From: Erythrobasidium yunnanense
Taxonomy: Eukaryota > Basidiomycota > Cystobasidiomycetes > Erythrobasidiales > Erythrobasidiaceae
Assembly (NCBI GenBank): GCA_001600175.1
Contig: BCJC01000001.1
Coordinates: 2,527,652-2,591,651 of the forward strand
Direction of reading: 5' to 3'
DNA: 64,000 nt
Below the pieces are notes generated by a model. That model was not told the origin of the DNA. It worked only from the letters and a program-made list of their open reading frames with translations, and did not search any database. The translations under genes and the position numbers were made by a program. Below are positions 1 to 64,000 of the stretch, one piece after another. How positions within the stretch are numbered: the stretch's first letter is position 1; the number at the start of each line of letters is the position of its first letter.

Positions 1-1
1 A

Positions 2-2408
2 TACATCGTAGGCAACGAACATGGCTTCCAACGCGACTTCGAGAAGATTGTCGAGGCGTTCGGCTTTGAATGGAGACTCGTGAGTTTGCATAAACACGCT
101 TAGCGAACGCGCTCATTGATGAAGTGAACAAGGCGCCGGGAGAAGCTGAAGCTGAGCTGGCTATGCTAAATGCTCGTGGGACGCTGGATCTAGTCATTAC
201 GGACGACGTGGATTGTCTGCTTTTCGGAGCGACCAAAGTCAGTAAGTCGCAGTGCCCTACTCTATCCGTACCGTAGCAGAAATACGACTATTGATATTGC
301 CTACAGTGAAGCACGCTATCCTTGCAAAGACGAGCTGGACCCCGACGGTCTACCCCTGCGTGTACGATGCAGATGTGATGGCACTGGAAACAGGCATTTC
401 TACAAATGGTCTGATCCTTGTAGCTCTCATGTCAGGCGGAGAGTAAGCACTTCCCTATCTTCCTTCTCAAGCAATGCCCTGATCGCTTGTCTGACAGCTA
501 CGATCAAACTGGCTTGGAGGGTATTGGTCCCGTCATCTCGATGGCGCTCGCGAAGGCAGACTATGGCGATCAGCTCGCAGAAGCCATCCGTACGCTTCCG
601 CGCCGCGATCTCACACCTTGGCTAGAAGACTTCCGCGAGCGTATCCGTTATGAGCTCCGCCATAATCCCAGAGGCATTCTCGATCGGAAAGCGGGTGCAA
701 AAGCAGACAAGATAGGACCGTCATGGCCGAAAGTCGAGACTGCTATGCGATACTATAACCCTGTAGTCAGCTCGAGAAAGGACTATAGGGATTGGGATAA
801 AGAGCATAAATGGGATGGGAAAGTCGATATTGGAAAGATTGTGGGGATCATGGATGAATACTTTGAATATCTGAACAAGGAGATACTGCAGACGTGAGTT
901 CCCTCTGGATGAGCCCAATGCAATCTAGCTGACGGTGAAACTGCCTCTGGATAAGGCTGCGCTCGAGCATCTGGGACGTCATCATCATCCAACATCTGGT
1001 TAGATCTCTATACAACGGCAATCAGGACATCCAGACAGGCGAAAAGCTCACGCCTACCAAGAAGCTCGCTGCTGCTCTGGACGCCTTTGACCTCACATCT
1101 CCTGCATCTTCATCCTCGTCCGCTGCTAAGCTCAAGACTGCACTTCCAGCTCATATTAGACCTATTTTCCGCCAAGTGACCAAAGCTCGAGGGGCATGCC
1201 AGACATCCTACACCGACGAAGTACAGCTCATTATCGACCCTACCTCCTTAGCCGACGAAGCTCGTCTGCACCTTCCAGAAGGCGAACCTAACGCTGGTAA
1301 GCTAGAGAAGCGTAAAGAGGCAGAATGGAAGCAGAAACTAGCGGCGGGTCTGGAATTGGGAGATGCACCGCCTGCGAACAGACAGCTGAAATGCGATGAT
1401 CCGGATTCCGAAGAGAAGTATTGGATCCCGGAGAGTCTGTTAAGGTTGGCGTATCCTGAGATTATACAGAAGTGGGAAGATGCAGTTGCTGCAAAGGAGG
1501 AGGCGAAAGCGAATAAAGGGAGAAAGAAGGCTACGAAGAAGGATGCCGTATCTTCCTCATCCTCTCCCGCTAAATCACCGCCAAAAGCGAAAGCTTCCAA
1601 AGCAAGCTCGGCGAGCCCCACCAAAGCTGTCGCCGCAAAGAAGTCTGTCAAGGGTAAGGCCCCAGCCAAAGCTGCTTCCTACTCCTCGTCGGATAGTGAG
1701 CCGCCTAAGAAGAGAAATCCACCCAAGTCTGCTCCTATTACCTATTCCGACAGTGATTCCGAGGAGGACGTATTCAGCCCTAAGAAGCTCCCTGCTTCCA
1801 GTACTCTCAAAGCGCCAGCAATGGCCAAGTCTGCATCGACCAGCTCGTCCTCCGCTTCTACTTATACGGCAGCTGCGAAAGGCACAGCCAAAGCAAACGC
1901 TAGAGCCGCTTCTGCCATCAGCAATTCCGAGTCATCCGACTCAGATATCGAAATTGTAACAAAGAAGTCACCCAAGAAGTCTCCCCGCAAGTCGGATTCT
2001 CAGCAGACTGCTCGACCGCCAGCAGTACTGCCAGTCAAGTCCTTTACTACGACGAAGAGCTCGTCTGGCACCCAAGCTGTGAAGGCACAGGCGAAAGTAA
2101 AAGCCAAGCAATTCGAATACATGGATCTTCCAGATGAAGACTCGGAAGACGAAGCATTGCCCGATATACCAAAGTCGCACAAAGATCTTTCGTCGCAGGC
2201 TATTCGGCCTTCATACTCGTCGGCTTCTTCTTCCTCGTTCCGCTCATCCGGCGACAGGTCTTCTTCGTCGACTTCCACATCGTCCCTTCTCTCGCACAAG
2301 AGTAGCAAAGATGCCCCCACTACTCAGTCAAACCCGACCGCCAAGCGCGCAGGCAGCGCCGCCCGTCAGCCCAGCCAAGTCATCGTCATCGACTCCGACT
2401 CCGACTAG
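2..2408 (+). CDS. Holliday-junction resolvase, GEN1/YEN1 type (5' partial)
   Basis: Structure-specific nuclease of the XPG/Rad2 superfamily, expected to cut Holliday junctions in the nucleus. The window opens inside the gene. Exons by splice fit are 2-79, 133-241, 307-442, 498-893 and 956-2408. The XPG-I signature APGEAEAELA and the acidic cluster ITDDVDCLLFG lie in exon 2. LILVALMSGGDYD followed by GLEGIGP, across the exon 3/4 joint, is the metal-binding strand and helix-hairpin-helix. Around 1420-1480 the WIPESLL and YPEIIQKWE segments fit the GEN1 chromodomain-like region. The last ~300 residues are a Ser/Lys-rich, probably disordered tail with SDSD motifs, as in YEN1, whose tail carries phosphorylation sites. 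The short spacing of the HhH motif favours GEN1 over FEN1, EXO1 or XPG. The N-terminal XPG-N part is mostly missing. Confidence 0.88.
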
Positions 2409-2784
2409 GGTTTTAACTTGGACTAACGTGCGCCTATTTACTCTATCTTTCAATACCCAAATCATGTCTGTTGCGGTGAGATTTCTTCTCAGTATCAGTT
2501 TGAAGTGTTAGTCAGTCATCCACTGTTTTACATCGTTGTATTCTTCCTCTGCAGGTCTCTCAGCAACTCCGCCGATCGTTTCTCGCACAGAGCAACAGCA
2601 TCGTATCTTTACAGACTTACTACACATCTGAACTTGATATTCTAAACTTACAAACGAATGCTTTGTGAGCATAATAACATTGGGGAGATACAGAGGGAAA
2701 AGATCCAGAGAGACTCGTGTTTCTACTTATACTTCATACTAGACTGGCACGTCTACCGCATTAGAAGCCGCTACTAGGGTACGA
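2409..2784. other. Convergent 3' intergenic region
   Basis: This 376-bp stretch lies between the stop codons of the convergent resolvase and GRR1-type genes. It is fairly AT-rich and must hold both 3' UTRs. I see no further gene or RNA in it. Confidence 0.6.
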
Positions 2785-5700
2785 TCAGGCATCTGCCGAC
2801 GACGAGCGGTCAAGGAAGGTGCTTTGTCGGATTGTATCTCGTCTAGGTCGGCCACCTCGCTGCGCCTCCGATGCATCTGCGGGTGGCGATGGGCTCACGC
2901 TTCGCATACGCTGATCGCCATTGAGCATATTCGCTTCATATTGATCCTGCTCTGATGCGGCCTGCGAGATGCTCTCGTCCAGAAGATTGGAAAGTCCGCC
3001 AATGTTGAGGTAGTGTGAGGCATCGGTAGTATTTCTCGATGTTCCTGTACTTGAGCCTGGTATATTCTGGTAGCCGTGCGCTGCGAACTGCATGCTGGCC
3101 GGTGCAGATCCACGAGCGATATGATTGGGCTGATTCGATCTGACAGGCAAACCTCGCGGAGGTGTGTGTGTGGGCATATGTGAGGCATTGTTCGATGTAG
3201 AAGAGGAGGGGCGAGAAAGAGAGGATGATAGACTGGCATTTGGCTGGGATTGCGGTTGCCAGGCTGGCCATAGTCCGTTGTCAGCCTGGTTGACGGGGCG
3301 GAAGGTGAAGGATGAGGCAGGGGGGAGTGTTGAGCTCGAGGGAGCGATATTCGATGGCCCGGCCTGAACATTGTCGGGGACGGCACTACTGCCTCGCGAC
3401 CCTCGATGACTAGGTCGGGAATACTGCTGCTGGTAGGTAGAGCCGCTTGCTACTGGCTGTTGGGCAGGAACAAAAGTCGGAGGATCATACGACGGTCCCA
3501 TAGTTGGCCTGTCATCATCATCGTCGTCTCCGCCTTCTTCGTCGCCGTCAATATCCTCATCGACATCGTCGTCCATGTCCGCATTCCCGCCTTGCTGTTG
3601 TTGCTGTATTTGCTGCTGCTCAAATTGTTGTTGCTGACTCAGGAATTGCGTTGCTAGAGCCAACTGCTGTTCCGCCGTAAGCTGAGTGGACCCGCTCTGC
3701 ACAGCTTGCATGTAGAGCTCGAGTGCATTGAGCGTGGAGGTGTTGCCGAGAGCAGCAGCCAGGTCGACTCCATGATGACCCAGAGGTATGCCCGCTGCAG
3801 CCCTCTCTTGCGAATGTCGAAGCGAGTCTAAATGGCTACGCAGTTCATGAACACCTTTGCCTGAATACACACAGAAAGTGCTGCGCTGATTGGGATTGAA
3901 GCCTTTCGGAGGAGGTCTGCAGAAATGCTGCAGGTCTGCTCTTCGGAAAGCTGGCACTCCAGTCAAAGAGAGGTGATTGAGTCGACGGAGATGGTCCAGG
4001 AGATACTGAACGGCGGAAACAGTGATGTGCTCGCAGTAAGAAAGGTGAATCCGCTCGAGGGTTGTACGCGCTGAAAGAGCTACGATAGCTTGATCGGTAA
4101 GGTTAGCGACCTGCATAAACGTGTACAGTTGATCAGTAAAGCGAGGTATAGATTGCACGAATATGCTTACCCGGACGAGACCAATTCGCTTCAGACGAGG
4201 GAGATGCGCAGCCAGCTCAAACACGCTAAGATCGGTGAGGGATGGACAGCAGGCCAGATCGATGTAACGTAGTCTGGTACAGCTTCTTGCTAGGTGAATG
4301 ACAGCTTTGTCGGTAATACTGGTTTCCAAACGTCAGTGAACTCATCCAAGATTTCGTTGGCAGAGCTCAATAGCAGACTCACTTGCTGACGTGTCCTAAA
4401 TGTAGGAAATGAATATACTTGCCGAGCTTCGCTATACTGAGTACGCTTGCATCTGTCAGGCTGCTACATTTCGCCAAGACCAGATTCCTGATATGCGGCA
4501 TAGTTACGACTATGCCTTCCATCGCTTGATCCGTCAGGCCGACCAGCGCTGTGAGATCGAGGTATCTGACATGTTCGAACATGTGAGAATGAAGAGGCGT
4601 AGTATGCTGAAAGTGAGGTAGAGATTCCATATACTCAGCAGCCGTCCTCTTGCTCGATCCAGGGGCACCCAGAAGAAGTGGTGTTTGGGAGAATTTCGAG
4701 TTGATTGGCTTGCGGCCGGCTATGGCGGGGTCGTTTGAGCCTTTGATGTACAGTAGAGAGCCGTCTTTCTGAGGGAAGCCGTCGCCCGTCACGGAGGTAC
4801 AGTTGTTGAGACTTAGTTCTCGGAGATGAGAACAATTGCGGTAGAGAGCCCAGAGTGTGCGGTCAGAGACTGCCGAGCACGTATACAGGTCCACCTCCAA
4901 AAGTAATGGGCAAGACAGCGCCAGCGCGATGACTGCGTTGTCTGACAGGGTGTCTAGATTACGGAGCTTGACCTAGAAAGACGAAACATCAGCAGAAACC
5001 CAAATCTCAGGGCAGCGCGGATTCGCTTACTCTACGGAGCATGGGACAGCCTTTGGCGACTGCTTGCATGCCGGCATCCGTCACCAGCTTGCAGCTACTC
5101 AGATTGAGGCCTTGTAGTCGAGTGCACACGCTCCCTGCTACCATGACTGTCTTATCTGTGACCTTGGCACAGTCGCTCAGATCCAGTGCTACCAAGTTCT
5201 TGCTCTTCGCTAAGAGAGCGGTGAGGGCCTCATCCGTGATCTCACTACATCCTGCCAATGTCAACCTCTCCAACTTTTCGCATACTGTTAACCGTTGAAG
5301 CAGTGCATCCGACATCCGATCCGCAAGGTGGGAGAAGTTGAGGCGCTTGATGAAGGATGCGTAAGGAAAAGTAGAGACCGGGCGAGAGAGGATGACGAGC
5401 ATCTTGATCAAGGGCCCGACATGCGGAAAGAGGGGTTTATTCCAAAGCAGCTCTACGCCGCATTGGCACCAGGACTTGCAGACGAGGAGACAGCTGACTA
5501 GATCCTGTGTTGCTCGTACGTTACGAAGGATCTTGAGAAGTATTTCGTGCGGTAAGAAGGCAGCCTTAGATGACGAGGAACGCTCGGCTACTCGGGCGTA
5601 GTGCTGGCTTGAGTCGGTAGCGTATACCGCACTCTGGCTGTTCTCGTGTGGCATGTATGTACCGTCCGACCGGCCATCATCGTCTTCGATACCGTGAGTA

Positions 5701-6242
5701 CTGGATCCGACGACACCGAAGGGCCAGAATGACCCGTTCTTTGCTGTAGGTGTCGCCAGAGCCGGGTAGTGTATCTGCATATCGTTATCCTTGTCATCCT
5801 CTAATTCGTCCTCTGTAGATTGCGCGCTATCTGTGATACTGGATCCCATCTTTGCGGCTCCGGTACCCAGGGCAAGACTGTGGTGATGGTGCTTCCGCCT
5901 TGACCCAGAGCTGAAGTAGTTGCCATGAGGTGAAGATGTCGAGGTGCTCGCTACTGCCGCGACATCGCTTGCATGTCGTGACTGCCCTGAGACACTTGCG
6001 GCAGGCGTCTCTGACGATGGCCCAGCTCGTGCAGTTCCCGGCTGATCCAGACCAGCGGGATCCATCAGCTCATCAGTATCGCCAGCTTCGTCGTTGTCGC
6101 CGTCGTCGTCGTCGCCATCTGCGCCAGATAGCGACTCTCCGGAGGTCGAGCTAGGGGATGTCGGTGTTGGTGCGCGCAGGTCAATCAGGTCGACGCTGTC
6201 GTTGTGACCAGCTTCAGGAGTAGCAGCCAGCTCCACGTCCAT
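2785..6242 (-). CDS. GRR1: F-box/leucine-rich-repeat protein, GRR1 type (SCF substrate receptor)
   Basis: Substrate-recognition subunit of an SCF ubiquitin ligase; in yeasts GRR1 controls nutrient sensing and G1 cyclin turnover. Exons are 6242-5031, 4972-4383, 4318-4171 and 4110-2785, giving 1,091 aa. Residues 1 to ~225 are acidic, Ser-rich and probably disordered. An F-box follows (FLPHEILLKILRNV, LLVCKSW). A long series of cysteine-containing LRRs comes next, with repeated units such as LERLTLAGCSEITDEAL and LVALDLSDCAKVTDKTV. The C-terminal ~350 residues contain Gln tracts, an acidic run and a Ser/Pro-rich tail. The repeat class and order match GRR1 rather than smaller FBXL proteins. The gene is divergent from the REB1-like gene, with start codons 141 bp apart, so they may share a promoter region. 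Identity by family is strong; the start is the first Met of a long open exon. Confidence 0.9.
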
Positions 6243-6383
6243 CGTTTCTCGCGACTTTACTGTTTGATGTCAAGTCGGTGCTGACCCAGGATTCAAGCGA
6301 AATCCGACTAAGTTGGAAAAGCCGACCCTGATGTAGGGGGCAGGGTTTTCTCTTGCCAACTCTGACAAAAACAGCTATAGAAG

Positions 6384-9224
6384 ATGGGCAAGAAACGAGG
6401 AAGACCTAGCAAAGCTGATGCTGATGCAACAGCAAACGAAGCAACACAATCTGCCGATTTGAACGGCCAAAACAGCGAGCCCGCTGCCGAACCTGCAGAA
6501 GCAAGCGCGCCGCAGCCAGCAGAAACAGCAGAAGCAGAAGATGTATCTACATTGAAGAAGAAGAAAAGCAAGAAGCAGAAGACGGTATGCCAACCACCTC
6601 CGGATCTCGATATGACCAGCCTGCCTGACCTTGCCTGCTTCTTACTCCTTCTCTTTACCAGTCTGACGATACTACAGTGACCGCCAACGATGCAGATACC
6701 ACTGCTGACCAGGGAGACGCATCCGAAGCTGCCGATGTCTCCACCAAAAAGAAGAAGAAGAGGGAGAAACGTGACAAAAACAACGGCGCGTCCGAAGCGA
6801 ATGGCGATACTACAGTAGATGGCCAGCCTGAAGCTGCTGAAGAAGCTGGTGGAGATGCGACACAGGAGAAGAAGAAGAGAAAGAAGAAGCGCAAGCATGC
6901 GGAGATGGATGAAGCCGAAGCGAACGCTCCAGCTGGTACTGGAGAGACGGCTGTAGACGCTTCGCAAGCTGATGAAGCTGCACCAAAGAAGAAGCGAAAG
7001 AAGAGCAAACGCAAGTCTGAAGTCAATGGCGATGCGGAGGAGACGACTATCAATGCTACCGAAGGACCACCTGCGGTCGAAATTCAGGCTGAGACCGATG
7101 GAATGGCTGTTGATGAGGCTACAGGGTCCACAGAAGTAGGAGAGAAGAAGAAGAAATCGAAGGGCGATAAGAAGGAGAAGAAGGACAAGAAAAGCAAGAA
7201 AAAGTCTAAAGAACAGGAGCAGGAGGCAGATGTCCCTGCCGAAGAGGCTCAGGCAGCGGAAGCTGCTGCAGATGCTGCTCCTACCGTCCAGGAGATTCCT
7301 GCAGAAACTGCTACGAACGAGAGTCCTGCTAAGCAAAAGCGTGCTAAGAAAGACAAAGGAAAAGGAAAGCAGGTCGATAACAGCGAAGTCGAGCAGTCAG
7401 CAGAGGCTACAAGTGCTGCCATCGCCGACGAGGACGAGAACTTCGATCTTCCACCTCCCTTATCGCAGCCCAAGCCAAAGGGGCGCAAGAGCAACGTCAT
7501 CACGCCTACAGCGCCTGGTGAGATGTCGACTCCAGTTGCAGCAGCAGCTACAAAGAGACCTACTCGGAGCACGAAAGTCGCGCCTGCTAGCTTGTTTAAC
7601 GATCTTCCTGGACATCCCGAAGCTTCCACCTCAACAGCGGCTGCAACTCGTAGCTCTACATCAAAGACAGCTCCTGCTCCTAAACTTGCTACTCAAAAGA
7701 CGGGAGGCACCGTCCGCATAGGTGCATTGCCCGACCTTGCATCCGCTAAGAAGACGCCAGTCCCTAGATCTGCCAAAGCAGCTACAGGAGCTAAAGCGAA
7801 AGGTTCAGCAAAGAAGGGCCCTTCTACACCGGCTGTTGATGCCGACAAGGTGGCAGAGATGCTGCATGTCAAAGATGGAATTGTACCTGTCCTTCCTAAA
7901 TCTCTCAACTCTGAGGAATATCAAGAGACTTTGGCTACGAAGTGGCTGACTCCAAAAGAGATTAATGCTTTGGTTGAAGAAGGTACGCTAGCTTTTGTTC
8001 GAGGCATTGACTACTCTAGAGAAGCTCGTTGATCATTCCCTACATTCACTTATAGGCATGAGGATACGAAGCGGCAAGTACTCGAACGAGGAAGATGCTG
8101 TCATCAAGTCAAACATCAACTCGTATCGAGAACGTAAAGATATGTCCGAAGTGGAGGTTGTCGAAGCTATAATATCGAAAGACAAGGCAGTCAGAAAGGA
8201 ACATACTGTTTTCTGGACGGATCTAGCTCGCGCTCTCCATGACAGACCTCTCATGTCTATCTATCACCACGTCACCCGCCTTCTGGCACCCACCGCGAGG
8301 CAAGGTTCTTGGAGTGCCGAAGAAGACGCGAAACTTAAAGCTGCCGTCGATCAGCATGGTCTGAGATGGGAAGACATAGCTCTTGAAGTGGGAAGATGGT
8401 CAGGCGACTGTCGCGATAGATGGAGAAACTACATCTCAGCTGGAGACTCCAAAGCTACAGGAAAGTGGTCTCAGGCGGAAGAAGACAAGCTTCGAGAATG
8501 TGTTCGAAGAGTCAAAGAAGCAAACGAAACATATGGGAATGTGGATGCGGGAGACACCGAGATCTTCTGGACATCCGTCGCTAAGGCCTTCGGGGGGACT
8601 AGAACGAGGCATCAATGCAGGATCAAGTGGACGGACAACATGGCCAACAAGATACTTACGAAAGACGGAGATAAGGTCCGTTGGAGCAGGCGAGACGCTT
8701 TTATCTTTATCACCAAGTCTGTCGCTTCTCATTGCGTCTTCATCAGTTCGTACTGACATATTTTGCCTTACAGACTAGCATCTTTAGGCTTGCAAAGGGA
8801 GGACGACATCGAGTGGGGCTTGCTACCGGATCCAGACTGGAATTGGTGGTCTGGCCATACTTTACAAAGACGCTGGGCTACCCTGCGAACACAAGCTAGG
8901 ACGGCACTTGACGATCCCAAAGCTACTTTCCCAGAAATGATCAAGTACTTGAAGGAGAAGCAGGATGCTATTCCTCGAGATGAGGTGAAAGCATTCATGA
9001 GTGTCAAGCCTGGCGAGCAGGGCGAGAGCGATGGTGAGGCAGAAGAGGAACAAGAACAAGAAGCGACGCCCGCTCCTAAGAAGGCTGCGCCAGGAAGACC
9101 AAAGAAGAAGACGCCAGCTGCCAGTGCCAGCAATGCTCGCCCTTCAGCTACGAAGAAGGTGCTCAGCAAGGAATTTATCTCGGAATCAGAAGAGTCAGGC
9201 AGCGATGAGGCTGAGTCTGAATGA
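6384..9224 (+). CDS. Myb-domain DNA-binding factor, REB1/TTF1 type
   Basis: Exons 6384-6584, 6662-7982, 8056-8716 and 8774-9224 give 877 aa. The N terminus starts with an AT-hook-like KKRGRPSK. About 430 residues follow with alternating Lys-rich and Ala/Glu-rich blocks, probably disordered and nucleolar. The C-terminal half holds Myb/SANT-like repeats: GSWSAEEDAKLKAAV, then WEDIALEVGRWSGDCRDRW, then GKWSQAEEDKLRECV, then FGGTRTRHQCRIKW. This repeat array is typical of REB1 and TTF1, which bind terminator and promoter sites, arrest RNA polymerase I at rDNA terminators and block forks. The tail is again Lys/Ser/Glu-rich. The fourth exon joins cleanly (phase 2), but its intron donor is GTCTGT, weaker than the others. 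Which branch of the family it belongs to cannot be decided here. Confidence 0.84.
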
Positions 9225-9378
9225 TCGAAGTAATACAGTCGGAACGCTTTAGGGTCTGCCCTGCTAAGATGGTCTCGCGGAAGTTTCCTGTTGCTTGCAC
9301 TATAGTCCCTAATTCTTCCTGCCCGGCACCCAATCTTTTCATAGGTCAAAACGACATAGGTTAAAACGACTTTGCAGC

Positions 9379-10116
9379 TCATGCTTTGACCGCGCTAGCT
9401 TGCCCCGAGGCGAAGAGACTGAGATATATTCCCCAAAATACTCCTATCGCGTTGGCGAATCTGGGCAGGAAGGTCAGCCTGGCTATGTAGAGGCAAATGA
9501 GAGGCTTACAATATTCTCTTCTCAGCTGGAATGACTGTATACGAGAGCAGAGAGACCTGATGATGATACGACGTTCAGCTTGCACCGATCAGGTCAAGCG
9601 AGGTCGCATCATACAGCCGGCCAGAGCTTCAGAGACGCGACACGCATGTCCCAGAACTGATTAGTGCAAGCCTCGAGAATGTTGCGCTTGTTGAAGGCCG
9701 CGAAAGCAGCAATAAAGACAGCCGTATTGATGGTACCCCCGACAACTTGATCCAGGAGAAACTTTATGACAGTATTACGGACATTGAGCTTCTTCGTTTC
9801 TTGCACCTCGCGCGATGGAGCTTTCTCCTCTTGTTTCTTCGACATGTGATATCCCGGGAACCATCTCTCGAGCGCTATCTGCCAGTGATAATTGGGAGGA
9901 GTGCTGAGGTACGCGAAGACTACAAATTGCACCAGAGCTGTCGTATTGAGCTTGAATGGCGTCTGCTTGGTCTCGTTTCAGCCAGACTTCAGCTTTCTTG
10001 ACCTTACGCGAACAACTCGCCTGCGTCTGATAGCTAACGATAAATTGCGCAATGACATTTGATAGTAATGCTAATCCTGCAGCTTGGTACGCCGCGTTGT
10101 CTGCTGGCGAAGGCAT
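9379..10116 (-). CDS. MPV17/PMP22 family membrane protein
   Basis: Small integral membrane protein of the mitochondrial inner membrane or peroxisome, a family linked to channel activity and mtDNA maintenance. Exons 10116-10021, 9962-9615, 9534-9510 and 9482-9379 give 190 aa. FWDMRVASLKLWPA and FANAIGVFWGIYLS are the family signature (W..W...KLWP, and FW..YLS near the C terminus). The N-terminal helix AAGLALLSNVIAQFIVSYQ fits the usual first segment. Exon 3 is only 25 nt. The first intron is best read as a GC-AG intron (CAG|GCGAGT, 58 nt, phase 0). The only in-phase GT alternative would leave a 40-nt intron. The peptide ends soon after the signature, as in the family. Confidence 0.83.
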
Positions 10117-11085
10117 CGTAATTGGTGAAGAAGAGATGTCGAGAATGACGATCAACGAGCAAGGAATCAGTCTCAATCTCGAGCTGGCAAAGTTCAGTGT
10201 CAATACACCTTCCACGAATAGTATTCTGCGACCTTTTGCTACTCGGGGACACGTTAGGCCTGCTTCCATCCTCTTATCGGAGGATACTGATGCATGCCAG
10301 TCTCCGCTGAGTCCAGCTGATTTCCCTTCCTCCCTCACTCTTCTTCACTCCCATCCTGCTGTATACTTCATCCATTTTGTTGGGTTTTGCGTGCTCTGAA
10401 CTGCCAGGCTATCCCGCCTGGCTGCCAACATCCGATGGTCTGACATACTTCATGGACGCAAGTATCTTGCTCCAACTAATCTTCGTAAAGCTCCAATGGA
10501 GCAGGGTCTCCGCGGAGTCAGGCAGAACTGGTACGTGTGCAGCCTAAAGGATACCAGGCATCGTAGAGGAAGGATTTAGAGTAATCAAGCCCGCGATCCA
10601 TCACTGAGTGTCGAAATCCTCGTTACTACATGGCTACGCGACCGTTATTTGAAGAAGCAAGAGCATATTCAAGGTAATATCGTTTTAATCGACGGCGAAT
10701 GCACTGGCACATGCTCACGCCCAGCAAGGACATCGCTGCAGCGACAACGCATTTTTTTAGTCTGAAACAGCATGCTGACGCATAGCGGTCAAGGTGACAT
10801 GCCCTGACCCCACCCCGCGGCTTTACTGGCCTGGCTGGGGCTGCAAGCTATAGTTACGGCATCAAGAAGGGCACCGAATGGATATAGTGAACAGCTGTAG
10901 GTACTGCCCTTGCAGCTTCTGCCGTCTGCCATTGTGCCTGACCTGGCATGTAAGGCACAAGCATGCACATAGAACTTCGCGCAAACACTTGTACATTATA
11001 CTACACATCGTATGCTGTGACTGATAAGCTCTACACACCTACAGAGCTACTATCGCGCTCTTTGCCTTTTGACCAACATTCGACC
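10117..11085. other. Intergenic region upstream of clathrin light chain
   Basis: About 970 bp between the divergent MPV17-type and clathrin light chain genes. No open frame with a recognisable product was found on either strand. A GC-rich inverted motif, CCAGGC...GCCTGG, lies near 10407-10427. The stretch presumably holds both promoters. Confidence 0.5.
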
Positions 11086-12127
11086 ATGGCCGACCAATTC
11101 CCAGCGGTAAGGCCATCCTTCGGATAGCTGTACAGCGAGCTTATAAAGTATACAGCTCGACGACTTCAACGATTTCAGCGGCGCGCCTGCGTCTGGCGGT
11201 GGATCTCAGTCTGATTTCCTAGCCAGAGAGCGCGAGCTTCTGGGCGACGAGTTTGGGCCGACGCCAGCTGGCCTACCGACTGCTTCAGAGTTCAGCGAGA
11301 AGCCAACTACGTCTTCAGGCTCTGGCTTCCCTTCGCTCGACGACGATATCCTGTCTGGCGGGTCTCCCGCGCCAGCAGCACCTGCCGCCAACAATCAGCA
11401 AAGCAGGATGTCAAATGACTTTCTCTCGTCATTTGAGCGAGATCCACCAGCAAAACAGACGAGTGTGGCCGTCGACAACGATGAAGATGAGGACGACGAC
11501 TTGAACAAGTTCCAGAATCAATACCCAGACATTGCGCCGTACCAGCCTGTCTCGCATTCTACACCTCAACCACCTCAACAGCAGCAACAAGTAGGCGAAT
11601 CTTACTGCCTTCAAGCGGCGTCCCGACTGACTTTCATGCATAAGAACGGGTACAGCGATTCGACATACGGTCAGACTTCCAGCTACAGTGCACCCTCAGA
11701 GCCAGAGTCCGATGCTATCAGGTGCGTAAATAGATCTTATATACCACCTCAAGCTAATACCGGCGACAGGGAATGGCGAGAGAAGCAGAGCGAGGAAATA
11801 GCACGACGCGACGAACGCTCAAGTGAGAGGAAAGAGGAGATTATCCGCAAGGCTGAGAAGGCCATTGACGACTTTTACGCAAACTACAACTCGAAGAAGG
11901 AGAGAACGATCGCTAAGAACAAAGAAGACGAGGCTGCTTTTGTGCGCACACGCGATGATGCATTGGGCAAGGGAACGACGTGGGAACGTATAGCAGAGAT
12001 GATTGAGCTGCAAGACAGCAGGAGCAAAACGGTAACCAAGGGTACAAAGGATCTAAGCAGATTCAAGGAAGTCCTACTATCGCTCAAGCGAGAAGGCGAC
12101 AGCGCTCCCAACGCTGCTGGATATTAG
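11086..12127 (+). CDS. CLC1: Clathrin light chain
   Basis: Regulatory light chain that binds the clathrin heavy chain hub on coated vesicles. Exons 11086-11106, 11156-11721 and 11770-12127 give 314 aa. The first ~150 residues are acidic and low-complexity, with a DDDLNKFQ cluster and a short Gln run. The C-terminal half is the conserved heavy-chain-binding coiled coil. It starts at the exon 2/3 joint with AIREWREKQSEEIARRDE and runs through KAEKAIDDFYANYNSKKE to GTTWERIAEMIELQDS. A further in-frame intron of 54 nt (11591-11644) is possible within the Gln/Tyr-rich part. The length is somewhat above yeast Clc1 because of the N-terminal region. Confidence 0.94.
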
Positions 12128-12244
12128 GGAGAAGAAGGCTATTATTACAGTAGCAATATGCTATCTACGAATGATATATCTGTATATGTAGTAGACGAGC
12201 CGGGCTTTTAAACATGTTTCTCTTTCTCCGACCTTATTACCCCT

Positions 12245-13729
12245 ATGCTTCGGTCGTCTTTCCAAGGTCTTCTAACGCGCACACGCTCTTCCTGCAGCTC
12301 TTGCCAAAGATACTCGACTTCTGTAGCTCCCGTATGTCCTGAACAAGCAAGAATGTTCACCTTCAATGCAAACAAGACTTGTCCCCGTCATGCAGACTGC
12401 CATTTACCACTCTCGTTCGCACAATCCTTGGTTTAACCTTTCCTTTGAAGACTGGTGCATTGCTTAGTCCCTCTGCCTTCTTTAAGCTAGCTGATACCGG
12501 CACTGTTTAGGATCTTCCGCCATACCCCTGCTTCTCAGATCGTCCTCTTCATCTATCGTAATTCTCCATGTGTCGTTATTGGACGTAATCAAGTAGGTGA
12601 CATGCCCATCAACCCCTCGCTAGCTTAACCTTCTTCGCAAGAATCCATGGAAGGAGATCAATCTACCTTTACTCCGCAAGTTAGGCGTACCTTTCGTTCG
12701 AAGGCGTAGTGGTGGAGGAACAGTATACCATGTGAGTCCTAACCGAGTGCGAAACCATGATCTCGCTGATCTCGGTGTGTCAGGATCTAGGCAATACAAA
12801 CTATTGCGTGTTCATGCCGCGGACACAGTTTGAGCGGAAGACGAATGCATTACTCGTATCTGATGCTCTCAACAATATGGATATAAATACCTACGTCAAC
12901 GACAGAAACGATATTTGTATAGACGGCTACAAGATAAGCTGCAAATTGAAGCTGAATTCATATCGACATTCTGCTAACACTGATTATCAGTACGTATCGG
13001 GATCAGCCTTCAAGCTTGTCCAAGCGCGAGCATATCATCATGGTACTATGCTGATCGATGCACGTCTCCAAGATCTGCGAGGCGTGTTGTCAAACAAGAA
13101 AGTAAGCTTGAGCATGTCTTGAGAAGATCTCTGCTCATCTGACATACTGAAAATAGCAAGGGATGGTCTCAAAAGGAGTAGAGTCCGTCTCTTCACCTGT
13201 CCGGAATCTGAAAGAGTGGGATTCTAGCTTGACACATGACGATTTCGTCAACGCTGTCGCGAACCAATTCTCACATCACTACGGAGGCGATCCTCAGATT
13301 CACGAAGTAGACGGAAGCGAATTGGACAAGAAGGAATACGTCAGGAAAGGCTTTGAAGAAATGCAGACCTGGGAATGGCAATGGGGTCAGACACCGGAGT
13401 TTACTCATTCCCTCACCGCTGACTTCGCCTGGGGTCAAGCGGTAAGCAAGCCCTTGCTACCGTTTGCCCATCTCGGCTGATCTGTCTTCGTCGCCTGGCA
13501 GAATATCGATATCACATCCAGACATGGTATAATTACAGCCATGGAGATAGGCCCAACTAGTTTGTTGCCCGAACCTGCTCGACAAGCGTGCTTGTCAGCC
13601 AGGGAAGCGTTGCTTGGGCAGCGGTACGAGGATGTTAGCTGTATCGATCGTTTAGCAGGTGACGCGAATGAGGCGGAGGTGAAAGGGTTCTATGGCGACC
13701 TCAGTACTTTCTTGAAAGGCAATATGTAG
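12245..13729 (+). CDS. AIM22: Lipoate-protein ligase A, mitochondrial (AIM22/LPL type)
   Basis: Attaches lipoate to E2 and H proteins of mitochondrial dehydrogenases. Exons 12245-12331, 12396-12454, 12511-12592, 12642-12731, 12784-13101, 13157-13441 and 13502-13729 give 382 aa. The first exon encodes an Arg/Ser-rich presequence of about 29 residues, consistent with mitochondrial import. The BPL/LplA domain shows [11 protein letters not shown], then [13 protein letters not shown], then the hallmark [15 protein letters not shown], then KISCKLKL and AYHHGTML. The C-terminal LplA accessory part ([11 protein letters not shown]) is present. RRxSGGG(T/A)V and HHGT are the lipoyl-AMP-binding elements of the family. 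The gene looks intact. Confidence 0.93.
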
Positions 13730-13963
13730 CATTACTGTATAGTAGGTATGGGTTGCGCTACAGTTCTACGTGCATACGCTAGCATAGCAGTGCACTCTAG
13801 GTTATGCGAAAAGCGAAGTGGACGATGTATGGTGATACACTATGCTAAATTAAAGGAAACCAGGGTATATCCGGCGTATGCATAGCGTGGCCTGACCGAA
13901 GACTTCCGCCGCAGCTAGCTCAGCTCAAATGCTACAGATACGAGAAGATCCAAATAGCATGGT
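13730..13963. other. Short convergent intergenic region
   Basis: 234 bp separate the stops of the lipoate ligase and the minus-strand deubiquitinase. Nothing else is recognisable. Confidence 0.6.
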
Positions 13964-16183
13964 CTAGCGAGGTCTGCCAGTCATCTGTGCTACCATTTTG
14001 GGACGATTGGCATTATTGTTGCCTCTTTGCGCGAAGAAGTTTGCCGCTTTTTGCTGGCCACCTCCTCTATTGTGATGATTCTGTTTGCGATTGGGAGAGA
14101 TCGGAGAAGGCTGCTGATACGGACCGTTGTGCTGCCGACCTTGTTGATATGGCGTCTTCGGACCTGCTTGATGGTTGTATTTCACCTTCTGCGCCGGGAA
14201 TGGGTGAGCAGCGTCATTGTCTTCGCGATCCTTCCGCTTGCCGAGAGCGTTCCCTGTAGGGCTCGATGGGAGAGCCTGAGATACGCCATTTGGCCCTCCA
14301 TGCGTTTTTGCCTTCCCTACAGCATCTCCAAGTCGGTTGGTACGCTCGTAAAAGAGCATGTATGCATTCCGCTGACTTAATGCCTGTGATGGCTGCACAT
14401 CTCGAACAGTCGAATCGTTCATCTCATGCCAGCGGTTCTGTCCAGAACGGACGTGCGCGTAGTAATGCCCAGAATGGGGACCCGAGCCAGAGTGACTGAC
14501 CACTGCGTAAAGTCTGTATGTTGGATTACGCTGTACAGGGACAGAGTCAGTGCTAAGCTTCGATTGGTTTGAGGAGGCTCCACAGCTTACATCCGCAGTA
14601 CCGTCGCTCATGTAAGCGTCCAGATATAGCGTCTCTTGATACCCAATAGCTCCTCCAATCTTCTTGCCAGTCGGGGTAAAGCGCTTGAGGTGGATGTGCA
14701 GTATCTGCGGGGCCTTCTCAATAGTGAAGTGCTTTCGAGCATTCACTAGTTTCTTGCATCTGATAGACCAGAGGCTAGTTCAGCAAAGGCGCCCTGCTAA
14801 TCGAGGACTCAGGACTCACTTTTCGCATTTATACTTGTTTGCTCCTTGCAGGATGTCCTCCTTCACAAACGCTTGCAGAGCCTCTTTGACGTTATCCGAC
14901 CGCGACACGTCGAGTGAAAGGTCCATAAAGCCATCGAAGGTATCGCTGTTTTGTTTGCAATTCCCGCAGGCTACTCTTGAGCGCAATCTCCCACCAAATA
15001 TTCGAGCCATGAACGTATGTTCCTTCTCCGCATCTGTCTTGGCTGGTGGTGACATGTTCTTTGCTGCAGCTTCTTGCATGTGGTCTATACTGAATCTAAG
15101 GAATTCATGCGCGTCTTCTTGACGACCTACACGCATGTTTTTCGCAATGGCTAGCATATCCATCAGAATGAGCATGGAACATCTGTGCAGCAACTAGCTT
15201 ACTAGAGAGATTCCTAACTATATATGCGGGTTCCATCGCTCCAGGCGACCTGCCTTTCCTAAAACAAACTTGGATGTGCTTTTGCATCGCGCACAAAAGG
15301 CAGAATCTTCGGGTCGCAGCAATTTTGCCTGATAATAAGATGAGAAGCATCAGCTCTGGATGATTCATATGTCTCCCTGCTGGTGTCTCCTACATCTAGC
15401 TTGAGAATGGTGCATGTCTCCCATCAGACATGCCACGAGAGGCGGAGTATGGGTGAGAGCTTGAAGAGTGCTGTTGAGGAAGCAGGTGTTGCCAAGATTG
15501 TGATAACCCGGTCCGACTGGATACGATTGAGGCCAGCTCATGGGTAGAGGAACGAAAGAGGGCCCGGCTGATGCTGCCGCGTTCTGGTTGGTGGCTGCTG
15601 CTTTCCCCTTGCCATTGACTGTACTGCCTGGACTGGAGACTGTCTGATCCGGTGACAAACCAGTCGGCGGTACAGCAGCTCCTGGTGTTTTTGGGAAAGT
15701 CAGGTCTGCCTTGCCATTGAGCGTTGGCTGTAAAACGAGGATACATCAGTATAGTGAGGAAGCATGGTATGTCTACATCGTTGCTACCTTCTGCGGCCCA
15801 GACGGCAATGGTTCGTACGGGACTTTTTGACTCGCATCGTCTCCAAACCTCGCATTCACCCATGTGAGTGGATCTTTGAGCAGAGAAGCAATATCTGCGA
15901 AGTCTTGGGCGATATCGCGGTTCAGACGAGCCATGAGGCCCGGCCCAGCGGCTGACGTTCCTTCGCCGAGGTCAAAAGCGTCGTCGTCTTCGCTGTCTTG
16001 ATCTTCTGCAGCATGGTGAGCGTTCTGCATTGGTGCTACGTCCTTGTGTGCATCATTTCCAGCGATATTCAGCGGCCGATCATTCTTGAGCGTCGACGAC
16101 GAGGAAGGCTGCTGCTGCGACTGCTTGTGTTTCGGACGGGCGAGCTGAGTGCTGGACAGCGTAGAGGTATACGTCGCCGACAT
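13964..16183 (-). CDS. Ubiquitin carboxyl-terminal hydrolase, USP36/42-like
   Basis: Peptidase C19 cysteine protease that removes ubiquitin. The start is taken at 16183 (MSATYTSTLSS). An upstream in-frame Met at 16291 would add a hydrophobic stretch and seems less likely. The first ~200 residues are low-complexity with an acidic EDQDSEDDDAF patch. The Cys box LGNTCFLNSTLQAL contains the nucleophile. QEDAHEFLRFSIDH follows, then a zinc-finger pair (CGNCKQ and KCEKCKK) and the His box GSGPHSGHYYAHVR, with NDSTV after it. The tail is Asn/Gly/Gln-rich and basic. Domain order and the Asn/Gly/basic tail resemble nucleolar USP36/UBP10-type enzymes. Introns interrupt the domain at about 15788-15730, 15400-15300, 15210-15160, 14820-14770 and 14590-14535; exact joints in the middle were not all fixed. 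Confidence 0.88.
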
Positions 16184-16324
16184 TGGCGCGAACTGAAACG
16201 AGCAAAACGCTCTTGAAAGCCGTACAGAACTCTTCAGCCAGCTAAAAATTGTTGGCGTAAAGATGAGCGAAAAAAACACGCGTGACAACAACGATTCGGT
16301 CCATGAAGCTGCGATACATATACG

Positions 16325-17778
16325 CTATACTAGACCAAGGAGATCACTGTCAGATAAGCCGCCATCCCCAAATTCGTCGTCCGCGACACTAGACTCCCTT
16401 TTGACCTTCTTAGCCGGAGGTGGTTCTTCGGGCTCCTGCGGCTGGTCAGGAAGACTCGTATCTACCTCCTCAGCTTTGACAGCGATAGACGATGCTGTGT
16501 CTTCGACTGGCTCAGCCTTGACAGCTGGATCTTCGACAGACTCAACTGCTGGCGGTTCTTCCGCTTTAGGCTTATGCCGGAGACCGAGTATGCTTGAGAG
16601 CTCCAGACGACCCTTCTCTCCCCACCCTTTGACTTCTGGCCGGAACTCTGCGTATAATTGATAGCCAATCTGGATGCTTGATCAGCCAGGATGCTCTCCT
16701 GGGACAGACAATAGGCCTACCTCATTTAGCTTCTCTGGCTCAAATGAGTCTGCTAATAGCTTGAGAGCACCCATAGCAGCTGACATCTGCTGCCGCATCG
16801 AGCGGAAGATCTGTAGAAGATGTTCAATTAGGCATTCCAGCATTCCGCCATGGGGAGACTTACATAGCCAAAGGCTTGTTCTGGCTCAGCTATGGCACCG
16901 TTGGCTATCCCTCTCCATTCACCATTCTGAAGGGCCAGCATCGGGATATTGCGGCCCATAAGCTCGACATATCTAAAAAACGCTCTCAGCATGGTCCAGA
17001 GCAGATCGCAAGTCGGTCTTACGGCTGTGAGGGCCCGACTTCCGTCTTCTGCTTCCCCTTTTCAGGCGAGTATATACCTAGCGAGACGCCTTTCGACGTA
17101 GCGTTCATGTTTGTGTATGTATGGGCTGGCAGCCATATCAGATGGGCTCGAAAGCACGAGAGAGCACACGTACCTATACTCAAGGCTTCTTGTCTTGTGA
17201 AGCCTAGACGCTCCGCTACTACTGTTGCCCATGCTGTCATCACAGGTGCCCTATTGATCTGTAGCCCGCGATCTACCAAGAGCTGCGCGCATTCACATTA
17301 GATTGGCAAGAGGGATCGAGGGGAGCGAAAGCACACATAATCTTCGGTCTCTTCCTGGAAGTCAAGGCTCATTACTTCTTTCTCTTCTGGCCCGTCGCGG
17401 AGAGGCGCATCGAGGTCGCTATCTTTCGTCTTCCTCTTTCTGTAGTTTCCGCCTTCGTCAGAAACGACAGTCCTGCCTTTGCCGGATCTTCCGTAGGCAA
17501 TCAAGGTCTTTCTGACGTCGAAGTCCTTGATGCCAGCCGAAACGAGCGCAACATCTGAGACGCCAGCAAAAGGGTTCGCAGATGAGATATTATAGCCAGC
17601 TTTCACAAGAGAGGGAATTGCAGCCATGGCCTCGTGTGTCGAAAGTCCGACACCTCCAGACGTCAGCAGTTTCAGGAAAGCCGGTACAGACAGCTATATA
17701 GACGGATCTCAGCAACATTGCACGATGCCGAACGTTTCAGCACACCTTGCTGCCACTCGTACTGGCTTTGGGCGGCAT
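16325..17778 (-). CDS. Conserved fungal protein of unknown function
   Basis: I do not recognise a named family. The start is a short exon at 17778-17746 (MPPKASTSGSK) spliced to 17693. This fits phase exactly and adds an in-frame N terminus, LSVPAFLKLLTSGGVGLST, before the Met at 17627. The following ~60 residues (AIPSLVKAGYNI, FAGVSDVALVSAGIKD) look like two short helical hairpins of SAM or HhH size. The core LQINRAPVMTAWATVVAER, GFTRQEALSI and SKGVSLGIY reads as a compact helical domain. It is followed by VELMGRNIPMLALQNGEW and a last segment, YQLYAEFRPEVKGWGEKGR. The C terminus is acidic with a KKVKRE nuclear-type basic patch. At least three further introns occur (about 17340-17280, 17180-17110 and 16860-16810). 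A chromatin or DNA-repair role would be a guess. Confidence 0.7.
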
Positions 17779-18189
17779 CGCTATATTACATTGAAGAAAG
17801 AACGAAAGAAAGCGATGTCGGCGGGCACCAGTTCCAGCAGCAGGACACGATTGTCTGATCAGACATGTGCTACTGATCCAGCATACCACGAATCTCCTTA
17901 CGAAGGAACGCGAAACAGGTAGAAAAACCACGCCTTTTGGTTCGAAAACGCAAAACCAGCCTCGGACTGTCCTTGTCCTGGTAAGACTCCTCAGCCGGGC
18001 AAAGTGTATGATGGAGAAGCTTGAAAACGTCTCTGGGCCAGCCTGCTTGCTGGATTGTGGCCTACACTGGCAGAGACGCAGCCTTCCGAAGCGTTTGTGA
18101 AGAGAAGAGGAACATTCAAGACTTCCCCTCACTGAAGTCGCATACCTTGAATACACAGATCAACCCTATTCTACTCCCTCTGCTCATCG

Positions 18190-18862
18190 TCATAACATGC
18201 TGTCGCGCCTCCTCGTACCGCCTCTACTCGATGGCTCCGAACCTTGCGACCTAGATCCTCGTCTCATAGTTTGGGGCCGACTTGAAGCAAGTGAACTCCG
18301 ACTTTCACTATCTGATGGAGGTTCTTCGACTTCGTAAGGAATGCCCTGACCATTGAGATATTTGCGGTTGCTGGAAGATGGGACTTGAGCCGGTGCTCGC
18401 ATAGGAGGTCGCTCCATCTGTGGCTGTCTCGGATAGTAGTAGACAGGGCGTCGAGAGTCCGTCCCTGGTACGATTCTCGGTATTGGCATTGACTGCTGAT
18501 TTGGCCTGTAGGTGGAGCTGCTTAAGCTAGGTCAACACTACAACCTTGGTCTGTAAAGAACGGGTTGGCGGCTGCTCACCCTTCTAGGCGTCGTCTCCTC
18601 ATCCTCCTCTGCTTCTCTTTGTGCTTCCTGTCTTTCTCGTCTTTATAGTCATCGTAGAGGTCGAACGCCTTCTCTGTCGCAATGCCCACTACAGCGCCAA
18701 GAGCGAGCGTTGAAAGCATGTAGAGATGATTGAGGCAGACGACACTGCGTCCATCCAAGCGAGCCTCTAGAGGTCAGCGAACACCGCCGCGACGAGCGAC
18801 GCACCCGAAGACTTTGACCACCTTTGTTTTTAGCCACGAGTGGACGGAGTCGTAGTTAACAT
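18190..18862 (-). CDS. Small membrane-anchored basic protein, orphan
   Basis: Exons 18862-18838, 18766-18580 and 18520-18190 give 180 aa. The first exon joint is inferred from phase; a start at 18758 is the alternative. A hydrophobic segment, MLSTLALGAVVGIA, near residue 25 could span or dip into a membrane. It is followed by a charged helix, DDYKDEKDRKHKEKQRRMRRR. The rest is Pro/Arg/Ser-rich and probably disordered (RRPVYYYPRQPQ, SRGGTRRRDSML). The layout of a short N-terminal hydrophobic helix and a basic disordered body is shared with the next gene upstream. I recognise no family. Confidence 0.55.
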
Positions 18863-18994
18863 TGCAATGACGGAGGATGAATACGTTAGTTGCTTTGTCA
18901 ACTAAGCTAGGCAAACTTTGGCATAGCAGGAAAGGCTGATGTCAAGCTATGCTTGAAAGGAACAGATGATCATGTTCTGTTTCAAGACCCTTCA

Positions 18995-20763
18995 TCATTC
19001 TGGCTTCGGAGGAATAGGAAGTCCATCGAACGTAGTCGTCCTGTTCAGATCTGGAATTGTTGGCAGAGTTGGAGTGGAGCTCGCAGATTCGCTAGAGCGT
19101 CGAGAGGTTTTCCCATCAGACAAGTCCGATACTGATCTTACCGTAGCACGATGGGGTCTTATTGGAATGTTCTGCACTTTCGAGTCGGTGCTGACCTTCG
19201 AAACTTCTTCTTTTGGAGCAGCTTTTCGAGTAGATGAAGGAGACGGCATTGAACGGTGCGAGCCTTTTCTGCTTCTATTTGGTGGTCTGCGTCTCGCTGT
19301 CGAGCCCGAGCTGGCGCTCAGCAGACTTGCGAGACTTGGTGTAGCAGAACCATGGGAGCGCGGAGCAGGCGGTTTTCGTCGAGTCGCCTGCTCCGATGAG
19401 CCGGTCTTGTCTGGGTCAGAGGTCGTCTCGCTGGAACTGCTTGACGAGCTCGATGAGCTCGACGGCTTCGATCGAGCCATTCTGGCGGGCTGAGCAGGCT
19501 TGAGCGGTGACATCGATTTATGTGAGCTGTCCGATATACTAATGCCTCTTCGGCTGGCACTTTCACGACGGCTGGATTTGCGGGCTGATGGTGTTGGAGC
19601 TTGCGCTGGCTCGAGGTCAGATATACTGGAACTACCGGAAGCCGAGCTACTGGTAGATGAAGCTTGCCGTGATGGTCTCTTCCGCATTCGTGAAGCGGGA
19701 ATGACGATGGGCACGGCTGGAACAGTCCAATCGGGTTCGTCCGAAGACTCGCTTGGGGTGTCTTCCGTCAATCCCGCATAACCTGCGTATCTTGTTTGTA
19801 GAGGATCTTCTGTAGAAGACCGTATACCAGCAGCTGCTTGGGCTCGAGAGTTGTGGCGTTTGCTGTGTTCCGAAGGTTCTTGGGTTACACGCCTATTGTG
19901 CTTATTCCTCGCATCAGCGGCTACATTCGTTGTGATAGAAGAGTCAGACTCGGAAGAGCTACTTCTCGTTGACGGTGACGGGCTGGGAGACTTAAAATGT
20001 ACTTGCTTAGCCGGCTGTCTGGCTGCTTTAGCATCCGCCTCTCGCATGTACCGGACTCTAGGGTCTGTAAAGGTGTAATGTTCCGTCAGTATAATACTTC
20101 CGATATAATACAGATCTCTATCACTTACCTTCTTCTGCGTACTTATCAGACTTGCGATGCTTTCGCTTACTTCGCTCAAAGGCTTCATGGCGCTCTTTCT
20201 GCTTCTTTGGAGGAGGTGCACCGAAGTAGACTCTCGGAGACGATGTGCTATATCTCTCGGCAGACGGAGAAGTATCGGGCTCCACGTCATACGAGATTCT
20301 CCGCTGGACCTTTCTGTGCTTGGTGGATGTGGGTATCTCGCTGCTGTCGATCCGTTAGTGACTTGTCTACAATCCTCAAGCTCTTAGCTTACTCATCAGA
20401 CGAAGAGCCATGAAGTCGCCCATCGTCCGCTGGCTGGTGATGCTTGCTCTTTCTGTGCTTGCGGGATCTGTAGCAGTACTTAGCATTCGATAGAAGGTCT
20501 ATAAGCGTTGCGACTGACCTATCATGCCCGTCTGGAGACGGGGCTTGTGTCTCTTGCACGGCCCTCTTTGACTTGATCTTATGCTTTGCGTGTGCTTTTG
20601 AGTCTGGCCTATCGGTCTTGCTCCGTGTACTGCGTCGCTTACGTCTGTCTTCAAGGCCAGAGCTGCTGGACGAATTGTCATCTCTGTGTGCTAGGCTGTA
20701 GGCACCAAGAACCGTCGCGGCGACAGCTGCACCACCTAACGACCATAGAGAGCCTTTTGACAT
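18995..20763 (-). CDS. Membrane-anchored Ser-rich disordered protein, orphan
   Basis: Exons 20763-20519, 20467-20393, 20343-20129 and 20064-18995 give 534 aa, with all phases consistent. The N terminus carries one hydrophobic helix (LWSLGGAAVAATVLGAYSLA). The remainder is basic and Ser-rich, with runs such as a 12-Ser tract near 19436-19470 and many RK/SS dipeptides. A helical patch, KERHEAFERSKRKHRKSDKY, precedes DPRVRYMREADAKAARQ. The C terminus ends in TTTFDGLPIPPKPE. No enzyme motif is present. It may tether something to an organelle membrane, but that is inference from architecture only. Confidence 0.6.
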
Positions 20764-21209
20764 ACTGTCTTGTAGCGTCGAGGTGAGATCAACCTGCTTG
20801 GTCAGTTTGGCTACAGAATTTGCAGACGAGGCCAGGCTGTGTTTTCTGTGGACAAGTCGGGAACGTCCGACAAGACGGATTCATTAGCTTCGGAGATGGA
20901 GATCTGTCGATGCTTTGTCCTGCTAACGGCGCGTGAGAAGGCTAAAGTAGTCTCTTTGACAACCGAAAGACACAAGTAATCGCGGCTTATTTGCTTAGCT
21001 CAAGCTAAAAGACGGATGTCAACAATTTCCAATGTATATCACATATAGAAGACGAACAAATACTCCTTTCTTCCGGGGCTGGCCAGTTGGAGGAGGTCGC
21101 ACCTGAAGTCGAGCGACGCATCGGCGACCTGCATCCTGGCCTGTGAGCTGCTGCTGCTGCCGAATTGAAGTACCTCGATATCTATGCCTCTTGTTGTATA
21201 TGCCAACCT
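20764..21209. other. Intergenic region between an orphan gene and the tandem array
   Basis: About 445 bp, including the promoter of the 20763 gene and the 3' end of array copy 1. A GCAGCAGCAG-type run lies near 21151. No gene was seen. Confidence 0.5.
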
Positions 21210-22122
21210 CTACGAGCAGCATGGGCGAGTGCAGCCAAGTTTGACGCAGACCGTTCTGACAATGTTTGATGAGTAGAACACTCTGATGTACAGCTAGTAG
21301 ACTCACAGTCCAGATCCCAGCTGATTTCTGGATATGCTTTCTACTAGCGTGTATCCTCTCTGTTTCTGCCATTTTTGCTCGAGCAGACGATGAACACCGT
21401 CAATTGATTGCACGTTGTAGTACCTCAGAGTGAGCCTCGGAAAGAGACAAATAAGGCGACCTTCATGTATCTTGTTCATGACCACGGTCGAGTGAAACTC
21501 GTTGACGAAAGTGTGGACCTGTGCAAAAGCTTTCAGATTTGCAAGGAAAGGAAATGTCGGAACGGTAGCCTACATCCTTGCTCGTAATTATCAGGTCGAT
21601 ATGGGCATAATGATCGTCTTTGCACAGAGCTTTGCGGGTAAAGCCGTCCAAATGCTCATCGTAGCCGTTAACGTCCTCCACAGAGTACCCAAAGGACACG
21701 AGAAGCGCGACAAGAGACTCGTGCGTCGCTCTTGGGCAGAAGAGATCGAGGTCCGAGTAGGCAAAGTGATGATTGTTCAGGATCTGCAAGGGCACAGATC
21801 CAGAGATGATAGCCTGATACTGCTCCAAGGCATCTAGAAATGATCTTCAAGTCCAGATTAGCTGGCGAGCCAGCTCGGCAGCCAATGCGACATCGTACGT
21901 GACTTGGTCAGGCGGGACCCAACGCGAGAGATAATTGGCCGTTCGATGCTTGAGAACTTGCTTTGCAGACGTGTGCAACACAGAGCAGGTCAGGCCGCAC
22001 GCTCGAAGCTGTCAGATCGATGGTCATGCAGGGCCATCGTCGTACGCAAGAGAGGAACAAACCGTCGCCATGTCCATATAGCTCCCGATCTCGAACAGTA
22101 CATCTTCAGGCAAGTTCTGCAT
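21210..22122 (-). CDS. F-box-like/nucleotidyltransferase-like protein, array copy 1
   Basis: Exons 22122-22063, 22008-21899, 21844-21574, 21518-21307 and 21255-21210 give 232 aa. Exon 1 encodes an F-box-like helix start (LPEDVLFEIGSYMDMAT). Exon 2 continues with LRACGLTCSVLHTSAKQVL and RWVPPDQVT. Exon 3 has a polymerase-beta-type nucleotidyltransferase pattern: ISGSVPLQILNN, then SDLDLFCP (DxD), then HIDLIIT with a third Asp. Exon 4 gives FHSTVVMNKIHEGRLIC, FPRLTLRYYN and LLEQKWQKQRGY. Exon 5 gives the Cys motif TVCVKLGCTRPCC and stops one residue later, so this copy has the shortest tail. The minimal triad (GS, DxD, D) is kept, which argues against simple decay. Role, substrate and SCF membership are unknown; the F-box assignment rests on the N-terminal pattern only. 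Confidence 0.75.
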
Positions 22123-22395
22123 TGTAGTAGTGATAAGAGAAACAACAGGCAGTCCTGAAGTCCCAAATTTCTACTTGTAAGACGCGACCGTTGGAGCCGT
22201 TGAACGCGATCGCCTAACCTACTCTCACGCCAGCTGCGGAAGGCTCACTCTATCAATAACAGGACTAACGGACTCCCAAGAAAGTATCGACACTAAGATG
22301 GTTGCTAAGCCTGCAAGGACTGGCCAAAGATACGAGAAACAGCGTCAGGGCGTGTCATCAATGGCCTTGATTCGCGCAACAAGAACTCACACATT

Positions 22396-23495
22396 TCATA
22401 GAAACAATTCAAGAATGGATGCCAAGCTGTAGTTCGCTCTACCGTCGGCTTCTAGTGCGCGCTTCCAAGCTGATTCTCCTTGGTGGGCTGCGTACTTCTG
22501 CAAAAAGGTACCTGACCTTCTCTCTGTGTGTGTCCCATCCTCCTGAGAGGATTGCAGGCCGGGTCGGCAGCAGGCGCGAACGCAGCCAAGTCTGACACAG
22601 ACGGTCCTGAAAAGCTGACGTAAGGCGACATCGATGTACGGAATCTCTGAACTCACAATTCTGATCCTCGCCATCTGTAGTGTCTACTGCTGATTACCTT
22701 ATAGCCCCTCTGGTCCAGCCATTTTTCTTCGACCAGATCTTGAGCCCTTGTCGTATTGAGTTTGTTCAGATATCGTAATGTGAGCCTTGGATATAGACAA
22801 ATCAAGCGACCTTGATGTATCTCGTTCATTACGACGGTCGAGTGAAATGTTTTCACATGTCCATGAACCTATCCGATGACCGTTAGAGCAAAAAGAGCAG
22901 GTGAGTGTCCATATACTCGCATCATACGCGCGCGGAACCAAAAGGTCTATGTAGGGAGCATCCTGGTCTCTACGTAGGATCTGCCGCTGGAAGGTGATCA
23001 TCTCGTCCATATCATAGATCTCGTCATCATAGAAGTCGCCGTCGTCGTCGTAACCGTATGTAGAGAGGAAGTCTATGAGGGATCTGTATGAGGCCTCTGG
23101 GCATATTACATCCAAGTCGGATGATCCAAAGTATTGATTATTGAGTATCTGAACAGGGATCGAGCCAGAGATAATTGCTCCGTGCTCCTCCAATACATCT
23201 AGGAAGGATCTATCATATCAAGGCTGCATTAGCCTTGAACATTTCGGGCGTACGCTGCATCATCGTACGTGACCTGGTCATGAGGCACCCAGCGAGCCAG
23301 ATAATCTGCTGTGCGATGCTTGATAACGTTCTTTGTAACAACCCGAGCCAGAGAGCATGTTGCGCCGAATGCTTGTAGCTGGCAATCCGGCGGTCATTGC
23401 GAGGTCCATCGCAAGTACGCGAGAGGCCAACCCACCGTAGCCATGTCCATTTCGCTAGCAATGACAAAAAGCACGTCTTCATGTAGTTTCTGCAT
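22396..23495 (-). CDS. F-box-like/nucleotidyltransferase-like protein, array copy 2
   Basis: Exons 23495-23436, 23378-23269, 23209-22921, 22868-22657 and 22606-22396 give 293 aa. Exons 1, 2 and 4 have exactly the lengths of copies 1 and 3 (60, 110 and 212 nt). Landmarks are LHEDVLFVIASEMDMAT, LQAFGATCSLARVVTKNV, ISGSIPVQILNN, SSDLDVICP and YIDLLVP. The tail has TVCVRLGCVRACCRPG and continues about 55 residues to SLASILELFL. The intron after exon 3 starts with GC (GAT|GCGAGT, 52 nt), where copies 1 and 3 use GT at the same codon position. An acidic insertion (DDDGDFYDDEIYDMDE) lies between the DxD and the third Asp. The gene looks intact. Confidence 0.75.
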
Positions 23496-23761
23496 CGGAG
23501 GAGTCGTGGAGAATACAACATGCAGCTCTCGTTCTCCAAACATTTCTACCTTTGTTGGACGCGACCATTGAAGCCGTCAGGCACGATCTCCTGATCACAT
23601 CGCCATACTGTCAATAGCTAGCTTCTAAAGGATCCAGACTGCTTTTCACTGCTGGTGTAGCCTCGACTAGCATCCGACATCCGAATCTCCTCGCCGAGCT
23701 GAAAGGACGGTCGTCAGTATATGTTTCTGGTTCCAGGATGCAAAGAGCAGACATACGTTAT

Positions 23762-25043
23762 TTACAGTCTGAAGTCTCTGAGCACGAGAGATGCCAGTGT
23801 CTCGACGATCTGATTCTCCTTGCTGTTTGCAACAGCTGAGGCGCCGCTGACGTCGCGAGCTAATGCTGGCGACGGCATCTCTTGTCCTCCGAAATATGAT
23901 GCTGCATTCTTTGGCCACTCTGTAGCGTCTGACTCGCAACATGCGCGTGTACAGCCGATCTTGATGCAGGTACTTCTGTGAAGGCTTCCTTTAGCGCTAT
24001 AGTCTCGCGGCAGCTGGCTCCCTTACAATTGAGTCCCAATCTGATCATGATGAAAGCCGTGTACAAGCCTGTACTTCCTCACGTCCCGCCATTTCTGTTC
24101 TACTAGTTCGCGGGCGTCCTCCTTTAAGAGCACATTTTGGTACTTCAAAGTGAGCTTGGGGAAGCAGCAGATTAAGCGACCACTATGTATCTTGTTCATG
24201 ACGACAGTCGAATGGAAAGCTTCGACATGATTATGGACCTATATAGATTCCATCTGAGTTGAGGTTGAAAGAGACAATGGGCGATTGTGCAGTTGACTGA
24301 CATTCATAGTCGGTATCAAGAAGTCGATATAAGGACCTCCGCCACGTTTGCGCAAGACTCTGCGCCTGAAGGAGGTCGAATGGGAACCATAGTAGCTTCG
24401 GATTGCCCCGTAGCCAGCGCGCTCAAGATCCTCGTTCTCCGCGTGGTAGCCGTAAGCAGAGAGAACTGCAAGAAGGGCTTCATGCATGATCTCTGGACAG
24501 AGGATATCGAGGTCGGAACTCCCAAACCAGTGATTGTTCATAATCTGCAGCGGAATCGAGCCCGAGATGATGGCTCCGTGCTCTTCCAGAGCGTCTAGCA
24601 AAGATCTTCGCACATCTAGTCAGTTAAGGCCAGCAGGCTGGCGTCCAGATTCTTGTCGTACTCGACACGTTCAAGAGGTACCCAGCGGGCTAGATGTCTA
24701 AGTGTGCGCTGTTTGAGTACTTGTTTCGAGGTAACGTGCAAAATGGAGCATGTCTGGCCGCAGGCTGAGAGCTGGAAAGCTGATTACCACAGAAGACCTG
24801 GTCGGAAAGTGCGCGTTTCACTCGATGGGAGAGAGAGAAGCAAAGGGTCGAAAGCTAATTTACAACTCGAATACTCTGGCCTTGTACCGCAATAGTACTA
24901 CGCTCATGTCTTTAAGTAGGTTTCTGTATCTAATGCTGCCTAGTAGCTCCGCCCAACCTTCGGTGCGTGAGGAAGAGACGAACCATCGCCAGATCCATGT
25001 AGCTAGCGATCTCAAACAGTATATTTCTAGGCAATTGCTGCAT
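23762..25043 (-). CDS. F-box-like/nucleotidyltransferase-like protein, array copy 3
   Basis: Exons 25043-24984, 24771-24662, 24605-24302, 24238-24027 and 23975-23762 give 299 aa. Landmarks are LPRNILFEIASYMDLAM, LSACGQTCSILHVTSKQVL, ISGSIPLQIMNN, SSDLDILCP, YIDFLIP and FHSTVVMNKIHSGRLIC. The tail has STCIKIGCTRACCES followed by about 55 residues ending VLRDFRL. Intron 1 is 212 nt, against about 55 nt in copies 1 and 2, and may hold an insertion. Copies 1 and 3 share the sequence CTACTACAATGCAG over the start codon. This is the most upstream member of the head-to-tail array; gaps between members are 266 and 273 bp. Confidence 0.75.
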
Positions 25044-25201
25044 TGTAGTAGTAGTTATACAGACACAACATAAAGGTCTCAGATTTTTCAGAAGGTCCTG
25101 CCTCGAATGTTTGGCAGGACGCGTTCCGGTCGAGCCGCCGGAGGTGCTAAATCGTCGTTACACTTTGCCTTTAACCTGAGAGCGCTGATTACCTGATTCT
25201 C

Positions 25202-26016
25202 CTACTTGTCGCCCTTCTCTCTTTCGTAGGGAGGGGGAGGACTCGATGGAATCTCTGGACGATGAGGTGCACTAGCGGAAGAAGCGTGAGAAGTGCGTTG
25301 TTCGAGGAAACGGCTGCTGCTTCTCTGTCTTTGTGGCTCTACCGTCGACAACACTTGTGCTGGCCGTCTGTATTCTGGGAAAAGAGACCCTTTCTCGTTG
25401 GGCGGATCGGTACGTTGCTGATGAGGCTTAGAAACCTGCTGAGGGGTACCCATACTGTGATACGCCGAGCCAGCCTGAACACTATGGTAGCCAGACAACC
25501 CTGATGCTAGTGAGCCATCTTTCGGATACGCATGGGCAGCCTGCTTGTTTCGTGCTTGTTGAGCCAGATAGTCTGCCAGCTCGCCTAGCGGTATATGGCC
25601 TGAAATCTTGTAATCCAGTAGGCGGAAGCGGAAAGGCACCTCGCCGTGCTTGCTTGACGCTTCAGGCGAAGGCAGCAGATACGGAGCTGAGCCTGCTTGT
25701 TGACCGGCGTGGGGTACTTGACTACTCCCGGTCTGCCCCATTGAATATTGATGAGGACCGTCCGCATGTAGACGCTGAGAGTCCGTTGCTGTCGGTCTAC
25801 TACGGGTGTCAGCTCGACTTTCGGGTGTGATGTACGAAGCGACACGCACTTCGGCTTGTAGTCAACCTTCAGCCCCATAGACTTCGAAAGTACCTTATTG
25901 CCCGCTATCAGCTCACCAACAGCGGGCTCCGCGACCCTCAGATGTGAGCCGAGCTTTCGTCGAGCCTGCTTCTTGAGCGTGTCGCGGAGCCTCGTCTTCC
26001 GTTGTTCGCGATCCAT
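25202..26016 (-). CDS. Orphan basic/Gln-Ser-rich protein
   Basis: Exons 26016-25850 and 25799-25202 (50-nt intron, phase 2) give 254 aa. The N-terminal 55 residues are basic and helical (KTRLRDTLKKQARRKLGS, VLSKSMGLKVDYKP). A short ordered-looking patch, FRFRLLDYKISGHIPLGEL, follows in the middle. The rest is Gln/Ser/Pro-rich and ends PSSPPPPYEREKGDK, which contains a PPPY motif of the kind bound by WW domains. No family was recognised. Confidence 0.55.
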
Positions 26017-26158
26017 GTTTAAGAGTCCACTGCTGGTCGCGAGGTAGAGGGGCAGCAGTCAGCAGCAGGAGCTAGCAGCGAGATGCGGTGTCAGCTTTGT
26101 CGGACGAGCTAAGCATAGCCTCAGTGTAATCTGAACACATTTTCTCTCGCTACAGGCA

Positions 26159-27855
26159 TCAGTAAGCAGCTCCACTAGAAGCATTGGTCACTTCTTCCTC
26201 CTTCTTGCCATCCATCGAAGTTCGTCTGCTCGGAGCTTTATTCGCTGTCACTTCCTCTGCTTTCTTCTTCTTTTCCTGCCTCCCATGAGCAGCGTCGTTA
26301 AATACTCTGGCGTATACCTCCGAGTCTTCTTCTGAGGAAAGATGCTCTTTGAAAACACTTTGTCTAATCTTAGACTTCTCTTTCCTCCCAGGTACCGGCT
26401 TGCATCTGATCCGCTTTGTTTCGATATCCGTGTGTGCAGCGCGGGCTGCTTTAGCTTGTGCTTCAGCTTCAGCTTCTGCACGTACTTGTGCCACAGCTTC
26501 AGCTTGTCTCTGTGCTTCCGCAGCGTCTTTATACGCCTGAACATCAACTGCTACCGGTCGATCAGTCGGCGGATAATGCACGCTTCGTGCTCTTCGTTCA
26601 GTCCTAGTATTCCGATCTATAGCATGCCTGAACGATTTTCTCCGGTAAAGTTTGGCAGGCGGTAATTTCGTTCTATCGATAAGCGCAAGGGGATCGTTCG
26701 CTGTATCTTGCTCGGATCCAGAGCCTCCGCGTGACTGAGGGTCTTCAGTGGGAGAAAAAGTAGGGTTAGAAGAAGACAGGCTCTCCATGCTGATGTTGGA
26801 GGACGAGGATTCAGGGGTGGACTTCCTGCTACTTCTCTTCCTTGTTGGGCGGAAGAGCTTTGTAATGAACGACCGATCAGATCTACTTTCGGATGACGAG
26901 CTCATGCTTCTACTTCGTCGCTTGCTACGCGAACTAGCAGGCGTGTATTGGCTTTCTCTGCTGCTTGTGGATGTGGAGCTTCCAGACGAAGCGTCTGATG
27001 ATGAGGGTGAGGCACTGTATGAAGTCGACCTGGATGTTCTCCTACGGCTCGAGTCGCGCGCCGGCTGAGCCGATCCATCTCGTCGCTTTGATCTTTTCTT
27101 TGGCACTTTCTCCGGAGGCGGATTGAAGAAATCGTCGATGTATATCTTCGGATCCGGTATCGGCACACCTAAGCGGTATTCTTTCGTGCCTACGTTGAAA
27201 GTGGCTTGCAGCGGCTGCTGATCGCTAGGCGGTGACGATGACTGAGATCGGGACTGTCTTCGAGGCTTCCGGACTCGTATATCAGGCATAGACACATCCG
27301 AGCCAGACGAAGAACAGGTCGAGCAGTTCGAAGATCTGCACGAGCAGTTGCTATCGCAAGAGGATGAATTTGAATCGTCTTTCCTTCGGAAAGCTTTCTT
27401 ACGTGCCTTCTTGTTGGCGTTGAGGTCCTCGAATAGATGATCGTATGCGCTTGGATCGGCGATGTAATCTTTAGCATTGACTTTAGGTTCAGCTGGCTTC
27501 CGCTGCTTCCGGCTTCTATAGCGCTCTTTGCGCCGTCTGCGTTCGGCGTTCCGCTGCCTCACAAGAGGGACGTCTTCGTACCTGCGCCCATACATCAGCT
27601 CTATCCTTGACGAAGACGCATGTACACTACTCACTCCCCGCCGTCCAGCCTATGCGACAACTTGACCTTGCCCATCCAAGGTGCTTTGTCCCTTATGAAC
27701 TTCTGTAGTGGTTTCGACAAGTTGTGCACTATCACATCTCTTAGTAGTTCCGGCGCGAGCTGCGCAGCGTCTTCAGCGAGATTCTGCAGTCTTTTGCGGG
27801 TAGCGGGTCGAAGAGCACGGTGCATGGCTCTGCGTGTCGCATAGCGTTCGGACAT
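26159..27855 (-). CDS. Ser/Arg-rich low-complexity protein, orphan
   Basis: Exons 27855-27635 and 27581-26159 (53-nt intron, phase 2) give 547 aa. The first ~70 residues are a basic helical domain (ATRRAMHRALRPATRKRL, APELLRDVIVHNLSKPL). Next come RRRRKERYRSRKQRK, a Cys/Ser patch (CDSNCSCRSSNCSTC), long Ser/Arg stretches and an Ala/Gln/Glu coiled-coil-like run (AEAVAQVRAEAEAEAQ). The composition resembles SR-type or nuclear scaffold proteins but no RRM is present. No family was recognised. Confidence 0.55.
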
Positions 27856-28150
27856 GCTGAGGGAGCGTACGATGGACTCTGAGCTGATTAGTGGACGCTG
27901 AATGGTCAGTCGCAGAGGAGGGTTGCAAAGCTTTTGGTCAGGCTATGTTCGCTGTTTGACGGCATGGACGTTTTAGCATTGGAGCAACTTCTGTTCGCAT
28001 TCGCAGGAGGGCATATGTAGGTAGCTTGAAGCTGGTGTAATCAAATGGTAGGAAGAAGAGGAGCGAATAACCTCCTCCAGACCAAGAGCGTGGCGTAATC
28101 TTACCCCTTTCCTCTGCTCTCATTCACTGGATGCTCACTCACCTTGTGTG

Positions 28151-30469
28151 ATGGGCCGGCTCGCTTCTGATGGCAACGACGCGCTTCTCATCACAAAATT
28201 GAAGGTGCTCCTGTAAGCTCATCCTCAAAACACCTTACAAAGGAAGCATCCAATGTATTGATCCTGTGTTTTAAGACGGAAAGCATTCGACAAGCCTGAT
28301 GACGAGAAACACCATACACCACCTCCCATTGCATCATACGACAACTTTGTCAAGCTCTTGGACGTGGATGACCCAGTTGCACAACGAGCTATCGAGATCC
28401 TAGCAGAAGATGTCTTCAAAGTCGCAAGGCGGCGGAAGAGGACCATAGACATTGCGAGGCAGTCACAGCCATCATCAACATCATCGACAACGCGCAATGT
28501 ATGGAGTCTGACAGCTCTTGACCGCGATGAACATGAAGAACGGCCCGAGACCGACGTTGCAAGAAACTTGAGAGAGGCATTGGAAGCAGCTGAACATATG
28601 AGACAGAATAGAGGAAGAGAGATGGAGGAATACGATGCCATCATAGCAGATGCTCAGCGAAGAGTCGCTTCTCCCCTTCCCATCCATGCTCCAGCTACAA
28701 ATGATCAATTGGACAACAACGATGCAGCTGCAGCAGATAGCTGGGAGACCTTCTATGCTACTCATGATAGCTCAACTACTGCGCCCTGGAGACGGAATCT
28801 CAGGAATTTCAATAATGCCCCCAGCACGACTATCTTCGATAGCCAAGATTGGCCGGATCTCAATTCTTCAGTCTCTGCTTCTGCTTCTTCAGCCGCTAGA
28901 CAACTGGCATGGGCCACCGATGGAAATCCTAGTAGTAACAGAAGACCCAACCGTAGTCGGCGGCGTATACAAGAATCGGACACTGAGTCTGAAGCAGATG
29001 ATATTACAGGAGGATGGGGAGATGGATTCATGCCTGCAGGCTGGCGGGAGACAGAAGCGGATATCCTGTCTGCGCTCGGGCGCAACCAGAACGAGCCCGG
29101 CAGGTCCCTCACGCAGGGCGAGCATCGAAGAATGCTGAATATGGACAGAGCGCTCACCCGCACACAAGATGCACGCGATTCTCCAACCTCAGCATCGTCG
29201 TCTTATACCACATCAAGTCTAGCGAATCGAGCACTTCAACCGTCATCAGCGGCTGTCCGGCATGCTGTGATTGAGCGCATAGAACGCAGAAGGAGAGAAA
29301 GGGACGAAGCCGAAGCAGATGCGGCACAACGACAATTGGAGTTCGAGAGGGCTATGCTCAGTGCTGGATGGGAGGCTCGCGCACGTACGGCTGGTAGCGC
29401 GACAGCAGCTGGTACGGCTCCAGAAGAAGCGGCAAATGAAGGGAACGCTGGAACGGAAGTGCCGCCGAGCGTCTTCCATGCGCCCTCGACATCTTCAATA
29501 CGAGCTTCGTTAGCTCGGAACGACAGTAGTGGGATACGCAGATCTCGACCTCTCCCAACCTCGTTCACATCATCATCGAGTACTTCAGCAGGCGCTCTCA
29601 TCACACGGCGTGCGGATCCATCTCTGCCTAATGCAGATGCCCCAGCTCCTGGTGAATCGAATACAAGCACGGCCGCTCATGCCGATACTCGCACACTGCG
29701 CGATTCATACGACCTCATCAGTGGAAGATATGGACTCGATTCAGTGATCGTCCCTTCTCCTTCTCCCACGTCAAGTCTGCAGCGCAACACCTCAATCCGT
29801 CGATCAGGGTTTCATGCCTCTCCCCAGTCTTTAAGACGCACTTCTTCATTCTCATCGACTTTCCCAAGGACAGCACAGAATCCTCTCTCTGCATCCGCTC
29901 CCGCTTCATCGTCAGCATTAGCAACCAACGCTGCACCCTCTGGCAATATCGCCGAGCGAGTAGAGCATACTCATGCTGCGCGTAATGAGTTTGAAGCTTT
30001 CTCGAGTCGTGCTAGAAGAGCTGCTAGGGAGGCTCGAGAGGCATCTGCGGAAGCTAGAGGCCATGATACACCGAGACCGAGACCGGGAGTGGGAGACGGG
30101 GATGAAAGCCAATTCCCACCTCTTGAGAGGCTAGCGGGAGACGCAGAGAATGTTTCTGAACTACTTGGCTCATCATCCACAGCAGCTGCCTTGAGCAATA
30201 ATGGTGCCGTGACAGATGATCCGAGTCGATACCTTCGCCCTCCTGGGGCGCCCATCATCTCACGCCGGCAGTATCCAATCGGGAGAAGCTCTTCCTCTTC
30301 CTCTTCTGTCAGACAAGTGGCAGATGGCGGGTCTTCGCAATCACAGCCTATCGTCATACGCTGGCCATCTGCTACTGTCCCTGATGCTGCCATCGAGATA
30401 CATGATACACGCGCAGATGTAGACGACCAGCTTCTCTCCCTTCCTGAATTCCTGGGCGAGCTGCCGTAA
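28151..30469 (+). CDS. Large Ser/Ala/Arg-rich protein of unknown function
   Basis: A first exon at 28151-28212 joined to 28276-30469 gives 751 aa in perfect phase. The long open frame alone has no ATG near its beginning, so the upstream exon is needed. The N-terminal ~75 residues look ordered: DALLITKLKVLLRKAFDK, PIASYDNFVKLLDVDDPV and RAIEILAEDVFKVARRRK, which suggests a small helical domain. The rest is disordered, with repeated helical islands rich in Arg/Glu (AVIERIERRRRERDEAEAD, FEAFSSRARRAAREAREAS). The last ~35 residues (IVIRWPSATVPDAAIEIHD and LSLPEFLGELP) may form a conserved end. It is divergent from the 27855 gene. No family recognised. Confidence 0.6.
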
Positions 30470-31378
30470 CCTCTCGTCAAGTCGTTATATAGTCCATTGG
30501 TCTTGCAGTACACGATGCAGTTATCGAAGTAGTTGACGGACTGTTGTTGTCGCAAGTAAGGCTTCGTTTGATAGCTAAAGACAGTATAGCAACGCAAGAG
30601 ACATGAAAGACAACAGCAAACAGCTCTCTACTGCAATCGTAGCTCTTTCTCTAGAGCATTCGCGGTTCTGCAGATACTCCGAGCCGGACCCAATTTGCGC
30701 GCGTGTCTCTTGCTCGAGCTTATCCTTGTTGCTGGGTCACCTTCGACCAGCGAAGGTAAATTAACCTTATGCTTGCATACTAGAGAAGATCCAGTAGAGC
30801 TGCCGGGATGGAGCGCCCGTTCCTATCTACAGAAATCATGCAATCGCAGCGCCCAGGCGGCCGTGACAAGACTACGATATGCAGGATTGTCATTCGCAAG
30901 CTGCTTCTATCTTGTCTATTCGACGACTAATAACCTCCAATCTACGACTGCCCATCGACAGCAAGCACAAAGCTTGAGCAACCATCATCATCAGCGCAGG
31001 CCTTCGCCGAATTATAAGCACGGAATAGTCCAAGAGCCTAGCCCAACCGTCGACTCGTCAACTGCTGTACTCCCGAGACTACTACCTTTGTCTCTCATCT
31101 CGTTCTACATCTTCTAAGTCCGACCGGATCTCATTCTCATCTCATCATCCACCATCACTGCATTACGCGCCGACTCGGATCTCGGACTGCGACTAAACTA
31201 GCCCCTATTCTCCTCCTGGTTAGCAAGGAGCAACTGAAGTGCGAGGTCCTGCAAAGCCCTGCCACAGTGATTTGGTGGACCCTCGTCCTGCTCTTCGTCC
31301 AATCGCCTTCTTGTTGATTCCGTCCGAACTCCTTGTTCCAACCCATTCCAGACTAGACTAGACTAGAGACTCCTCACC
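30470..31378. other. Intergenic region and probable 5' UTR
   Basis: About 910 bp before the alpha/beta hydrolase. The 3' part is pyrimidine-rich, with short tandem GACTA units near 31350-31366 just upstream of the start codon. Open frames here have no coding character. Confidence 0.5.
31350..31366 (+). repeat. Short tandem repeat (GACTA)3
   Basis: Three GACTA units stand head to tail directly before the start codon of the hydrolase at 31379, inside the presumed 5' leader. This is a simple microsatellite with no known role. Confidence 0.55.
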
Positions 31379-32795
31379 ATGCCCTTCGTCGAGCTATCGT
31401 CCAAAACCAGTCTACATTACCAGTTCCATCGAGGAGGACAGGTCGTCAATGATCTGGACAGCAGCAAGAATACTGTCGTATTCCTACATGCAATATACAC
31501 GTCGTCAGAGGCAAGCACACTGCCTCTGCATCCCACGTCCGAGCATGTCTGACGCTCTGTACGCAGTCCTGGAGACCTCAGCTCGACGACCCTCGCTTGA
31601 ACTCGCTATACAACCTAGTAACCTTCGACCAGAAGTGTGCGTGAAAACTCTGCATCAGCTTATGATACGTATCTGACGCGCTTTGATGTGGACTTGACAG
31701 ACCACGGAAAAAGCACAGGAGTGACAAAACTTGGATACAACTTCCAGGATGCAGCAATGGACATTGCAGAAGCTATGGTGAGCTAGTCTCACCTAGATGT
31801 ACTATGAAACGTAGCTTATCTGTCTACCAGGACAAAATCGGGATCCCACCTGCGCATTTCATCGGAGAGAGCAGTACGCTTACCCATCTCTCCAAGACTC
31901 ATCCCTTCTACTAATTTGCCTTGTGCTCGCAGACTTCGGCTGTCGACCCCTCGTGCATCTAGCGACGCTCCGCCCCGACCTTATGCGTTCCTTCGTCCTC
32001 ATATCACCCGGTGTGATAGGGTCCGAGTCAGAGGACACAAAAGCGACTCTGAGAGAAATCATGGAGGGAATGATGGCTGCCAATAGACTGTATCAGAGTG
32101 GAAGCGTGCCCGAGGAAGACGTGCATCTCCCAAGGGAGTTCAAGATCGCTTATGGGAATTATCACTTCTCGCAGGTGAGTTGGAAGCGAGGCCTTAACCG
32201 AGCACTGCAGCCACACTGAGCGTTTCTTGCTGACTTTACTTCTCTGCCTCTTTCGTCTTCATTGTCGGTCTTTCCCTTCCCGATAATCGGCATGAACCCC
32301 CACCCTCTACCTTGTCTATTCATAATCCTCTATCTTCTTCACGTTACGTTGGAATGCTCTCCGTAACTTTCTCTCACAGGTCCTCCCACCCGAAGAGATC
32401 GACAGAGAGCTCGAGCACATGGAGAAATACCATGCTCGTGCACCTCCCGAGCAGAACTTCGAAATCAAGTCGATGCACATCCACCAGAGCGACATTCCCG
32501 GAGTGGAGAAGATCACTATGCCTGTGGTGCGTCTCCTTCTCTTTGCAAGCTCTTACAGAAAAAGAAGTGTGCTGATGATTTTGTGTGCGGTCGAAAGCTT
32601 CTGCTGCGAGGATCGAGGAACGAAACGAATGAGAGCTTCGTGTCTGAAGAACTGTGGAAGAACGCGTAAGCTCGAGCGATCTCGTCACTTCAGCCGATGC
32701 ATGCTGAGCTTTATCTACGATCTGCCTTGTGCAGGCTTGTCAACTCCTCAAACCTGGAGTTCCACTATATCCATGGAGCACCTCTGAGAGCGTAA
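31379..32795 (+). CDS. Alpha/beta hydrolase
   Basis: Exons 31379-31510, 31567-31636, 31701-31777, 31831-31873, 31933-32174, 32380-32526, 32598-32665 and 32735-32795 give 279 aa. The fold signature is clear: TVVFLHAIYTSS (strand with the oxyanion region), NLVTFDQKYHGKSTG, then the nucleophile elbow FIGESNFGCRPLVHLA (G-x-S-x-F-G). Later comes ITMPVLLLRGSRNE, the usual strand before the acid residue. The first intron is GC-AG (GAG|GCAAGC, 56 nt); no GT donor restores the frame to the next exon. The expected C-terminal catalytic His is not obvious before the stop at 32795. The last exon may instead splice at AGAGC|GTAAGC to a further exon downstream. Substrate unknown. Confidence 0.8.
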
Positions 32796-34118
32796 GCTCA
32801 TCCATTTCCACGCAACTTACGCGCAGTCAGCTGAGTTATGCATCTGATCAGAAATGCTTGTTTCCCTTATCTCGTGACGAGAGTGAGTGGTTGACTTCAG
32901 GCCTGCTCTTCGGCTTGTCATGCTAAGCGTCTTTGCTGTAATCTTGTTCACAGTTCCTCGTTGGCTGGCTTGCAAAGAACTCAGGCGGGAAACAGAGGTT
33001 TGCAAAAGCCTAGAGCCAGCCAGACCAAAAACGTTCACGGCCAAATTTTCACGAAAAACGATCTGACCGCTAGAGCGGGATTTTGTAACGACGATTCGAC
33101 GCAATAACGACCTAACGAGAAAGGAGTCACTAGACGGTCTTTCGGGGATAAGGAATGTGCGATATGTAACACTAAGGAAGGATACACGTCTTCCAGCCAT
33201 CGATATGTTGTGCTTCGTCTGGTTTTCGTTTTCCTTTCTCTTCTTTACTTCCCTTCATACGGGCTTTCTGTCGCTGGCGACTATTTTCGATTTTGGTATC
33301 TCTGTTGATCAGTAGATACACAGGAAGCGGGCTTACTTTGCAAGCACCATTGAGTGCCTCATTTGGGTGTCTTATTTAGAGGATTTTGTCTGTCAGGTCG
33401 TGCGTTGCAATCGAAACAAGAAGAGAGACTGTGATGGCAGGGGCTGACTGCTTCCATTATCATCGCTGCACTCAAGGCTCATGCTACTGACCCCAATGCT
33501 CAACGCTGGTGGTGAGTCGGACTGGGCGTCGGGGTTCCAGGTCAGTCGGATCGATCTAGCAAAGGTCCAGCAAGGGCACGCAGGCAGATGGCAGTTCCCT
33601 GCAACATGGTTGAGCCGATGCCCACGGGCTCCACTGAAGATAGGTCATTCGAGCATGTCTTATCTTCTGACGATGCCTTTGAGGAGTGGGCGGGCCAGCA
33701 GGAGTTACAAGTCCTTAAGTTGGTCAGAATAAGATGGATGTAGCTGGAAGTCCTGCAGTCGTGGTCTGGAAGCGGGTCTTTTGACATCGCGAAAAGGGGC
33801 CGGATTAACATTGAAGTCTTGGTCTCACCTGTGCAGCTTCGTTGGTAATCGAGAATAGAAGAGATGCTGGCTTCAGCTGCTGCAAGCGTGCTGCTTGGTG
33901 ATTAACTACGGAGGGCGAAGCCATTGAGTCGTGAAAAGCTTCAGGCTGAGGACGGAGTCGTAACAAGATATTGACCGAGTATTACAACAGTCTTGAATGA
34001 GACAATGTTCGCTGGCGGATGTCTCGCTCGAGTCTTCCTAAACCAGCCGTAAGGTGCGAATTGGCGATATGTGCTGATCCCTCTACGGCATATGCTTGCT
34101 TGTGGCGTGCGATAGCTT
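32796..34118. other. Long intergenic region
   Basis: About 1.3 kb between the hydrolase and the NDUFA13 gene. An extra 3' exon of the hydrolase could lie near 32850-33100. I found no other coding frame, RNA gene or clear repeat. Confidence 0.45.
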
Positions 34119-34616
34119 CTATAAGACGACGATTGTAGATGGTGTGTATCGCTTGTTATAGTAGACCGACTTTCCAGCTTCCCATCCTCTGGCGGACGAG
34201 CATAAGAGGTCAGCTTCGTCGTATATATGTCAAGCCGTAGGTGCACCCACTCTACGTCCTTCATGATTTCCTTTTCCCTCGCCGTCGCTGCTTCGCTCCT
34301 TCTGTATACATCCCTGTCGCCTTCTGCCATGATGAGCGGGACGAGGTGAATCCTCGACCATGTCTTTTCCCGCTGGAGCTCGCTGGAGACCACGATACAC
34401 TACAGCTCAGCATATACTCATCGAAGAAACAATGGACGCAGCCCACCGCTTCTCCAGGTTGCCTTTGCCCATCCTCCAGAATCCGAATGCACACACGCCA
34501 AAGACGCCAGCAAAGACGAGGGCTCCTCCTGGACCGCGCACTGGCAAGTTGCGACGATAGCGAATCTGCTCAAACCCGCCTGGCGGTGGTAGATCCTGGC
34601 CGTGTATATTCGCCAT
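34119..34616 (-). CDS. NADH dehydrogenase (complex I) subunit NDUFA13/GRIM-19
   Basis: Accessory subunit of respiratory complex I in the mitochondrial inner membrane. Exons 34616-34447, 34382-34251 and 34188-34119 give 123 aa, typical for the family. The N terminus has QDLPPPGGFEQIRYRRNLP, then the single membrane helix (LVFAGVFGVCAFGFWRMG). TWSRIHLVPLIMAEGDRDV and EKEIMKDVEGWEAG follow, and the end KSVYYNKRYTP matches the usual C terminus. Both introns fit phase 2. The gene sits just downstream of the large MDR gene on the same strand (177 bp gap). Confidence 0.93.
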
Positions 34617-34792
34617 GGTTTGGGAAAGGTGATGGTATGAGACTGAGAGACTAGAACCCCTATGTTACCGACAACAAGCTGGCTATCAATATGATCTAGA
34701 GTACAGCGTAATGAATGAGAAATGGAGTATGCTTGTACAGTTCTATCTCCAATTAGGTACCGAGTGAATATGAGATCGTCCGAATATACTTG

Positions 34793-37700
34793 TTATTGCC
34801 GGCTCTGGTCGAGCAGCATGATGACAGCTTGTTCATTAGCGCCTTTGAATGCATTAGGTCCATCTTCCAGCTTGTATACACGCCTGACGGCCGGCTTGAG
34901 TTGGCCTGCCTCGGCTATTACTCGCAGTCTGTCGAGAGCCAGGCGCTGATCGTGCTCCGTTTGCTCTGGGAACCAGTAGCGAATGTTCTGAGATACACTA
35001 TCAGCAAATATTCAAGATACCTAACGCCTGTTCTCACCTTCTCCCGCTTGTCTTTGCGGCCGAAAAGCGCCTTCAAAGACTTTCGCCATTGAGGCTTTTT
35101 TGTAGGTGTGGACAATGCATCTCCCACTGTCGTCACTGAGGAATAAGGCTGTATCAGCCCATGCCTGACTAGATGGAGATTGGTTTGACTCACCAAAGTA
35201 TCCGTTATCGTGAAGGACATGCTTCATGGTATCGTATACTTTCCGTCCTCCAATCGTATCAAGCACAGCGTCATAGCTTGATTCTCTCAGCGTCGACATA
35301 GCATGCAGTACTTCCCCGCAAAGCGTCTCTGATGCGCCGAGAGCTTTCAAGCTAACATCGCCCTCCGTGAAATCTGGAGGATAGTGCGCTACGATCCATA
35401 GATCTCCAGCTGGTCGTAAGCTCGTGATGAGCTGCAGTGCTATGGCTCCGACACCTTCGTGCGCATTCAAGATGATGAGCTTCGATCCACGCTCGAGAGT
35501 GCTGCAGAGCTCGTCCATGGCTTGATATGCTGATATCCCGGAAAGCGCTACGGTAGCTATTTGCTCAAGTGATAGACATCCATTTGGCGCTGCAGTAAGC
35601 AGGCCTCGCTGTACCGAGATGTAGTCTGCTAAAGCGCCCGACTGCAAAGAATCATAGCTCTATCAGCCTGGGTGCAGAGTTGCGAAGACTGTTCCAACTC
35701 ACCCTCTTCAGGTCCTGCAGCCCGTATACAAAGCTTCCCCTTGACACTTTCGCCGCATCTACTTCTGCGCCCGTATCTAGCACCTTGCCTACAAACGCTC
35801 GGCCAGGTATGAAGCCATAGCCCTGTCCTCGAGAATGCATGATCTCCACTTTTGCGCGATCCCAGAAATCGATAGCACATGCAAAGACCTGCACCAGGCA
35901 TTCATCTGAGCGGATCTTATGCGGCACAGGCGCCAGATTCGAATATGTGATGTTCGCTCTAGCTGCATTTCGATTCTGTAGATGCGAAGGTAGATTCGGG
36001 TCTTGCCGTAGTTTCGTGTTTGTGTTGTTTCGGAAGAAGGACCGATTTAGTGTTTGTGCAGCGTTACTTGTGACAGTGAGGGAGCGCATTGTGCTATTCG
36101 ATTTTGGAAGGGTGATCTTCCCGGATGCAAGAGCGGTAGCTGAATCGGCTCGTACATGTCGCATTCCGGAAAGATAGCCACCTGAAGGTATCGTCATGCC
36201 GCCGACAGAATGCTGGCTGGTAGATCCATTCTCAGATGTCTGTGTATTTGCTCGAAGTAGATCGGAGCTTGCGGGCCCATTCGAAGCAGGGACAGGCGGC
36301 TTTCCGTTTGACTTGTCCAGTAGGTACATGCCTGAAAGATCGTCTGCTATCTGAGGATGTGCGTCCAAGGCGGTGAGGATGTTGGGCATTTCCACCGCAC
36401 CAGTCTCGGTAGGAGAGCGTTGGTGCGAAGGTGAAGAGCCTCGGCGCCGCGATGGATAAGTGAAGGTCGGACCTGGACTGTCGCCGACCGCGCTGTTTGT
36501 CATTGCAGACCTGGGAGGCGTCGACTTGCCATCGACTGCCGTGGGGCGTGCATCTCCATTGATAGACGCTGCAGGCGTAGTCGTACGCGAATATGAGCTG
36601 ACAGAGGATGACGCATCCTTCTGTCTGTTTTCTGGGAATGGGATCTCTGATACAGGTGGACCTGGAGAAGCACCGTTCGCCTGAGCCACCTGGAAGCCCG
36701 AAGGTGTCGCTTCCTGACTGAAGACATCGCTCTGACCACGGCTTGCTGCATCTTCCGGCGCGTAGATGACGCTTTCTCTTCGTCGTTCGTCGGATATTGT
36801 CCTTGTGACAAAGACTCGAGGAGGCACTGCTATCGATTCTGTTACTTGTGCAGACGTAGCTTGACTATGTGTCGAGCCATTCGTGTAGCTCCGAGACGGA
36901 ACGGGAGACTCTCTATTCGGACTGCGGGGTGGAATCGGAGGTGCTGTCACTGCCGAAGTAGCTGTTGGCGTATGACCAGTCGGCGTGTTAGACCTTGATC
37001 TAGGAGGAGTGGATTGAGGAGTAGCGACTCTTGAAGAAGGTAGGTTGGCGTAGTAGTTGCTTCCTGAATTGTTATCCCAGTGCACTTGGCCTGACCCATC
37101 CTCAAGTCTAAGAGCCATCTGTATGTCCATCTCCTGACTGCCCGGAGGCGTATTCCACACGAATTGCCATCGACTGAGTTCCGCCGTGGCAGTGCCAGAG
37201 GTCTCTGCTGGCACTTCCTCGTAGGTCTGCCACTGATTCCACGTTATTCTGGCAACTACGGCAGTAGGTGCGAAAGCTCCTGAGACCAATATCGTTCCCT
37301 CTAGCACACGTGATACGATGTGACCTGAAGAAGTACTTGTAATCATGGACGCTGATTCTAAGCGGAGAGGCGTATTCCATGATGGTTGCGGCAGCGTTCC
37401 TGCAGGAATAAGCAAGGAAGGTATCCTTTTGATGGGAGCAGCCGTGACTATTGGCTCTAAAGCTTCTTCCTTCGATTCTACAGCTTGCGATGGCACGCCG
37501 GCTTGGGCAGGTGTTGCGCCATCGACGATCTGCTCAGTTGCAGAGACTGGCTGAGTCGTACCAGGCTGAGCAGAAAGCGCTTCCGAAATATCCGCTCCCG
37601 GCTGGAGTCCGTTCTGTTCGTTCTTATAAAGTGGCTGCGAAGGAGTGCCGGAGTTGTGAATAGTCTCTAACGGATTAGGAATTTCAGAAGGCGGAGTGAA

Positions 37701-39751
37701 GAAAGCGTCTCTTTCTGTATACGATGAAGCCAAGGGCTGATTCGCCAGCGGCAAGCCGGCATCGAGGCTAGGCTGTACCAGGCGGCTCTGGTCGGTGATG
37801 ACCGATGGCACTTGAACAGTGTCCTCCGGTCTTGGTGCTTCTGACACATAGTCCCCAGACGGTGAAATGGCGGTCATTGCCATGATGGTGCTGACGTCGA
37901 TACCACCGCTTGCACTCCTTGCTGTCATACCCAAAGACGTAGGACCGCGTCTCTCCTGCAAAGAGAGACCAGCGTTGGGACGCGGCGCTTGTTGATCTTC
38001 AGACTCAGGGACTCTGCTACGCTGCACAGCTTCTTCTGGCTTGGTTGCGGCAACGGCAGGATTTGCCTCTAGTTCTGTCCGCCTTGGCTCTTCCGAAGTC
38101 ATGCCGTTTGTGACAGGAATAGGCGGCAGCTCTGTCGTTCCATTGACTTGAGCTCCCGCCTGATTCGCAAGATCCGGCATAGTCGCAGATGTGACCATGA
38201 ATGTTGGCGGCTGGATCGCCTGCTGTTGCGGCGCTTCTGGGATGGATGGTGTCATAGACGACCGCCGACTACCGTTCTTGCTAGCCCTATCCCCAGCAGA
38301 TGAGATATCGTCTTCATCGACTTCAGCGACTACTTCCATAACTCGATCCAGTATTCCAGCTTTCGACAGCGCTTCTACAATCTGTTCAGCTGACCGATCC
38401 TGTTTTCATGTGTATTAGCGGGACTTCTGCACAAGAATCGCTGGATCATATTGCTGCTCACCTTGACTTTCCTCGTCCCAGTAGAGGATCGAGGTGCTGC
38501 TAGTAGGTTGTTTTGCAGTATCGAGGATTGCAGTTTGATCGCAGGCGCCTGTCCTGCTGCGGTAGACTGGGTTGTGCTTGGCGTGTTCGGGGCAGCCACA
38601 GGATTTGAGGTTGTCCGTACTCTGCTAGAACCAGACTTCCTACTTCCAGGATTAGAAGCACTGCGTTTTAAGCTTGACGTAGAAGTATCTGAATCCGAGA
38701 AGGTTACATGCGGCGACGAAGTCGAGGCAGAAAGAGGCTTCAAGCCAGACTTTTCGCGCTGCTTCGCTGAGTGCTTTGAGTGTTGGACTGTTCGCATGTT
38801 GAAAGATGCCTCTGAGCTGGAAGGCGAAGAGTTTCTGGATGTATCTGCATTGTTTGCGGATCCTGCTGGGAACGCAATGGGCTCTATAGCTGGCTGTGCG
38901 GGCGCCGTTGCGCTCTCAGGGTCTGCTGAACTGAGTGGTGACGGTTTTGAGGGCGAAGTGGGCTGCAGCGTGTACTTCCTAGACGGCTGAGCATTGGCGA
39001 GATCGAGATGCTTTCCGCTAGATTTGCGCTTGACGAGTGCAGTGAGAGGGTTTGAGCTGGCTTTGGGCGCTCCAGCTGAAATGCCTGCACCTCCTAGGTT
39101 GTTGTGCCATGATTGTAAAGAGGGAGACTTGGGTACGCCTGTCACTTGCTCCGTCCTGCTTCCCCGGCGCACTCTTCTGGACAGCGAGTTGACACTTCCT
39201 GCATCCGAAGCAGTATCACTCATAATGGAAGGCGTGCGCCTTACTCCGCCCGGTCTGCGATACCCTCCAGCTTCCGACATGATCTCATTTCTCGATGGGT
39301 GCCCTGATGTCGCATTGCCCAGTCTGCTGTCTCTTCTGGGTGAACTGTCATCGAAGAGTGCAGGATTGATATCGCTGAAAGTGACGCTTCTTCTACTGTC
39401 TCTGCTGTCGATAGACGGATTCCGTTGCAAACCGCCTGGCCGGCTTATGGGAAGAGTATCGTATGTCCTTGAAGCGCCAATATCGGAAGCTGCGCTCCTA
39501 CTTCCTCGCAAGATCCCAGAGGGCATGCTGGTGAAGCGGCCAGACTCTCTTCTGGGCGAGTAGCCCGTTTTCAATGTGTCATTGTTTCCCGTCAGGCGCC
39601 GGCTGAAGCTTGCATTGCTGTCTTGTCCTCTACTCTGGTAGGATGCGACGCTTCTTCGCTCGTCGTTGATGTCGCCAGCATCACTCCCTGTTCCGAGGTA
39701 GCTTCTTGACGGGCGATTTGTGAGGCGCTGGGAGAGCGAAGGCGCAGGCAT
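34793..39751 (-). CDS. 1,575-aa disordered protein with C-terminal MDR (quinone oxidoreductase-like) domain
   Basis: Exons 39751-38462, 38399-35703, 35641-35195 (possibly 35194), 35135-35038 and 34987-34793 form one frame. Residues 1 to ~1,200 are Ser/Pro/Thr-rich and probably disordered. A helical island, SAEQIVEALSKAGILDRV, lies at the first splice joint. Near residue 480 a short strand-rich patch (VARITWNQWQTYEEV, WQFVWNTPPGSQEMDI) may be a folded module. The last ~370 residues are a medium-chain dehydrogenase/reductase: DECLVQVFACAIDFWDRAK, GYGFIPGRAFVGKVLDTG, ALADYISVQRGLL and a Rossmann segment KLIILNAHEGVGAIALQLI. Zinc-ligand cysteines of classical ADHs are absent. A basic insert (WRKSLKALFGRKDKREK) interrupts the late part. 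AST1-type MDR proteins are a possible relative, unproven. Confidence 0.8.
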
Positions 39752-39960
39752 AGCGCAGAGCCAGCAGCTTTAACACTTTCTTGTAACACTTATAAGTCTT
39801 GAAATGGAGTTGGAGTAAAGAGAAGATCAAGAACAAGTCAACACAATCCGCTTAGAGCAGAGTCCGATCACTCCCTCGCAGAGTTGACGTTAAAGACTTT
39901 CGACACTTAATGACCTTGAAGGCTGCCTAACCTTCAAGACACAGAGTAGACCATATCAAT

Positions 39961-41544
39961 ATGCAAAACGGCGATGTCGCTGGCTCGTCTGCCCGCAAGA
40001 ACCCGGCGCTGCTTTGTCTCTTTTTTGTACATGGCTTTAAGGGTAATTGCCTTTCCAGCCTTATTAAGACGGTCTATTGACGCTTGCATCACAGGAGATG
40101 ACACTACCTTCGGGTAAGAAGCCTGGCGAACCTATGGACCCTGACCTCCCTGATGATCGTGAACGTGTACCTTCTTACGACACTCTGCAGCGACTACCCT
40201 CAGCGCCTGAAGCACTCCTTATCCACTACATTTGGCCCTTCAAGCTCCGTGCATGCTCTCGTCTATCCAGCTTTCGAAACGAGGGGAGAACTCTCGCAAT
40301 GCGTAGAAAACTTTGGGGCATGGCTCACTACCAAGGTAGCAGAGATTGAGATGGAGCATGCTGCTGCGTCAGATCTAGAGAAGAAGGAGATCGCACGGGT
40401 CGTATTGGTCGGACATTCGTGAGTTGGCTTACTTGTAGCAGTGCAGGCCAGGCCATGCTGACATCTCATCCCACAGTATGGGAGGCATAGTCATTGCAGA
40501 CTGTGCGCGCTCGATCGTCAAAGGCTATAAAGTAGCAGGAGAACAGCGCGTCTGGCCGAGGATCGTAGGAATCATGGCATACGATACGCCCTACCTCGGT
40601 GTGCATCCCGGGACATTCAAGAATACCGTGACGGAAGCATGGTCATATGTCCAGCAAGCCCAAGCGGTTGCCTCCGCAGCTGGTGCAGGATGGGCGTATC
40701 TTAGCACAGGCAAAGATTCTCAAGCTGGTAAAGCGCCTACGAAGAAAGCCTCAAATGCTAGTATGAAGAGCACGACTAGCTCTACTAAAGGCAAACAGAA
40801 GGCAGAGAACCAAGATGAGGCTGCTATGGACTGGTCGGGCTCGCTGAGTGCGGCGGGTGCTGCCGCACAAAAGTCAGCGGATTCTGCAACTGGGTCTTGG
40901 GCAAAATACGCATATGCGGCAGCTGGCGCAGGGGCGTAAGTTCATCTATTGGTTCAGACCCATGGGTGCAGCTTAAAGCTAACCTTTACTTCAGTCTCGC
41001 TGCGGCAGCCGGTACAGCTTGGTATTCCAGACAACAAATAGCTTCGACAGCGACTAGCGGACAGCTGTGGGTGACGGGGCATCTAGAGTTCGTAGGGGTG
41101 CTTTGGAAATCGGAAGCGCTCAGAGAGAGGCTGGAGGAGCTTGTCGAGCTGACTGATAACAACGTAGCCTTTCAATGGTAAGCTCTTGTCAAGGTACCTC
41201 AGCCCGCTACCCTTGCTAAGCCTTTCTCGTAAACAGCTTCTATACCTTGCTCAAAGAGGACTCCAGGACGTTCATAGTATTACCTTCGAAGTCAACGCTA
41301 CCGGTGTCTTATCTACAAGCACAGAGGTTCTTCTCCTCAAATCTGAATAACAAGGCGAAGAACGAGATCGAAGCGTAAGGATCGTCCCGTTCGAGGTGTC
41401 TCTCGGGACATTGACTGAGGCGATCCTCCTGTCAGACATACGGCTATGTTCGACCCTGCAAATGATGGAGTGTACGTGCTTGGTCAGCAGTCGGCTAGCA
41501 TGATCGCTCAGTGGATACGGACGGATGGAAGGCCTGAACGGTAG
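39961..41544 (+). CDS. DUF676-like serine hydrolase/lipase
   Basis: Exons 39961-40042, 40095-40113, 40191-40418, 40477-40935, 40995-41177, 41237-41374 and 41436-41544 give 405 aa. LLCLFFVHGFKGDDTTFGDYP is the oxyanion-strand region. VVLVGHSMGGIVIADCA across exons 3/4 is the G-H-S-M-G nucleophile elbow. IVGIMAYDTPYLGVHPGTF follows, as in lipases of this group. The middle is a Lys/Ser-rich linker and then an Ala/Gly-rich stretch (YAYAAAGAGALAAAAGTAW) that could associate with a membrane. VYVLGQQSASMIAQWI closes the protein; an obvious catalytic His in the last exons is HTAMFD. Substrate unknown. The gene is divergent from the MDR gene with 209 bp between starts. Confidence 0.82.
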
Positions 41545-41784
41545 ACCGACTGCTGAGAGCGGAATCAGCAAGCGCAAGACTATGTCACCTGGCCTCCAGT
41601 GCATCTCGAATGCATCTCGCTGGCAAAGCCTAGTCGGACTAGCTAGAAATGTTGTATCACATCGCTAGGTAGCATCAGGGATGTTACATTGGACAGATCA
41701 ATCGGCTGCTTTGCAGCTCATAAGCCTCAGTTTCGGTAGGCGTGGTACGCCGGAGTCTCTCATTTGCAGGCCGTCCTGGCTGGA

Positions 41785-42536
41785 TTACAAGAACATCCGG
41801 CATGGATTATCGGGAGCGGCTTCGTCGGCTCTTTGCGAAATCCTCTTTCGAGCATCTTGAGCTTTGTGACGGAGCCAATGGACGGGGTGTTTGATGATGT
41901 AGGCACGCCGTTCGCGCCCGACTTGCTCACAATGCATTAGAAAGTGAGTCAGGCCGGCTCCGATCTGCTTGAAGGCCAATAAATCCAGATCCCATGTCGC
42001 AAGACCGTCATTTGCGCTGAAGTCCAAGAAAGATTGCCAGGCAATCCAATTGCTCAGCTTGTATGACATCAGGCGGTCGCGATTTTCGAGCTCGTCCGAA
42101 ATAATCGTGCCAACCCATGGCCGCACCACAGTCGTCACTGTTTCCAGGGTAGAGATGATGGCTGCTTTATTCTCTTCGTTGAGACTTTTGGATAGACCCT
42201 GCAAAGCCTGCTGTAGTCTGATCTGTGGAAGGTGGTGAGCTATAATTCCCTTGTTACAGTCGATGTGGGGCGAGCAAGACCTACTTCCGTCTCATCGTAG
42301 AGGATCTTGATAGTAGCGCCCTGGTCATACGTGACCTGCATAGTAGATCTCCACTTTCAAAGTTCGCGAGCAGCGTGGTCAATGTTGGCCTGAGCATCAG
42401 CGACGGTGCTCCCTTTCGTTGGATGCCACAGGCCCCATGCCATGTGAGTCTGCGTCAGGGACTCTGATCTTTGGATTGGCGGATGGACACCCGAGGCGGC
42501 CACTCGAGAGGGTAGATGTATCGTTTTAGCTTGCAT
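41785..42536 (-). pseudogene. Tandem two-exon family, copy A (in-frame stop)
   Basis: Exon 1 spans 42536-42285 and exon 2 spans 42222-41785. The protein starts LPSRVAASGVHPPIQRSES and has DAQANIDHAARE, then an in-frame TGA at 42359-42357, where copies B and C read ELKQW and ELKNW. After it the frame stays open (KWRSTMQVTY) through the splice to LQQALQGLSKSLNEENKAA and on to 41785. No intron of sensible size removes the stop. Either this is a recent pseudogene, it is truncated, or the base is a sequencing error. Family function is unknown; see copies B and C. Confidence 0.55.
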
Positions 42537-43504
42537 ATTGGAAAAGTGTGAGATGAATGCGAAGGACAGGGAACTTGAGGATGTGAAGAAAAGGATAAGA
42601 AGGTTTGTGTGAGTCTCTTATAGCCTGAATATTTGGCGCTTTGGTGCGACAGCTTGTTAGCACGACAGCTCTGGACATCGCTAGCTCTGAAAATGACACT
42701 TCGAACAGCTGCTTGTCTCACGTCGGTCTGACATTGGCAGTGAGTATTCTGGCATTCTTGCTGGAAGTGTCGTAAAATGTCACGGACATTGTCGACGCTG
42801 GCCTGTGCACATAGCATATTACCTTTTCGCAAGGCTGTTTGTGCGGATGTCGCGCTTGTTGTATCGCTAACCATGAAGTTGATCATAGTTGTCTGTCGTC
42901 TCCGTCAGCGTAGCGTGATCCTAGGGAAGCCAGCCTGGGTTTCAGCATCTGCGGTGCAGCGTAGACAAGGCCTGGTTGTGTATTTGAACGCAGAGTATAC
43001 ATTCCTCGAGTTTTACGTTAACGTTGTCCTTGGACATATTTCATCGGAGCCTCAGAAACAGTCTTAGGTTCTTAGGTAGCGTGCGAAGGGGAAGGTGATG
43101 TCTAGACAGCCAGACGAGACGTGTTTGAGTAGATGTGCCTGATGACTAATAAATCAGCATGATAGCTCCATCGAACGGATGAAAAGAAGGCATGAACGGC
43201 ACACTGCTCAAACGAGAAAGTCCATCATCTGTAAATCGAGCTTCTTCGGCCTTGTTAGCTGTACTGATAGGTGTGGGCTGCCATCATAGGCGTCGCTCGC
43301 GAAGTGATGTCGAACAAGAAAGATGATTCAGGACTGGATGTCGGAAGACGTAGCTAGACAGTACATTGCATTCAGACTCATGGCTATGAAAATACAAGCC
43401 TGCATAATTTCATAGCTCAGGCCATGTTCGGACATTTGTGTTGTTTACTACAGAGCGACCGGTGCTTCCGTAGGCGCACGAGAACAGTGATTCACTGTCC
43501 GACC
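42537..43504. other. Upstream region of copy A and 3' region of copy B
   Basis: About 970 bp. The part next to copy A (about 42600-42690) resembles the upstream regions of copies B and C and has two GACAGC elements. The rest is without a recognisable gene. Confidence 0.5.
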
Positions 43505-44379
43505 TTACAGAGGTACGTCCTCCCCATACTTGAATCTCTTCCATAGGCCCAGAGAGACGGACTTAGTCGATTTGAGCAGAAATTTGTCTGTGTGGTAAGC
43601 ACCCTTGTAACTGAGGCGCTTGAAGGGATGTCTGATAGAGAAGGCGAGATGATCGATGCGAGCTAAGTAGGTATGCCACTCCAGGTATCGCTCTGCCAAC
43701 GCGATGTCCTGCTGTGCCCATCTGAGCCATTCTTTCTTTTCACGTTTCGCCAGGTCCAGCTGCTGAGAGACCACCCAAATACTCTTCATAAAAGCGATTT
43801 GATGCTCTACATTTGGATCCTCGGGGCTTGTACGGCGTACAATAAAATCCCAGTCTGGCTCTTCAGGGACGGATAGCTCTAGATCCAGAACGGTCTTGAA
43901 GGCCGTCCAGTTACATTTGTTCCAGATCAATTGACGGTCGCTATATTCAAGCTCATCTTGTATAATAGCTCCGACCCAAAGCCGCATCGGTGCCAATATT
44001 GGCTCCAATGCGTCTTGGATGGACGACTTGTTCTCTTCAGTCAGACTCCTGGACATGCACTCCAATGCACTTTGCAGGCTCGACTATGGGGATTGGTAAG
44101 CCTGATACAGCCTATCGACAGAAAGTAAAGTGCCTCTAGCTCATAGGGGCGTCCTAAATATGGAGACGGGTCATCGAATTTATCAACCATGGTCTCTTTC
44201 CACTGCTTGAGTTCCCTGATGGTGTAATGGATGTTTGCGTGGACATCGGCGAGAGTGGTGCCCGTCGTCGGAAATGAGCTGCCCCAGTCTTTGTAGATCT
44301 CTGCCAGCTGCTTTGACCTTTGAATGGGCGCATGAGTACCAGAAGCGGCAACTCGAGAGGGTAAGATGTCGGCTTGCAT
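43505..44379 (-). CDS. Tandem two-exon family, copy B, unknown function
   Basis: Exons 44379-44134 and 44083-43505 give 274 aa. Exon 1 carries the family start MQADILPSRVAASGTHAPIQ and then TLADVHANIHYTIRELKQW. Exon 2 begins LQSALECMSRSLTEENKSS, then ILAPMRLWVGAIIQDELEYSD and NWTAFKTVLDLEL. Both parts look all-helical. Exon 2 is longer than in A and C by a charged segment (LDLAKREKKEWLRWAQQDI). The intron would be GC-AG (GAG|GCACTT, 50 nt). It is placed at the codon where copy A has GTAGGT and copy C has GTGCGC; without splicing the frame ends before the conserved second half. No signal peptide or enzyme motif. Confidence 0.62.
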
Positions 44380-44449
44380 GTTGTTGGAGCTGTTTCAAGA
44401 ATCACGGAGCTTGAGAGAGTGATGGAAAGCAGAAGACACTCAGCTTGAA

Positions 44450-44800
44450 ATTCTGATTCTTGTAGCCTGTGTGTTTGGCGGTCTGACTCTATACGACAGC
44501 TTGCTGGCGTGGCAGCTGTCAATCCGCTAGTCTCGACAGCTTTCAACAGCGTCATTATGGACAGCTACCCACAGCGCTAGTCTCGACAGGAGCGTGACGG
44601 ACAGCGCCAGACGCATGGCCATTTGACGCTGACAGGACAGGTATTGTAGCCTTCCTTGATGTGCTTGGGATGCTATGGCCAAATTTGTCGACATCATCGT
44701 CAGCTCTGACAATCCGCGCTGCGGGCACCTGTCAGCCACAGGCCAGTCTGACAGACATTTGGCAGGTCCTGACAGTTCAGTCGTGAGAGTGGTGTTAAGC
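44450..44800 (-). promoter_or_regulatory. GACAGC-rich upstream region of copy B
   Basis: Repeated GACAGC/GCTGTC and TGACAG elements cluster here: at least five GACAGC-like sites between 44500 and 44620, then several CTGACAG sites to about 44780. A matching but shorter set stands upstream of copies A and C. The stretch GTTTGGCGGTCTGACTC next to the gene matches TTTGGC elements upstream of A and C. A shared cis-regulatory region is inferred. Confidence 0.4.
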
Positions 44801-45033
44801 GACGGGGTATTGGCGGGTGCCATACTGCAAGGCAGCCCGAACAGCTCGAGAAGCCAGCACGAGGGCTGCCGGAACAGCACAGCGGTCCAGTGCAGAAAGA
44901 ATGTTGGAAGTGGAGCAGATGTTTGCGATTGGTCGTGCGGAGCTGGATCGCCGACGAGTTTGCGAAGGATGAAGCGCTCAAAGGAGGAGGGGTGGGTTTC
45001 TGTAGCTGCGAGCAACGTCTTTCGAGTAGACAT
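44527..45033 (-). CDS. Doubtful open frame between copies B and C
   Basis: A 168-codon open frame without introns overlaps the repeat-rich upstream region of copy B. It has short hydrophobic parts (FFLHWTAVLFRQ, CWLLELFGLPC) but no family motif and no paralogue near copies A or C. Most likely a chance frame; listed because it is long and in the gap. Confidence 0.15.
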   Translation of the reverse strand: MSTRKTLLAATETHPSSFERFILRKLVGDPAPHDQSQTSAPLPTFFLHWTAVLFRQPSCWLLELFGLPCSMAPANTPSLNTTLTTELSGPAKCLSDWPVADRCPQRGLSELTMMSTNLAIASQAHQGRLQYLSCQRQMAMRLALSVTLLSRLALWVAVHNDAVESCRD

Positions 45034-45348
45034 ATCTGACCAGATATGACTGCATGATGTCTACCATCACAGAACAAGACCTGAAGGGAAGAGTGGTATG
45101 GCAAGCGAACAGAAGCAGCAGGACCTGCCTCAGAAAGCTTTACTGTCACTTTACTGTCATATGCAGATCTTCTTTGTAATGCACAAAGACGCGCATCTGT
45201 ACGAGTGCACTTCGTGATCGATAGACTGTCCTTGCTGCAGTTCATAAAATGGCAAGGTCTAGTACAAGAAATTCCGACTCCTGGCTGACTTATGGGATTT
45301 CACATCCACAGACATAGCACTTCTTTCCCTACTGATTCACAATGGCCT

Positions 45349-46081
45349 CTAATACCAAGTCTGGTACTCCTTCTCCAGGCGTTCCCTGCACTTTACGACC
45401 GCCTTGTGTAGAAGCCATCGAAGAGGGTGTTGGATGGCATGTGTGAGGGATTCGGCACGGACTAGGCGGGTGTGACAACGCAGGCGACCCTCTGCATACT
45501 CGATCTCGCTCTTTGCGGTACTGGAGTGACGTACGGAATTTGCAGGCAAGTCTAGCTCTTGAACAGCTTTCCACGCGGTCCACATGCTTTTCGTGAGGGC
45601 CATGCGCCGATCGGAAGATACAAGTTCATCTGAAATGATCGTTGCGACCCAAGGTCGCAGTGGAGCCAGAATTGGCTTCAATGAGCTGTTGATGGCCTTC
45701 TTGTTCTTCTCATCGACGCACTCCGACAGATGATCCATAGCGCGCTGGAGACTGTACTATAGGGAACGCGAGCTGGCGAAGCCGGTGGCCGAGAGAGAAG
45801 CGCACCTCAAGTACCGTGTCGGTGTCTCTCTCAAAGGCACCTTCTTTGAACCTGACCTGCATCGTGCCTCTCCAGTTCTTGAGTTCATTAACGACATAGG
45901 CAATGTTCGAGCGAACATCATCAACCGTGAGAACTTCGTCAAAGATGCTGCTCAACTTCGGACAGTGGGTGCCCCATCCCGTGTGAAGCTTCTGAAGTAT
46001 TTCTGATTTCTGAACTGGCGCATGTGTGATTGATGCGGCCACTCGAGAGGGTAAGAAGTCGGCTTGCATATTCGGTTTCAT
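45349..46081 (-). CDS. Tandem two-exon family, copy C, unknown function
   Basis: Exons 46081-45806 and 45756-45349 give 227 aa; a second in-frame Met at 46069 matches the start used in copies A and B. Exon 1 has MQADFLPSRVAASITHAPVQ and VRSNIAYVVNELKNWRGTM. Exon 2 has LQRAMDHLSECVDEKNKKA, ILAPLRPWVATIISDELVSSD and MWTAWKAVQELDL, and ends HPLRWLLHKAVVKCRERLE. The donor is GTGCGC. This is the most upstream member of the array and looks intact. The repeated LPSRVAAS start, the PWV.(T/A)II.DEL strip and the HP..(W/R)L..K motif near the end define the family across the copies. Confidence 0.62.
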
Positions 46082-46129
46082 GGCGAGCTAATGATAGGCG
46101 AGGTTAGGATATGAAGGAGAGTCAGCAGA

Positions 46130-46260
46130 GAATCAATTTGCGGTTTTTATAGCTTAGCTGTTTGGCCATTTGGTCATGACAGCTGTGTAGCTTGTCAGGT
46201 ATCGACAGCCTTAGTCTCGACAACAACGTGACAGACAGCCGCTCATCGTAAGTCGGCCTG
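46130..46260 (-). promoter_or_regulatory. GACAGC-containing upstream region of copy C
   Basis: Contains TTTTTATAGCTT (TATA-like), TTTGGCC and three GACAGC-type sites within about 100 bp. Order and spacing resemble the regions upstream of copies A and B. Inferred to be a common promoter carried along by duplication. Confidence 0.4.
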
Positions 46261-46413
46261 GCTAGGGCTGGACACTGGCTGTAGCCTTCTTTAGTGTAAA
46301 TGGATGGGTGCGGATACATTTGTCGGCTGCGACTTTTGTCCAGGAATGGCTGCGTTATCCTGAAAGACCTGAAAAGACTCTTATATTGTACATGTACTGA
46401 TCCGATCTGCAGC

Positions 46414-47099
46414 TTATATGCTTTCCGGCATCTCCAGAGGCATTCCAGAACGCGAGTCTAGAGGAGCCAGCGTAAGGACGGCAGCTGCGACACGACGCCC
46501 TTCTTCTGCCAGCAGATTGAAGGTTGAGCAGACATTCCTCGAGTCCATCGTATCTAGTTGTATCCCCAGCGAATTGAGGTATGGTCTTAGGAAAGCAGGC
46601 GGAGGTAGTGCTGAGCGACCCGTTCCCAGCAGGAGGATATCTGTCAAGCAAGCCTCAGCGACATCCTCTTCCAGCATTCTAGAGGGAGAATGTACCTGGC
46701 TTCGGCGTGATTGCTTCGAAGATGGTAAACATCTCTTGATTCCAGCCAGTCCATGCAAAGCTAGGCGGAGGAACGTCCCAGAGGAAAGCTACGCCGTTCA
46801 AAAAGACGCAGTTTGCAGGTATAATGATGCCGTCTGTAAGCTTGAAGCTTGTTTCGGTAATCGATTCGACCATAATTGGCGGCCGTTCGCTATCTGCAAG
46901 GATATTGCGAAAGCTGGATCGAGTCGCCGCTCAGCTTCTGGTGTTCAGGCAGCCCAGATATGCATCATTCACTCGTCATATACGCTCTTGGAGCTCGTAG
47001 AAGTCGAGAAGCTCCTTCGCAAATTGCTGGGGCCAGAACACCGCGTCATGACAGATGGAGTCGCCAGCCTGGGCGCACGAGAACAGCGAGGTGCAGCAT
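46414..47099 (-). CDS. Complex I assembly factor NDUFAF3-like (DUF498 family)
   Basis: Mitochondrial assembly factor of respiratory complex I. The core exon from about 46905 to 46690 reads SFKLTDGIIIPANCVFLNGV and FLWDVPPPSFAWTG, with a last segment FEAITPKPG. After an intron, the final exon gives ILLLGTGRSALPPPAFLRPYL and SRNVCSTFNLLAEEGRRVAAA. The G-T-G and N-(x)-C-(x)-T-F-N-x-L motifs are the family hallmark. The N-terminal exon is uncertain. A start at 47099 fits by phase if spliced from 47057-47055 to about 46920, and a start at 47049 is the alternative. The family is short, so the model size is right. Confidence 0.78.
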
Positions 47100-47266
47100 T
47101 CGCCTGAAGTCGTTGTAGCAAAGGCTGTATCGTTTGCCGGCGAATCATGTTTAGTGAGAATAGATGAAACAGAACCAGGTTGAATTACAGAACGAAGTGC
47201 TCAATGAATGCCAGGATATGCTACAACGATGGAACCGATGGGACTGCAAGCTTGACTACGAGGTAC

Positions 47267-50003
47267 CTAGTATGCGGCCGACATAAGCGGAGGTCTGCGA
47301 GGGGAGACTGACATAGCGTCGAAAGACTTCGAGAAGTCTTCTTCGTCGCTATTGAGCAGAGCCGGATCGATCATGCCTCGAATAGCTAAAGATCCAGATG
47401 GGAACATCTTGGAGGTTGTGTTGTCGGTGAAAGAATTGTCGACGCTAGAGGACGCCATGCTGCTGTCTTCGCCAGTTTCGGTGGCGGCGGACTCAGAGTC
47501 GTCTGCATCAGAAGCGTCCTCATCTTCGTCATCATCATCGTCTAGACCACCAGAATCCCAGTTGCGATAGATTCCCTGAATGTACGAAGAGGATAGCGGG
47601 AGTTTGTAAGGATCGAAGGGAAAGTGAGAGTCGATCTGAGCATCTTTGAGAGCCTGCTGTACCAAGACAGACTCGACAAGAGAAGAAGCTGGTGTTGAGA
47701 GAGTCCGAGGAAGAGAGCCTGGTCTTGCCAACGTAGGTGTGGGAAGTGGATCGATCTCGCTTGTTGGCGATTCGACCACGGTATTTCGTCTCGAACGAGA
47801 CTGTCGCTTGTTCGCCTCGATGATAGAGTGGCAGTACATGAAGTCGGTTTTGTGAGCCATCCTGGCGAACTGCGAGACCACAGTAGGTGCGCACATCTGC
47901 AGTCGCTGCAATGTTAGCGAAGTCTTAGCTGATAGTTCAGAACAATAGAAGCTCACGCGAAGAGGATTGAGTGGACTGTTGACTGCCATCTTCAGGATAT
48001 CCAGATCGGCCATCCACCTTCGAGTAGCCGGAACACCTTCCAGAGATTCGATCTCTTCCTCGTTCTCATCTAGCAGATCCTGCCACCTGAAGCAGAAGAT
48101 ATAGAACGTAGCTTGGCAAGCAGCATAGAAGACGACGCTGTTCTTGATGATCCTCTCGTTCAAGGTACCAGTTGATCCAGGGTTGAACATGTTGGCATTT
48201 GTAAAGCGCAATTCCTCCATCTCATCCTCCAAGAAAGTGCATAGAAGGCTGACAACCTTTCTAGCTCCGACTCTGTCGATAGAGACCGCTCGGCTAACGA
48301 AAGAGGCCACATAGCCTGAAGCAGCCACACGCGTCACAGTAGGCGTGTTTTGATCGTCTAGCGCTCGACCAATGAGATTGCCAGTGAAGTGATCGGTGAA
48401 CTCTGGAGACAGAGAAGAGACCCAGAAGAGGAGGAATTGGGTATGTCTTGTTTGGAAGGTGCGCAGAATCTTCTCGTCAAAGATGGCAAGAAGGACGTCG
48501 AAGATAGTATGACGGAGCAGGGTCCCTGTCTGTTGATCGAGACGAGTGATATCGGTTTCGACAGAGGTTGAGTTGAGGGCTGTGACCAAAGCATCGCGCG
48601 ACAAAAAGGAAGAGCTTTCGGGAAGAGAGGGTCGTGAAGGTGGTGCGGAAGAGACAGCATTGATGCGTTGTAGGAAATCGAAGACGACTCGAAGAATAGC
48701 ATCCAGCTTTGCAGCCATATCCTTTAGACGCTTTAAGGCAGCCGGCGAAAGGATCTTCTCTTTGTTCTGGTCAGGAACGTCTTTATTGTCGTCTGTGTCG
48801 TTTCCTTCATCCTCGGAGTCGCCATCTGACGATATGGCGTCCACATCGAGGTCTTTGCCTTCTTCATCCTCCGAATCGCTATCCGAGTCTTCATCTCCGA
48901 CCAGTCTGTCAAACGGATTTTCCACGCTATAGCCAAACACTTCTTCGTCTAAAGCACCTTCTTCGTCCTCCAAGTCGTCGATGTCAATCTGGATCTCCAC
49001 ATCAATCTGAATTGCTTGCAGGATAACGGCACCCAAGACGTTTTCTCCTAGTTGTGGGCAGTATTCGACGATCCGAAGCGCATTGGTGATGTAGACTACT
49101 TGAGCATTGCGGTTTTCGCGCTTATGAGGAAAATGACGATTGACTATCGGCCAAAGAGCAGTTGGCAAGGTCGGGATGAGATAGATGAGGGAGCTTAATA
49201 GTTGATGTAGGCGCTCGTAAGATTGACGTCTCGTAACAGAATTTGCATTTGAGCGTCCGTCTTCGGTAGTTGCGTTGCCAGAATCTATAACTTCGCTTCT
49301 CAGCCTGCTATCGGAGCGGCGAATGTACACAACTTTGGCACTTACGAAAGCGAAAACCTTTGATGATCTTTTCGAGTGTCATTTGCACAAACTCTGAACG
49401 AGAGCAGAGAAGGGCTTGGACGAATCGAGTGTAGGCATAGGCGATAGGCTCTTCCATGCTTGTCCAAGGGAGAGACACCACAGCATCGACGAGAACGGAG
49501 TGTGAGCGATCAAGCTGAGCAACGACGTGCGTTAAGGCTTCCATCCATGATCTTAATTGAGCTGTCGAGGGAACGGCTGCTTGACTAGCGGTCTGGCCTA
49601 GCGCGCTCGTACTTGCCGCTGGCCCGCTGCTGAAAGCCTTGAATTGCGATACGAGTTCGTTGTAGTGCTCATTGCGACCCTGTAAATCAGTTCAGCTACA
49701 TGTTTCATACTATCATTTCAAGATTTTCAGTCAAATCACCATCCGGCGCTCTGCGAAAGCATTGTCGATAAAGGCCAAGAACATGCCACGATGGTAGGCC
49801 TGATTGTTCGAGAGTACACCAATCTTTGCAGCGTCCATTGCAGGGCCAATTTTGGCTGTCTTCGCGCTGGCGACGCCGCTCCTTTTCCCAGCCGCCATCT
49901 TCAACTTTTTGCTGGCGTTTGTGTCAGAGTTGTACGAGCTTGCGAGCTCCTTGATGCCTCGTTTTGACGCAGAATTGGGTATTGCGATAGCGGCGCTGAC
50001 CAT
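47267..50003 (-). CDS. RRN3: RNA polymerase I transcription initiation factor RRN3/TIF-IA
   Basis: Bridges RNA polymerase I to the rDNA promoter core factor in the nucleolus. Exons start 50003-49740, 49679-49346 and 49284 onward, with a 51-nt in-frame intron near 47957-47907. The N terminus is Ser/Lys-rich; helical repeats follow (MFLAFIDNAFAERRMGRNE, YTRFVQALLCSRSEFVQM). Diagnostic segments are LIPTLPTALWPIVNRHFPH, the acidic loop (IDIDDLEDEEGALDEEVFGY), FLLFWVSSLSPEFTDHF and VTRVAASGYVASFVSRA (the conserved Rrn3 serine-patch helix region). WQDLL and NPLRRLQMCAPTVV follow. The C-terminal tail is acidic and Ser-rich (DDDDDEDEDASDADDSES). Length about 860 aa, larger than yeast Rrn3 because of acidic loops. 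Confidence 0.9.
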
Positions 50004-50610
50004 GGCCGGTCGTCCTGAAGAAACGACAAATCTTTCCAAATCACCTCTTGTTTCTGCTCCATCAAGTCTCTTGTGAAGAAAAGCCGCGTTAACAAGGCCC
50101 ACAAGTACATTAACAGCAAGAACAAGCTCATATAGTACGGCCAAACCTCGAGAAAACCGGAGAAAACTGCTCAAGAATCTGCACAAATTCATGGACTTTC
50201 CCGCAAGCAAAACGATACTCTTGGACAGAAATGGGTGCTAGCAGAGCATTCCTACTGCGCTTCAAAGATTGTCCACGACCTATACCGCGAAGCTATCCAA
50301 AACAGGACCGAAAACACGTTCCAAACGATTGGAGCTACCAATCGGTCGGTGAAACGCGCTGATAGCATGGTCTGAACTGACAATAGTGCTATGATAGCCA
50401 TTCAAAGCTGCTTCCGGAGATGGTATACATGCAGGAAAATGGAAGCATGACCTCTTTGAAGCGTCCCTGAAAGCCGAATCAATCCACAGAAATGCGCAAA
50501 GTTATCGACGAGATCCTCCTGATCATCATCGTTCTTCGAATCACAACAGACCCAGTCTTCTAAATAGAATCGAGAGTACAAACGCTTTTGCAGCGCGACA
50601 AAGTGGAAAC
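50004..50610. other. Divergent intergenic region
   Basis: About 600 bp between RRN3 and the first RRM gene. A 5' exon of the RRM gene or upstream start could be here. No other coding sign was seen. Confidence 0.45.
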
Positions 50611-51340
50611 ATGGTTCTCTCTGCTTTTCCTTCGAGCAATGATTATATCCGTCAGAGAAGAGGATACAAAGACTCATATATACCGTCATATTCGGTACTG
50701 CAAAGAGTACCATCCCTGCCGAACCAGACTGTTTCATCCGATTACAGCCATCGTAAACAGCAGCAGAGGAAGTCTGAGCGATCAAATAGACAAAGAGAAA
50801 GAAGACATACTAGTACTCGAAGCCATGTCTCCTCAAGTAACACTATAAAAGAAGAGGACTTGATGGATCTAAACGATTTCTCGACTCTAAGTTTACTGAA
50901 CACAAGACCTGCGAAGAGAGCAAGAGTGCATGGTATCCAGATCGAAAATCTTGTTCAAGGTACCTCCATCGAAGACATGAAATTGGTGGCTCTCTCTTTA
51001 ATCAAGAGCTTTGCGTAGATCACCTAATATGGATTATTCTTGATCTACTTCTCTTCTGCAGAGTAATGTTTGAACAGGATTATGGTCAAGTTTGTGCTGT
51101 GCAGCTCACAAGATGGACGCCGACTGCCCTATGCATGCTATTAGTCACATCTGACCAGACTGCTGCCAATGCTGCCATCAAAGATCTCAAGCAAGTTCGA
51201 GCTCATTCGTAGGTACTTCTCACGCTAATCCTGACCTTGTGATCTGTGACTGCAGTGGTACCGTTGTAGATGGACATGTGCTTTGTGCATATCTGCTGAC
51301 AGGACGACAGGCTGAACTCCTAAATCTAGTTGGGAAATGA
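50611..51340 (+). CDS. RRM-domain protein, paralogue 1 (C-terminal RRM)
   Basis: Exons 50611-51014, 51062-51190 and 51256-51340 give 205 aa; the true start could lie further upstream. The first ~100 residues are basic and disordered. The C-terminal RRM shows VHGIQIENLVQGTSIED (RNP2-like strand), GQVCAVQL (strand 2), ALCMLLVTSDQTAANAAI and NGTVVDGHVLCAYLL (strand 4). RNP1 aromatics are weak, so RNA binding may be atypical or the domain may bind protein. The last intron is a GC-AG intron (CTCAA|GCAAGT, 65 nt, phase 2) at the same place as the GT-AG intron of the neighbouring paralogue. The protein ends just after strand 4, as its neighbour does. Confidence 0.68.
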
Positions 51341-51555
51341 GCGTTGTATATCCTTAGGCTAGTCGACTCCGAGCAGATCAAAAGCATGTCCCCTCACTTC
51401 CCATATCCCCTCAATCTCCATTAACATTCCTTTCCTTTCCACCTTCATCTCCCATTCGCAGGCCGTCCTTTTGACACCGCGCACCATCTTCTTGCTGACC
51501 AATGCTTCGGGTCACTGACTTTTAGCCAACCCTGCTACATTGCTGCGTAGCCACA

Positions 51556-52772
51556 ATGCCCGGCCTGGCGCTGCCTGCTAGCACGGGTGCTCCTTTCGAC
51601 GCCAAAGCTTTTACATCACAAATCAAGCTGCAAACGCCTTACAATGGTTATAGAGACGTACCTTTACCTTCCTTCAAGCGGAAGACAGACAAGCCGGCAA
51701 ACAAGAGAACACAGGTTGACCTGGACGAAGAGCAGCACTCCATCACTGCCAAAGATGCTGCATCTCTGGCTCTCGACCAGCGTCTACATGAACTCATAAA
51801 CAATCTGTACTTTGATGTCTTCCCGGACGAGAAGGCCAAAACACCCGCCGGTGGCTCCGGTGAGCCCCAAATGACTTCGTCAGAATCGGCGACAGGTGCA
51901 CCTATCAAAGACAAAGACGATGATATAGATATGGGCAATAATCATGCCTCGAAGCGATCAACCGAGATTCTCGGTTCTCTCATCTCGCTCGAAAAGATGG
52001 GATACAAAGTATGCTGGGAGGACACGGAGGAGCTCAAGAAACAAATCACAGAGATTCTTCGTGATATACAGCCATCGCCACTGAAGCCATTGCCTGAAGT
52101 TGGGATGGAAGAGGTCAGGCCGGAAGGGCATGGAGGCAGGACATACAGGCCATTGCCGAGACGAGCCAAAAGTCCACCCTCCAAAAGTTCTGGTATTCCT
52201 CACGGGTTTCATGAATCATCAAGCCCCATGACTCTGTCAACCTACCTGCGAACAAGTTCCGACTACGAGGAGACCACGAGCATTCACGGAGATAACAGAT
52301 ATAAACGTCAACATCTATCAACAGAGAGCCGCTACGAGTCCGACTCGGATCTCCAGTCAGAGCTACACGAGAGTATGCGTTACGCCTTTCCAGATGCATG
52401 GCCTGTCATGATCAAGAATCTAGACCTGGACGCTACGGAAGAAGATGTGAAGGTAATGTATAGCTTTGTCCATGTTTTTGAGCGCTGCTCAGTGAATACT
52501 CCAGATGATATGCAGTCAGTATGGAAAGGTCGTTGCTGTACACCTTGTCGAGATGAACGATACAAGTCGAAGTATGCTGGTTCTGTTCACGGATGAATTC
52601 AATTCTTTCACCGCCGTGAGAAGGCTAGAGTACGTCACTAGTGCAGCCTCTTCATGGAGGACAGGACTGACTTGATGCTGACAGCGGGATTGAAGCCGAT
52701 GGCAGAGTTTTAGACGTTTTTGTTCCAGGTCACATTAGGAACGTATTAAACCTCGACGAGCCTCTGCTTTAG
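51556..52772 (+). CDS. RRM-domain protein, paralogue 2 (C-terminal RRM)
   Basis: Exons 51556-52452, 52505-52629 and 52685-52772 give 369 aa. A long N-terminal region has one ordered-looking piece (DAASLALDQRLHELINNLY, LGSLISLEKMGYKVCW). The C-terminal RRM is WPVMIKNLDLDATEEDVK, then YGKVVAVHLVEMNDTSRSML, VLFTDEFNSFTAVRRL, and DGIEADGRVLDVFVPG. The protein ends NVLNLDEPLL, similar to ELLNLVGK in paralogue 1. Both introns lie in the RRM, and the second matches paralogue 1 in position and phase. Convergent with VAC14 (100 bp between stops). Target unknown. Confidence 0.75.
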
Positions 52773-52872
52773 TGAGCTTACAGACAGATGGAAGCGCGCC
52801 ATAGATTTTTCCACCAAGGTTAGCATGCAATGCGCCTCTACTAGTGATAGCAACAACAACGAAGAATCTCAC

Positions 52873-55800
52873 TTATCGTCTAACTGCTGGCATTGCTCTT
52901 CGTTGTCCCCTCACGGCACTGATAGGCTGAGATTGTGGACTCAGGGGCCGGCTTGTCGAGCCTACGCTGCCACCTGTTCTTGGAGCATTGCCCCTGTTAC
53001 TCGAAGCCACAGACTCGTTTCCGCCTTTTCTGCGGGTCGACGAAGCAGGACCTGCCACGCCTGTTCGTAGAGCCGCTGCAATCGGTAAAGGAGCACTTGC
53101 AGCTGACGTGCTTTCACCATCGACCGGCTGGGCTCGTCTAGCGCGCTCGTGCTTGAGCTGAACTTGTCGAAAGTGCGTAAGAAGTTCCTGCCACTTGATC
53201 TCGTCGGCTCTGCGTATAGTCGATCGCGAAGCTATAGTAGAAGGATTGGCTGCAGCCGGAGTACTGTAGAGAGCGGGAGCATGACTTGTCAGTTGGCCGG
53301 CCACGACAACATGGCATATGAAAGTCATCTTACGCTTTCGGAGCGACATGAAGAAAGCCAAGTGGGCTGACGGCGTTCAGGCGGTTGCGCAGCGTAAGGA
53401 AGGCTGAGCTTTGAGGCAGGAACATAAGTAGGCCGTAAAGGCATTTGTAGAGGTACGGATGCTTCTCTGGCTCGAGGAGCTGAAGGCGAAGAGCTGATGG
53501 AACCAGGCTTAGCTAGTCCTAGGTTATGCGGCTAGGTAACTTACAAGTGAAGACGGGTGACTCGAGCAGCTGCACCAGCTTGTCGATTTGAATGAGAAGC
53601 GATACAGTTACTTCCAGGTCAGCACTATCGTAGATGAGACGTCAGTCCGGACACGTATGATCTTGGGTTCAACGACCTACAAGATCTGCAGGAGGTTCGC
53701 AGCATGCTCATATGCCTGAGCTAGCAGACACAGCGAGAACGCAGCAACGGCATTGTGACACCACGAGCGATATAAGGTAGAGAAGAGAATCTGCCCGTCC
53801 TTCGTCTCTAGATTCTTCAGCCGTTTCCGGAAGTCGGACAGCTCGGGAGAAGTAATCATGATTACATGCAAGTTTGTAACCATGATACTGGCAAATTCGA
53901 GGTCCTGTAATGACAGCATTATTAGTCTGATCTCGTTGATGCTTGTCCAGGCTGACCTCATCCTTCTCCAGAAGGTCTGCAAAGGTACGATAGATTCTTT
54001 CGGTGTTAAGGCTCAGGCAGAGCTGCCGTATGATCAAGGAACCTCGCATCTCCAGCAGCTTGCGATCTGTACTGAATAGCGAGAGTAGATTTGCCATGAA
54101 AGAAGGGAAGTAGTCTTCTTCTGAGCTGGAAGATATCTGGGCTAGTAGCTGCAGATTTGCCTTGATGACCTCTTCTGACGGATCTGACAGTGTTTTCAGC
54201 AGGACAGGGAAGGTACCGTCATGCATAGACAGAATCTGGAGAAACGAACAATTTGAGCACGATCAATCAACAAAGGTGTCCCAGCCTACCTTCTTCGGTG
54301 CTTTCTGATGAAGCATCGACAGCCACTGCAGAGCGGCGACTCGAGTCTCTTCATTCTCATTCAGGAACTGCAGAGTCAATGCATTGACAGTTGCTTGATA
54401 ATCGAGAGGGTCTTTGGTATGCTGCACGTCGTTGCTGTGATGGTTTGAGAATGCAAAGTCTTGCGTATGCATGTCTTTTGGCTGGAATTGTATGTCGCTC
54501 ATCATCGAATCAAGATTTTGCATCCTGTCATGCGAAGCGACCCTAGTAGAAAGGGCAGCTCCCGTATTCGGCGCCATATTAGGAGAGCTCGAAGGAAAGG
54601 GAACGGCTTCTGCCTTTGTGGAAGTGTTGACGCGAAGGTTGGAGGCTGAGTCTCGACGATTATGTGATGTTTGCGGACGACTGGTAGGTGGAGCTGATTC
54701 TGACGGAGGTGCAGGAGGACTTTCTGGCTGAGGTGGAGGCGGTAATTGCTGAACAACTCGGAAAAGATTGTAATTCGTTTGCAAGGCAGCTTGACGGATT
54801 GCGGGTACGTGATGAGCCAGCGATGAAAGAATAACCGGTATCAAGCTCGGAGTGAAGGATACCATGACGTCCTTTGCGAATAACAAGAACTCGGCTATCC
54901 AGCGTAGGCAAGTCGCCTGGATCTCCTCATCTATAGAAGGTACTTAGGTATGATCAAAAAGGGCATGCACAGCATCTTACCAGGGAAAGAAAGATGCTGA
55001 AGCAGTATCTCCACTATAGCTGCGTAATCTACTTGAACGCCTTGTCCAGGTATCCACTTGCCGGATCCTTCGCCTTCATCGTCGTCTTCGTCTTCATCAC
55101 TATCATCAGAGGCGTCCGCGTCCGAATGTACATCGCCGTTGTGTTCGATGGTTTCGGTATGCAGGCCGCCTTCCTCGCTAATGTCGACCAAAGAGGACGT
55201 TTCCTTCGAAGTGTTCGGCGAAGATTGCCCAATTGCTCCATTCACGTTGCCCCTTTCTACAGAATGCCTTCTACTGGTCGCTGGTCTAGAAGAAGAGGCT
55301 TCTGCGTCCGATACCGTATTGAAAGACTGATCTCCTTGATCTATGCTTTGTGCACGAGTAGATCGACTAGTCGAGCGTTTCTTCCGGATCATCTCTTTCT
55401 GCTGCGCTCTCTTCTCTCTTCTGTTCGCTTTCGCCTCAAGTCTTGCTCGGGCTACCTCTGCCGCCTCTCTGATCTCCTTCAGAAAGTCGGCCAGGACATG
55501 CATTGTCGCATTCCGGATGTCTTCTGTAGGATCACTCAGGAACTTGAGGAGGCCGTCTAGGAAGTGCGGCAGATAGGTAACGAGCTCGAGTTCAGGGATT
55601 GAGTCCAGAACTGTCAACCAGGAAACGAGGTACGTTCTTGTGAATGGGTTGATGACGTATATACGCTCTGAAAGGAGAGGCACGAAGCGAGCCAGGGAGA
55701 ATGCCTTGCGATTATCTCGCTCGTTCGCTGACGGTAGTTGGCTTGCAGTGGCATGCGCCTGCAAACGCTTCTCCGTCAGACGTCCGCTGACATCGTCGTG

Positions 55801-56570
55801 CTTGCCATTTTCGCTGCCTTCCAGGTTGGTAGGCTGTAAAGAAATGTATGTAGATGCTTGTTCGGTTACAATATCCTTGATAAGGCGGTCGAGTAGCTCT
55901 CCTCCATTTTTGACTGCTTGATCGACATCCGCTGCGAGCTGATTGTACTGTTCAGCATGAGCGCCGCCAAAGAAGTCAGGCTAACACACTTTGCTCATAG
56001 CATCGAATAGCTGGTTGAAGTAGACCAGTATCTCGCCTTTCGCGACCTGAGCACGCGCCGGTCAATACAGGCTTCATGTTCGCAAAGCCAGGAGTTTACC
56101 TTTGCGACATTGTACATACTCTCGCATGCAAAGTATCGTACTCTGTGATCCGGATCGTGAAAGCAGGCCAGGATAGGCGGCGCTATGTCGCCGAGGTACG
56201 GTGCTATGTTGAGCTGACCCAAGGCGATTCTATCAGTATCGGAATTTCAGTCAGTCAACATCCAGAAGGTCCAAGTGGGATCAAAGCCAGCCGTACGAAG
56301 CACCAGCGAGACCCATGACGCCTCCGTTACGAGTGTTTGAGTGATGAGGGGCCGTATTGCTTGCGAGCTCGACGAGCTGATGGATGATTGTCTTGACTTT
56401 AACATTATCGCTATGGACCAGCGCATCCCTGATGATCCTGCGGGCTGAGCGTCAGTACCGGGCATCTATATTCCCTTGATTTTACCTTAATACTTTTCGA
56501 CTTCAAGCGCTGAGGCTTTCCTCTTTTCATAGAGCTTGTCATTTAAACCTTTCAAGACTCCAGCATCCAT
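52873..56570 (-). CDS. VAC14: VAC14, scaffold of the PI(3,5)P2 (FAB1/PIKfyve) complex
   Basis: HEAT-repeat scaffold that holds the FAB1 lipid kinase and FIG4 phosphatase at the vacuole. The start (56570, [19 protein letters not shown]) and N-terminal repeats ([53 protein letters not shown]) are diagnostic. [48 protein letters not shown] and [15 protein letters not shown] continue the array. A Ser-rich acidic insert (about 55420-55080) and a Pro-rich insert (about 54740-54470) break the repeats. The C-terminal VAC14 domain covers [19 protein letters not shown] to [18 protein letters not shown]. The last exon has [20 protein letters not shown] and a basic tail. At least eight introns. Start codon 93 bp from the divergent BCL7-like gene. 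Confidence 0.92.
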
Positions 56571-56663
56571 CGCTTATCGACTTGCTGGCCTAAGTCGAAG
56601 CCGGCCCTTGGCTCTGCTCAATCTGACGAAACAGCAAGAAAGGTAGCTGGGCTTGCTGTCTAA

Positions 56664-57440
56664 ATGGTGCATATATAACACAGATTACATAACTCAAATT
56701 ATCAACGCGCTGATTTCTCGCTCAAATCGCAGTCGAAAGTAGGCCTGTCCGGCGCGGCAGCCAATTCCCAGGCGAATCTCCGAGCTCAGCAACGCGCACT
56801 TCTGGCGCCGGCTTCACGATGGAAGAAGGAATGGGTCAAGCCGTTGTCGCTGTCGGGATCAAGCAGCTACAAAGTCCTGAAATGGGTCAAGCAGGAAGAC
56901 CTCCCAGAAGCAGCTGAGCAGCCCACGGAAGAGCAAGTCACAGCTGCCATTACTGGAGCAAGAACGCTGCTACAGCCCCAAAGTGCTGCTGAAACGCCAA
57001 CTCCGTCAACACCGCTCGCTTCTGGCGCGGCTACCCCTGCAACAGCTTCTGCACTTGGCCCGTCTGCTCTAGGACTTCCAGGCAACTCTACACTACCACC
57101 CTCTGAAGTAGCTACGCCCAGTAGCAGTGTTGCCCAAGATCTTCCCTTGGCAGATCAAGCCGAACAGCTTTCCGCCAACTCGGATGTTCAGATGGCTAGC
57201 AATGCTGTAAATCCAGTACAGACTGATTCAAAAGCATCGGAAAGCATGGTAGTAGATACTGTTCCAGGGCGAGAGGACATGGCATCAGACGCGCAGGTAG
57301 AAACAGAACAGCGCGAGCACGACGTTCGCATTGCGCCGGAGTTGATTGGAGAAGAAGCTGCTTCGTCCCGAGCTGCTCTAGGTGAGGCTCTTGTAGCAAT
57401 CCACAGCGGCCGAGGCATTGAGGCTGACTTCTATGCCTAG
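56664..57440 (+). CDS. BCL7-like protein
   Basis: Likely homologue of the BCL7 N-terminal domain, an accessory part of SWI/SNF chromatin remodellers. The long frame has no ATG before the motif. A one-codon exon (ATG, 56664-56666) spliced over a 66-nt intron to 56733 gives 236 aa starting MSKVGLSGAAANSQANL in phase 0. The BCL7-like core is APASRWKKEWVKP followed by SSYKVLKWVKQED, matching RWEKKWV...LR(I/V)(F/L)KWV of animal BCL7. The rest is Ala/Thr/Pro-rich and disordered with an acidic end. The start model is the weak point. Confidence 0.65.
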
Positions 57441-58036
57441 GCATTGGCGATCCCATCACAGGCGGCCCTGCCGAGATCGTGGGATAGTCGCGAGTCACAA
57501 CAATATGCCTGAACAACACCACAATCGATGTACAAGCCATACTAGCGGGGACTTCTCGTCGCTCCGGACGCGCAGAAAGAGCAGCCCTCTGGCAAGCGCT
57601 GTAGGCTGCCCACGCATGGCGACATGGCAGTCGTAATTTCAAGGGCATAAAAGCGCATAAGACACTCGCGAACAGAGTTTGTGCGCAGAAAAACCGCCAA
57701 AGCCTTTGCAGATGTGGTACCACTTGGTGGGACCTTCATGGCCAAGATTCAGAAATTGCGGTGGTCCAAGTGCAAGTCTAAGTCGTCAACTTCGGCTGGC
57801 TATACCATACGAGTAGATCAGTCGTTAAGGAATCCTTGGCATTATCAAGGTCTTCTTAGAGTCGTGACGGTCAGCGAGGCGTAGATACGTACACGACTAG
57901 CTTTTAGCGATAGCTGTATATTGGGAAGCTTCCTCCATGTTACCTAGGGGCTAGAATGCATCGTTATCACTGTCCTTGCAATCATTAGCTTTCACACCTG
58001 TCTACTTCCGGACAATATCTCCCAATCGCACCTGAG
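57441..58036. other. Intergenic region
   Basis: About 600 bp, holding the 3' end of the BCL7-like gene and the promoter of the TLS1-like gene. No further gene recognised. Confidence 0.5.
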
Positions 58037-59343
58037 ATGGCCGACGTTGCAGCGCCGGTCGTCTTCAAGAAGCGTAACAAGAGTGCGGCACAATCGCGGC
58101 GAACGTCAGCGAGTCCAGCTGTAGCGACATCCGAAGCAGCTGGAGCCGAAGCATCAACGAGCGAGACGCGAGGCGTTTCAGCGTACGAAGCATCTATACA
58201 AAGGTGTTGTAACAATATGCTTACACTCGCCATGCAGGAGTACCGAAGTTTCAGACACGGAAGACCGCGAAGGGACACCGTCAAATCTGGCAGACCTCAT
58301 TGCTCTGCGGAAACTGCGACAGTCTACTAGGAAAGAAGGCATTGATCTTGAGAAACTGAATGCTGGCAACAAAGATGCAAAGAAGAAGAAGAAGCGGAAA
58401 GCGCCTGAAGACGCTGAAGCCAAGTACGGCCTCATTAAGAAAGGTGGAGGTGCCGGCAACGATGGAGACTCGTAAGATCACATCCAAGCGGATGTATGAC
58501 GTGATGCTGACCCAGTGATGCTGGCTTCCACCACAACAGAGACGATGAGAACGAAGGCGATTCTATTTCACGCAAGATTATGAAGACCGACAACTTCACA
58601 CATCAGACTGGTATCTTGGATGTAGACAAGCATATGATGGCATTCATAGAGCGAGAGCTCCAGAAGCGTCGAGGGAAAGAAGGAGGAGAGATCGATACTG
58701 AGAAAGAGATGCAAGCACTGGACCCGACAGACGAGTTATACAAAGTCGCAGAACGGTACCGGACAAAGAGCAAGCCTCAAGAAGAAGGAAATGTCGCTAC
58801 TTCGGCTGCTATGCTTACCGCTATTCCAGAAGTGGATCTGGGCATCGATAATCGCTTGAAGAACATAGAAGATACAGAACGAGCCAAGAAGAAGCTTCAG
58901 GAAGTAAGAGCAAAGCACGCCGTATCTTCTGCTATGTCTGGCCAGCACGATGACTATTACGAATCTAATTATGCCGGCTCGAGGTGTAAGTCGACTTTCT
59001 ATCTGCACATTTGCGAGCCGTATACTGACATGAGCATATGCCAACTAGTCTTCCGGCATGCGAAAGGCAATGCGACTGATGTGGACGCGCTGCGAGCTGC
59101 AAAGATCGAAGCTGGAATCGAGGAAGACAGTGAGGACGAACAATACGAGGAGGAGCTCCTACAATATCTCGAAAACGAAAAGAAGCATGGACGAGACATG
59201 CGGGGCGAAATAGCTACAGACGATGTGCGTTGCGCAGGCTCATCGAGTTATATGCTTTGCAGGCTGACTTTTTCGGGCAGATCGTTGCAGAGCGCTTCAG
59301 GCGGAAAGGTCTCTTGCAGACCAAAGGCAAAGGAAAGCGCTAA
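58037..59343 (+). CDS. TLS1/C9orf78 (HCA59) family spliceosome-associated protein
   Basis: Exons 58037-58182, 58238-58471, 58540-58985, 59049-59224 and 59263-59343 give 360 aa with all phases consistent. FKKRNKSAAQSRR at the start and a conserved middle, DLIALRKLRQSTRKEGIDL, precede the hallmark FTHQTGILDVDKHMMAFIE, then ELQKRRGKEG and DELYKVAERYR. IPEVDLGIDNRLKNIEDTE and YESNYAGSRFFRHAKGN follow. The C terminus has FFGQIVAERFRRKGLLQTK. In fission yeast Tls1 binds Brr2 and affects splicing of shelterin transcripts; human C9orf78 also binds BRR2. The gene appears intact. Confidence 0.88.
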
Positions 59344-59523
59344 CCGATGTTCACCATGTATCCGCAAACGTAAAATATCATTACCAGCACTCGTCGCACT
59401 ACAGTCCTAACGATGCTACCTATAAAACGCCAAAAACAGCGAACGATTCCACATATGTCTTCAACTCCGCTACACTGCATAGCGACTACCAAAGCAAACC
59501 GAAAGTATCAGGGTAGAAACTAC

Positions 59524-61536
59524 CTAAATCGTATATAGGAAACCAGGTGTGTTGAGCAGGACTTTGCCCTCTCGCTTGACCTTATTGTTCTGGGTCTTGA
59601 AGTAGAACATCAAAGCGCTTCCCACAATGAGGATGGTGATCTGGGCTGCGACTGTCGTCCACAAGCCTGGTCTGTTGACATCAAAAGAAGTCAGTCACGC
59701 TCGATTCTCCTGCGATAAACACATGCGTACCGGTATCCGGTGCGTGCGTCCTGAGATCTGAACGCAACCGATGCAATAATGCCTCCAATACCTCCTCCAC
59801 CGACGGTGATCGCTCTGAGAAAGCCTGCATCAGCACCATGTTCAGAAATGACACCTCGCGAATCAGCTTACGAAGCGACAGCACGAGCAGTGTATCCTCT
59901 GAGGTTGTTCTGGGACCAAGCCATGACAGCTGGAATGTTAGACTGACAGCCGATGATCGCTAGGAAAGCACCGAAGTATCGTGGCCCAGTTGAGGTAGTG
60001 TATCCGAGAATGATGGATCCAGTAGCAGAGATGACGGCTCCAGCAAGGATATATGGTCCACGCATCTTGGTCTTGTCGGAGACGAAGGCAGAAATCACTG
60101 GATGAAGACACGAGTCAGGAAGGTATGTCAATCTGAGATAAAAAATCACTTACTACCAACGATGACAGCAGTGATATAGGGAGGTGCGGAAAGAAGCTGA
60201 GAGTCACGAGGGCTGTATCCGAAGCCATTGAGGATGATGACCAGGAAATAACTGAAGGCGTATGCTGGCAGGGTTGAGCACAAGAAGAGAAGTCCCATGG
60301 CCCAGATCTTGATATCGCCTAGGCAATGGAGCACGCCAGAAGCAGTAAGATGTTCATTTTCGAAATCCCTTCGATCAACGTTGATTCGATCTTGAACGAG
60401 TTGACGCTCTTCTTCGGTCAAGAAAGTGGCCTGCGATGTGCATCTCACGGTCAGCCGATGCCTGAAGCGGACAGATTAACATAAAGCTACCTTTGCAGGA
60501 AAGTTGGGCACAAGGGCATATCCGATGAAGGCAGCGATGCAGGTGAGCAGACCCATCATGATCTATTACAAAGCGTGAGTGTCGATGCCGACAGGGTGAA
60601 GGATATATCGCGCTCACGAAGATCCATCGAAATCCTAGCATAGGTCGGCCATTGTAGGTACCAAGTCCACCCATCTCAGACTAAACCGCACTTCAGCTTT
60701 GCATCCTGGATCGGGCAACATGCACAAACTTACGAAACCATATGCGATGATGTTTGAAAAGCCGGAGAAACTGGCACCAGAGAGATAGAATGCAGAGATG
60801 CGCTTCTGGGTCTCGTATCGAGGATACCAGGACGAGATCAAGAAGATCGAGCCAGGGAAGAGGAAACCTTCGAAGAACCCAAGAGGGATACGCAGGCCAG
60901 CCAGAGTGTACCAATTCGTTGCGAAACCATGTCCAATCATAGCCACGCCGAAGATCAAGGTAGCGGTTGAGAGCCAATATCTTGGGTGCACACCGGCTTT
61001 CAAGGCTAGGTTCGCTCTGCAGTAACGACGACGGTCAGCATACGCAAATCAAAATACATCAGTCATCGACACTCACGGAATCTCTGTCAGGATGTACGGA
61101 ATGAAGAAGAGCATGACGATGACTGTGTATCTGTTTCCGAGGTTGGTCCCCAATTCTCTGTCCATTCCGGTAACACGGGCATTTGGAAGATTTGTTCTGT
61201 CCATCAAGCTGGTGGCATACATGAAGCCTGCCAAGCGAACCTTCGTCAGCTGGTCATTCGCTCATCGATCAAGAAGTGTTACAGCTTACCGAGAGGAGGA
61301 ATCAGACGCAAGTCGATGCGGCGTAAGAGTCTCTTCTCCAGAGCTGATCCTTTGCCGGGATAGTCTGCATGTGGGCCTGCGCCATCTGCGACGGGAGTCG
61401 TTCTGCCTGGGCTGCTTCCAGTGTCTTCGTGGTGTCCGGTGAGGCCATGGTTGTTCTTCTCAGCATCTACGGCGTATTCCTTGTTGGAGTGACCGTTTCC
61501 ATCCGCGTTAGCGGGGTACATGGCCTGAGTCGCCAT
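59524..61536 (-). CDS. MFS transporter, anion:cation symporter (allantoate permease/TNA1) family, copy 1
   Basis: Twelve-helix plasma-membrane transporter of the ACS group (DAL5, TNA1, VHT1 and others), which imports small organic anions or vitamins. A hydrophilic N terminus (GTGSS..., YPGKGSALEKRLLRRIDLRL) precedes helix 1. Signature segments are DRTNLPNARVTGMD after helix 1, YWLSTATLIFGVAMIGHGF, GFFEGFLFPGSIFLISSWYP, RYETQKRISAFYLSGASFSG, then LTEEERQLVQDRINVDRRDF in the central loop. ISAFVSDKTKMRGPYILAG follows. The last exon ends KTQNNKVKREGKVLLNTPG. About seven introns. Very similar to its neighbour, so a recent duplication; the substrate cannot be read from sequence. Confidence 0.9.
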
Positions 61537-62032
61537 TTGTCAGAGTGATTAGCGAAACTCGAAAGAGAGAGGTAAGGTGGAAGGTCAGGAAAGGATAAGA
61601 CGTGACAGAAGCAGAACCAAGAGGCATTCAAGCATTTCGCATAAGCTTTTGTGAGCATTTGCGGCATTGTGCGGTCGAGGGAGATCTTCTGTCCCCCTCC
61701 AACCTCAAGCCTCCACGGGGTTTGGGTGAAAAGTCTTGGCATCCGTCTTCTCCGGCCAGTCTGAGTTTGCCTTGGTACCCATGCCGGGCTCCGGTTACTA
61801 TGAAAGCGGGGTGCATTCTAGATCTCTTATTAGTCTACGCGTCAGCATATGCGTAACGAGCGGAGGACGTTTGTGACGATGAGCACGGTACTGTAAGACC
61901 CTGTAAGCGCAGTGCGCAGTGGATTCCCGTTAATCTGTAGCATTATAAGTCACAACATACGCCCAAGATTTGAATGCATCCCTAGTTCGAAGGCAGTATT
62001 TGAGATTGAGCTTGAACGAATGGCTTGATAGC
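61537..62032. other. Intergenic region between the MFS copies
   Basis: About 500 bp: promoter of copy 1 and 3' end of copy 2. It includes an AT-rich part at about 61920-61990. No gene seen. Confidence 0.5.
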
Positions 62033-64000
62033 CTAAAGAGTGTAAAGGAAGCCGGGGGTGTTGAGGAGAACCTTGCCTTCTCTCTTGACTTTGTTGTTCT
62101 GTGTCTTGAAGTACATCATCAGGATGCTTCCGACGATAATGATAGTAAGCTGAGATGCAACTGGAACAGAAAACAGTCAGTTTCCAGCGTGAAGCCAGTG
62201 GACCGAAGAGACTTACCGGTTGTCCAGAGGCCGGGTCTGACAGAGTCACGAGAAGCGAAAGTCAGTACTGAGCAGACCATCAAGTTGGATCAGTCTTACC
62301 TGTAACCGCTGGCGCGATCCTGGGATCTGAAAGCGACTGACGCGATGATGCCTCCGATACCTCCTCCGCCAACTGTGACAGCACTGAAAAAGTCCGATCG
62401 TCAGCTACAAGTCGGTAACAGATCCGTCGAGGCTTACGATGCTACGGCACGGGCAGTGTAACCTCGCAAGTTGTTCTGAGACCATGCCATGACAGCGGGG
62501 ATGTTCGATTGACATCCAATGATGGCCAAGAAGGCTCCAAAGTATCGAGGCCCAGTTCCTTTAGTATATCCCAGAATGATGGATCCGGTAGCAGAGATGG
62601 CAGCTCCAGCAAGAATGTAAGGGCCGCGCATTTTTGTCTTGTCGGAGACGAATGCAGAGATCACTGTAGGAAGAGTTAGTCAGTCGAAAGAGCATGACGC
62701 AGAATCAAGAAATCTACCACTCACTTCCGACGATAACGGCTGTGATGTAAGGAGGAGCAGACAGGAGCTGAGAGTCGCGTGCGTTGTATCCGAAACCATT
62801 GAGGATAATGACGAGGAAGTAACTGAAAGCATAAGCTGGTAGAGTGGAGCAGAGGAAGAGAAGTCCCATGGCCCAGATCTTGATGTCGCTCAAGCAGTGG
62901 AGAACGCCAGAGACGGTAAGGTGCTCGTTCTCAAAGTCTCGACGATCGACGTTAATCCTGTCTTGAACCAATTGGCGCTCTTCCTCAGTCAGGAAAGTGG
63001 CCTATAACAAGAGAAACAAAGTTTAGCTTAGGGAAATCTCGAACGTCACATAGGTATAACGCACCTTCGCCGGGAAATTAGGAATGGTGAGATATCCGAT
63101 GATGGAAGCTACGCATGTCATAAGGCCCATCATGATCTGTTATACGTTCTTAGCACCGGTGCCGGCACGATGAAGGGATATCAGACTTACGAAGATCCAC
63201 CGCCAGCCAAGCATCGGTCGACCATTGTACGTGCCAAGACCTCGCATCTCAGACTGCGACATGAAGTCAGTACATATGCGCTGAGGAGCGACATGACCGG
63301 ACTCACGAATCCGTATGACATGATGTTTGAGAATCCCGAGAAGCTTGCACCAGATAGATAGAAAGCAGAAATACGCTTCTGGGTCTCATAGCGTGGATAC
63401 CAGGAAGAGATCAAGAAAATGGAACCAGGGAAGAGGAAACCTTCGAAAAATCCGAGGGGAACACGCAGGCCAGCCAAAGCATGCCAGTTTGTGACAAATC
63501 CATGTCCGATCATAGAAACACCGAAGATCATGGTAGCGGTCGAGAGCCAGTATCTTGGGTGTACACCGGCTTTCAAAGCCAAATTGGCTCTGTAACGATG
63601 CATGCAATCAGCACCTATGAGTGCATACAGATAGTTGATTAGATACGCTTACGGTATCTCAGTGAGAATGTACGGGATGAAGAACAGCATCACAATGATG
63701 GTGTATCTGTTGCCGATGCCAGTGCCTATCTCGCGATCCATTCCAGTGACACGCGCGTTTGGTAGATTGGTTCTGTCGATCAAACTGCATGCGTACATGA
63801 AGCCTGCCAAGCGGGTCCCTGTCAGCGGGCCATGGAAAATCTCTATGTGAGAAAGGCAACTTACCGAGAGGCGGAATGAGACGCAGGTCAATACGTCGCA
63901 GAAGCTTCTTCTCCAGTGCTGATCCTTTTCCGGGGTAGTCTGCGTGTGCACCCGTAGCATCGGCGACTGGGGTGCTTCTTCCGGGACTGCTCGAATCTTC
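62033..64000 (-). CDS. MFS transporter, anion:cation symporter family, copy 2 (5' partial)
   Basis: Paralogue of the neighbouring transporter with the same intron layout; the first residues lie beyond the window edge. Readable parts are YPGKGSALEKKLLRRIDVRL, DRTNLPNARVTGMDREIG, YWLSTATMIFGVSMIGHGF, GFFEGFLFPGSIFLISSWYP and the same central loop ending INVDRRDFENEHLT. The end reads KTQNNKVKREGKVLLNTPG. Differences are concentrated in a few helices (VTNWHALAGL versus ATNWYTLAGL) and in the intron sequences. The duplication therefore looks old enough for introns to drift but young enough for near-identical exons. Confidence 0.9.

What the first reader, a model, noticed from the sequence alone, without database searches (positions are those of the whole stretch)
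21210..25043. Tandem array of three F-box-like plus nucleotidyltransferase-like genes
Three head-to-tail genes share one five-exon design with exons 1, 2 and 4 of exactly 60, 110 and 212 nt. Each joins a short F-box-like start to a core with GS, then DxD (SDLD(L/V/I)(F/I/L)CP), then a third Asp in (H/Y)ID(L/F)(I/L)(I/V/P). That is the minimal catalytic pattern of the polymerase-beta nucleotidyltransferase superfamily. A substrate adaptor fused to a nucleotidyltransferase fold would be an unusual pairing: it could modify or sense its target as well as recruit a ubiquitin ligase. Divergence is high outside these motifs, yet the motifs persist, which suggests selection.
Basis: partly seen in the sequence, partly recalled or inferred. 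Interest (0 to 1): 0.85.

Follow-up and report, generated by a model that had tools for sequence, protein, structure and literature searches.

The report
Fungal F-box–nucleotidyltransferase fusion gene array
A fungus-like genome carries a row of three related genes that join a protein-destruction docking motif to an enzyme fold that normally attaches nucleotides to other molecules; the pairing looks real, is seldom described, and its job is unknown.

Summary
Three minus-strand genes (A 25043-23762, B 23495-22396, C 22122-21210) share a five-exon design with exons 1, 2 and 4 of exactly 60, 110 and 212 nt. A fourth copy (D) in the same 20.9 Mb genome has the same sizes; a divergent relative (E) is collinear. 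F-box: D passes a Pfam cut-off, C misses by 0.3 bits, A and E match below it, B has no listed match. Nucleotidyltransferase (NTase): the signature is rare by shuffling, two AlphaFold models show the expected helix-strand order, and 48 of 50 and 45 of 50 listed PDB matches are NTase-superfamily, though none is individually significant. Copies are old and under purifying selection. The pairing has a precedent: chlamydial NEX2 proteins join an F-box to a putative NTase (PMC4209131, passages read), and two giant-virus proteins named F-box are among the viral fold matches. Best reading: an SCF-docked, probably catalytic NTase. Transcripts, Skp1 binding and catalysis are untested. Interest moderate.

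The parts
23762..25043 (-). Gene A, 299 aa: exons 25043-24984, 24771-24662, 24605-24302, 24238-24027, 23975-23762 (60, 110, 304, 212, 214 nt)
22396..23495 (-). Gene B, 287 aa: exons 23495-23436, 23378-23269, 23209-22939, 22868-22657, 22606-22396 (60, 110, 271, 212, 211 nt); intron 3 donor weak (GTTCCG)
21210..22122 (-). Gene C, 232 aa: exons 22122-22063, 22008-21899, 21844-21574, 21518-21307, 21255-21210 (60, 110, 271, 212, 46 nt)
21899..22122 (-). F-box-like region of C (exons 1-2)
   Evidence: PF12937 24.0 bits, cut-off 24.3
24662..25043 (-). F-box-like region of A (exons 1-2)
   Evidence: PF12937 20.6 bits, cut-off 24.3
23269..23495 (-). Homologous region of B (exons 1-2); no F-box family listed for B
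   Evidence: alignment; Pfam
24302..24605 (-). Exon 3 of A: NTase core (GS, DxD, third Asp)
22939..23209 (-). Exon 3 of B: NTase core
21574..21844 (-). Exon 3 of C: NTase core
24027..24238 (-). Exon 4 of A: conserved FHSTVVMN...P.LTL.Y region
22657..22868 (-). Exon 4 of B: FHSTVVMN region
21307..21518 (-). Exon 4 of C: FHSTVVMN region
21210..21255 (-). Exon 5 of C: short cysteine motif C-x4-C-x3-CC before the stop (also in A, B, D; A and B run on)
24801..24962 (.). Dispersed repeat inside intron 1 of A
   Evidence: (7 other places listed)

Best explanation
The genes encode small fusion proteins: an N-terminal F-box-like segment (exons 1-2) that would dock on Skp1 of an SCF ubiquitin ligase, then a polymerase-beta-type nucleotidyltransferase core (exon 3) with an intact GS / DxD / D signature, a conserved C-terminal region (exon 4) and a short cysteine motif (exon 5). 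Most likely the NTase is a working Mg-NTP enzyme acting on a small molecule, RNA or protein, and the F-box couples it to the SCF, either to ubiquitinate what the NTase binds or to limit the enzyme's own amount. Shown: gene structure by homology of four copies, motif conservation, purifying selection. Predicted: the NTase fold. Inferred: Skp1 binding, catalysis, coupling.
For: Exon design kept in 4 of 4 close copies; signature residues G, S, D, D, D invariant across A-E; shuffles and window background; AlphaFold model of C in order H-E-H-E-H-E-E-E over residues 77-180, with 8 of the 10 ten-residue pLDDT means from 81 to 180 above 70, range 51-91; 48/50 and 45/50 listed PDB fold matches are NTase superfamily, counting RelA/SpoT-type synthetases; DUF4269 matches the GS-DxD stretch in 4 of 4 copies at E 0.0015-0.17, below cut-off, and a six-frame search of the whole genome with it rings once at E <= 1, in copy D; F-box scores, and the N-terminus of D finds a 470-aa protein of the same genome (E 0.30) that passes both F-box cut-offs and has no NTase motif; Skp1 and cullin matches present; omega 0.09-0.23 for 5 of 6 pairs, dS saturated.
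Against: No PDB fold match reaches E 0.001 (best 0.025 and 0.035); models have low mean pLDDT (53.5, 63.7), shallow alignments (9 and 11 rows) and include retained introns with stops read as residues. No sequence relative of a known NTase in the PDB at E <= 10. B has no listed F-box match; only D of five passes a cut-off. Neither Skp1 binding nor catalysis is tested. The exon 4 part of the model is low confidence.
Confidence: 0.5

Rival explanations
1. An ordinary SCF substrate receptor in which the NTase fold no longer catalyses and serves only to recognise a target or a nucleotide ligand.
For: F-box proteins usually carry a binding domain (established knowledge), and this genome has about 95 of 140 listed F-box-like places over cut-off (hand count), many clustered, as expected of diversifying receptors.
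Against: All three acids and GS are invariant in A-E, which a pure binding role would not obviously need.
Confidence: 0.25
2. A small NTase with helical N-terminal elements that resemble an F-box but do not bind Skp1.
For: 4 of 5 members score below Pfam cut-offs or have no match; the F-box part of model C has pLDDT means of 44-61 over residues 1-70, with intron 1 retained inside it.
Against: D passes PF00646 (24.1 vs 20.5), C is 0.3 bits short on PF12937, and divergent E still matches F-box (18.6, below cut-off) in the same frame as its GS motif.
Confidence: 0.15
3. A growth-inhibiting or defence NTase (in the manner of RNA-modifying NTase toxins) whose built-in F-box keeps its level low until needed.
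For: Divergent tandem copies (47-56% identity); fold neighbours include tRNA, poly(A)/poly(U) and RelA-type NTases.
Against: No direct evidence; strong purifying selection is not typical of an arms race.
Confidence: 0.07
4. The models are wrong or the genes are decayed copies.
For: B intron 3 has a weak donor; E needs a GC-AG intron to keep both GS and DxD.
Against: Same exon sizes and phases in 4 of 4 close copies, no stops, saturated dS with low dN.
Confidence: 0.03

Closest known systems
Neochlamydia NEX2 family (PMC4209131, passages read)
   Same: N-terminal F-box in most members and, in most, a mid-protein DUF294 that the authors call a putative nucleotidyltransferase; an expanded paralogous family (50 proteins)
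   Different: Bacterial proteins with C-terminal TPRs and a different NTase family; no sequence comparison was made here
Giant-virus proteins in BFVD: A0A1V0SK13 (Klosneuvirus, named F-box domain-containing), A0A2I2L471 (Orpheovirus, F-box with LRR)
   Same: Named F-box proteins that match the model of gene C by fold (E 0.006 and 0.0088)
   Different: Which part aligns was not shown and their sequences were not read; no sequence relatives found in viral contigs
ANT(2'')-Ia / LnuA-type small-molecule adenylyltransferases
   Same: Small size, minimal core; Foldseek probability 0.97 (model A) and 0.85 (model C)
   Different: E-values 0.09-0.35, so not significant; no F-box is known in them (recalled); no sequence match found in the PDB search
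Cid1/TUT, poly(A) polymerase, DNA polymerase beta/mu, CCA enzyme
   Same: Core order; most of the listed fold matches
   Different: Fold-level similarity only, none at E <= 0.001; other C-terminal domains (recalled)
Hypothetical proteins of mushroom-forming fungi with GS, DLD and FHST-VMN motifs (recalled, no call)
   Same: Motif order as recalled from memory
   Different: Not tested: no fungal collection is on hand, so this is only a lead

Membership tests
F-box proteins | Pfam F-box or F-box-like match over the curated cut-off | tested here: inconclusive
   1 of 5 over (D, PF00646 24.1 vs 20.5); C 24.0 vs 24.3, A 20.6 vs 24.3, E 18.6 vs 20.5; B none listed
F-box proteins | Binds Skp1 within an SCF complex | not testable with these tools
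   Skp1 (2 places) and cullin (12 places) match in the genome; binding needs a bench test
Polymerase-beta-like nucleotidyltransferase superfamily | hG[GS], then Dh[DE]h, then third acid in h[DE]h (pattern recalled) | tested here: met
   A-D, 4 of 4, by strict pattern; E collinear with DMD and GIDIL in the alignment, its splice unsettled
Polymerase-beta-like nucleotidyltransferase superfamily | Core fold with NTases as nearest structures | tested here: inconclusive
   48/50 and 45/50 listed PDB rows are NTases but none at E <= 0.001; BFVD 2 rows at E <= 0.001, one uncharacterised Klosneuvirus protein, one unnamed
Polymerase-beta-like nucleotidyltransferase superfamily | Three acids cluster around metal ions | not testable with these tools
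   Model coordinates not available
Polymerase-beta-like nucleotidyltransferase superfamily | Nucleotide transfer activity | not testable with these tools
   Needs an assay
Pfam DUF4269 (PF14091) | Match over curated cut-off 28.9 | tested here: not met
   12.6-19.3 bits in A-D
Neochlamydia NEX2 family | DUF294 and C-terminal TPR repeats beside the F-box | tested here: not met
   No DUF294 or TPR match listed for A-D at E <= 10 (HMMER's filters drop most weak matches)

The most novel reading that the evidence does not exclude
A fungal enzyme family in which an active nucleotidyltransferase is itself the SCF substrate receptor, so that nucleotide transfer to a bound target and its ubiquitination are coupled in one small protein, an arrangement reached separately in chlamydiae and possibly giant viruses.
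Probability: 0.15. Interest if true: 0.8.

Novelty: new variant of a known kind. Interest (0 to 1): 0.48.

Why it matters
If the NTase is active, this would be a compact link between nucleotide transfer and ubiquitin-mediated turnover, and a small protein in which both could be tested at once. That a similar pairing is in print for chlamydial symbionts, and that named F-box proteins of giant viruses match the fold, suggests a recurring design worth a systematic survey.

Tried and rejected
Sequence search for solved relatives with the A-C profile found no NTase: 4 matches, at E 0.17 or worse. Scans of viral and prokaryote contigs with two alignments (A2, A7) gave no relative by tblastn, phage records no match with C, NCBIfam none for 5 of 5 members. 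Literature searches listed nothing that showed this pairing in fungi; PMC3482391 was looked at by passages only, PMC6232586 seen in a listing only; two searches were broader and their papers, apart from PMC11646218, were seen as listings. Kuchta et al. 2009, the main NTase classification, is not held; passages of PMC11646218, which cites it, were read instead. VIA-align 2 was not available. The match on C5 to the N-terminus of D was checked and is an F-box protein without the NTase motif. A 31-nt pattern from downstream of B recurred nowhere else in the window. Prenylation of the terminal CC was considered and dropped: no CaaX box by eye, and A and B run on past it. Pseudogenes were considered and dropped for A-D because of open frames and low omega. 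E stays unsettled: of 8 in-frame splice options listed, the 2 with a GT donor lose GS; a 62-nt GC-AG intron aligns best.

Full report
Observation. Introns are 50-70 nt, except intron 1 of A (212 nt), which holds a dispersed repeat. The intron 3 donor of B (GTTCCG) is poor.

Family in the genome. Searching the genome with C found a fourth copy D on C9 (299954-300889) and a weak match on C6 (E 0.01). D has exons of 60, 110, 286, 212 and 46 nt. The C6 relative E has, in order, an F-box-like stretch and ITGS in one uninterrupted frame (L025:1724-1966), DMD and GIDIL in the next piece, and FHSTAVVN in the next. Profile comparison with A-D gives E 9e-9 for the FHST piece, and only 0.021 and 0.028 for the other two, all collinear. 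A search with D at E <= 10 listed, beyond A-D, one match on C5 (E 0.30), which is a 470-aa F-box protein without the NTase motif; it did not list E, so other divergent members could be missed. Identities to C are 52, 53 and 56% for D, A and B.

F-box. Pfam scores: D PF00646 24.1 bits (cut-off 20.5, passed); C PF12937 24.0 (cut-off 24.3); A PF12937 20.6; E PF00646 18.6; B no F-box family listed. Skp1 and cullin matches are present. The genome is rich in F-box-like places: about 95 of 140 listed pass the cut-off, counted by hand.

NTase. The strict signature (hh.G[GS], 9-16 residues, DhDh, 30-80 residues, hDhh) is in 4 of 4 copies, in 2, 17, 6 and 0 of 20,000 shuffles of A, B, C and D, and in 3 of 212 long frames of the window, which are A, B and C; a looser form appears in 172, 245, 79 and 110 shuffles. 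The patterns were written after the sequences were seen. G, S, D, D and D are invariant in the five-member alignment. Two AlphaFold jobs were run on contiguous DNA only: A exons 3-4 with intron 3 (mean pLDDT 53.5) and C exons 1-3 with introns 1-2 (63.7). Both show the helix-strand order of the NTase core. Foldseek against the PDB lists NTase-superfamily chains in 48 of 50 rows for A (others: 6bu2 A and B) and 45 of 50 for C (others: 6u8y, 5lnk, 7arc, 3vb0, 9csj), counting RelA/SpoT-type synthetases, whose relation to the pol-beta fold is stated in PMC3482391 (passage). The rows were sorted by their titles and my knowledge of those proteins. There were 555 and 294 matches in all at E <= 10, of which 50 each were listed. 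No row reaches E 0.001, and no control protein was run. Against viral models two rows do, an uncharacterised Klosneuvirus protein and one without a name. Sequence profiles alone are weak: DUF4269 at the GS-DxD stretch in 4 of 4 copies at E 0.0015-0.17, below cut-off. That DUF4269 belongs to the NTase clan is recalled, from no call. A six-frame genome search with it rings once at E <= 1, in D.

Selection and age. dN is 0.36-0.47 over 6 pairs; dS is 1.6-4.9 for 5 pairs and not computable for C-D (saturated); omega is 0.09-0.23 for those 5, rough because of the saturation. The copies are old and constrained. C and D stop right after the cysteine motif (exon 5 of 46 nt in both); A and B run on with unlike tails, which suggests loss of the ancestral stop.

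Mechanism. The simplest reading is an SCF-docked NTase with an intact active site. Whether the F-box serves target ubiquitination or self-turnover, and what the NTase acts on, is open. A non-catalytic receptor is the main rival.

Known or new. The chlamydial NEX2 family pairs an F-box with a putative NTase (PMC4209131, passages read), so the pairing itself is in print in bacteria. Two giant-virus proteins named F-box are among the fold matches of C, though which part aligns was not shown. No paper on a fungal F-box/NTase pairing was found in this open-licence library by the searches made. From memory only, mushroom-forming fungi have hypothetical proteins with similar motifs; no collection here could test that. 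I therefore rate it a new variant of a known kind.

Noticed in passing
window 24801-24962: A 162-nt dispersed repeat sits in intron 1 of gene A; the genome search listed 7 other places, one on C5 identical over the full length and the others shorter.
   Followed up: partly
own genome, e.g. C1:3273536-3308968, C5:981467-1014025, C1:2613319-2628980: Large expansion of F-box-like genes in clusters; about 95 of 140 listed places pass the Pfam cut-off, hand count.
   Followed up: no
L036 (C5:1009258): A 470-aa F-box protein (PF12937 26.1 bits, PF00646 24.7) that begins MQNLPQEIL, close to the start of the array genes; no NTase motif. It could mark the source of the array's F-box.
   Followed up: partly
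window 5007-6242 (-): A conventional F-box/LRR protein (PF12937 40.0 bits, LRR_6).
   Followed up: partly
window 13964-15193 (-): Ubiquitin carboxyl-terminal hydrolase gene (PF00443 in two frames), about 6 kb from the array.
   Followed up: partly
window 35021-38339 (-): An 895-aa frame with a CBM21 starch/glycogen-binding module; its C-terminus and the next frame look like a zinc-type dehydrogenase by eye (recalled pattern).
   Followed up: no
L025:1724-2468 (C6:598223-598967): Relative E keeps both NTase motifs only with a GC-AG intron (best 62 nt), so it may be decayed or use a non-canonical splice.
   Followed up: partly
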